DNA of 42,580 nucleotides. Source: a virus. The stretch spans positions 1-42,580 of IMG/VR virus record IMGVR_UViG_3300027841_000055; one strand, written 5' to 3'. Numbering within the stretch: the first letter of the stretch is position 1; every line of letters starts with the position of its first letter. Positions 1 to 42,580 of the stretch are shown piece by piece. The notes below the pieces were generated by a model. The model had not been told where the DNA came from, ran no database searches, and was given only the letters and a program-made list of their open reading frames with translations. The position numbers and the translations under genes were made by a program.

Positions 1-203
1 CTCGGGGAGTGGCCGCAATTGATCCACAGGCATAGCGCCGTTTTTGAAACGCCGATTTGCTCGGCCAGTTTGCGTTGCGTTGTCTCGCCTAGCATTTTTC
101 GCAGCACCGCCATCGCTTCCCGCGCCTCGTGTTCGGATACAAAACGGCTTTGCCCGTTCATTGTTTGCGGCCCCAAGACACTCTTTTTTCTATAATTGTA
201 CAT
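1..203 (-). CDS. HTH (Cro/XRE-like) protein, 5' part, second copy
   Basis: This is the N-terminal part of the gene that is complete at 42296-42544, repeated because the two window ends overlap. It runs off the left edge and is not a second gene in the real genome. The A at 112 changes an Arg codon to Met relative to the complete copy. See the complete copy for the description. Confidence 0.8.
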   Translation of the reverse strand, partial: MYNYRKKSVLGPQTMNGQSRFVSEHEAREAMAVLRKMLGETTQRKLAEQIGVSKTALCLWINCGHSP

Positions 204-239
204 GGCGCACTCCATTGTATTGGTTGTTAGCTCGGCATG
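1..239. repeat. Terminal direct repeat, left copy
   Basis: This stretch is identical to 42342-42580 apart from one base: A at 112 here, C at 42453 there. The unit genome is therefore 42341 bp, and the ends are either an assembly overlap of a circular or permuted molecule or a true terminal redundancy. The mismatch falls in the HTH gene at the junction and changes one residue (Met here, Arg in the right copy). Confidence 0.95.
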
Positions 240-499
240 AATTCGGCTAGTTTTCTCTCACTATCTGCTAGTTGTCTGTTCGCGTGTTGGAATATTTCGA
301 GGAAAACAATCCCAAACAATTCCTTGTTTTCGTTTGCCTCAATTCTGATCGAATTCCTAGAATTCCCCGAATCGCAGATCACAAATGATAGGCGCTCATG
401 ATCAACATCTGACAAGATCTGCACTTGCCTTTTCAATTCGCTGGCGTCTCTCACGGCTTCCAAAAGTTTGTTGGCGGTGTCAATGTCTTCTCGTTTCAT
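227..499 (-). CDS. Hypothetical small protein, 90 aa
   Basis: I do not recognise a family. The ATG at 499 is preferred over the in-frame GTG at 508 because a GGAG sits 8 nt upstream of it. The first 30 residues (starting MKREDIDTANKLLEAVRD) and the last 20 or so are predicted helical and charged. The middle carries hydrophobic beta-like stretches (LSFVICDS, FGIVFLEIF). No Cys cluster, signal peptide or membrane segment is seen. The gene sits in the leftward early operon, between the Cys-containing 97-residue protein and the HTH protein at the genome junction. Its leader (TTGGAGTGCG) resembles that of the junction HTH gene. Confidence 0.7.
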   Translation of the reverse strand: MKREDIDTANKLLEAVRDASELKRQVQILSDVDHERLSFVICDSGNSRNSIRIEANENKELFGIVFLEIFQHANRQLADSERKLAEFMPS

Positions 500-541
500 T
501 TGTCGCACTCCAATATTGCGGCACCGTGCCGCGTTGAAAAA

Positions 542-835
542 TCAATAAAATGTTTTGTTCAATTGCTCGCAATCATCGGATTCAAGCGCCCGTCGAGCCC
601 CGCGTTCGAAAGCGCTTCCATTGTCGAGATATTGCCCGGTAGCATACGGGCTCGCCGCATATTCCACATATTCGCTGCAGCCGATTTCGGCGGCCTCGGT
701 CACGCGGGGCCATTGCGCCGTGCCATCGCTGGCCGTTACCGGCGCGTTTCTATGGCAATAAATTTCGCCCTCGCGCTTGCGGTGATGAGCACATGAGAAA
801 CATTCGGTGTGGGCCGGATCGGGTATTTGTTGCAT
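542..835 (-). CDS. Small Cys-containing protein, 97 aa, possible zinc binding
   Basis: Function is unknown. Near the N-terminus it has ECFSCAHHRKREGEIYCHRN, a C-x2-C followed by His residues and another Cys. A further Cys lies at about residue 53 (EIGCSEY). This Cys/His pattern with a following WPRV segment is typical of small phage proteins thought to bind zinc, but that is inference. An AAGG lies 8 nt before the ATG. It lies between the replication initiator and the 90-residue protein in the leftward early operon, with a gap of only 12 nt to the initiator's stop. Confidence 0.7.
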   Translation of the reverse strand: MQQIPDPAHTECFSCAHHRKREGEIYCHRNAPVTASDGTAQWPRVTEAAEIGCSEYVEYAASPYATGQYLDNGSAFERGARRALESDDCEQLNKTFY

Positions 836-847
836 GGGTTATGCCTT

Positions 848-1978
848 TCAAAATGGTACTCGTGTGCAACCGCTTTCGCGGATCTTTTTCCTCAAGGCGT
901 TACCCTCGCGGCGACTTTTCGTAACGCGATCTGCCATATCATCTGGGTTAATTCCCGATTCAAAATATGCGCGAAGCGCGTCAAAATTGCTCAAAATGGT
1001 ATTCAGTCCGTGCACGGTTCGCACCTCAAATGCTCGCCTGGAAGTCGGATACCACGCTAGAAACTCGATCACATATTCGCGATCCGCGACATCCAAAAGC
1101 TGTTTGATATAGACGTTGTTCATTTTCCCGCGTGTGGGAGGTTTCCCATAGGTATGCTCCCATGCCTTAGCATAGGCGTTCCATGGCTCATTTGTGGGCG
1201 CTTCTTTTTTCGATGCTTCCTTTTGTGGCGGTGGTTGCTTTTGGCTCTTTTCCGCCCGCTGGCGATTTTTGGAAGGTCGTTTGGTGCCGGTGTCGCCTCC
1301 CTCCCCGTTTGATTCAACCTCGGGGCTCTTTCCCCCATTTTCCCCCGGTGCGAATGCGCCGGGGAGATCCGCCGCCGAAGGCGCGGCCGAGTGCGAGTGC
1401 GGATCGGGAAATGTATTTGAATTATTCTTATACATTTGATCTGATATTAATATGGACGGTTTTCGGGCGTCCCCCGAGACGTCCCCCGAGACGTCCCCAG
1501 AGACGTCCCCAGAGACGTCCCCCGAGGCGTCCCCAGAGACGTCCCCCGAGGCGTCCCCCGAGACGTCCCCCGAGACGTCCCCCGAGGCGTCCCCCGAGAC
1601 GTCCCCCGAGACGTCCTTGTTTTTCTTTTTTCTGAATTTCTCTTTTCTTTTCAGAGTTCTTTCGTGAGTGGCGAGACACTTCCCGGTGTGTTCAAACCAG
1701 TCATGAATCACCATTTGCCCGGCCTCGTTCAGCACGATCCAGCCCCGCGAAATTAGTACCGCGAGAAATTTCTCGGGCTCGCCTTCCCAACGGGCGGCGT
1801 CCGCAATGTCGAGTGCCTCGGCTTCGGCTAGCACTCCGTCTGGTGCGTTCGTCCATGCCCACGCCCACAGCGAGGCGAGGTGTCCTACGAAATGCACCCC
1901 AGCGAGCCCCAGATCTCGGGCCGCTTTCCGTGTTTTCAGATTCCCAAAAATTTCGGTATTCACTTGCGCGTATGCCAT
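848..1978 (-). CDS. Phage replication initiator (DnaD/O-like) with internal tandem repeat
   Basis: Probable replication initiator that would bind the origin and recruit host replisome proteins. Residues 1-100 look like the winged-helix N-terminus of phage replication proteins (FGNLKTRKAARDLGLAG, then a WAW-rich helix and FLAVLISRGWIV). Residues 105-121 are very basic. Residues 122-169 are twelve copies of a four-residue D-(V/A)-S-G unit. A low-complexity Pro/Lys/Glu linker follows, then a folded C-terminus from about residue 270 (NEPWNAYAKAWEHTYGKPP). A GAGG lies 7 nt before the ATG. The family is known for origins placed inside the gene, as in lambda O, and the repeats here are candidate iterons. 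No helicase or helicase loader gene is visible, so the host would supply these. The assignment rests on architecture and context. Confidence 0.75.
   Translation of the reverse strand: MAYAQVNTEIFGNLKTRKAARDLGLAGVHFVGHLASLWAWAWTNAPDGVLAEAEALDIADAARWEGEPEKFLAVLISRGWIVLNEAGQMVIHDWFEHTGKCLATHERTLKRKEKFRKKKNKDVSGDVSGDASGDVSGDVSGDASGDVSGDASGDVSGDVSGDVSGDVSGDARKPSILISDQMYKNNSNTFPDPHSHSAAPSAADLPGAFAPGENGGKSPEVESNGEGGDTGTKRPSKNRQRAEKSQKQPPPQKEASKKEAPTNEPWNAYAKAWEHTYGKPPTRGKMNNVYIKQLLDVADREYVIEFLAWYPTSRRAFEVRTVHGLNTILSNFDALRAYFESGINPDDMADRVTKSRREGNALRKKIRESGCTRVPF
1472..1615. repeat. Twelve tandem 12-bp repeats (candidate iterons / origin)
   Basis: There are twelve head-to-tail copies of a 12-bp unit that reads CCCCGAGACGTC on the plus strand, with the variants CCCAGAGACGTC and CCCCGAGGCGTC. 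They lie in frame in the replication initiator gene and encode D-V/A-S-G units. Most base changes are silent or swap Val for Ala. Repeats inside an initiator gene often form its binding sites, so this is the best origin candidate in the genome. An alternative is a purely protein-level linker repeat. Confidence 0.85.
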
Positions 1979-1987
1979 TGGGGGGCC

Positions 1988-2176
1988 TCACTTTCCCTCG
2001 GCAGCAAGTTTTGCGCGCGCGGCTTCAATTCTCAATAAAGAAATACGGCTCGGGCTGTATTTCCCCATTGACCATCCTTTGACTGTTTCAAGATGCACAT
2101 CGATCTTAGCTGCCAATTCAGCGTGAGTTTTCGCACAAAACTCACGCTTCAATGCCTGAAATGCTTTTTTGTCCAT
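1988..2176 (-). CDS. Small HTH DNA-binding protein, 62 aa
   Basis: Cro-like regulator. The segment HAELAAKIDVHLETVKGWSM reads as a helix-turn-helix (AELAAKI, turn, ETVKGW recognition helix). ATG at 2176 is chosen over the in-frame GTG at 2188 because a GAGG lies 6 nt upstream. A perfect inverted repeat (2183-2201) overlaps the ribosome binding site and a good promoter lies just upstream (2204-2232), which suggests that the protein represses its own transcription or translation. It is followed after 9 nt by the replication initiator, so it may set replication timing. The regulatory role is inference. Confidence 0.75.
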   Translation of the reverse strand: MDKKAFQALKREFCAKTHAELAAKIDVHLETVKGWSMGKYSPSRISLLRIEAARAKLAAEGK

Positions 2177-2182
2177 TGTGAT

Positions 2183-2201
2183 CCTCACTGAAAATGTGAG
2201 G
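2183..2201 (-). promoter_or_regulatory. Inverted repeat, candidate operator
   Basis: CCTCAC-7 nt-GTGAGG is a perfect 6-bp inverted repeat. It lies over the start point of the promoter at 2204-2232 and over the ribosome binding site of the 62-residue HTH gene. Its position fits autoregulation by that protein. It could also form an mRNA hairpin hiding the GAGG. Confidence 0.5.
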
Positions 2202-2203
2202 GT

Positions 2204-2232
2204 AGGTTAAGCGGCCAAACAGCGTAAGTCAA
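2204..2232 (-). promoter_or_regulatory. Sigma70-like promoter for HTH-replication genes
   Basis: On the minus strand TTGACT (2227-2232) is followed by a 17-nt spacer and TAACCT (2204-2209). The predicted start is near 2197, inside the inverted repeat. It lies in the 86-bp gap between the Lar-like gene and the HTH gene, so the HTH and replication genes can be expressed separately from the recombination genes. Confidence 0.5.
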
Positions 2233-2262
2233 GCCGACCAGCAAGAAAATAGATCCCCGGTT

Positions 2263-2910
2263 TCAAAACCCAGGATCGAAAATGGAAAGCGTGAGATCTG
2301 CACTTCCGGGCGTCAATACCTCGAAGACGCCGGGGGCGCGTTCGACTACGGCGTTGCGGTTGTTCAGATCTATAGATCGTGGGGCGGGGATCGGCTCGGG
2401 GGGAGGATCTGAAAACAGATCGCTTAGGACAACCATAGTGGCCAGGGCCTCAACCAGGGGGCAGGACGCTGCCGCCTCGGGCACGCTCGCGGGCGCGTCT
2501 GTTTCTATAGGGCGCTCACCGACTGCGACCGCTTCCCGGGTATTGTTTTCCGCTTCCAGGCGCGCGGGCACGGCTTCGGGGGCCGCTTCCACCACGGGCA
2601 CCGGCACCATTCCCCCGACTCGGGTATTCCAGGCTTGCCGCGCCAGGGCCGCCGACGAGAAAAGCCCCAGGCGGGCATCGCACGCGAAGCACCGGGGAAC
2701 AAATTGTTGCCGCCCCCGCTCCCGGATTTCGCATTTTTCGCTGCCGCAAAACGGGCAATCAACCAGATCCCGGCCCGGCCTGGGACTCGCCATTGCCGGG
2801 GTTTCCAGGGCCGCCGCTTCCGCTTTTGCCCTGGCCTTCGCCTCGGCCGCCGCCAATTTCTCGGCCTCGCTTTTCCGGGGCCGCCCCCGGCCGCGTTTCA
2901 CTTCGCTCAT
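2263..2910 (-). CDS. Lar-like zinc-ribbon protein with AT-hook
   Basis: Residues 6-13 (RGRGRPRK) are an AT-hook, followed by an Ala/Lys/Glu-rich helix. At about residues 50-95 there is a Lar-type zinc ribbon: LVDCPFCGSEKCEIRERG, then CFAC and finally ARQAWNTR. The restriction-alleviation family Lar has the pattern CPFCG...C..C...AWN.R and, in Rac and related phages, modulates type I restriction. The remaining 120 residues are Ala/Pro/Glu rich without a recognised fold. The start overlaps the preceding stop (ATGA) and has a GGAG 8 nt upstream. The protein may protect incoming DNA together with the methyltransferases at 7-8.7 kb; the anti-restriction role is a family inference. Confidence 0.65.
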   Translation of the reverse strand: MSEVKRGRGRPRKSEAEKLAAAEAKARAKAEAAALETPAMASPRPGRDLVDCPFCGSEKCEIRERGRQQFVPRCFACDARLGLFSSAALARQAWNTRVGGMVPVPVVEAAPEAVPARLEAENNTREAVAVGERPIETDAPASVPEAAASCPLVEALATMVVLSDLFSDPPPEPIPAPRSIDLNNRNAVVERAPGVFEVLTPGSADLTLSIFDPGF

Positions 2911-3137
2911 GGCAGATTCTCCACAGCTTCGGCGATCTCGAACTCACGGAAAAGGATCGGCAGGTATGCTCGGCCATTGTGATCTTGCGCCACAAAAACC
3001 GCCATATCGCCCGCCACAGGGCACCGCACCGATCCCATGTATTCCGATCTAAGTTTCTGATAGCCGAAAGACACAAGGTAGAATTTTCGCAATTCAAGAT
3101 CCGATACCTTGCTAGGTTTTTTTCTCACGTTTCCCAT
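2907..3137 (-). CDS. Hypothetical protein, 76 aa
   Basis: The family is not recognised. It is a mixed-composition soluble protein with a basic N-terminus (MGNVRKKPSK) and beta-like segments (CPVAGDMAVFVAQDHNG, AYLPILF). It overlaps the upstream HTH gene by 26 bp and the downstream Lar-like gene by 4 bp, so it is part of a translationally coupled chain. A GAGG lies 9 nt before the ATG. Confidence 0.65.
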   Translation of the reverse strand: MGNVRKKPSKVSDLELRKFYLVSFGYQKLRSEYMGSVRCPVAGDMAVFVAQDHNGRAYLPILFREFEIAEAVENLP

Positions 3138-3354
3138 TCCTCACCGCCTCGCTTAAAATAACGCTCGCCATTTTCGCACTCGGGAAAGCCCGCCCGTTGA
3201 ACCATTGCCGCACGCTGGATCGGTCAACCCCGAGCGCCAGCGCCAGGGCGGACTTGGTTTTGTGACGCGCAATCAAAACCCCGAGGGCCGCGATTGCTCG
3301 CGCCCTCGTTTCCGGGTCGGCCCTCGGGCCGGGGTGTTTATTGTCGCTATTCAT
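3112..3354 (-). CDS. Small HTH DNA-binding protein, 80 aa
   Basis: Residues from about 35 to 65 (TKSALALALGVDRSSVRQWF) form a clear Cro/YdaS-like helix-turn-helix, followed by NGRAFPSAKMASVI. ATG at 3354 is preferred over the start at 3432, because the longer frame would overlap the short zinc-ribbon gene at 3347-3478, whose TAG lies within ATGAATAG at this start. The likely role is an early regulator. Its operator was not identified. Confidence 0.7.
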   Translation of the reverse strand: MNSDNKHPGPRADPETRARAIAALGVLIARHKTKSALALALGVDRSSVRQWFNGRAFPSAKMASVILSEAVRNGKREKKT

Positions 3355-3478
3355 CTTCGCATATTTCCGAGGTGTGCCCGCACATCGGGCAGGCGCGTTG
3401 CACCTCACCCGTGGGCCGGGCGTGCGAGTCAAGGACTTGTTGAATTTCCATTTCGAAATAGCAATGCGGGCAATTCAT
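3347..3478 (-). CDS. 43-residue zinc-ribbon protein
   Basis: This short gene is easy to overlook. The reading frame starts at an ATGA that overlaps the recT stop and ends in a TAG that overlaps the start of the 80-residue HTH gene. The protein begins MNCPHCYFEMEIQQVL and later has ACPMCGHTSEIC. The two C-P-x-C knuckles 27 residues apart are a textbook four-Cys zinc ribbon. Such mini zinc ribbons are common beside phage recombination genes. Function is unknown. Confidence 0.75.
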   Translation of the reverse strand: MNCPHCYFEMEIQQVLDSHARPTGEVQRACPMCGHTSEICEDE

Positions 3479-4419
3479 TCCGCGCCCCCTTCCTCAGATC
3501 CCTCGGTTGGGAAATCCCCCGCCTCGGCTTCCAGGGTGAGCAAGGGCGGCAGATCCCCGCCTCCCTGGCCTGCCGATTGGCTCAGTTGGTTGGCGATATT
3601 GACGTGGGCCGCGTGGCTTTCAACGTCGATTGTGTCGCCGTCCTCATGGTCGGACTCGATTGCTCGGGCCATTTCTGTGCTCACGGGGAGCATTTTGCAA
3701 AGCCTTTTGACAACGGTTTTCCTGGCCATTTCGTCATAACTAGTTGTCCAGGGGGAGTCGGGTTTTCCGGCCGATTGGGAGCGGGATTTAATAGCGTCAA
3801 CTTGGCTTCGGCTCATAACTTCCAACTGTGTGCCGCCGTCTTTCAAATGCGCCACGGCGTAAACAAGTCGCAATTCCCCACGGCTTTCCGCGTCGAAATT
3901 GGGGACGTGTCGCAAGCGCGTGTCAAGCCCTAGTTCGCATTCAAATAGATCATTTGTATATACGCAGTGGGCGGCAAGGCTTTTGATCTCGCCAGAGCGG
4001 CGGGAAAGATCCACGAGCCCCCGATAGCCGATCTGAAATTGCACTTCATAGCCGCCCTTGCCGTTGTTCAATCTGCGATTGAAATACGGTATCAGCCAAG
4101 CGTGCTGCAGCGGGGTATTGGGTTCCAAGCCCACGGCCGCCGATTCAAGCGAGGCGCGAAGCAATGACACGGGCGAGCATTCTAACAGTTTGGGCGTGCG
4201 GGAAACGGCAATCAAAGCGATCCTGATCATGCGCTCGGGGTCAAGATGCTTTGGCATGATTTGAGAAAATTTCTCTTTTTGTGACTCAAAAAGAGATCGC
4301 AAGTTTTGCTCTGGCGACTTCGCCACGGCCTGTGATCCGTTCGCTGCAGGGGCCAGCGTGGTTGTAGGCGTGGTGATCGTGGGGGACTTTTTGGTTTCCT
4401 GGATTGTGGTGGCGTTCAT
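3475..4419 (-). CDS. recT: RecT-family single-strand annealing protein
   Basis: A 314-residue recombinase that binds single-stranded DNA made by the neighbouring exonuclease and anneals it to complementary strands. After a disordered Thr/Ala-rich N-terminus of about 35 residues, the RecT core starts near FESQKEKFSQIMPKHLDPER. It continues with SLLRASLESAAVGLEPNTP and FQIGYRGLVDLSRRSGEIKS, all hallmark RecT strings. The C-terminal 60 residues are acidic and low in complexity, as in other RecT proteins. An AAGGGA lies 6 nt before the ATG, and the start directly abuts the exonuclease stop, so the two are made together. The RecE/RecT pair supports recombination-dependent replication and concatemer formation. 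Confidence 0.93.
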   Translation of the reverse strand: MNATTIQETKKSPTITTPTTTLAPAANGSQAVAKSPEQNLRSLFESQKEKFSQIMPKHLDPERMIRIALIAVSRTPKLLECSPVSLLRASLESAAVGLEPNTPLQHAWLIPYFNRRLNNGKGGYEVQFQIGYRGLVDLSRRSGEIKSLAAHCVYTNDLFECELGLDTRLRHVPNFDAESRGELRLVYAVAHLKDGGTQLEVMSRSQVDAIKSRSQSAGKPDSPWTTSYDEMARKTVVKRLCKMLPVSTEMARAIESDHEDGDTIDVESHAAHVNIANQLSQSAGQGGGDLPPLLTLEAEAGDFPTEGSEEGGAE

Positions 4420-5295
4420 TTAAAATCCCTTTCGTGGGTTGGTGAGCGGAAGCAATTCGGTCGGGTATCCGGGCCATTCCCCGGACAGTGTACACTCGGC
4501 ATAAGTTTGCACGTTTTTAAGGTAGTGAGCACGGCCTACGTTCAGAAACTCGGGATCGGCAACGTATGCCGCCACGAGGTAGGGCGGCTCTTTCTCAACC
4601 GCGATGAATATGAATGCATCGGTTTTCTCCGCGCTGGCATCGGCGAGGCCATCGGAATAGCTCGCGGCCTGCACATGGTAGCGGTATTGATAGTAGCTCT
4701 TTTTCGGAAAATCTAACGGGTCGGCCGAAAGCGCGGTTTTCAGATCGACTATGATCCGCCCCCCATTGGGAGGGAAAACGAGGCGATCCATGCGCCCTTT
4801 ACAAAGCACGGGCGGGGTTTTGGGATCGATCTGGCTTGTCCACAGGGCGGTCAATTCCGCGTGCCCCGGCCATTCCCAAAACAACTGCCGGGCAAGCGGG
4901 TGTCTCCAAAGGGCCTCCCGCATGCGCTCAATTTGCTCATAGTCCTCACGGTTCAATGGCGTTGCGTTTCCTTTATTTTCCTCCCATTCTTTTTTCTTGG
5001 CCTTGCTCCCCTTGCCTTCGAACGTGGGGGCCACGCAAAAATCAACCTTGAATTCCTCGGGCGTGAGAATCGCGGAATGGATTGCCCGGCCGAAGGTGAG
5101 GGCGCTTGTTTCCTCCCGATCCTCGGGGTGATCTTTCAGCCAGCGATATTTGGCCGGGGCCTCGTTTATTTTGTCGCAGTCGGACTTTGAAAGCCGACGC
5201 AAGGCGCGGTAGTCTGGATCGGGTAGATCTTCGACCACGCCAAAGAGCAAGCGGTCAAGCGGGTTGGGTGGGTGATAATCCGGGATCACTAACAT
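4420..5295 (-). CDS. RecE-like (exonuclease VIII / DUF3799) exonuclease
   Basis: A 5'-3' double-strand exonuclease partner of RecT, 291 residues, PD-(D/E)xK fold. Visible core elements are ALTFGRAIHSAILTPEEF (the helix with GRxxHxxxL), KGRMDRLVFP followed by RIIVDLKTA (the D...D-x-K catalytic strand pair), and YYQYRYHVQAASYSDGL (the QxxxY helix). ATG at 5295 is chosen over 5307 because GGAGG lies 5 nt upstream of it. This is the first gene of the leftward early operon, just downstream of the divergent control region, as expected for an early recombination function. Confidence 0.88.
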   Translation of the reverse strand: MLVIPDYHPPNPLDRLLFGVVEDLPDPDYRALRRLSKSDCDKINEAPAKYRWLKDHPEDREETSALTFGRAIHSAILTPEEFKVDFCVAPTFEGKGSKAKKKEWEENKGNATPLNREDYEQIERMREALWRHPLARQLFWEWPGHAELTALWTSQIDPKTPPVLCKGRMDRLVFPPNGGRIIVDLKTALSADPLDFPKKSYYQYRYHVQAASYSDGLADASAEKTDAFIFIAVEKEPPYLVAAYVADPEFLNVGRAHYLKNVQTYAECTLSGEWPGYPTELLPLTNPRKGF

Positions 5296-5338
5296 ATGAT
5301 CCTCCATTCAAGGGTTGTTGGGACGCACTTCCAGGGTC

Positions 5339-5367
5339 ACGGTAGCGGTGTCAAAGCCCGGTGTCAA
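5339..5367 (-). promoter_or_regulatory. Leftward early promoter candidate
   Basis: On the minus strand TTGACA (5362-5367), a 17-nt spacer and TACCGT (5339-5344) lie about 45 nt upstream of the exonuclease start. The decamer TTTGACACCG occurs twice here (around 5359-5368 and 5345-5354). The -35 is perfect and the -10 is weak, so an activator may be needed. Confidence 0.45.
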
Positions 5368-5422
5368 ACGGGGCGGGCGGAAAGATCGAACGTGGGCGGG
5401 TTGTGCATATTCGGCGCGGCCG

Positions 5423-5453
5423 CTTGACAATGACCGCTTGGTCAAGGAATGAT
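5423..5453 (+). promoter_or_regulatory. Rightward promoter with internal inverted repeats
   Basis: TTGACA (5424-5429), an 18-nt spacer and AATGAT (5448-5453) precede the first rightward gene. Two nested inverted repeats lie over it: CTTGAC/GTCAAG (5423-5428 and 5441-5446) and TGACC-4 nt-GGTCA (5431-5444). They look like a regulator binding site placed between -35 and -10. Which HTH protein binds is not known. Confidence 0.5.
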
Positions 5454-5477
5454 CAACAAAACCGAGGAATGACACCG

Positions 5478-5852
5478 ATGCAAAGCCACATCATAAAGAT
5501 CGACGGCAACCCCGACGCGGGGGATCTTCGCACCGCCCTATCATCGCAAGCGCCCACGCCTCCATGCTCGGGGCCGATCTCGTGTGCAATTCGGATCGGT
5601 ATTTCCCGCGCACAAGCGGCCGCGTACCACGACCGCCGCTTCCCGGTCGGACAACCCGACGCGCTTGCTCTCGTGACTCGCGCCCTCGATGCCGCCACGG
5701 GCATCCTGTGGCGCTCACGGGCTCAGGTTGTGTCGTGCGATTTTGCGCGACACTATACCGCGTGCCCGTACATCGAATTCGATTTTTATGAAATATGCAC
5801 GCCCGAGGAAAATCACCACGCGCCCACCACAATTGCCAGGGGGCGAACGTGA
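5478..5852 (+). CDS. Hypothetical protein, 124 aa (first rightward gene)
   Basis: The family is not recognised. ATG at 5478 is preferred because a GAGG lies 10 nt upstream and the longer frame from 5361 would cover the promoter. It begins MQSHIIKIDGNPDAGDLRTA and later has Ala/Arg-rich helices (RAQAAAYHDRR, ALALVTRALDAATGILW) and a tyrosine- and acid-rich C-terminus (YIEFDFYEICTPEE). Its stop overlaps the GTG start of the next gene. Being promoter-proximal, it may be an early host-takeover or regulatory protein, but nothing in the sequence shows this. Confidence 0.65.
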   Translation: MQSHIIKIDGNPDAGDLRTALSSQAPTPPCSGPISCAIRIGISRAQAAAYHDRRFPVGQPDALALVTRALDAATGILWRSRAQVVSCDFARHYTACPYIEFDFYEICTPEENHHAPTTIARGRT

Positions 5853-6160
5853 GCGAAGCGGCCCCGGAAAACATCGGTCCGTGTTGTTGCGGTGCGAACG
5901 TCGAACCCGTTGGGGCAAAACACTGGTGGGCGCTCAAATGCCCCGCGTGCGGCTATTCCACGCCCCGGTTTTTCACGAGGGGGCAGGCGGTCAAGGCGCA
6001 TGGGGAGCACATCGCACACACGGCCGCGCTACGGGCGGAAATCGCCCGACTGCAGGCATGGCTTGATTTGGGAAGCACTAGGGCCGAAACCCTGTTCGGG
6101 CGAGGCCTGGAAGCGGCGGAATGTGCCAAAGCGCGAGCGGGCGGGAGGATAGGGAAATGA
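5849..6160 (+). CDS. Zinc-ribbon protein, Lar-like, 103 aa
   Basis: It starts at GTG 5849 (GTGA overlap with the previous stop, G-rich Shine-Dalgarno upstream). It has GPCCCGANVEPVGAKHWWAL followed by KCPACGY, that is Cys pairs spaced as in Lar/zinc-ribbon proteins, and then a His-containing helix (KAHGEHIAHTAAL). The C-terminal half is a charged helix. This is the second Lar-like ribbon in the genome, besides the one at 2263-2910. Anti-restriction or nucleic acid binding is possible, but function is not shown. Confidence 0.65.
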   Translation: MSEAAPENIGPCCCGANVEPVGAKHWWALKCPACGYSTPRFFTRGQAVKAHGEHIAHTAALRAEIARLQAWLDLGSTRAETLFGRGLEAAECAKARAGGRIGK

Positions 6161-6687
6161 AATTTTCAGCCGAGGGATTGCGAGCTATAGCAGAATTTTG
6201 CCTCTGGTTAGCAGACCGAGAGGACACACCCTCTCAGGAATGCGAGCCCGAGGCAGAAACCGAAGCCGAGGGGGAAGCCGTGGAACCGCCGCCCCCCGAG
6301 GCCGAGGAATATAAGCCCGAGGAACCCGAGGAAATCCCCCCGCCCCGCGTTTGGCGCGCCCCCGACCTTCCGCCCGAGCCCGAGGAAATCCCCGCGCCAG
6401 GAAACCCCGGCGTGCCGGAATTTCGCCCGGAGATCGTCAACCGGAAACGCAAGATCCGGGCCGATGAGCGGCGGGATCTGCCGGAAATATTCGCCACACT
6501 CCCGCCAGGTCGGCTCATGACCGCCCGCGAAATGACAAAAAAACTCGGGTTAGACGGGCAAGCCGTGTGGGCATATATCGCACGAATGCGAATAAGAGCG
6601 GCACAAAAGGACGCGCTTGGCACTAACCAATACTCAACCGACGCCATCCTTTCCCTCACGCAACAAAAACTTGCGAGGGCAAAATGA
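6157..6687 (+). CDS. HTH protein with acidic Pro/Glu-rich linker, 176 aa
   Basis: The start (ATGA overlap, strong GGGAGG upstream) gives an N-terminal helix (MKFSAEGLRAIAEFCLWLAD). A long disordered Glu/Pro linker (about residues 28-98) follows, then a C-terminal DNA-binding-like domain with GRLMTAREMTKKLGLDGQAV as a helix-turn-helix. Architecture alone suggests a regulator or DNA-bound adaptor. I do not recognise a named family. Confidence 0.65.
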   Translation: MKFSAEGLRAIAEFCLWLADREDTPSQECEPEAETEAEGEAVEPPPPEAEEYKPEEPEEIPPPRVWRAPDLPPEPEEIPAPGNPGVPEFRPEIVNRKRKIRADERRDLPEIFATLPPGRLMTAREMTKKLGLDGQAVWAYIARMRIRAAQKDALGTNQYSTDAILSLTQQKLARAK

Positions 6688-14023: not shown

Positions 14024-15933
14024 AAGCAGTTGAGGCCGCCCTTATGGCAAAAGCACGGGCGCTGGGGCCGAGACAAAAACAGCTTCGCCTCCCGCCTCCC
14101 CCGGCCGTGAAAATCCCGGTGGAATTGGAACGCCAATACTATAAAGATCTGCGAGCCGAGGTTGTGGCCCGCCTCGGCAGAATCACCGAGCGCATTCTCG
14201 TGCCCGCCCTCCCTTCCCTTCTCAGGGGAGCGCGGGAGGATCTGCCCACGGTTGACTCGGCGGACGCCCGGCGGCTTGACTCATACACTCGTGAGCTTGA
14301 TGTGCTTATGAATGGGATGAGGATTGCCTACGCCACGGAATTGACGCCCGATGAAATCGAAGCCCTTGCAAGAAAATATGCGATCAGGGGCGAGAATTGG
14401 AACAAAACCGATCTCGCAAAATCCCTGCAGCGCGTCCTCGGGATCAACCCGCTTGTCGCCGAGCCTTATTTGCCGGCAGTCATGCGCCAGTTTATTGACG
14501 AGAACACTAACCTCATTCGCTCAATTGGTTCGGAATTCTTTGGAAAGATCCAGCAAGACACCTATAAATATATTCAAGAAGGCGTTTACAACAAGGAATA
14601 CGCGAAGCAAATTAGCGCGGAATTCTCTGAGGAATTCAAGCGCCAATATGAGCGGGGCATTCTGAAGCGCCGGGTGACAAATGCCGACGCAAGGGCTCGC
14701 CTCATAGCTCGGGATCAGATCTCAAAATACAACGGACAGTTGAACCAAACGCGGCAAACTGCACTCGGGATCACAAAATACCGTTGGGTGACCGTTGGGG
14801 ATGATCGCGTCCGAGAATCACACCGCTCAAAAAACGGCAAGATCTACTCATGGAACGATCCACCCGCCGATACGGGGCATCCGGGGGATGACTACCAATG
14901 TTTTCCGGCTGACACTTCAGTTGACCTTTGTTTTGATGCAATGAAAGGTTTCCGCCGTTGGTATGACGGAAAATTGGCCTTTATCGTCACGGATTCTGGT
15001 GAATCGGTCAGATGCACACCTAATCACCCATTTCTCACCAACCGAGGATGGATTGCCGCAAAGGATCTCAAGGAAGGAGACTATCTCTTCAAGATTTCCC
15101 AAAAAACACTCGTCCCGTTGGAAGTCAATATTTACAAATGCAAAACCACGATTGACCACAAATTCAGACTTCTTGAAAAATTTGGGATTGGTCAAACGGC
15201 TAGCGGCACGCTTAGAGACTTCCACGGCGATGGAACCGAAAACGAGATCGATGTTGTATCGGCCCAACGCAACCTGGTGGGAGGAATGAATTCCCTTCAA
15301 AGCCAGGGCCGCCATCAATTCGGATTCTCCGAACCCGACTCTCCGGGAGCGGCTCGCAGCAATCTTTTCAACGGTCTCATTGCTCTTCTTTTTCCCTTTG
15401 CTCGCCTTGTGTGCCTTATCAGTCAAGCTCATTCTTTCTTCCTTGGAAAGCCGAGCCATCCTGATAAAACCCGCCTCGCTTATGTCCCTAATAGTGACTC
15501 CATTACGCCGCAAAATTCTTCTAATCGGAGTCCTAGAAACCCCTACCTCGATACTGATCGCCAATTCGCTGACGCCAGCCTGATACATCGAAACGATCTT
15601 GGCCTGGTCGAGTTTGAGGGGGGAGCAATCCCTTCGGAATTTATTGATCCCAGGATTGATCCCGAATTCTCTCAGTTTCTCGCTCAGATTGCTGTAACAG
15701 ACTCCCAACTTCTCGGCGACTTCCTTCAGAGTAAGCCCTTCGGATATGAGCTTTGCCGCATATCTGAGGTTAGTTTCCGTGAATTTTCCGGCCATGTTTA
15801 CAACCTCGAAACGAAAAAAGGATGGTTCATTGCCCAGGACTTTATCACGAAAAACTGTCGCTGTACATCCGTTGCCGTTTTCGACGAGGGAGTGACAGAA
15901 AACCCGACACTATTGGGCTTATTGAATTCGTGA
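14020..15933 (+). CDS. MuF/SPP1 gp7-like head morphogenesis protein interrupted by an intein
   Basis: Minor head protein made after the portal. The 637-codon precursor should splice to about 318 residues, the usual size for this family. ATG 14020 is preferred over 13987 because it forms an ATGA with the portal stop and follows AGGGAG. The N-extein ends in the family motif region: WVTVGDDRVRESHRSKNGKI, then HPGDDYQ. The C-extein resumes with CRCTSVAVFDEG, so the joined motif reads DDYQ-CRC as in uninterrupted homologues. The intein takes residues 294-612 of this numbering. Splicing must work for the phage to make a normal head protein. Confidence 0.9.
   Translation: MKAVEAALMAKARALGPRQKQLRLPPPPAVKIPVELERQYYKDLRAEVVARLGRITERILVPALPSLLRGAREDLPTVDSADARRLDSYTRELDVLMNGMRIAYATELTPDEIEALARKYAIRGENWNKTDLAKSLQRVLGINPLVAEPYLPAVMRQFIDENTNLIRSIGSEFFGKIQQDTYKYIQEGVYNKEYAKQISAEFSEEFKRQYERGILKRRVTNADARARLIARDQISKYNGQLNQTRQTALGITKYRWVTVGDDRVRESHRSKNGKIYSWNDPPADTGHPGDDYQCFPADTSVDLCFDAMKGFRRWYDGKLAFIVTDSGESVRCTPNHPFLTNRGWIAAKDLKEGDYLFKISQKTLVPLEVNIYKCKTTIDHKFRLLEKFGIGQTASGTLRDFHGDGTENEIDVVSAQRNLVGGMNSLQSQGRHQFGFSEPDSPGAARSNLFNGLIALLFPFARLVCLISQAHSFFLGKPSHPDKTRLAYVPNSDSITPQNSSNRSPRNPYLDTDRQFADASLIHRNDLGLVEFEGGAIPSEFIDPRIDPEFSQFLAQIAVTDSQLLGDFLQSKPFGYELCRISEVSFREFSGHVYNLETKKGWFIAQDFITKNCRCTSVAVFDEGVTENPTLLGLLNS
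14899..15855 (+). mobile_element. Intein (Hint domain), 319 aa, in the MuF-like gene
   Basis: Splicing domain blocks are visible. Block A is CFPADTSVDL with Cys1 (codon 14899-14901). Block B is CTPNHPFLT with the TxxH (about 15013-15039), followed by GWIAAKDLKEGDYLF. Blocks F/G are GHVYNLETKKGWFIAQDF and ITKN with the terminal Asn at 15853-15855. The +1 extein residue is Cys (15856-15858). The residue before the terminal Asn is Lys, not the usual His. About 220 residues between blocks B and F show no LAGLIDADG or HNH motif. The endonuclease function instead appears on the opposite strand (14917-15795). Insertion at the invariant CRC of a structural gene is typical of inteins. Confidence 0.93.
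14917..15795 (-). CDS. Putative homing endonuclease encoded antisense inside the intein
   Basis: A 292-residue protein on the strand opposite the intein, occupying 879 of its 957 bp. ATG 15795 has GAGG (15804-15807) 8 nt upstream, placed in the codons for intein block F. Residues 8-45 (LTLKEVAEKLGVCYSNLSEK) and 62-105 (ELAISIEVGVSRTPIRRIL) are two helix-turn-helix units. Residues 128-152 are a basic linker. The nuclease part has GESE (Glu157), HQVALGRYNIDLVFG (Gln174, Asp183) and IAVEVSK (Glu192), resembling Vsr/EDxHD-like homing endonucleases. HTH repeats plus this nuclease is a known homing endonuclease layout. It would cut intein-less alleles and so spread the intein. Long antisense frames do occur by chance in this genome, but none of the others has these domains and a ribosome site. 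Confidence 0.8.
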   Translation of the reverse strand: MAGKFTETNLRYAAKLISEGLTLKEVAEKLGVCYSNLSEKLREFGINPGINKFRRDCSPLKLDQAKIVSMYQAGVSELAISIEVGVSRTPIRRILRRNGVTIRDISEAGFIRMARLSKEERMSLTDKAHKASKGKKKSNETVEKIAASRSRRVGFGESELMAALALKGIHSSHQVALGRYNIDLVFGSIAVEVSKRAASRLTNPKFFKKSEFVVNRGFAFVNIDFQRDECFLGNLEEIVSFLEILCGNPSSVGEKWVIRCASDRFTRIRDDKGQFSVIPTAETFHCIKTKVN

Positions 15934-15960
15934 TAGGGTTGCCCTAGAATTAGTCTAGGG
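15934..15960 (+). promoter_or_regulatory. Two mutually exclusive hairpins over the protease-scaffold RBS
   Basis: TAGGG (15934-15938), CCCTA (15942-15946) and TAGGG (15956-15960) form either TAGGG-TTG-CCCTA or CCCTAG-7 nt-CTAGGG. The second hairpin includes the AGGG used as Shine-Dalgarno for ATG 15969; the first frees it. The stop codon of the intein-containing gene ends at 15933, so terminating ribosomes would disturb the first arm. This fits translational coupling or a small switch. Confidence 0.5.
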
Positions 15961-15968
15961 TGACAATC

Positions 15969-17114
15969 ATGCGAAGAATACGTTTTGACAACGGCGAAAT
16001 GGCGAGGCCAGAAAAGACCCTGCAAGGGTTTCTTCGGGCACCCTGTTTCGCAACGCGATCGGGTATTTTTATTTACAAAAATGATGACGGCAGCACGCGC
16101 CGGGAGCTTCGCCCTCCCGAGGAAGTGTTCTCCCCCGAAAGCCTGGCAACGCTCGCGGGCGTTCCCGTGACCGACGAACACCCGCCCGTTGCGGTGGACG
16201 CTTCCAATGCTCGGGAGTTTGCCCGAGGGTTCACAGGTGAAAGCGTCGAAGGCGAGAACAATTTCGTGAAAACCTCGGTGACAATCACCGATGCCGATTT
16301 GATTAAAGCGATAGAAAACCGCGAAAAGGTTGAAACCTCGTGTGGGTATTCCTGCGATCTTGATGAGTCGCCGGGCGAATGGAACGGCGAGCGGTATGAT
16401 GCAATACAAAAAAACATTCGATACAATCACCTTGCAGTTGTTTCGAGGGGCCGCGCTGGCCCGGCCGTTAGAATCCGTTTGGATGCCGGCGCTGCCGTGC
16501 AGACCGAGCAAAATCAGGAAGGGGTGTTTTGCATGACAAAGATCCGTGTTGATGGGATTGAATTGGAGGTGAGCGAGCCGGTTGCTTTGGCGCTCACTGC
16601 AAAATTCAAAAAGGACGAGGAAATGGGCACGGCTTCAGGTTCGAAAATGGCCGAGCTTCAAGCTGAAATTGACAACCTCAAGGGCATGCTCGCGTCAAAA
16701 GATATCGAAATGGACGCTTGCAAGAAGGATATTGAAGGCGTTAAAGCCGAAGCCGAAGCGAACAAAATGGACTCGGCAAAAATCCATTCACTCGTGATCG
16801 CCCGCGCCGACCTTTGCAAAAAAGCCGAGAAGTTTGTTGACACCGCAAAGGTGAAACTCGACGGCTTGACCGAGCGCGAAATCAAGGTCGAGACAATCAA
16901 GGCCAAGATGAATGACTTTGACGCAAAGGATCGCACGGACGCTTATATCGACGGACTGTTTGAAGGCATCGTTTCCGTGGCCCCCGCCGCGCGCAATGAT
17001 GCATTGGCAACCACCGTGGCAGCCGTGAAAACAGACGGGGCCGCCCCGACTGCAGCCGACGCCCGCAAGCGATCAATGGAAGCCGACAGAAACGCCTACA
17101 AAGCAACCAAGTAA
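15969..17114 (+). CDS. Prohead protease-scaffold fusion (DUF2213 type)
   Basis: A 381-residue protein that should process the prohead. The N-terminal 170 residues are DUF2213-like: TLAGVPVTDEHPP (His71), VETSCGYSCD (Ser124) and RYNHLAVVSRGRAGP (His154) are the probable protease residues. The C-terminal half is a scaffold-like coiled coil (MAELQAEIDNLKGMLASKD onward) ending in an Ala/Thr/Arg-rich tail. ATG 15969 is preferred over GTG 15960 because AGGGTG sits 6 nt upstream. Position between the minor head gene and the capsid genes is the usual one. Confidence 0.85.
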   Translation: MRRIRFDNGEMARPEKTLQGFLRAPCFATRSGIFIYKNDDGSTRRELRPPEEVFSPESLATLAGVPVTDEHPPVAVDASNAREFARGFTGESVEGENNFVKTSVTITDADLIKAIENREKVETSCGYSCDLDESPGEWNGERYDAIQKNIRYNHLAVVSRGRAGPAVRIRLDAGAAVQTEQNQEGVFCMTKIRVDGIELEVSEPVALALTAKFKKDEEMGTASGSKMAELQAEIDNLKGMLASKDIEMDACKKDIEGVKAEAEANKMDSAKIHSLVIARADLCKKAEKFVDTAKVKLDGLTEREIKVETIKAKMNDFDAKDRTDAYIDGLFEGIVSVAPAARNDALATTVAAVKTDGAAPTAADARKRSMEADRNAYKATK

Positions 17115-17158
17115 CACCTCACCCGGATGACCCTGGTGATTTTTAGAAGGGGATTTTT

Positions 17159-18178
17159 ATGCAGACCGGATACAGCCTGACTCAGGGAATTGCGGCCGAG
17201 GGTTCGCTCGGTGATCTGGACAAACCATATGTGCGCTCGCACGTCAACGGCACCAGCGTCAAAAAGCGCTATACCATTTCGGTTGACGCCGCCGCCGACG
17301 AGGAATTGACCCTCACCCTTACCAGCCCTGCCGGCGTGGTGACAACGGTTGCCTATAATGAAGGTGCCGTGGGCACCGTGACCACAAAGCGAAACGGCCT
17401 CATTGCCGCTGTCAATGCTTCGGTTGCTCGCCTTTATTGCCGCGCGTCCGTCAAGGATGCCGATGAGCTTTACATCGAAAGCCTCGTGGCCGGCCAGGAT
17501 TTCACGGTTGCCGAGGCCGAGGGGAACCTCACACTGACAAACGACACCGCCCTGGTTTCCAATTCCACCGTTGGCTTTGGCTTGGCCGTAGCTCAGGGGA
17601 CACAGGATAACGAGTGCCGCTTGCTCGCCGCCACAACCGACCGCGTGATCGGTGTGACCCTGTTCTCTCATGCCGACAATATCAACAACGGTGTGGCCGG
17701 ATATGCCGCACAATCCGCTGTGAATGTCCTTCGCCGTGGCACCGTTTGGGTTCGCCCCGAGACTTCCGTTGCCGCTGGCGATCCCGTGTTCGTTCGCGCC
17801 GTGGCCGCTGGTGCCGAGCGCGCTGGTGCATTCCGCAACGCCGTTGATAGCACCGATTGCATTGCTCTCGGCGCGTCGAAATTCCTCACTAGCGCTTCCG
17901 CTGGCGGGCTGGCGCTGGTCGAAATCAACCTTGCTCAGGCCCCCATGACGACCATTGCGCCCCTCGGTGCAACCGCTGCATTCACCCTCACCGCCCCCGT
18001 GGCCGTTGCGCTCAATGCCGCATTTTCGGATGTTGAGGTTGAGGCCGGATTCCTGGCGAAGGCTGATCAGGCTGCCGTGTCAACCCTCATGGGATTGATT
18101 GAGGGAAGAATGGACGGGGCCGAAGGAAAGATCGATGCAATTATTGCGGCCCTTCGCACGGCCGGACTGATGAACTGA
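17159..18178 (+). CDS. Head decoration / structural cement protein (DUF2190-like)
   Basis: A 339-residue virion protein. The opening MQTGYSLTQGIAAEGSLGD is typical of the gp24-like structural cement proteins that sit on capsid surfaces. The central part (GVTLFSHADNINNG..., VRPETSVAAGDPVFVR) is the DUF2190-like beta domain with the AGDPVFVR string. An Ig-like insertion occupies about residues 35-130, and the C-terminus is a short helix (DGAEGKIDAIIAALRTAGL). AGAAGGGG precedes the ATG. Confidence 0.82.
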   Translation: MQTGYSLTQGIAAEGSLGDLDKPYVRSHVNGTSVKKRYTISVDAAADEELTLTLTSPAGVVTTVAYNEGAVGTVTTKRNGLIAAVNASVARLYCRASVKDADELYIESLVAGQDFTVAEAEGNLTLTNDTALVSNSTVGFGLAVAQGTQDNECRLLAATTDRVIGVTLFSHADNINNGVAGYAAQSAVNVLRRGTVWVRPETSVAAGDPVFVRAVAAGAERAGAFRNAVDSTDCIALGASKFLTSASAGGLALVEINLAQAPMTTIAPLGATAAFTLTAPVAVALNAAFSDVEVEAGFLAKADQAAVSTLMGLIEGRMDGAEGKIDAIIAALRTAGLMN

Positions 18179-18179
18179 T

Positions 18180-18196
18180 ACCGGGGTTGTCCCGGT
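18180..18196 (+). other. Hairpin between cement and capsid genes
   Basis: ACCGGG-5 nt-CCCGGT is a perfect 6-bp stem directly after the cement stop codon. There is no long T-run (TGTCTTCTT follows), so it is at most a weak terminator or an RNA processing/stability element ahead of the capsid mRNA. Confidence 0.45.
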
Positions 18197-18224
18197 GTCT
18201 TCTTGTTTAGAAGGGAGCTTTTTT

Positions 18225-19145
18225 ATGCCTGGTCATTTGCATCTTGATGCCGCAGAAACCGCATTTTTCACCAGGGAGCTTGAGTCGATCAAGGCCAAAA
18301 CCTATGACGTCAAGTATCCAGAACTGAAGGCCCGCCGCCTTTTCCCCGTTTCTTTCGAGGCCGGCCCCGGTGCCGAATCCATTGTGTATCAGCAATATGA
18401 TCAAGTCGGAATGGCGAAGATCATTGCATCCTACGCCGATGATCTCCCCCGCGCCGATATTGTTGGCCGCGAGTTTACCGCCCGGATCAAGTCTCTGGGA
18501 TCGAGTTTCGGATACAACGTGCAAGAAATCCGCAACGCTCGCCAGGCCGGCAAGCCCCTGCAGGCTCGGAAGGCCAGCGCTGCAAAGCGAGCCATCATGC
18601 AGTTGGAAAACCGGATCGCATATTTCGGCGACAATGCTACTGGCCTAGTTGGGTTCCTCACGAATCCCAACGTGACCCGTACCACGGCAGCCGTTGGCGT
18701 GGGCGCTTCGACTACGTTTGCACTCAAGACACCCGACGAGATCCTGAGCGACCTCAACGCGGCCGCTAATTTCGTGGTGGAAAGCACCAACGGCGTGGAA
18801 ATTCCCGACACGCTTTTGCTGCCCCTTGAGCAATTCAACCACATCAATGACACCCCTCGGTCGGCTCAGTCGGACACCACAATTCTTCAGCACTTCCTCA
18901 AAAACAACCAGTACATCAAAACGGTGGAATGGGTGAATGAGCTTGACGCTGCCGGCACTGGCGGGGCCGATGTGATGATTGCTTATCGCCGCGATCCCGA
19001 TGCCCTCACTCTCGAAATTCCGCAGGATTTTGAGCAATTCCCCGAGGAAGCACGCGGGTTGGAATTCATTGTCGCATGCCACCAGCGTATCGGCGGCGTG
19101 TTGATTTATTATCCCATGAGCGTCAATATTGTCGAAGGCATCTAA
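18225..19145 (+). CDS. Major capsid protein (DUF2184 / encapsulin-like HK97 fold)
   Basis: A 306-residue major head protein. It matches DUF2184-type capsids: AFFTRELESIKAKTYDVKYP and LKARRLFPVSFEAGPGAESI near the N-terminus, RADIVGREFTARIKSLGSSF in the middle, and LEFIVACHQRIGGVLIYYP at the end. ATG 18225 has AAGGGAG 6-7 nt upstream; the in-frame start at 18195 lies within the leader. There is no obvious cleavable delta domain, in line with a separate scaffold. It is flanked by hairpins on both sides, fitting high expression. Confidence 0.9.
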   Translation: MPGHLHLDAAETAFFTRELESIKAKTYDVKYPELKARRLFPVSFEAGPGAESIVYQQYDQVGMAKIIASYADDLPRADIVGREFTARIKSLGSSFGYNVQEIRNARQAGKPLQARKASAAKRAIMQLENRIAYFGDNATGLVGFLTNPNVTRTTAAVGVGASTTFALKTPDEILSDLNAAANFVVESTNGVEIPDTLLLPLEQFNHINDTPRSAQSDTTILQHFLKNNQYIKTVEWVNELDAAGTGGADVMIAYRRDPDALTLEIPQDFEQFPEEARGLEFIVACHQRIGGVLIYYPMSVNIVEGI

Positions 19146-19152
19146 TTAAAAA

Positions 19153-19168
19153 GGGGGCACTCGCCCCC
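19153..19168 (+). terminator. GC-rich hairpin after the capsid gene
   Basis: GGGGGC-actc-GCCCCC is a perfect 6-bp stem 7 nt after the capsid stop. No T-run follows, so it is more likely a 3' stability element or a partial terminator that keeps capsid mRNA levels above downstream genes. Confidence 0.45.
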
Positions 19169-19199
19169 GTCCGTTCCTCCACAAAAAAGGATTTAAAAA

Positions 19200-19589
19200 A
19201 TGATCTACGTCGAGAATACCACAACCAGAGTCATGGGAATGGGAAACTGCCTCGTGCCGGGCGCAAAATTCCCGAAAGTCGTGCGGCTCATGCCTGGTGT
19301 CAATAAGGTTGAGCGGAAATATTGGGATGTGATGGCCAAGAATCCCATGATTCAAAAGCAGATCGAAGCGGGATATTTGAAGGTCGCCCTTGACGGGGAA
19401 GCGGCCGACAAGGTTGCCGAGGACGACAACCTTCTGTCCCTTCCTTCAAAGGAGGCGCTTAAATTGGTGAGCGGTACATATGACAGAAGTATTCTCACCG
19501 CGTGGCACAATTCAGAAACCCGGCCCGTTGTTATCAAGGCAATCGCTGCACAACTCAAAAGCACGGACGTGAAAGGCGATGAAAAATGA
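19200..19589 (+). CDS. Hypothetical head-region protein, 129 aa
   Basis: The family is not recognised with certainty. It lies between capsid and head-tail connector, where many related phages carry a small structural protein. It has a beta-rich N-terminus (MIYVENTTTRVMGMGN, FPKVVRLMPGVNKVERKYW) and a helical, acidic rest. This resembles proteins that carry an N-terminal decoration-like motif, but a role in the virion is only inferred. Its stop overlaps the next start. Confidence 0.75.
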   Translation: MIYVENTTTRVMGMGNCLVPGAKFPKVVRLMPGVNKVERKYWDVMAKNPMIQKQIEAGYLKVALDGEAADKVAEDDNLLSLPSKEALKLVSGTYDRSILTAWHNSETRPVVIKAIAAQLKSTDVKGDEK

Positions 19590-19930
19590 CAACGCCCGCA
19601 CAATTCAAAACGCGGTTCCCGGAATTCGCCACGGTCGCGGATGATCGCGTTCAGATGTTTTTGGATGACGCGGCGCTTTCGGTGAATGAAAGGGTGTGGA
19701 ACACTAAGTATGATCTCGGTGTTGCCTACCTCGCCGCGCACTTGCTTGCGAGCGCGAACCGTGGCAGCGCTGGCGCTTCCGGCCCGGTTACATCGGAAAA
19801 GGTCGGGGATTTGCAGCGCTCTTATGCAACCTCGGCGTCAACTGTTGACGCAACATATTCGACAACCGGATACGGAATTGAGTTCATTCGACTTCGGAAA
19901 TCAATATTCACTTCCCCCATTGTGACTTGA
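19586..19930 (+). CDS. Head-tail connector (DUF4054)
   Basis: A 114-residue neck protein. It begins with the family's hallmark FKTRFPEFATVADDRVQMFL, then DDAALSVNERVWNTKYDLG and YLAAHLLAS, followed by the GPVTSEKVGDLQRSYA region and a C-terminal GIEFIRLRKS. DUF4054 proteins form the ring under the portal (adaptor). It overlaps the upstream gene by 4 nt. Confidence 0.87.
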   Translation: MTTPAQFKTRFPEFATVADDRVQMFLDDAALSVNERVWNTKYDLGVAYLAAHLLASANRGSAGASGPVTSEKVGDLQRSYATSASTVDATYSTTGYGIEFIRLRKSIFTSPIVT

Positions 19931-19938
19931 GGTGAATG

Positions 19939-20463
19939 ATGGCGAAAACCTCAATTTCAGATCGGGATCTCGGGCTCAAAAAGATCTTGAGAGAAATGAA
20001 AAAGGTTGAGGCAAAGCCATCGGTCAAAATCGGTGTTCAGGGTTCCGACGCTACCGCGCGAAAGCGTTCCTCAACTCCCGTGGGAGAGGACACACTCCCG
20101 ATAACGGTTGTCGAGATCGCAACATTCCACGAGTATGGCCTTGGCAACAACCCTGAACGCTCTTTTCTTCGGGCCACGCTTGACAAAAATCGGTCCAAGT
20201 ATTTCGCAATTGCGAAGGAATTGAAAAAGGAAATATTCAAGGGAAACCTTGAAGCATATGTGGCACTCGGATTGCTCGGTGAGAAAATAAAAACCGATTG
20301 CGTCATGAGGATCACCGAAGGCATCCCGCCCCCGCTCACGCCCGAGCGCATTGAACAGAAGACAATCAACGGGAAGGCGGGGCAAGTCGCCCTTATCGAC
20401 ACCGGGCAATTGCGACAGTCGATCACTTGGGTGTTACAGGAACGCGAGGAAAAAGCATCATGA
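19939..20463 (+). CDS. Neck/tail completion protein, HK97 gp10-like (Mu gpG-like)
   Basis: A 174-residue protein of the HK97-gp10/virion morphogenesis group. KPSVKIGVQGSDA, ITVVEIATFHEYGLGNNPER with the typical EYG and RSFLRAT, and the end IDTGQLRQSITWVL. It helps join head and tail. The second of two adjacent ATGs is chosen because GAGG then has a 6-nt spacing. Confidence 0.83.
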   Translation: MAKTSISDRDLGLKKILREMKKVEAKPSVKIGVQGSDATARKRSSTPVGEDTLPITVVEIATFHEYGLGNNPERSFLRATLDKNRSKYFAIAKELKKEIFKGNLEAYVALGLLGEKIKTDCVMRITEGIPPPLTPERIEQKTINGKAGQVALIDTGQLRQSITWVLQEREEKAS

Positions 20464-20822
20464 GCATTGCAAACGCGGCCGCCCTTATCGCCAGTTTCTC
20501 CGAGCCAATCACGGTCACGCGATTGGCGACCGGGAGTTATTCAAGCGGGGTTTTTGTGGGAGGGGCCACGACAACCATCGCCACAACTGGCAGCGTGCAA
20601 CCGCTCAACGGACGGGAGCACGCGAACCTCCCCGAACTGCAGCGGTCAAGCGAAACGCTCAAAATCTACACGGTGACTGAGCTTCGCGCGGCCGACGAGG
20701 CAATCCGGCAGCCGGCCGATATGGTCACGCTTCGCGGGCGCACATATCAGGTGCATCGCGTTGAGCCGTGGGAATACGATCTTTCGTTTTTTAAATGCTA
20801 CCTCACGAGGGTTGAAACATGA
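20460..20822 (+). CDS. Putative neck (head-tail joining) protein, 120 aa
   Basis: ATGA overlap with the gp10-like gene and again with the next gene. The beta-rich sequence (EPITVTRLATGSYSSGVFVG, TIATTGSVQPLNGREHANLP, MVTLRGRTYQVHRVEPWEYD) resembles small head-closure or joining proteins found at this position in DUF3383-sheath phages. Function is from position and composition. Confidence 0.7.
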   Translation: MSIANAAALIASFSEPITVTRLATGSYSSGVFVGGATTTIATTGSVQPLNGREHANLPELQRSSETLKIYTVTELRAADEAIRQPADMVTLRGRTYQVHRVEPWEYDLSFFKCYLTRVET

Positions 20823-21349
20823 ATCTGAGCACACTTAGGGCGGCATGGTATGCATGGGCCGCTGCCAATTCTCAAGGGGCTCAGGTTGTGTGGGCAGATC
20901 AAGCGGCCCCTCATCCCGCCAGGCCGTTTGTCACCCTGAAACTCAACGGCCCATTTCGGGATATGGGCGCGGACGAGCTTCGCCACACCGCAACCGAGGG
21001 CGCTTTTGAATTGTGCGGGCACCGCCGCTTCGTTCTTTCAGTGCAAGTGCTAGGGACGGATGCCCCGAGCGCGCACGCGCTTGCCATTGCGCTCAATTCC
21101 TCCCTCGGCAAGCCCTCGGCACTCGCCACGCTTCGCCTTTCGGGGATCTCGGTTTCGGATGAGGGCGACATTCAAAACCTGACAACCTTTATGGCTACCC
21201 AATTCGAAGGGCGGTTCGCATTTGACGCTACCTTTTTGGCAACCGAATCCTTGAGTGATACGCTGGGATCAGTTCGAACGGTGCAAATAATGGGGATGAA
21301 CGACACGGCGTTGATTGGCGACCCGTTGCCGCCTCCCGAGGGGGATTGA
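20819..21349 (+). CDS. Tail terminator-like neck protein (LIC_12616/gp12-like)
   Basis: A 176-residue protein. The N-terminus (LSTLRAAWYAWAAANSQGAQ, VVWADQAAPHPARPFVTLKL) and the later FVLSVQVLGTDAPSAHALAI match the neck-terminator proteins in which a helix is followed by WxDQ...P..P++ strands. It caps the tail tube. Usual position before the sheath gene, here separated by one unusual gene. Confidence 0.75.
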   Translation: MNLSTLRAAWYAWAAANSQGAQVVWADQAAPHPARPFVTLKLNGPFRDMGADELRHTATEGAFELCGHRRFVLSVQVLGTDAPSAHALAIALNSSLGKPSALATLRLSGISVSDEGDIQNLTTFMATQFEGRFAFDATFLATESLSDTLGSVRTVQIMGMNDTALIGDPLPPPEGD

Positions 21350-21350
21350 A

Positions 21351-22016
21351 ATGGAGCTTTTGCTTCGCGAGCCATTGCCGGCTGAATACGATCCAACCGA
21401 GTTTATTCATTGGTTTGAACGCTCCTCGCGTTTGAAAAGCCCGGCCGTAGGGGACAACCTTATTGAGCAGGGATTTATCAAGGCGTGCGCGGGCACTGGA
21501 ATGAATCCATTTGTGATTGCAATAATTGCATCCGTCCGAACGAAATGGTTTGTGGGCATCACCAGCGAAACTGATATTTTTGGGTTCGGGTTCGGCGGCT
21601 CGATCCGGGATCAGGCAATAAATGCAATGCCTCGATTCGCAGAATTTTTGACGGTTGAATCCCTGCCGGTATTGACGGAAGCGCAAAAATGGCAGGTGAC
21701 TGAGCTTTACAGAAAATTTGTGGAGTACGCCGAGCGCTTCCCCGAGGGGCCGGCCCCAATGCCTGAGCCCCCGCCGCCGCCTCCCCCGCCTCGGCCGGTG
21801 CCGACTCCCGTTGAACGGCCGAAGCCAACGCCGATCCCGCTTCCACCGCCAGCGGTTGAACCGAAAAAACCGTTTCCCTGGAAGGGGACGATTAGTGTTG
21901 TCCTTGCTATCATGGGAGCAGCAGGTTGGGCCGTAAAAATGTTTGCACCGGGTTGGGTTGGTCCGATCTGGGATTTTATTTTGGCAATTCTCAAGGCCAT
22001 TCCCGGCCTCGTTTGA
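21351..22016 (+). CDS. Membrane-anchored protein with proline-rich linker, 221 aa
   Basis: Not assigned. Residues 1-130 are a helical domain (HWFERSSRLKSPAVGDNLIE, KACAGTGMNPFVIAIIASVR) faintly like lysozyme or glucosaminidase folds, but without the expected catalytic Glu. Residues 131-176 are a long proline-rich linker. Residues 180-199 (ISVVLAIMGAAGWAVKMF) and about 202-221 (WDFILAILKAIPGLV) are hydrophobic and probably membrane-inserting. This is odd for a gene placed between neck and sheath genes in a tail operon. It could act at the cell envelope during infection or be a holin-like or superinfection protein. ATG 21351 follows a GGGG tract. Confidence 0.7.
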   Translation: MELLLREPLPAEYDPTEFIHWFERSSRLKSPAVGDNLIEQGFIKACAGTGMNPFVIAIIASVRTKWFVGITSETDIFGFGFGGSIRDQAINAMPRFAEFLTVESLPVLTEAQKWQVTELYRKFVEYAERFPEGPAPMPEPPPPPPPPRPVPTPVERPKPTPIPLPPPAVEPKKPFPWKGTISVVLAIMGAAGWAVKMFAPGWVGPIWDFILAILKAIPGLV

Positions 22017-22037
22017 GTGAACCGAAGGGAGAATTTT

Positions 22038-23339
22038 ATGGGTATTTCAAATGTAGTGGACGTGCAGATCACGAGGGCAACACGGGTAGTCACTCAAGCG
22101 GGCTTTGGCACGATGCTCATTGCCGGCACGAATGGGACTTTCCCTGAGCGAATCCGTTTCTATACCGATATTGACGGCGTAGCGGATGATTTCGCAACGT
22201 CCGACGCCGAATATAAGGCAGCGTCTGCAGCGTTTTCTCAGACTCCGAGCCCCACGAGGATCGCCATTGGCCGCCTCGATGCCAATACGCCGGCAGAGTA
22301 CGTTCTCGATTTCAACCAAGACATGGCAGGTGCCGACTCGGTTTCTGTCACGGTCAATGGGACGGTCTGCACGGCGACTACATACGCCGCGCTCAAAACC
22401 GCAATCGAAGCCGTTGACGGAGTGGCATCGGCGACGCTGGTGGGAACCCCGACTTTCACGATCACCATTCTCGCGGAAGCCGACCGCACTTTGACGGTGT
22501 CCACCCTGGCGATCACATCGGTTGTGGGCCTAACGGGAATTCTTACGAATCCTACCCCTGGCGTGACCGTGCAGGACGGCCTCACCGAAATTCAGGCCGA
22601 ATCCGACGACTGGTATGCACTGGTGCTAACCGCTAAGACTTTTGCTATTCAATTCGAGGCCGCCCTGTGGATTGAAGCGCGCCGAAAGATCTTTGTGGCC
22701 CGGTCTTCCGATGCCAATATTCTGGTTGGAAGCGCAACAAGCGACATCGCTTATGTGCTCAAAAACGCGGGACACGACCGCACGGCAGTCATTTACCACG
22801 CCCCCGTTACCGATGATTATATCGACGCGGCCATTCTCGGGAAAATGCTTCCCGAAGATCCTGGCTCGGCCACATTCAAATTCAAAACCCTCGCGGCCGT
22901 TTCTGCCGATGTGCTCACCGCTTCCCAGGAAACTGCAGCGCTCGCCAAGAATGCCAACAACTATCAAACCGTTGGCGGCGTCAATATGTTTGCCGAGGGC
23001 AAGGTTGCCTCGGGTGAATTTATCGACATCATTATTGGCGTCGATTGGCTTGAAGCGCGGATTCAGGAGCGGGTGTTTTCGAAGCTGGTGAATGCCAAGA
23101 AGGTGCCATACACCGATGCCGGCGCTGGCATTATCGAGAATGAAGTGCGCGCCCAATTGACTGAGGGTGTGCGCGTTGGCCTTCTGGCTGCCGATCCTGA
23201 ATTCACGGTGACGGTTCCAAAGGTTGCCGACCAAAGCCCGACTGACAAGGGGAACCGCTATATGCCGGGCATTTCATTCGATGCCCCATTGGCTGGTGCC
23301 GTGCATAAAACTCGAATCACTGGAACGGTTTCTATCTAA
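22038..23339 (+). CDS. Contractile tail sheath protein (DUF3383-like)
   Basis: A 433-residue sheath subunit. It opens MGISNVVDVQITRATRVVTQ and AGFGTMLIAGTNGTFPERIR, typical for DUF3383, and continues with AVIYHAPVTDDYIDAAILGK and the conserved C-terminal IIGVDWLEARIQERVFSKLV and ENEVRAQLTEGVRVGLLAAD. An inserted domain (about residues 100-180, repeated VTVNGTVCTATTYAALK/VSTLAITS pattern) resembles the Ig-like insert also seen in the cement and baseplate J proteins. GAAGGGAG precedes ATG 22038. It shows that the phage is a myovirus. Confidence 0.9.
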   Translation: MGISNVVDVQITRATRVVTQAGFGTMLIAGTNGTFPERIRFYTDIDGVADDFATSDAEYKAASAAFSQTPSPTRIAIGRLDANTPAEYVLDFNQDMAGADSVSVTVNGTVCTATTYAALKTAIEAVDGVASATLVGTPTFTITILAEADRTLTVSTLAITSVVGLTGILTNPTPGVTVQDGLTEIQAESDDWYALVLTAKTFAIQFEAALWIEARRKIFVARSSDANILVGSATSDIAYVLKNAGHDRTAVIYHAPVTDDYIDAAILGKMLPEDPGSATFKFKTLAAVSADVLTASQETAALAKNANNYQTVGGVNMFAEGKVASGEFIDIIIGVDWLEARIQERVFSKLVNAKKVPYTDAGAGIIENEVRAQLTEGVRVGLLAADPEFTVTVPKVADQSPTDKGNRYMPGISFDAPLAGAVHKTRITGTVSI

Positions 23340-23354
23340 GAAAGGGTGTGAAAA

Positions 23355-23777
23355 ATGGCCGCAAAGACTTATGATCCTTCTCAGGTTGCCATCATTGTAG
23401 GCGGTTTTCAGGTGACTGGTTTCGCCGATGGCACGTTTCTGACGGTTGAGCGCAATGCCGACAATTTCGCCCTGTATATCGGCACCGATGGCGAGGGAAC
23501 CCGCGCCAAGTCAAACAACAAAAGCGGGCGAATGACTTTCACTCTGGCACAATCTTCCGATGCCAACGCTTTTTTGTCGGCCCTCGTGACTGCCGATGAG
23601 CTTTCAAACTCGGGCATTGTTCCCGTGCTGGTAAAGGATAACTCGGGTTCCTCGCTTTATTCTGCAGAAACCGCTTGGATCGTGAAACACCCCCCTGCAG
23701 AATTCGGGCGGGAAATCGGCACCAGGGAATGGATTCTTGAAACTGACAACCTCGCCGTGTTCACTGGCGGAAACTGA
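23355..23777 (+). CDS. Tail tube protein (DUF3277-like)
   Basis: A 140-residue tube subunit through which DNA passes. It carries YDPSQVAIIVGGFQVTGFAD, FLTVERNADNFALYIGTDGE and SGRMTFTLAQSSDANAFLSA, the classical pattern of DUF3277 tube proteins. It follows the sheath by 15 nt. Hydrophobic beta strands dominate. Confidence 0.88.
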   Translation: MAAKTYDPSQVAIIVGGFQVTGFADGTFLTVERNADNFALYIGTDGEGTRAKSNNKSGRMTFTLAQSSDANAFLSALVTADELSNSGIVPVLVKDNSGSSLYSAETAWIVKHPPAEFGREIGTREWILETDNLAVFTGGN

Positions 23778-23815
23778 TACAACGCCTCCCCGAATGGGGT
23801 TTGTGGAGACATAAC

Positions 23816-23843
23816 GGCGGGGCCTTCGCGGTTCCCGCCTTTT
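23816..23843 (+). terminator. Terminator-like hairpin after the tube gene
   Basis: GGCGGG (23816-23821) pairs with CCCGCC (23834-23839) and is followed by TTTT. A smaller CCCC-gaat-GGGG hairpin lies just upstream, near 23788-23799. Together they would partly separate abundant sheath/tube mRNA from the chaperone and tape measure genes. Confidence 0.5.
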
Positions 23844-23857
23844 CATTGGAGACACAT

Positions 23858-24262
23858 ATGCAGCACACACAAGAGAAAATTATCGACAATGTGAAATACA
23901 CCACGACACAATTCCCGGCCACGAAAGGCATCAAGATGATGCATCGGCTGGGCAAGTTTATTTCTAACCCCATTGCCAAACTCGCCGGCATGGTCAAGCC
24001 CGGATCGAAGGCCCTTGATTCCGAGGTGAGCGCCGAGGTTTTGGGCCAGGCCGTGCAGGCATTTTTCGAGTCATGCGATGAGGCGACCCTTGAATTGACC
24101 GTCAAGGAATTGCTCACGTCCACAACCAGGGACGGCAAGCCTATCGTTTTCGACATGGATTTTTGTGGGCAAATGGGGCATCTGTTCAAAGTTTTGGCGT
24201 TCGTCCTTGAGGTGAATTTCAAGGATTTTTTCTCAGGCATCGCCGCCCTCAAAAAATCATAG
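23858..24262 (+). CDS. Tail assembly chaperone, short form
   Basis: A 134-residue protein placed between tube and tape measure, the position of lambda gpG and Mu-like chaperones that wrap the tape measure. It has FPATKGIKMMHRLGKFISNP and later EATLELTVKELLTSTTRDGK. ATG 23858 follows GGAG. Its last codons, AAA AAA TCA TAG, form a slippery run, and the -1 frame continues for 69 more residues to 24465 (separate entry). Confidence 0.85.
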   Translation: MQHTQEKIIDNVKYTTTQFPATKGIKMMHRLGKFISNPIAKLAGMVKPGSKALDSEVSAEVLGQAVQAFFESCDEATLELTVKELLTSTTRDGKPIVFDMDFCGQMGHLFKVLAFVLEVNFKDFFSGIAALKKS

Positions 24263-24465
24263 GTGACGGCTGTTACCAGCCGGGCCGGGCCAATGTAGAA
24301 TGGGCGGTGTGGCGGGTGGTTTTGGCCGGTGCCGGCAGTTTGAGGGATATTGAAAGCCATTGGAGCATTGACGATCTGGCGGACGCAAACGAAGCGCTAG
24401 ACATTCGGGACGAGGCCGAGGACGCAGCGCGAAAAAGACAAGAACGCGCAAGCAAAACGAGGTGA
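23858..24465 (+). CDS. Tail assembly chaperone, -1 frameshift long form
   Basis: Ribosomes slipping -1 on C-AAA-AAA (24250-24256) avoid the TAG at 24260 and read IIGDGCYQPGRANVEWAVWR and on to KRQERASKTR, stopping at TGA 24463-24465. This gives 202 residues, matching the G/G-T pattern of many tailed phages. A 6-bp hairpin CGGCTG-TTAC-CAGCCG (24267-24282) lies 10 nt after the slippery site and could stimulate the slip. The extension has no start codon or ribosome site of its own. It ends 3 nt before the tape measure ATG. Confidence 0.8.
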
Positions 24466-24468
24466 TAA

Positions 24469-26499
24469 ATGGCCACAGTTCGGGAATTGGTTGTCAGTTT
24501 TGGTTTCGATGTGGACGATGCCCCGCTACAAAAAATGGAGCGGGGACTTGAGGAAATCAAAACCGGATTGCTTGCCATTGGCGCGGCGGCAGTAGGTGCG
24601 GCGGCGAGCCTTTTTGGGATTGCGAAAAGCACAGCTGACGCTGCCGCTGCCATAAAAAACACCTCAATTGCTCTCGGCGTCAACTATGACTCCCTGCAGC
24701 GCTTAGGGTACGCCGCTCAAATGAGTGGGGCCAGCCAGGAAATGCTGGCCGATGGCTTGCGCTTTTTGTCTCGTGCTGCCATGGATACCGCCGATTCAAA
24801 CTCGGAAGCGTCAAAGGCGTTTCGGGCGCTCGGGATTTCCGCCAGGGACGCAAGCGGCAAGCTACGAGCCCCCGATGCATTGCTCGTGTCCATGGCCGAC
24901 GCTTTCAAAAAGCTACCGCCAGGGGCCGAAAAGAGCGCCATGGCAATGCAGTTTTTTGGCCGCTCGGGCAATCAACTGGTGCAATTTCTGAACCAGGGAT
25001 CGGACGGAATAAGAGCGCTCGGGGCCGAGGCCGAATCGCTCGGGTTCATCATGGACGAGGCAGCCGTTGAGGCGGGGGCCGCTTTTAACGATGAGCTTGA
25101 TAGGCTTTCAGGCGTGGCGAAAGGCATCGCGCGAAGCATCGGCACGGGACTCATTCCCGTTATAATGGATCTCATGGTGGCCGTCCGGCAATGGATTTTG
25201 TCTAACAGGGAAATTCTGAAATCAAGAATTCAAGCATTTGTCGAAGTGTTGAGCAAATTCCTGCAGCAATTATGGCGCGTGTCCATGGCTGTTTGGCAGG
25301 TATTCCGCGCGCTGGTGATCGCCATTGACTCGGTTGCGAAATCGGTGGGCGGGTTTACAACCGTGTTATCCGTCCTTGCCGGCGTTATGGGACTCTTCGC
25401 CCTCGGGCGTTTGGGCATGGCAATTTTCGACGTGGCGAAGGGTTTCATTGCCATTGGGCGCGCGGCCGTTATGGCCTGGCGCTCGGCATTGCTCGGGCCA
25501 GTTTTGATTGGGGCCGCCATCGTAGCGGCGTTTTTGGTGATCGAAGATTTCATCGCATTCCTTGACGGCCGCCCCTCGGTGTTGGGTTTCCTTCTTAAAA
25601 ACAAGGATCAGATTCTCGAAAAACTTTTTCGTTGGTTCGAACGCGCGAAAGAGATCGGATACAAAGCCATCCGCGCCCTCACCGTGGGCTTCCTCGAATT
25701 ATTTGGCATTCCTCGCCAGGAAGCCGAGCGGGCGTTTGACTCGTTTGCTAATGCCGTTGATGGAGCGGTAGATCTCGCAATCGCCGCATTGGTGCCGCTG
25801 GGAGAGTTTCTTTTGGCCGGTATAGGGCAAGCGCTTGACGGGCTCATTTTGCTCGCTCAGGGCGTGGCTGAGGCGTTTGTGGCCATCGCCACAGATCCCC
25901 GCCAGGCGCTCACGGATTTCGCTGCAACAATAGGCGATGTGGTCAGGGGAGCCTTTCTTTCGCTCTTTGATGTGGCGGTCGCCCTCAAGGATCGGCTCAT
26001 GGGGGCGCTCGCTGGAATTGGGGAGGCGATCCTTGGGGCGTTTTCCAAAATCAAGGATGTGCTCGCGGGCGCGGTGCAAGCCGTGGCCGATTCATTTTTG
26101 AGCATGCTCGGGGCCATCGGGGAGAAAATCCGGGGGGCCATAATCGATCCCGTGAAGGGTGCCGTTGCGGACGCTTTCGGTTTCCTTCGGGGGAAATTCG
26201 GAACCCTCGCGGCCCGCCTCGGGATCGATCTCGGCTCGCCCGAGGCCGACGCGCAAACAGCGCTCGCTCAGGTTGCCAGCGTTGCGAGCTCGCCCTTCCC
26301 TGGAATCACACCGGCCGCCACGGTCGGCCCCTCCCCTGCAGGCGGGGCGGTGACAATGGAGTCAACGATCAACGTGACCGTTCCCCCCGGTACCGACGCG
26401 GCGGGAGTGGGCGAAGCGGTGCGGCAGGCAGCGGCCGAGGAATTCCAAAAAATCCTGCGACCGGCAGCGCGGGCCACGGTTCCCGGCGTATTCTATTAG
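24469..26499 (+). CDS. Tail tape measure protein
   Basis: A 676-residue protein that sets tail length and is ejected during infection. The N-terminus (ELVVSFGFDVDDAPLQKMER) is typical of tape measures that start with a small domain before a long helical rod. Early domain strings are SIALGVNYDSLQRLGYAAQM and FGRSGNQLVQFLNQGSDGIR. Several hydrophobic segments follow (about residues 300-330 and 335-365, VLSVLAGVMGLFALGRLGMA and LLGPVLIGAAIVAAFLVIED), suited to membrane passage. The size predicts a tail of roughly 100 nm by the usual 1.5 angstrom per residue rule. Confidence 0.92.
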   Translation: MATVRELVVSFGFDVDDAPLQKMERGLEEIKTGLLAIGAAAVGAAASLFGIAKSTADAAAAIKNTSIALGVNYDSLQRLGYAAQMSGASQEMLADGLRFLSRAAMDTADSNSEASKAFRALGISARDASGKLRAPDALLVSMADAFKKLPPGAEKSAMAMQFFGRSGNQLVQFLNQGSDGIRALGAEAESLGFIMDEAAVEAGAAFNDELDRLSGVAKGIARSIGTGLIPVIMDLMVAVRQWILSNREILKSRIQAFVEVLSKFLQQLWRVSMAVWQVFRALVIAIDSVAKSVGGFTTVLSVLAGVMGLFALGRLGMAIFDVAKGFIAIGRAAVMAWRSALLGPVLIGAAIVAAFLVIEDFIAFLDGRPSVLGFLLKNKDQILEKLFRWFERAKEIGYKAIRALTVGFLELFGIPRQEAERAFDSFANAVDGAVDLAIAALVPLGEFLLAGIGQALDGLILLAQGVAEAFVAIATDPRQALTDFAATIGDVVRGAFLSLFDVAVALKDRLMGALAGIGEAILGAFSKIKDVLAGAVQAVADSFLSMLGAIGEKIRGAIIDPVKGAVADAFGFLRGKFGTLAARLGIDLGSPEADAQTALAQVASVASSPFPGITPAATVGPSPAGGAVTMESTINVTVPPGTDAAGVGEAVRQAAAEEFQKILRPAARATVPGVFY

Positions 26500-26510
26500 A
26501 GGGGTGAGCG

Positions 26511-27077
26511 ATGAGCCTTTTGAGCCTAGTCTATGGCACGAAAAGAAAACTGCAGATCGCAACAATCGAGGTTGACGTTGCGATCACTGAAAGCCACGAA
26601 ACCGACTGTGATGTGACCGAGAATCCCGTTGAGGACGGGGCGAATATCACCGATCATGTTCAGGTGAAACCCGCGAAACTGACAATCGAAGGGTTGGTTT
26701 CCGACACTCCAATCAAATTCCTGCAGGGCTTGCGAAGTCTGTTTGATGATAACCGGAGCCGCAAAACATATGAGGAATTGCTCGCCATTCAGCAAGCCAG
26801 GGAACCAATAAGTGTGATCACTGGCCTGAAGCAATACGAGAATATGATCCTCAAAACCCTAACCATTCCTCGCTCGGTTGACACTGGCCGGGCGCTTCGA
26901 TTCAGCGCTCTATTTCAGGAAGTGCGAATTGTGGAAAGCCGAACTATTGCCATTAGCTCAGATCCACAGTTTCAAAACAAATCTTCGCTCGGAAAAGCGA
27001 GTCCCCAGACACCCGCGCAAAAGGTGCAAACGGACTCGGGATCACTTCTCTCACGCTTAACCGGGTTGAGGGGTTAA
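26511..27077 (+). CDS. Baseplate protein, Dit-like N-terminal type
   Basis: A 188-residue protein. AITESHETDCDVTENPVEDG followed by ANITDHVQVKPAKLTIEGLV is the signature of Dit-like baseplate/tail proteins in contractile phages, which sit at the tube end. The C-terminal 40 residues are flexible and Ser/Gln-rich. It begins the baseplate set behind the tape measure. Confidence 0.83.
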   Translation: MSLLSLVYGTKRKLQIATIEVDVAITESHETDCDVTENPVEDGANITDHVQVKPAKLTIEGLVSDTPIKFLQGLRSLFDDNRSRKTYEELLAIQQAREPISVITGLKQYENMILKTLTIPRSVDTGRALRFSALFQEVRIVESRTIAISSDPQFQNKSSLGKASPQTPAQKVQTDSGSLLSRLTGLRG

Positions 27078-27078
27078 C

Positions 27079-27402
27079 ATGGCCACGATACAAATCCCGC
27101 TCAGAAATGATCTCGACGCTTTTGATTTCAATGTGGCACTTGAGGGTCGCACCTTCAATTTCGAGGTGCAATGGAACACCCGCGCGGAGCAATGGAGTCT
27201 GATAGTCCGCAATGACTCTCAGGTTGAACTAGTGGGCGGCGTTCCCCTGGTTGTCAATTCAGATCTTCTCGGGCGATTTGTCAATGTTGCCCTCCCTCCC
27301 GGCGTGCTCATTTTGTTCGACACTTCTGGACTCAATGCAGAGTGTGCAAAGGCGGATCTCGGAGTGCGGTGTGTCATGCTATATCAGGAGTCGGAAGCAT
27401 GA
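27079..27402 (+). CDS. Baseplate plug protein (Pam3 gp18-like)
   Basis: A 107-residue small beta protein. IQIPLRNDLDAFDFNVALEG and FNFEVQWNTRAEQWSLIVRN and GGVPLVVNSDLLGRF match the baseplate plug family described for cyanophage Pam3 (W-N-x-R...W-x-L pattern). It closes the tube lumen near the hub. Its stop overlaps the hub gene start (ATGA). Confidence 0.78.
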   Translation: MATIQIPLRNDLDAFDFNVALEGRTFNFEVQWNTRAEQWSLIVRNDSQVELVGGVPLVVNSDLLGRFVNVALPPGVLILFDTSGLNAECAKADLGVRCVMLYQESEA

Positions 27403-28244
27403 GGCAATACATACGGGCGTGCCGGCTTCGAATCGGCTCAACTGGCATGCTAGAAAAAGAGTATCTTGGTTTTCGCGTTACCTTCAAGGTGGAAAAAAAC
27501 CTTGAATCAAACCCAAACACGGCGGCCATTTCCATCTACAATTTGAGCGACACTTCCCGCGCGAGAATTGAAATGAAGGATGCCATTTGTTCCCTTGATG
27601 TAGGGTACGGCGATGAGTTCGAACAGATCTTTTTTGGAACGATTGCGAAGGCATTCACCAAAAAGGTAGGGCCGGATCTCATAACAGAAATCGAATGTGG
27701 GGACGGGGAAAAGGCATACCAGCAAGCGAAAATAGATCTCTCATTTCCTCCCGGCGCAACCATTCAGCAAGTATTGGATAAGGTGACTGCCAGCATGCGC
27801 GAAGTCACGAGCGGCGGTGTCACCTCGGTAAAAACCTTCCTTCTCAATCAATTCAAATCATTCGGCACGGGCGCGGTTTTTTCTGGATCTGCGAAGGACA
27901 CGCTTGACTCCCTCACAAAAAGCGTTGGCCTTGAGTGGTCAATTCAGGATGGTGAAATCCAATTCCTGGAAACAAATACCGGCACGCAGGAAGAGCAATT
28001 TGTGGTCAATTCAAACACTGGCCTGATCGGATCGCCAGGAAAAATCAAGGCGGCGGCGGCCTCGGGCGACACCAACGGGATCACTTTTGATATGTTACTG
28101 CAGCCGAAACTCAGGCCGGGCCGACTCATTCAAATCGAGTCAGCGAATATTGCGGGAACCTACCGCGTGACTAAAATCAGTCACGAGGGAGACAATTTCG
28201 GTGGCACTTGGCTTACAAAATGTGAGGGGTATCTGCCGCAATGA
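27399..28244 (+). CDS. Baseplate hub protein (gp27/gpD-like)
   Basis: A 281-residue hub that joins the tube to the spike. It has LGFRVTFKVEKNLESNPNTA and AAISIYNLSDTSRARIE near the start, GDGEKAYQQAKIDLSFPPGA in the middle, and the C-terminal LLQPKLRPGRLIQIESANI plus TYRVTKISHEGDNFGGTW, all common to phage hub proteins. ATG 27399 is chosen for the 4-nt overlap with the plug stop. It overlaps the spike gene by 4 nt. Confidence 0.85.
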   Translation: MRQYIRACRLRIGSTGMLEKEYLGFRVTFKVEKNLESNPNTAAISIYNLSDTSRARIEMKDAICSLDVGYGDEFEQIFFGTIAKAFTKKVGPDLITEIECGDGEKAYQQAKIDLSFPPGATIQQVLDKVTASMREVTSGGVTSVKTFLLNQFKSFGTGAVFSGSAKDTLDSLTKSVGLEWSIQDGEIQFLETNTGTQEEQFVVNSNTGLIGSPGKIKAAAASGDTNGITFDMLLQPKLRPGRLIQIESANIAGTYRVTKISHEGDNFGGTWLTKCEGYLPQ

Positions 28245-28987
28245 CAACGGAAAACCCGACACTTCAGGCACTTCTGAAAAACGCAATCGAGGCGCGCTTA
28301 ACCGATCTACATGTGGCACTACCCGGCATTGTGCAAACCTATGACGCGGCGAAACAGACGGCCGACGTTCAACCAGCGCTACAAAAAAAGTACGCCGATA
28401 GCGCGGTGACAAATCTCCCCCTCATTTCCAACGTGCCGGTCTGCTTCCCGCGCTCGGGCGTGGGTTTCCTGCACTTCCCTTTGAAGCGTGGCGATCAGGT
28501 TTTGCTCGTGTTTGTCGAACGCAGTGTTGATATTTTCCGGCAGCGTGGCGGCGTGGTTGATCCGGATGATTTCCGAAAGCATCATTTGTCAGATGCCATT
28601 GCCCTCCCTGGATTCTATCCGGACGCTGGCGCATTCGCTGGTGTGGACGGGCAAGCGGATCTGGTGAACGGTGCCGCAAAATTGACGCTCAAGGAAAGCG
28701 GGGAAATTCTCATGGGCGGGGCAACCAGCACGCCCGCCGAGAACGTGGTGCTAGGCAAAATCCTGCAGCAATACCTCAAGGATATTCACACACAATTGGC
28801 CGCAATCCTTGACGTGCTCATTGCAGGCGATCATGTGATTGTCACCTCGCCCGGCAATCCTACGGCCCCGAATCCAGCCAAGGCATTGCTTTTGACCAAC
28901 GCGAAGGTAGCGCTTGAAGCACTCAAGGCCAGTCCCATTAGTGACAGCGGGATTCTGTCTGATATTCTATTCACAGAAAAGGGGTGA
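28241..28987 (+). CDS. Baseplate spike / puncturing protein (gp138-N / gpV-like)
   Basis: A 248-residue protein. The N-terminal OB-like part has LPGIVQTYDAAKQTADVQPA, PLISNVPVCFPRSGVGFLHF and PLKRGDQVLLVFVERSVDIF, the pattern of gp138-type spikes. The short repeat region (GAAKLTLKESGEILMGGA) forms a beta-helix-like tip. A helical C-terminus follows. It pierces the outer membrane in the contracted tail. Confidence 0.84.
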   Translation: MTTENPTLQALLKNAIEARLTDLHVALPGIVQTYDAAKQTADVQPALQKKYADSAVTNLPLISNVPVCFPRSGVGFLHFPLKRGDQVLLVFVERSVDIFRQRGGVVDPDDFRKHHLSDAIALPGFYPDAGAFAGVDGQADLVNGAAKLTLKESGEILMGGATSTPAENVVLGKILQQYLKDIHTQLAAILDVLIAGDHVIVTSPGNPTAPNPAKALLLTNAKVALEALKASPISDSGILSDILFTEKG

Positions 28988-28991
28988 GAAA

Positions 28992-29213
28992 ATGGCAATG
29001 ACGGGCGCTGGCCTTTTTGCAGCGGTCAAAACGAAACTCGGGACGGCCCAAGACAGTGCCATTCAGGAGGCCGCTTTGAAGCCCATTTGTGAGGCGATCG
29101 TTGAATACATCACGGGGAATGCAGCGGTGAGCGTATCGGTTCCCGCCGCAGGAATTCTAGCGCCGAACGGGCCATGTACGGGCTCGGCTTCGGGCACCGG
29201 CACCGTGGCTTAG
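28992..29213 (+). CDS. Small baseplate-associated protein, 73 aa
   Basis: The sequence starts MAMTGAGLFAAVKTKLGTAQ and ends with VSVSVPAAGILAPNGPCTGS plus a Gly/Thr-rich tail. Small proteins of this form regularly stand between spike and gp25-like genes in related phages. Exact role unknown. ATG 28992 follows GGGGTGAG. Confidence 0.65.
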   Translation: MAMTGAGLFAAVKTKLGTAQDSAIQEAALKPICEAIVEYITGNAAVSVSVPAAGILAPNGPCTGSASGTGTVA

Positions 29214-29221
29214 GAGGGCGC

Positions 29222-29578
29222 ATGGATCTGAAACTGGATTCTGTCACAAAAGATATTCAGATTGTGGACGGCGAGCCCGCTTTGACATCGGGAATTGACG
29301 CCATTCGCCAGCATTTACAAATGAGACTGAGCACATTTCGCGGAGAGTGGTTTATTGATCCCACGGTTGGCGTGCCATATTTTGACGATGTGTTCAAGAA
29401 AAACCCGGATCTCACGATCCTGAACGCTGTATTTACAAAGGCAATACTCGACACTCCGGGGGTGCTTTCTTTAAATACACTTTCATTTGACCTTCAGACA
29501 GACCGATCTCTTGTGGTCACATTCCAGGCGACCACTACCGACGGCGTGTTGTCGTATTCTGGCCTGGTGGGAGTTTAA
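29222..29578 (+). CDS. Baseplate wedge protein, gp25/gpW-like
   Basis: A 118-residue gp25-like protein that nucleates the sheath at the baseplate. LKLDSVTKDIQIVDGEPALT, AIRQHLQMRLSTFRGEWFID and PTVGVPYFDDVF are hallmark strings. Start at 29222 with GGAGG upstream. Followed by baseplate J. Confidence 0.88.
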   Translation: MDLKLDSVTKDIQIVDGEPALTSGIDAIRQHLQMRLSTFRGEWFIDPTVGVPYFDDVFKKNPDLTILNAVFTKAILDTPGVLSLNTLSFDLQTDRSLVVTFQATTTDGVLSYSGLVGV

Positions 29579-29580
29579 GC

Positions 29581-31077
29581 ATGACAGCATACGGGTTAAC
29601 AGATACCGGCTTCATAAAGAAACGACAGCCAGAAATCAAAGCCGAACTAGAAATATCCTTCCGAACCCTTTTCGGCGCGGGTGTCAACCTTCTCCCAACG
29701 TCTATTTTCGGGCAAATTGTTGGAATATTTTCCGAGCGGGAAGCGCTACTCTGGGAACTTTTGGAAGACCTGTACAATTCCAATTTTCCCGATACCGCCA
29801 GCGGTGCGAGCCTTGACAACGCCGTTGCCCTCACGGGAACCTCCCGCCTTCCTGCCACGTTTTCCTCGGTCACGGCTCGGGTGTTTGGAACCCTCGGCAC
29901 ACTCATACCAGCCAACTCGATTTTTTCCGTGGTAGGCGTGCCCGCCAACCGCTTTGTTGCGCTGCAGTCGGGCACGGTTCACGCTGGTATCAATGAGGTT
30001 CAAACAATTTCATTCTCGGCAACGCCCGCCTCGGGCGCATGGCAGATCACGTTCGACGGCCAGGCCACGGCCTCCCTAGCATTCAACGCGAGCAACGGCA
30101 CGATACAAACGGCGCTCAATGCCTTGAGCAATTTGAGCGGCGTGGTTGTCTCGGGCTCATATTCTGGCGGCATTGTCTTAACCTTCGCAGGATCGGACGG
30201 CGAACAGGATCAGCCCCTTGTGACCATTTCGGCGAACACCCTGCAGGACGGTGGATCGGCCGCAATCACGGTAACGCCAGCGGAAACCCAAAAGGGATTC
30301 CTTCCGCATATCGATCTGGAATGCCGCGCGGAAACCACGGGGGCCGTAGCTGCAGCGGCGGGAACCTTGACCGTCATTGAAACCCCGCTTTTTGGCCTTG
30401 ACAGCGTGACAAATTTGCTTGACGCGGTTGTGGGCAGGAATCGCGAAACGGACGCCGAGCTTCGCTTGCGACGGCTTGAATCCCTGCAGCGTGCGGGAAC
30501 CTCAACGGTCAACGGGATCGTGACAACCATTCGACAGCTAACTGGCGTCGATACGGCGTTTGTTTTCGAGAACAACACCGATGTAACGGACGGTGACGGA
30601 CGCCCGCCACACAGCTATGAAGTGTTCGTACAGGGCGGCACAAATCAAGAAATATTCGAGACAATATGGGAAACAAAACCCGCCGGAATTCAGACGTTCG
30701 GAAACCTCACCGGCAGCGTGATTGACTCTCAGGGATTTTCTCAGACGGTGAAATTCTCGCGGCCGAACGAGGTTTTGATCTACCTCGGAATTGAACTGGT
30801 AGTGAATACCGATCCGAGCGAACCGGGCGGCGTATATCCGACGAATGGTGACGATCTGGTGCGCGATGCCATTCTCGCATATGGCGCTGGTTTTGAAATC
30901 GGACAGGACGTGGTTTTGCCGCGTTTCTTCACGCCGATAAACACAATCCCCGGCATTGTCGAGATCGTCATAAAGGCGGACACCACACCAGCCCCCTCGG
31001 CCACATCAAACATTTCCATTGACGGCACCGAGTACGCTCGGTTTGATGCCTCGCGGACAACGGTGGTGAGCGTATGA
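29581..31077 (+). CDS. Baseplate protein J-like
   Basis: A 498-residue wedge protein. It starts GLTDTGFIKKRQPEIKAELE and continues IFGQIVGIFSEREALLWELL, ASLDNAVALTGTSRLPATFS, as in Mu gp47/P2 J. The core has VVGRNRETDAELRLRRLESL and TSTVNGIVTTIRQLTGVDTA and YEVFVQGGTNQEIFETIWET. An Ig-like insert lies around residues 140-235 (repeat WQITFDGQATASLAFNAS). It links wedge arms to the fibre. Confidence 0.92.
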   Translation: MTAYGLTDTGFIKKRQPEIKAELEISFRTLFGAGVNLLPTSIFGQIVGIFSEREALLWELLEDLYNSNFPDTASGASLDNAVALTGTSRLPATFSSVTARVFGTLGTLIPANSIFSVVGVPANRFVALQSGTVHAGINEVQTISFSATPASGAWQITFDGQATASLAFNASNGTIQTALNALSNLSGVVVSGSYSGGIVLTFAGSDGEQDQPLVTISANTLQDGGSAAITVTPAETQKGFLPHIDLECRAETTGAVAAAAGTLTVIETPLFGLDSVTNLLDAVVGRNRETDAELRLRRLESLQRAGTSTVNGIVTTIRQLTGVDTAFVFENNTDVTDGDGRPPHSYEVFVQGGTNQEIFETIWETKPAGIQTFGNLTGSVIDSQGFSQTVKFSRPNEVLIYLGIELVVNTDPSEPGGVYPTNGDDLVRDAILAYGAGFEIGQDVVLPRFFTPINTIPGIVEIVIKADTTPAPSATSNISIDGTEYARFDASRTTVVSV

Positions 31078-31661
31078 CAATCACAAAAATCACCACACAC
31101 CTCACCGATGCCATTGGGCGCATGTTGTATCAATTCCGGGGCCTCGCAGGGGCCGAGGGATTGGTTGGGATGCATGGAACGCAAGCTCAGGATGTAGAGG
31201 ACGCGGGTTTTGATTTCCTCGCGAAACTACCGCTTCAGACCGCAACCGGGGCCGTGCTGGATCGTTGGGGCATAGTTCTTGATGAGCCCCGCAACGGCGC
31301 AACGGATGCCAACTATAGGGCGCTTTTGTTTTTCAAAGTCTCGAAAAATATTTCGAATGGAACGCCCGAGGAATTGATTTCGATCCTTCAGCAGTTGATG
31401 CAAGGAGACGCGGTTGAATTTGTTGAGGACTTCCCCGCCGCGCTGCACATGACAATCATCAATCCGACGAACCCGGCAGATCCCGCCCTCATATTTTCGC
31501 AAATGCAACAAATGTGTCCGGCTGGTGTTCGGCTCAACTACCTCGCGGCCGGGTATTCGGATCACCCGTTCGCGTTTCTCGGCAATCCCAACCCGCAAGC
31601 ATTAGGTTTCAGTTCGGCACCAGGGGCCGATGATGGCGGCCAATTTGTTTCAATCCTATGA
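31074..31661 (+). CDS. Baseplate/tail fibre connector (DUF2612/gpI-like)
   Basis: A 195-residue protein. AKLPLQTATGAVLDRWGIVL and YRALLFFKVSKNISNGTPEE and LISILQQLMQGDAVEFVEDF are typical of the DUF2612-like proteins that follow baseplate J and attach fibres. It overlaps J by 4 nt. Confidence 0.82.
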   Translation: MTITKITTHLTDAIGRMLYQFRGLAGAEGLVGMHGTQAQDVEDAGFDFLAKLPLQTATGAVLDRWGIVLDEPRNGATDANYRALLFFKVSKNISNGTPEELISILQQLMQGDAVEFVEDFPAALHMTIINPTNPADPALIFSQMQQMCPAGVRLNYLAAGYSDHPFAFLGNPNPQALGFSSAPGADDGGQFVSIL

Positions 31662-31669
31662 GGTGAATC

Positions 31670-34282
31670 ATGACGGAAATTGCGAAACCAGCGGAACGCC
31701 CACGGTGGGCATCGGATGTCTCGGCGGACGTGATAACACCTTCGAGTGGAAAGCAGGATACGGGCTGGGTTCAAGAATATCCACCCCTCCAATATTTCAA
31801 TTGGCTCGGAAAATACACCCATGAATGGCTCAACTACCTCGAAAGAAATACCGATGCCAGTCTCGGCGGCGGCGGTCCGATTGCGGGCGTGGCAATCAAT
31901 GTGGGCGTCATTCTCCCCACTACGGGTATCACGCCAGTTGACACCGAAGGGCTGGCGGCGACGGACGATCTTGCCGCAATCAATCCTTCGAACCTCGCCG
32001 AAGGTCGGATCTGTCTCATTCATTCGGTCAATGCGGCGCGAGTTATCACTGTCAAACACATGAGCGGTGCGATCACGGGCCAGATCAACCTTCGCCTCGG
32101 TGCCGATATTGTGTTGGACGATCCCAAAAAAGTGCTAGTGCTGGTGCGAAACGGCACACAATGGGATGAGCTTTTCGGGTTCCTCGGCAGCGATCCCGCG
32201 CCTTATTTGTCGGCTGATCTCGACGTACAGACGAAGAAAATCACCACGACTACGGTTGACGGGGACGTGATCATTGAACCCAACGGCACGGGTTCACTCT
32301 CGCCCCTCACCACAGGCAAGGCCCTCGGAAAATCAGCGCAACGGTGGAATGCCTTTTTGTCGGGCGCAAACGTGGCTGGCGATATTTCCGCCGAGGCGGA
32401 CGGCACCAGGGATCTCGGTGCAACGGGGACGCGCTGGCGCGCGCTGTACACCGACAAGGTTTATGCAACGGATTGGGTTCATACGGGATACCTCGACTGC
32501 GAAACGCTTGGGGACACCCTGAATATCGGCGCAACAAACGCCTCGCTTATAAACATCGGGCGAACCGGCGCAACCATTGCGCTGTATGGCTCGATCACCG
32601 AGGTTCACACAACCAACACATATGTGACCGACAAACTTCTCACCCTCAATGATGGCGGTCTCGCCACCAGCGGCGACGGCGCGGGCATCGAAATCGAAGA
32701 AGGCGGATCGGCAACCGCGTATATCAAGGTTTCCTCCAATCGAAACAAATGGAGTTTCAAGGCCCCCAATGACGCGGCCGTGGTCAGCATTGGGTCCGAG
32801 GCGGCGGTTGTCGGTGATATCGGTTTGGTATCTTCCGTTTTAACCTTTATGAGTACGGGATTCTCTTTCAAAAATTCAGCGGGTACGGTGATTGCTAGCG
32901 CCGTTGACGCGGGAGGCTGGACATTTGGCCCGAGCGGATATGCCGGTGCCCACACGATCCGTGGAAAAAATATGGAGGCGGCGAACGCTTTTGATGCCGC
33001 TTTAATTGTGACCGGCCAGGGAACGGGAACCATTCCGGGAGTCATTAGGTTTGGGTTCAATGAGACAACGGGACGAGGCGTAATCCGTGGCTACCGAAAT
33101 GCCACGGCTGCAGGTGGTTGCGAGTTTCATTCGGGCACTGCTAACGTGGGTTTTCATGATGAAAACGGCGCATGGACGTGGGGGCCTCCCTCAAATACTC
33201 CATACACCACATATCACACTGTATCAAAAAGCATTTTTGCACAAACCTCGGCGACCGCAAATGACTCTGACGGTGCCATAAGAATTGGAGCAAATACCTA
33301 CCATGCATCGGGGGCACCGAGCCGGAAAACCGGGATAGGCGGCGCGAGTATTGGATTTTTTCCGCGAACGACAGACACGGCAAACAGCCTTATATTCTAC
33401 AATAACTTGGCGGCGGACGGGGATGTAGCGGCGGGCGTAAACGGATCTGTCACGCAGGTAGGATCTTGGATTCTTGGGGCAATCAACTCATATGGGTTCC
33501 ATATGACACCCGGTGATTGCCCGAATCAGATCACGGCAGTTCTAGCAAACTGCCGTCCTTCTGGCGGTGCCGATGGCCGTAGCTTTTCAACAAGGGCTGG
33601 CGGAGGTATTTTATGCCTTGCCGCGCTTACAAATAGCGCAAATTGTATAGAATTCCACGCCAATCAGGACGATGATGGGGTTGATACCGACGCGGATTTA
33701 ATCGGGTTCGCTTTGCCAACAGGAGCGTTTACCTTCGGGCCGTCTGCCGGTGCCGATGTGCAACATGTGTTTTTCTCAAGCAAAGCGGGCACGGGCATCG
33801 GCGATGCATTTGTCAACCTCAGATCTACTGGATCAGCGTCTAATCAGAAGTATTTGCAGTTTCAGCATAGTTCAACTACGGCAGCCGGTGGCATTCAGAG
33901 AAATGGCACGGGTTCGGATTGGGTTGCATTTAGCGGTTCGGATAGGCGAATCAAAAAAGAAATCACCCCGCTTGAGTCCCAATGGAATAAGGTCAAAAGC
34001 ATCAAGCTGTGTCGGTATCAGTTCAAGTATGGCGGCGAAGGTATCGGCCCAATTGCTCAGGAATTGAACGAGATCTACCCTGAAAAGGTGAACAAGTACG
34101 ATGATGGCGCTGGCGAGGACGTTCCTAAAGGCGTGCAGCCGTGGGAAATCACGCACGGTTGGTCATATGAAACGCTATCCGTTGTTCAAGAGTTAATGGG
34201 AAGGTGTGAGAATTATGATTCAACAATTCGTTCCCTTCAGAGCACGGTGTCAAATCTAATGGCAAGGCTAGGTGCGTGTTAG
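31670..34282 (+). CDS. Tail fibre with C-terminal S74 self-cleaving chaperone
   Basis: An 870-residue receptor-binding fibre. The N-terminus (KPAERPRWASDVSADVITPS, then PPLQYFNWLGKYTHEWLNYL) is a baseplate attachment region. The middle is repetitive beta structure including LGATGTRWRALYTDKVYATD and LNIGATNASLINIGRTGATI, the pattern of trimeric fibre shafts. The C-terminal 114 residues are an intramolecular chaperone: SDRRIKKEITPLESQW with Ser757/Lys762 as probable dyad and GGEGIGPIAQELNEIYPEKV. Autocleavage before Ser757 would release the chaperone from a trimer of about 756 residues. This is the main host-range determinant. Confidence 0.88.
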   Translation: MTEIAKPAERPRWASDVSADVITPSSGKQDTGWVQEYPPLQYFNWLGKYTHEWLNYLERNTDASLGGGGPIAGVAINVGVILPTTGITPVDTEGLAATDDLAAINPSNLAEGRICLIHSVNAARVITVKHMSGAITGQINLRLGADIVLDDPKKVLVLVRNGTQWDELFGFLGSDPAPYLSADLDVQTKKITTTTVDGDVIIEPNGTGSLSPLTTGKALGKSAQRWNAFLSGANVAGDISAEADGTRDLGATGTRWRALYTDKVYATDWVHTGYLDCETLGDTLNIGATNASLINIGRTGATIALYGSITEVHTTNTYVTDKLLTLNDGGLATSGDGAGIEIEEGGSATAYIKVSSNRNKWSFKAPNDAAVVSIGSEAAVVGDIGLVSSVLTFMSTGFSFKNSAGTVIASAVDAGGWTFGPSGYAGAHTIRGKNMEAANAFDAALIVTGQGTGTIPGVIRFGFNETTGRGVIRGYRNATAAGGCEFHSGTANVGFHDENGAWTWGPPSNTPYTTYHTVSKSIFAQTSATANDSDGAIRIGANTYHASGAPSRKTGIGGASIGFFPRTTDTANSLIFYNNLAADGDVAAGVNGSVTQVGSWILGAINSYGFHMTPGDCPNQITAVLANCRPSGGADGRSFSTRAGGGILCLAALTNSANCIEFHANQDDDGVDTDADLIGFALPTGAFTFGPSAGADVQHVFFSSKAGTGIGDAFVNLRSTGSASNQKYLQFQHSSTTAAGGIQRNGTGSDWVAFSGSDRRIKKEITPLESQWNKVKSIKLCRYQFKYGGEGIGPIAQELNEIYPEKVNKYDDGAGEDVPKGVQPWEITHGWSYETLSVVQELMGRCENYDSTIRSLQSTVSNLMARLGAC
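33533..33556 (+). other. Perfect 9-bp hairpin inside the fibre gene
   Basis: ACGGCAGTT-6 nt-AACTGCCGT is a perfect 9-bp stem in the coding sequence of the fibre's distal part. It has no T-run. It might slow translation for co-translational folding, or mark a module junction. Confidence 0.4.
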
Positions 34283-34288
34283 AATGTT

Positions 34289-34317
34289 TTGCAAAGCGGT
34301 TTGATTCATTATATAGT
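34289..34317 (+). promoter_or_regulatory. Sigma70-like promoter before the lysis region
   Basis: TTGCAA (34289-34294), a 17-nt spacer and TATAGT (34312-34317) lie directly after the fibre stop, in an AT-rich gap. It would let the lysis genes be transcribed separately from the long late operon. Confidence 0.5.
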
Positions 34318-34354
34318 GCAGAAACAACTGTCAACCACCGAAAGGAACCGAAAA

Positions 34355-34741
34355 ATGATCAAGATCTCCACAGTCAAAAACCCTCAGTTCGCAGTGTCGT
34401 TTTCGAAACTCATGAGCGCCCCCCTCAAAGGCAAAACGATGTTTGCCCTTCGCCGGATGTCTAAGGCATTCGAAAATGGTGTTTCGATATTCGAGGAAAC
34501 CCGAAAGGCGATTTGTGAGAATGCTTCGCTCAAAGACGAGGAAGGGAAAGCCATCATTGCCGAGGGGAAATATGCGATCCCCGAGGAGGCGATGGCAGGT
34601 GTCACAAATTTGATTGCCGAGGCGGCAGAATCAACCGTAGAAATCGGCAACCCCATACCGTTTTCCGATGTGGAAGATGCTAAACTGACCACAATAGATC
34701 TGATCGTACTCGAAGCGATCATTGAGGAACCTACCGAATGA
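34355..34741 (+). CDS. Hypothetical protein, 128 aa, between fibre and lysis genes
   Basis: The family is uncertain. The sequence (SFSKLMSAPLKGKTMFALRR, FENGVSIFEETRKAICENAS, FSDVEDAKLTTIDLIVLEAI) recalls DUF1617-like proteins that stand between fibre and holin in other phages. Function is unknown. ATG 34355 has AAAGGA upstream. It ends 10 nt before the next ATG. Confidence 0.7.
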   Translation: MIKISTVKNPQFAVSFSKLMSAPLKGKTMFALRRMSKAFENGVSIFEETRKAICENASLKDEEGKAIIAEGKYAIPEEAMAGVTNLIAEAAESTVEIGNPIPFSDVEDAKLTTIDLIVLEAIIEEPTE

Positions 34742-34751
34742 GGTTTTGACC

Positions 34752-35000
34752 ATGACGGGAAAAGATTTGCTTACCGCTGCAGATATTGCCGTTCAATATT
34801 CGCAACCGGCCCTAGTGGTTGTGACTGGCGCGCTTTGTAGTTTGATATGGTGGGGAGCAAATCGGCTCGTTGATAGGTTGGATTCTATTGAGGCGGCTTT
34901 TCAGGCCGCCCAATTGTCAACGCAAGTCACCCTCACCGAGCATGGTGTTAAGATTGTTTCCATTGAAGATCTAATAAAACAACATATTTCTGCAAACTAA
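34752..35000 (+). CDS. Small membrane protein, candidate holin, 82 aa
   Basis: One clear membrane segment (PALVVVTGALCSLIWWGANR) after a short N-terminal helix, then a charged C-terminal helix (RLDSIEAAFQAAQLSTQVTL). Size, single membrane span and place directly before the endolysin fit a class III-like holin or a holin-associated protein. No Rz/Rz1 spanin genes were recognised nearby. Confidence 0.65.
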   Translation: MTGKDLLTAADIAVQYSQPALVVVTGALCSLIWWGANRLVDRLDSIEAAFQAAQLSTQVTLTEHGVKIVSIEDLIKQHISAN

Positions 35001-35013
35001 AGCGGGGAACACA

Positions 35014-36609
35014 ATGCCAACAAATGAAGCCTCTAAGGCGCACTTATGTGACCTATTTAATTCGGTCGCGGTGCGCGAATCCAGAAAATCAGAAGTGAAA
35101 TACTACACGGACAAGTGCATTGAAAACCGCGCAAAATACGAGGCATCGGGCGCGCCCCTCGGGGTTCCCTGGTATGTGGTTGGCATCATTGACGCGCTTG
35201 AAAATACGTTCGGCAATGGCTGGCTTGCGAATGGTGATCCCTTGACCGGCCCCACGGTGCGGGTTCCAATTGGCCTCGGGCGTGGGGAGAATTTCCCGAT
35301 CTCGTGGGCGCGTGGTGCCGAGCTTTCAATGAAAAAAGACAACCTGCACGAGATCGCCGATTGGAGTCTCGGCAATCTTTTGTGGAGGGTAATGCTTTAC
35401 AATGGCGACGGGTACATCGCGCGGGGCGTGGAAACTCCCTACCTTTGGTCATTTTGCACTCACTACACCAAGGGGAAATACGTCAAGGACGGCCCCGAAG
35501 GCTGGGATGCAAATGCCGTTTCTGAGCAATGTGGGGCCGCTGTTATCCTCTGGGAAATGGAACGGCGGGGCGTGATTGCGATCCCTCGTTCGCCAGGGGC
35601 AACGCCCGCGCGGTCGCCCGAGAATGTCGGCTGGCACAAATTGCAATTGATTGTAAACAACGTGCCCGAAACCATCCCGGCCGGGTTTCCCAAAATTGAA
35701 ATCGGATTTATTGCAAAACTTGCGGGCACAAATGACGACTACCGGCGCGCTCGTGTTGAGCTTCCCTCCGAATTCGTCAAGGCGTGGTTTTCTCAGTTTC
35801 CCAACGCGCACGACATCCGATTCACCGATGAGCAAACGAAATGGCCCGGCGACCTGGCGGGAGGGGACGCGCCCCCGGCCCCCGAGATCCCGTTGCCAAT
35901 GCGCCAGGGCGCGGCCGGCGCGGGTGTTTCCCGCTTGCAGGTTGAACTCAACCGAGCCATGGGAACCGGCATAGCGGTTGACGGTGATTTTGGCCCGGAA
36001 ACGCTCGGCAGCGTGCGCGCCGTGCAAGCCCGCCTCGGCCTTCCGGCTACGGGCGTTGTGGATCTCCCAACGTGGGACGGGCTCAAAAAACTGCCCACGG
36101 CCGAAGCAACGGGGTTCTCGCGCTCCCGGCTGGCGGCAATTATGCAAGCCGAAGCCAACCAGGAAAATACCTGGAACGGAAACGGGCGGGCCAAAAAATA
36201 CACCAAAAAATTTGAAGGCGTTTTTGGGAGCGCCCGATTTGCCTGGTGTGCCGCGTGTGTCACTTGGTGTTGCGAGCAAGCGGGGGCCAGGATGCCGGTG
36301 AGCGCACCTGGAACCGGGTACACTTTTGCATTGGTGGAAGCATGGCAGCAATGGGCAATCGCTCGCGGATTTTGGCATGACGGCACGGCCGGCATTGCTC
36401 GCGGTGACATCGTGATTTTTGACTGGGACGGGGCCGACTATCCCGACCGGGATCAGGAAGATCACATCGGCGTTGCGCTCGCGGGCGAATCGGGCGGCTC
36501 GGTGTTGTGTGGGGAGGGCAATGTGTCCGACTCGACTGCTACGAAAACCCGCGCGAAGTCTCTCATTCAAGGCTACGTTCGTTTACCGGACGGGTTTCCT
36601 GGAGCCTGA
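35014..36609 (+). CDS. Three-domain endolysin (lysozyme-like, PG_binding_1, CHAP)
   Basis: A 531-residue lysis enzyme with two putative catalytic domains. Residues 1-190 are a lysozyme-like domain (VPWYVVGIIDALENTFGNGW with Glu63 a candidate acid, and YLWSFCTHYTKGKYVKDG). About 296-355 are a peptidoglycan-binding repeat (MRQGAAGAGVSRLQVELNRA, VDGDFGPETLGSVRAVQARL). About 395-527 are a CHAP-type amidase/endopeptidase: ARFAWCAACVTWCCEQAG with Cys412 (or 415) and EDHIGVALAG with His484. No signal peptide, so it needs a holin. Two lytic activities in one Gram-negative phage enzyme of this size are unusual. Confidence 0.88.
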   Translation: MPTNEASKAHLCDLFNSVAVRESRKSEVKYYTDKCIENRAKYEASGAPLGVPWYVVGIIDALENTFGNGWLANGDPLTGPTVRVPIGLGRGENFPISWARGAELSMKKDNLHEIADWSLGNLLWRVMLYNGDGYIARGVETPYLWSFCTHYTKGKYVKDGPEGWDANAVSEQCGAAVILWEMERRGVIAIPRSPGATPARSPENVGWHKLQLIVNNVPETIPAGFPKIEIGFIAKLAGTNDDYRRARVELPSEFVKAWFSQFPNAHDIRFTDEQTKWPGDLAGGDAPPAPEIPLPMRQGAAGAGVSRLQVELNRAMGTGIAVDGDFGPETLGSVRAVQARLGLPATGVVDLPTWDGLKKLPTAEATGFSRSRLAAIMQAEANQENTWNGNGRAKKYTKKFEGVFGSARFAWCAACVTWCCEQAGARMPVSAPGTGYTFALVEAWQQWAIARGFWHDGTAGIARGDIVIFDWDGADYPDRDQEDHIGVALAGESGGSVLCGEGNVSDSTATKTRAKSLIQGYVRLPDGFPGA

Positions 36610-36804
36610 TTATTCCTTGAGGGCGGCCATAATGCGGGGAGCTTCCTCGGTCGCAACCTGAACGATGAGTGCCACGCCTTCGGTGACATCGATGTCCCGA
36701 GCCTCGGCCATGATGGCCCCAGCCTTCTTTGCGAGCTTGATGCCATCGCACACAATTCCAACGGCCGAGTGAATTCCTGCTTTCAAATTGTCAATTCCAA
36801 TCAT
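36610..36804 (-). CDS. Antisense-strand small protein, 64 aa (moron-like)
   Basis: Sequence MIGIDNLKAGIHSAVGIVCD then GIKLAKKAGAIMAEARDIDV. Amphipathic and Ala/Ile-rich; no named family. A strong GAGGTGA precedes the ATG and a promoter-like sequence lies at 36870-36899. It is convergent with the endolysin, with stop codons adjoining at 36609/36610. An independent promoter and opposite strand in the late region suggest a gene expressed outside the late programme. Confidence 0.7.
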   Translation of the reverse strand: MIGIDNLKAGIHSAVGIVCDGIKLAKKAGAIMAEARDIDVTEGVALIVQVATEEAPRIMAALKE

Positions 36805-36869
36805 GTATCACCTCGTGAGTGTTGCGTGCCAGACACCTGCCATGGACACGGCGCGGTGAGCGCACTACT

Positions 36870-36899
36870 ATCATATCTGAAGCGCAACAAAAACCGCAA
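36870..36899 (-). promoter_or_regulatory. Promoter for the 64-residue minus-strand gene
   Basis: On the minus strand TTGCGG (36894-36899), an 18-nt spacer and TATGAT (36870-36875). The -10 is close to consensus. It points at the gene starting at 36804, giving a leader of about 60 nt. Confidence 0.5.
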
Positions 36900-36909
36900 G
36901 GGGAAACAC

Positions 36910-37182
36910 ATGCCATCCCTCACCGTCAACCTTACCGACACATTCAAAAAAATCATCGAATTCAAAAACTATTCTGTCCTTTATTTCAACCTGGAGGTGG
37001 AAAACTTTGAAGGCCCATTTTTGGAGTTCACTTTTGGAAACCCAAACGAGGGAGCAGGGATTGAATTAAGGGTTCCTAATCAGTGTTCCCTCACCCGAGA
37101 CGGACGGCCGTTAGCGGGTGTTTTGTGGGGGCGTTGCCAAACCCCTGGCAGTACCGCTGTCATTCAACTCATGATATGGTGA
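36910..37182 (+). CDS. Hypothetical late protein, 90 aa
   Basis: First gene of an unassigned cluster behind the endolysin. Beta-rich sequence (MPSLTVNLTDTFKKIIEFKN, YSVLYFNLEVENFEGPFLEF). AAGGGG precedes ATG 36910; the longer frame from 36769 would overlap the minus-strand gene. It may be a virion surface protein, by composition only. Confidence 0.65.
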   Translation: MPSLTVNLTDTFKKIIEFKNYSVLYFNLEVENFEGPFLEFTFGNPNEGAGIELRVPNQCSLTRDGRPLAGVLWGRCQTPGSTAVIQLMIW

Positions 37183-37186
37183 TGCC

Positions 37187-37684
37187 ATGAGTTCAATAAC
37201 GACCAGGAAAACTACAGCCAGTGTCGCGGTTACGGACGCCGATGTTATTCTAATCGACGATCACGGCCATCGGGTCGAGATCACCGAATCCGGATCTCTG
37301 AAGGTAGCCGGAGAATTCACGGCAACTTCCGAACCGGGAACCGTTCGGAATATTTTCGGAGAAGCGTTATCCGTTTTGGATGGGATTGAAACTACCGTTT
37401 TGCAGTTCGTGGTTTCTGCCGACACGGAATTGGCGCTTTTGCGAATTGAAACGGGAGGTGATAAGATCGCCAGGTATAGCGTGTTAATAGACAGTGTCTT
37501 GGTTGCTCGTCAGAGAACGTGGTTTAATGGATCTGGGTTGGTTGCGTGTTTTGATTTCTCGGCTCAGGATAAACGAGGTTTCGTTATTTCAGCAGGCCAA
37601 GAAGTCAAGGTAAATGTGCTTCATTCTAGATCCGGACATGGTGATTTTGAGGCAAGGGTTATCGCAATTCAAAAGGATTTATAA
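37187..37684 (+). CDS. Hypothetical late protein, 165 aa, beta-rich
   Basis: Contains TDADVILIDDHGHRVEITES followed by GSLKVAGEF, a pattern resembling phage decoration proteins, then a beta sandwich-like region (ETTVLQFVVSADTELALLRI, ARYSVLIDSVLVARQRTWF). No family assigned. It lies 4 nt after the previous gene and 1 nt before the next, so all are co-transcribed. Confidence 0.65.
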   Translation: MSSITTRKTTASVAVTDADVILIDDHGHRVEITESGSLKVAGEFTATSEPGTVRNIFGEALSVLDGIETTVLQFVVSADTELALLRIETGGDKIARYSVLIDSVLVARQRTWFNGSGLVACFDFSAQDKRGFVISAGQEVKVNVLHSRSGHGDFEARVIAIQKDL

Positions 37685-37685
37685 C

Positions 37686-37901
37686 ATGAGTTTAGCTAGT
37701 AACTTGGAGATCAAACGAAAGCAAGTAACGCTTTCGCGTTTGCAGGCCGGCGCAATGGAGATCGAGCTTTCCATTGATGAGGCTATGGCAAATATTGAAA
37801 GACTCGAGAAAAATATCAGTACAAATAAAGAAAAACAAATCGAAATAGCAGCAGAAATCGAAGCGTTGAAAAATGGCACACTTGTGCCTATCGGCCAGTA
37901 A
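37686..37901 (+). CDS. Coiled-coil protein, 71 aa
   Basis: Almost entirely helical with heptad-like repeats: MSLASNLEIKRKQVTLSRLQ, SIDEAMANIERLEKNISTNK. Start at 37686 directly after the previous TAA. It may trimerise and act as an adaptor of the neighbouring beta-rich proteins. Function unknown. Confidence 0.65.
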   Translation: MSLASNLEIKRKQVTLSRLQAGAMEIELSIDEAMANIERLEKNISTNKEKQIEIAAEIEALKNGTLVPIGQ

Positions 37902-37925
37902 CACTATTTTTGGGGGGAGAGAATC

Positions 37926-38684
37926 ATGGGAGTTGATTATCCTAGCAGTTTGCCCGTTCGCACCGAAATCGACGCGGATGAAAGGATACAGTCAAAAACC
38001 GTTGACTATACCAATCCTACGCAAGGCATGACCGTTGATACCGATGGAAATGCACATTCCGAAGTCCATGGTAACAACCCTGCCGGAAGCGATGAAGTAC
38101 TCGCGCTGTCGGAATTGGGTCGCGTGAATTCTGACGGTGTGTATGATGCTACCAATAACACCAAGCCCGCGCACGCTGGCCTCATTGGCCATACTCGCGG
38201 CGCTACTCCGGTGGACGCCGATTGTGGAAAGCGGATCACTGCTATCACATCGGGCACCGTGCATGCATTGGATGTCGCAATTAGGGACGAGGATGGCAAC
38301 GCCTACTCGAATTCTAATCCCCTTCCTGTGGCACCTGGCCCCATTGCCGGCACCCGTATCCATGACTACGACACGGAAGCCGACGCCGAAAAAGACACGC
38401 CGTCGAACCATGACTACACCGTGGCCGGGACTGCGCTAGATCTGTATAAGATCGAAGCATCCTGCTCAGGAAAGGCGAAATTTGTGCTGCAGATTTCCCT
38501 TGACGGCACATCATTCTTGCCGGTGGGCGTGAAATTCAACTCGACCGCCAACCCTAATGTGTCGTGGGATTTCGGCGAGGTGCCAATATCGGTGCCCGTG
38601 GCCGGCGTTGTTCGCCTTATCAGGACTAACAAGGACAACGGCGACAGCGACCTGTACAGCACTATCATTGGCGTCAAGGCATAA
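37926..38684 (+). CDS. Hypothetical virion-like protein, 252 aa
   Basis: GGGGGAGAG precedes the ATG. It has two parts. The N-terminal region, with VDYTNPTQGMTVDTDGNAHS and VHALDVAIRDEDGNAYSNSN, recalls decoration or fibre-associated proteins (repeated V-D-x-D-G-N turns). The C-terminal beta domain has KIEASCSGKAKFVLQISLDG and VPVAGVVRLIRTNKDNGDSD. No enzyme motif is seen. Strong ribosome site and a strong terminator behind it (38721-38751) suggest high expression. Confidence 0.68.
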   Translation: MGVDYPSSLPVRTEIDADERIQSKTVDYTNPTQGMTVDTDGNAHSEVHGNNPAGSDEVLALSELGRVNSDGVYDATNNTKPAHAGLIGHTRGATPVDADCGKRITAITSGTVHALDVAIRDEDGNAYSNSNPLPVAPGPIAGTRIHDYDTEADAEKDTPSNHDYTVAGTALDLYKIEASCSGKAKFVLQISLDGTSFLPVGVKFNSTANPNVSWDFGEVPISVPVAGVVRLIRTNKDNGDSDLYSTIIGVKA

Positions 38685-38720
38685 GCCAACAATGCCGCAA
38701 CCGCAAAGTACGCGGCGGGC

Positions 38721-38751
38721 CGCCAGGGGATTCCCTTGGCGTTTTTTTTTT
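38721..38751 (+). terminator. Strong intrinsic terminator
   Basis: CGCCAGGGGA pairs with TCCCTTGGCG (one G-T wobble) and is followed by ten T residues. It is the best intrinsic terminator seen in the window. It stands only 11 nt before the ATG of the next gene, which would then depend on read-through. Confidence 0.85.
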
Positions 38752-38762
38752 CAGGGGGAACC

Positions 38763-39161
38763 ATGGGGGATCTAGGTCAATTGGAGGCCGCTGAATTCGT
38801 GGCGGTCGTGGGATCGGACTCGGTTGGAAATGAAACCAACCCGGTCAATGCCACATCGAAAGGTGAAATCAGATCGGCAGAAATGCTAAGATCTGGGGGC
38901 AGCCAGGCGTCAAAATCAATGCTTGCAAACACCCCAATTCGCGCGGCCGTGGGATCAAGTAACCTTCCCGGTCGGAAATTCCTCACCGTGTTTGCCGAAA
39001 CTGGAAAGGTATTTTGGGGGTTCACTTCTGCAGTGACCGTATCCACCGGGTTTCCAATCGAAAAGGATGCCCCGGCAAGCGTGTTTGCTTCAGGCGATGA
39101 CTGTGATATTTGGTTGGTATCGTCCGCAACCGCAACGGTGAGAATTGGGGAGTCACCATGA
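38763..39161 (+). CDS. Hypothetical late protein, 132 aa
   Basis: GGGGG ribosome site inside the T-run/hairpin trailer of the terminator. Sequence AEFVAVVGSDSVGNETNPVN, ATSKGEIRSAEMLRSGG, and KFLTVFAETGKVFWGFTSAV are beta-rich; the GSDSxGNxxxPVxATxxGEIR string is similar in style to the decoration-like motifs of the two neighbours (37187 and 37926). No family named. Confidence 0.65.
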   Translation: MGDLGQLEAAEFVAVVGSDSVGNETNPVNATSKGEIRSAEMLRSGGSQASKSMLANTPIRAAVGSSNLPGRKFLTVFAETGKVFWGFTSAVTVSTGFPIEKDAPASVFASGDDCDIWLVSSATATVRIGESP

Positions 39162-39646
39162 ACCTTGTTCAACAATTCCAAGTTGCTCAATCGGTGCCGT
39201 TTGAATCGGCAGGCTTTGCCTCCCAAAATGTACGCGATGCCATTGTTGAGGCAAGGAATACTGCCGAGGGAAAGCCACGTTTCACCCTCGGCTTATCCAA
39301 TAATGGAACGGTGGGAAATGGCGCATGGATCGGATTCTCGGAATTGCTTTCGAGCCCGAGAATCCTTTTCCCACTCCCGGCAACAATCAAGGAATTTTCT
39401 TTTGTCAATTCCAATGTGAACCTCGGCGCGTTTAATTTCGAATTCTACAAAAACGGACAACTTGCGGGCAACCTCATTGCAACCTATGTAGCGCCAGCCG
39501 GGGATCGCACTGCCGGATACGGTTTTTTTGTTTTTTCTAGTCCGCTTTCCTTCGCTGCCGGTGATAGCATTTTTATAAAAAATGTGCGGCCATCCGGTAC
39601 GGCACTATCAGATCTTGCGCTGACTTTGTATGCACAATCTAATTGA
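39158..39646 (+). CDS. Hypothetical late protein, 162 aa
   Basis: ATGA overlap with the previous gene. Short helical N-terminus (MNLVQQFQVAQSVPFESAGF, ASQNVRDAIVEARNTAEG), then a jelly-roll-like beta domain (ILFPLPATIKEFSFVNSNVN, LGAFNFEFYKNGQLAGNLIA). This helix-plus-beta-sandwich layout resembles phage fibre head or decoration proteins. Function unknown. Confidence 0.65.
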   Translation: MNLVQQFQVAQSVPFESAGFASQNVRDAIVEARNTAEGKPRFTLGLSNNGTVGNGAWIGFSELLSSPRILFPLPATIKEFSFVNSNVNLGAFNFEFYKNGQLAGNLIATYVAPAGDRTAGYGFFVFSSPLSFAAGDSIFIKNVRPSGTALSDLALTLYAQSN

Positions 39647-39656
39647 GGGGAAAACT

Positions 39657-40262
39657 ATGAACGTAGCGGCTCAGATTCAAAACCAAGTCAAGGTGCTTAT
39701 GAGTGACTTGAACGAGCTAAATAATGCGGCTCAACAAACACAAAAATCATATTGGGCAACCGATGCTAATGTGAAGGTCGCCGCCGTGGCCGATTCCGCA
39801 ACCCCGGTAACAGTTTCAAGCCGACTCACTAAGGCCCAATTTCTAGCAGGCGTAGGGCTTTGCGAACAGATTGGTAAATTTTTCGCGAACCAGGCAACAA
39901 GCCAGGCCGACAATTGCGCGACCATGCTGTCACTGCATATAGGAAACGACGCGGCATCTGCCGTGCTTTCCGAAGCTACCGAACACGTTGGCAATAACAT
40001 GGTCAATCTTTGCGAGACTCTTATATCAATTCATAAGAAGTCCAGAGAATTGATTGCAGTCTATTGGGGGGCCGAATTGGGCGCGGCCGTTGCCGCTATT
40101 TCCGATTCTACGATTGTTTTTGGGGGCAATGTTACAAAATCTCAGATTTTGTCTGCGGTAACACTCATGGATAACCTGAATAAATTTTGTGAAAACTCAC
40201 AGGCTGCCACGGCAGACTATGGCGCAACCATTGCAAAATGGGCGATTGTCCCGCTAGTTTGA
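39657..40262 (+). CDS. Hypothetical late protein, 201 aa, helical
   Basis: Nearly all-alpha with internal similarity between halves: VAAVADSATPVTVSSRLTKA (about 38-57) against AAISDSTIVFGGNVTKSQIL (about 144-163), each followed by a LCEQIGKF or LNKFCEN helix. It looks like a tandem duplication. GAGGGG precedes ATG 39657. Its partner or role is not known; it ends the rightward late cluster. Confidence 0.68.
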   Translation: MNVAAQIQNQVKVLMSDLNELNNAAQQTQKSYWATDANVKVAAVADSATPVTVSSRLTKAQFLAGVGLCEQIGKFFANQATSQADNCATMLSLHIGNDAASAVLSEATEHVGNNMVNLCETLISIHKKSRELIAVYWGAELGAAVAAISDSTIVFGGNVTKSQILSAVTLMDNLNKFCENSQAATADYGATIAKWAIVPLV

Positions 40263-40270
40263 TGTGTGAA

Positions 40271-40597
40271 TCAGAGTGAATCATTCTCGAAATCAATCGC
40301 GCGGATCAAGGCATCATCGATCTTGATTTCCACCAGAGCATCCCTCCCCCTGGCGAGTGGGGGGAGAATCTTTTTCAGAAAATGCGGGGGCAGTTTGATA
40401 AGCCGTTTTTTGCTTGCGGCGTGCCCACCAGTTTCATCGAAATCATCCCGGTGGGCCTTGAGTTTCACTTTGCCGCCGCTCACCGAATCAACCTCGTCGA
40501 TCAGGCATGCGTGTTGCGTCCGCTTGCCGGCGCGTGGGTCGGAATAGATCACCACGCCCACATTGTCACCGCGTTTCAGTTTTGGTTTTTTGGCCAT
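40271..40597 (-). CDS. Minus-strand protein, 108 aa, with own promoter
   Basis: Basic N-terminus with a beta-barrel-like start (KRGDNVGVVIYSDPRAGKRT) and a VDSVSGGKVKLKAHRDDFDE segment, then a helical, charged C-terminus. No family recognised. GGGAGGG precedes ATG 40597; the longer frame from 40771 would cover the promoter. It converges on the late cluster, leaving 8 bp between stops. Confidence 0.7.
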   Translation of the reverse strand: MAKKPKLKRGDNVGVVIYSDPRAGKRTQHACLIDEVDSVSGGKVKLKAHRDDFDETGGHAASKKRLIKLPPHFLKKILPPLARGRDALVEIKIDDALIRAIDFENDSL

Positions 40598-40681
40598 GTC
40601 GCCCTCCCGAGGGGATGCTCGGCGGTGAGAAGCAACGATCGGAGTTTGTTGTGAACGCCTATTTGCCCGCCGAGCCCCTAC

Positions 40682-40711
40682 ATTATGCCCGTCCTGGCAG
40701 TCTGGCGTCAA
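40682..40711 (-). promoter_or_regulatory. Strong sigma70-like promoter
   Basis: On the minus strand TTGACG (40706-40711), an 18-nt spacer and CATAAT (40682-40687). Both boxes match consensus at five of six positions, making it the best promoter match in the window. It faces the 108-residue gene starting at 40597. Confidence 0.65.
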
Positions 40712-40803
40712 CCCGGTTGATTTTCTGTCGTGGTCAGTGCAGGCTTCCCCAGTGAATGGACGCACTTCCAAATCACACGCGAGACATGGTTTTGTCGCAG
40801 TCT

Positions 40804-40833
40804 GCCGAGCCCCCCGTGGGTTCGGCTTTTTTT
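40804..40833 (+). terminator. Intrinsic terminator, rightward
   Basis: GCCGAGCC (40804-40811) pairs with GGGTTCGGC (40818-40826; one G-T pair or bulge), followed by seven T residues. It would end the rightward late transcript after it has crossed the minus-strand gene, or an unidentified small RNA. Confidence 0.7.
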
Positions 40834-40953
40834 GTCCTCAAGTTTTTCTTGAATCAGCCGATACCTATTGTTAGGGGCAGGAAGCCCCTCCGGGTCGGCG
40901 CGCTATCCCGCCGCCCCGGCTTCATTTTCAGGATAGTGGGAGGATAGGCGACA

Positions 40954-41049
40954 ATGACCAATCAAACAAAGGATTTTCTGATCTGGCTGGCGGTGTGTTC
41001 CCCCCTGATCATTTTGTCTCTGGCCATTGCGGGAGGAATTCCCCTATGA
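40954..41049 (+). CDS. 31-residue membrane peptide
   Basis: The short frame MTNQTKDFLIWLAVCSPLII then LSLAIAGGIPL is one membrane helix with a polar N-terminus. A GGGAGG lies upstream, and its stop overlaps the next start (ATGA), which is typical for a real coupled gene. Too short for a family call; small phage membrane peptides of this type can be holin accessories or inhibitors. Confidence 0.6.
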   Translation: MTNQTKDFLIWLAVCSPLIILSLAIAGGIPL

Positions 41050-41255
41050 TCTGCCATCGATACTATCTCGGGTCGGGTATCTGGGGCCTTTTTGTTGAGG
41101 GGATCAGCGGCCCCGTTTGCACCTCGGGGGACGGTGCCCGACTTGACGATATGATCTCACGCCTTGAGCGGCCGGGGCTTGTGGGAGAGTCGGAAGGGGC
41201 ACAACTCACCAGGGAGGCCGAACACTCCCCCGGTCTCGGTTGGAGGCTCAAATAA
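41046..41255 (+). CDS. Hypothetical protein, 69 aa
   Basis: Starts MICHRYYLGSGIWGLFVEGI and has a charged C-terminus (DDMISRLERPGLVGESEGAQ). Overlaps the membrane peptide before it by 4 nt and the next gene by 1 nt (TAATG). No family recognised. Confidence 0.6.
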   Translation: MICHRYYLGSGIWGLFVEGISGPVCTSGDGARLDDMISRLERPGLVGESEGAQLTREAEHSPGLGWRLK

Positions 41256-41575
41256 TGTACATCGTGAGGTGGTATAACCGAAACCGCTTTATGTATTCTG
41301 AAAAAGCGTTTTCATCATTGACCGAGGCGTGGTCGGAGTTTTCTAGGCGCATTGCCGGAATGCAAAAAAACGGTGTTTGCAATATCTGCACGATTGAAAA
41401 CCAGGAAACCAGCGGCAATGTGCATATTCATATCCCTGAAATGACTTGGTGGATCGGCGGATCAACTCCGAATTCGTGGGCAGATCCCGCAAGCGACGGC
41501 GTGGAAATGATGAAACATATGATCAAATATGGCTTGTTTTTGGGTGAATTCATCCCGCGATATTTTCGAAAGTGA
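41255..41575 (+). CDS. Hypothetical protein, 106 aa
   Basis: Starts MYIVRWYNRNRFMYSEKAFS at 41255 (GGAGG upstream). It has a Trp-rich C-terminal half (PEMTWWIGGSTPNSWADPAS). No family recognised. Last gene of the short rightward operon, convergent with the Cys-rich gene of the early arm. Confidence 0.6.
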   Translation: MYIVRWYNRNRFMYSEKAFSSLTEAWSEFSRRIAGMQKNGVCNICTIENQETSGNVHIHIPEMTWWIGGSTPNSWADPASDGVEMMKHMIKYGLFLGEFIPRYFRK

Positions 41576-41578
41576 CAA

Positions 41579-41610
41579 CCCGCCGCGTTGCGTCCGCGAA
41601 CCACGGCGGG
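41579..41610. terminator. Hairpin between convergent genes
   Basis: CCCGCCG (41579-41585) and CGGCGGG (41604-41610) form a 7-bp stem with an 18-nt loop, placed between two convergent transcription units. No T-run, so its strength as a terminator is doubtful. Confidence 0.4.
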
Positions 41611-41630
41611 CCGTCCGGCACCATGCCGAA

Positions 41631-41771
41631 TCAATCGCTTTCAACCCCACATTCATCATCGCCGCACTCGGGACTGCCACATACCGGGCACCCGTGATTT
41701 TCGCAATGGTTGCATGGTGCCGACAAAAAGCAGGTACACCCCTCACATTCGAAGCCACATGTAACGCTCAT
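41631..41771 (-). CDS. 46-residue Cys-rich protein
   Basis: This gene is short and easily missed. The protein contains ten Cys in 46 residues: TCGFECEGCTCFLSAP, CNHCENHGCPVCGS, then PECGDDEC. The start (41771) overlaps the upstream stop as ATGA and has GGGAGGTGAG 2-3 nt upstream. The CxxC pairs would hold one or two zinc ions, or the protein may be disulphide-rich. It is the last gene of the leftward early transcription unit. Confidence 0.75.
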   Translation of the reverse strand: MSVTCGFECEGCTCFLSAPCNHCENHGCPVCGSPECGDDECGVESD

Positions 41772-42097
41772 TTCTCACCTCCCACATGCATCTTTGCCAG
41801 TCGAGCAATATTCATGGAATTGGTACGCCAAACGTCGGAAACCTCGCCCCAATTTTCGAGGCCGCTGATCAATTTCAGCATGATCATTTTTCTCTCGTGA
41901 GCGCGGGCCGCCATGCGCTGCCAATGATCGAAAAAGAATCCCGATCTCATTCCGTCGATATGAAATTTGCACGCCCCTTCCGGGCACCTCACGAGGTTTC
42001 CCTCGTGCGATATTCGCCATTCCGCTTGCCGAAAACAAATGGGACAATCGAACGGCTCGGGCAATTCCCGGCCGTGAACGTCAAGCACTTTACTCAT
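41768..42097 (-). CDS. Zinc-finger-like protein, 109 aa
   Basis: Near the N-terminus it has PEPFDCPICFRQAEWRISHE and NLVRCPEGACKFHIDGM, a four-Cys zinc ribbon resembling Lar-like proteins. The rest is helical (FFFDHWQRMAARAHERKMIM). Start at 42097 overlaps the membrane protein's stop. DNA- or protein-binding accessory role is likely but undefined. Confidence 0.7.
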   Translation of the reverse strand: MSKVLDVHGRELPEPFDCPICFRQAEWRISHEGNLVRCPEGACKFHIDGMRSGFFFDHWQRMAARAHERKMIMLKLISGLENWGEVSDVWRTNSMNIARLAKMHVGGEK

Positions 42098-42299
42098 ATC
42101 CGCCCCCTGTCACCCAAAACCCGCACGGGTATTTTTTTCGCTCGTAAACCGCCAGGGGCCACAGGATCGTTGTGAGAATGCATCCCGTGAGCATTCCCAG
42201 AAACCCGATCTGGTAGCGCCGGATCGGCGGGATTGCCAGCCAAGATCCTCCCCAAAACCCGGCCCCGAATATGAGCCATGCCCAACAAAAATCAGTCAT
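42090..42299 (-). CDS. Membrane protein with two predicted helices, 69 aa
   Basis: Two hydrophobic spans: DFCWAWLIFGAGFWGGSWLA and QIGFLGMLTGCILTTILW. Short loop RRYQ between them and a basic C-terminus. ATGA overlap with the HTH gene stop. Could be an early membrane protein (superinfection exclusion or similar) or, less likely from its early position, a holin. Confidence 0.68.
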   Translation of the reverse strand: MTDFCWAWLIFGAGFWGGSWLAIPPIRRYQIGFLGMLTGCILTTILWPLAVYERKKYPCGFWVTGGGYE

Positions 42300-42544
42300 A
42301 CCGCCCCCGCGTGCCGCATGATTTTCGCGTATGCTTGCCGACTCGGGGAGTGGCCGCAATTGATCCACAGGCATAGCGCCGTTTTTGAAACGCCGATTTG
42401 CTCGGCCAGTTTGCGTTGCGTTGTCTCGCCTAGCATTTTTCGCAGCACCGCCCTCGCTTCCCGCGCCTCGTGTTCGGATACAAAACGGCTTTGCCCGTTC
42501 ATTGTTTGCGGCCCCAAGACACTCTTTTTTCTATAATTGTACAT
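42296..42544 (-). CDS. HTH (Cro/XRE-like) DNA-binding protein, 82 aa
   Basis: Complete copy of the junction gene. QRKLAEQIGVSKTALCLWIN is a clear helix-turn-helix in the C-terminal half, preceded by a charged helix (SEHEAREARAVLRKMLGE). ATG 42544 is preferred over 42556 because GGAG then lies 6 nt upstream. Expected role: regulator of the early arm. The single-base difference to the left copy (42453) changes Arg to Met in the helix just before the HTH. Confidence 0.8.
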   Translation of the reverse strand: MYNYRKKSVLGPQTMNGQSRFVSEHEAREARAVLRKMLGETTQRKLAEQIGVSKTALCLWINCGHSPSRQAYAKIMRHAGAV

Positions 42545-42580
42545 GGCGCACTCCATTGTATTGGTTGTTAGCTCGGCATG
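42342..42580. repeat. Terminal direct repeat, right copy
   Basis: Copy of 1-239 with one mismatch (C at 42453). See the left copy. Confidence 0.95.

Follow-up and report, generated by a model that had tools for sequence, protein, structure and literature searches.

Can a mobile intein have its homing endonuclease encoded on the other strand of the very DNA that codes for the intein? The question is raised by a gene for a MuF-like head morphogenesis protein in a virus record of 42,580 bases (the window, by which is meant the whole stretch of DNA that was analysed), in which an intein faces an open reading frame on the other strand. By the usual view, an intein either has its endonuclease in frame or has lost it. 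Our reading, to which we give a probability of about 0.9, is that the window holds a mobile intein with a homing endonuclease (HE) gene on the complementary strand of its own coding sequence, codon facing codon, for which we infer transcription, cleavage by the HE, and splicing of the intein. The antisense protein is judged to be real because of its domain content and of comparisons among relatives, and not because of the length of its reading frame.

The MuF gene and its intein

The MuF-like gene (13987-15933, plus strand; PF04233, E 2e-18; phrog_15127, E 6e-86) lies between a portal gene upstream and a DUF2213 gene downstream, and its product is 648 amino acids long including the intein and 329 once spliced. 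The 319-residue intein (14899-15855, plus strand) is inserted before the Cys of the conserved CRC motif of MuF, and its limits are exact because intein-less MuF homologues align continuously, without a gap, across the junction. The initial annotation had described the plus strand as a full intein with no recognisable endonuclease domain, and both halves of that description hold. Intein_splicing (PF14890) matches the insert with an E-value of 5.7e-9 and a score above the curated cut-off, and TIGR01445 also matches. The insert has Cys1, a block B (TPNH), a block F (GHVYNLE), Asn319 and Cys+1; judged from sequence, it thus shows the N-terminal Cys/Ser, TxxH, C-terminal Asn/Gln and nucleophilic +1 residue of inteins, as well as in-frame insertion at a conserved site for which intein-less alleles exist.

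The predicted fold of the sense product is confined to its splicing ends. The N-terminal splicing domain (14899-15108, plus strand), which holds Cys1 and block B (15016-15027), is modelled with a pLDDT of mostly 75-95 over residues 1-70, and C1, T40 and H43 are invariant. The C-terminal splicing domain (15742-15855, plus strand), with block F and the terminal Asn (15853-15855), has a pLDDT of 81-95 and conserved H299, V300, L303 and N319. Foldseek searches with the AlphaFold model (mean pLDDT 55.2) matched RadA and RecA inteins with a probability of 1.00 but with E-values above 0.001, and a HINT fold is accordingly predicted for the ends. The middle (15268-15741, plus strand; residues 124-281) has a pLDDT below 50, is predicted to be an unfolded linker, and is the reverse complement of the HE gene; relatives lack a sense-codon signature there. 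Pfam, phrog and TIGR profile searches found no endonuclease domain in the sense intein, and with the middle also predicted to be unfolded an in-frame endonuclease-bearing intein was rejected.

The protein encoded on the complementary strand

The HE gene (14917-15795, minus strand) begins with ATG, encodes 292 amino acids followed by a stop, and is codon-in-phase with the intein frame. Its AlphaFold model is confident (mean pLDDT 88.9) and consists of two helix-turn-helix (HTH) units, a nuclease core of helix and three strands, and a C-terminal hairpin. HTH 1 (residues 7-43; 15667-15777, minus strand) is seen as AlphaFold helices and in Pfam and PDB HTH matches, and HTH 2 (residues 64-97; 15505-15606, minus strand) resembles the HTH of gamma-delta resolvase and matches HTH_23 with an E-value of 4e-7, a significance reached by the window protein alone. 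In the family, the predicted separate DNA-binding region consists of one or two HTH units that precede the nuclease.

The nuclease domain (residues 150-232; 15100-15348, minus strand) went undetected by Pfam when the window protein was used alone, and a family profile was required. A profile of 15 homologues matches 3r3p, the catalytic domain of I-Bth0305I, with an E-value of 7e-6 (3e-6 with another alignment), with further matches of family members to MTES_1575, a Vsr-like REase, and to DUF559. In Foldseek searches of the PDB, I-Bth0305I ranks second for the antisense model (probability 1.00, TMt 0.70, E-value 0.019). Profile and predicted fold together point to a homologous catalytic domain of the I-Bth0305I type. 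Its putative catalytic acidic residues are E157 (15325-15327), D183 (15247-15249) and E192 (15220-15222), all on the minus strand; D183 and E192 are invariant in 33 of 33 aligned HE rows, and E157 is kept in 32 of the 33. The initial annotation had proposed a minus-strand protein of this length with two HTH units and a Vsr/EDxHD-like nuclease motif, and had named profile and structure searches among its checks. The length, the HTH units and the nuclease likeness stand; the EDxHD histidine itself is not evident in the alignment, where Gln174 predominates at the aligned place and seems to be its stand-in. The C-terminal beta-hairpin (residues 255-291; 14923-15033, minus strand), with a pLDDT of about 92-94 over most of its length, is antisense to splicing blocks A and B.

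Predicted expression signals within splicing codons

The start codon of the HE is the reverse complement of the block F histidine; in almost every locus it falls within the intein, 60 nt from its end. The ribosome site claimed for the minus-strand protein is likewise upheld: a Shine-Dalgarno GAGG (15804-15807, minus strand) is the reverse complement of the block F N-L codons, and most relatives have GAGGTT or GAGATT at this place. A weak sigma70-like promoter with an extended -10 (TGTACA-N17-TAAAGT; 15839-15867, minus strand) is predicted across the C-terminal splice junction, with a score reached by 6% of null stretches. A consensus promoter scan of the minus strand upstream of the HE start returned nothing in the window or in Salmonella phage sidste. 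In a weighted scan, sigma70-like sites fall in the C-terminal splicing segment or junction codons of many loci (mean null percentile 0.066 over 28 related loci); L120 is one of the relatives with TTGACA-N18-TATAAT in the splicing segment. The minus strand would thus yield the HTH and Vsr/EDxHD-like endonuclease from its own start signals within the C-terminal splicing codons.

Reading frame length and codon avoidance

Opposite three other genes of the window, at 12092-14023, 17159-18178 and 35014-36609, the in-phase antisense frame stays free of stops for runs of 333, 307 and 377 codons. Such runs are a composition effect, antisense ORF length is uninformative here, and it was dismissed as evidence; the initial annotation had rightly treated length as weak evidence and let the domains carry the case. 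When the sense protein was held fixed and its codons were resampled, an antisense run of at least 292 codons arose in 0 of 5000 trials, and in the converse experiment, with the antisense protein fixed, the sense frame stayed open in 0.08%.

Each TTA, CTA or TCA codon in the antisense gene would read as a stop in the intein frame. Every nested HE, that is, every HE gene lying within an intein, has none of these codons, whereas the codon use of the phage concerned would predict 1-17 per gene. The probability of such a zero is about 10^-3.1 for the window and 10^-7 to 10^-10 for several Vibrio phages, values that do not multiply because the sequences are related. The freestanding HE of Acinetobacter phage IME285 has 12 such codons.

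Selection on the two strands

Sense position 1 faces the wobble position of the antisense codon. Six groups of close relatives were compared: their exteins differ mainly at sense position 3, and the middle of their inteins mainly at sense position 1. For the N-extein of the Guernseyvirinae the counts at sense positions 1, 2 and 3 are 593, 402 and 1378, and for the middle 535, 115 and 258. Over the six groups, antisense omega (NN/NS) lies at 0.11-0.49 for the middle and mostly at 0.5-1.25 for the exteins; the sense omega of the middle, 0.42-0.66, shows relaxation relative to the exteins in every group except for one C-extein (G2). The comparison of both frames across homologous inteins, which the initial annotation had put forward as a test, therefore has the middle following the antisense frame and the exteins the sense frame. 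The conserved sense motif DFHGD is the reverse complement of the catalytic AVEV strand of the HE.

Elsewhere in the element the pattern changes by region. In the N-terminal splicing region of relatives both positions are slowed, which suggests dual coding, and the C-terminal splicing segment, past the HE start, mostly follows the sense frame, as do the exteins. The window has no close relative, and its own codon-position comparison is saturated; its antisense identity to relatives is about 0.33 versus about 0.20 in sense, and differences at the antisense wobble position exceed those at position 1 in 8 of 8 antisense-guided comparisons (p 0.03-0.34), an excess that fades with sense-guided alignment.

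Relatives and freestanding copies

By tblastn, relatives of the antisense protein are encoded in 117 phage records at about 25-34% identity, mostly under genes annotated as head protein, and the sense intein retrieves largely the same records. About 30 distinct relatives, from phages of Gammaproteobacteria and Actinobacteria, retain both frames codon-in-phase. The carriers are phages of Edwardsiella, Klebsiella, Salmonella, E. coli, Pantoea, Cronobacter, Vibrio, Pseudomonas, Aggregatibacter and Idiomarinaceae, together with Gordonia phages and an actinobacterial assembly. In every nested locus examined the HE is opposite the head gene and in phase, and every homologous intein examined keeps the antisense frame, the loss of which in homologues had been named beforehand as grounds for refutation. 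One record flagged UNVERIFIED (L115) has both frames broken and is apparently frameshifted. A search of IMG/VR with the window antisense protein alone returned no relatives; for the contig scan single relatives served as queries, a profile of all 15 antisense proteins being too diverse.

The element also occurs in other settings. E. coli phage fEg-Eco06 (L013) has a related intein with antisense HE at a second MuF site, N/CRARDG, upstream of the usual N/CRS. A portal-MuF fusion protein carries the element (L126, L127), and a further copy (L067) sits in a Mu gpF-like extein with an N/CSC junction; the number and order of HTH units vary among these portal-MuF and Mu gpF-like copies. In Acinetobacter phages a freestanding HE is found beside an intein-less MuF gene (L008, 455-1345; L129, 2501-3391).

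The HE tree comprises 33 proteins, 31 nested and 2 freestanding. The freestanding HE of IME285 adjoins an intein-less MuF gene, the strand opposite it is full of stops, and it nests inside a well-supported clade of nested HEs (99/99). Because of this neighbourhood and this placement the IME285 gene has probably escaped from an intein; its tail, which in the alignment resembles the tail that is antisense to block B in nested copies, also suggests such an escape.

We think it likely, on these comparisons, that the window is one member of an old and widespread two-strand gene family, found in phages whose hosts belong to at least two bacterial phyla. Intein and HE would there be read codon for codon from opposite strands, the codons for C-terminal splicing would also serve as promoter, ribosome site and start codon, and the HE would be expressed independently of the late head gene. 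The arrangement would free the endonuclease from splicing and from head-gene timing, and it has been overlooked because annotators call the head gene only. It offers a long-lived and naturally replicated in-phase antisense overlap, where selection on the two strands can be followed separately in each region.

Mobility

Comparison of occupied and empty alleles points to recent homing. The MuF proteins of two Edwardsiella phages, MSW-3 (occupied) and PEi21 (empty), agree at 249 of 269 residues, and in MSW-3 the intein sits exactly before CRC. Salmonella phages sidste (occupied, L012) and horsemountain (empty, L131) are 98-100% identical over some 700 bases on each side, apart from a divergent tract of about 130 bases before and 60 bases after the insertion (about 190 in total). 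This is the pattern expected from break repair with co-conversion, and may be read as a homing-like footprint. In comparisons among several phages, the similarity of the inteins far exceeds that of the exteins (96% vs 67% in one example), though two Gordonia comparisons do not show this.

In the mechanism that we propose, the sense strand would be translated with the MuF head protein and the intein would splice itself out to restore MuF, its middle serving solely as a stop-free linker. The HE would cut MuF alleles that lack the intein, at the conserved N/CRC site or close to it, and repair off the intein-bearing phage would copy the intein together with nearby flanks. Sidste and horsemountain form a natural pair of donor type and recipient type, and such occupied and empty phage pairs could be used for direct homing tests.

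Alternative explanations

The antisense frame might be a functionless by-product of codon bias in the sense intein, as the 307-377-codon runs opposite other window genes would allow. Against this stand the HTH and I-Bth0305I-like domains, the fixed start codon and Shine-Dalgarno, and the failure of recoding ever to produce the antisense run; for the family it is refuted by the codon-position results, in which selection tracks the antisense frame, and by a freestanding homologue that faces no sense frame at all, so that we find a by-product scarcely credible. A fractured gene, with a split intein, an inserted endonuclease and a sense frame that is open only incidentally, has its appeal in Vsr-like endonucleases reportedly found in such genes, and we accord it a very slight probability. 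It was rejected on the single continuous sense ORF of the window and its relatives: the sense middle is open in all nested loci bar the apparently frameshifted L115, and the HE avoids precisely those codons that would stop the sense frame.

Two further explanations each seem to us quite unlikely. The antisense protein could be a real DNA-binding nuclease without being the homing agent, for instance a domesticated regulator or defence nuclease, with the intein spreading by other means; HTH units would equally suit a regulator, the EDxHD histidine is missing, and nuclease activity is itself a prediction from sequence. Yet the catalytic acidic residues are almost invariant, the protein occurs only with this type of intein or beside MuF, occupied and empty alleles differ by the element and its flanking tracts, and the nearest solved relative by profile is a homing endonuclease. 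The sense middle, for its part, could be a functional folded domain for which both frames are equally needed, as conserved sense motifs such as DFHGD might indicate. This motif is accounted for by the catalytic strand opposite it, however, the sense omega of the middle is relaxed with the one exception (G2) given above, and residues 124-281 have no predicted fold. A mobile intein with its HE gene on the complementary strand remains the reading that we prefer.

Comparison with known systems

No earlier description of an antisense endonuclease inside an intein was found in the open-access literature. The initial annotation, which knew of no description of the arrangement, is upheld for inteins in that literature, but an endonuclease hidden opposite or out of frame with another element has precedents (PMC9548176, PMC11855218). 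With conventional mobile inteins, which carry an in-frame LAGLIDADG or HNH endonuclease, the present element shares terminal splicing blocks, insertion at a conserved motif of an essential gene, and homing-type spread. It differs in that the endonuclease is a separate protein of the opposite strand and the in-frame middle is a predicted unfolded linker. Split inteins in fractured genes, accompanied by Vsr-like endonucleases and found mainly in phages, were reportedly described by Dassa in 2009. Both they and the present element join an intein to a freestanding Vsr-like endonuclease gene; the present intein, however, is unbroken, in cis, and nearly all codons of the endonuclease gene are shared with it from the opposite strand.

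I-Bth0305I, an EDxHD-family enzyme from a group I intron of a Bacillus phage (PMC3943268), likewise has its catalytic domain (3r3p), homologous to that of the antisense HE, tethered to a separate DNA-binding region; it is intron-encoded, and the EDxHD histidine is not evident in the antisense HE. The ShiLan element, an insert in a phage methylase with an out-of-frame HNH endonuclease on the same strand (PMC11855218), is likewise an in-frame insertion with its endonuclease hidden in a different reading frame, but that endonuclease is of the HNH type, shares the strand of its host, and is accompanied by no splicing domains. Nuclear group I introns carry antisense His-Cys homing endonuclease genes, for which expression and cleavage have been shown (PMC9548176), and there too the endonuclease gene lies opposite a self-splicing element; the host is an rRNA gene, whose sense strand, unlike that of the intein described here, need not stay open as protein code.
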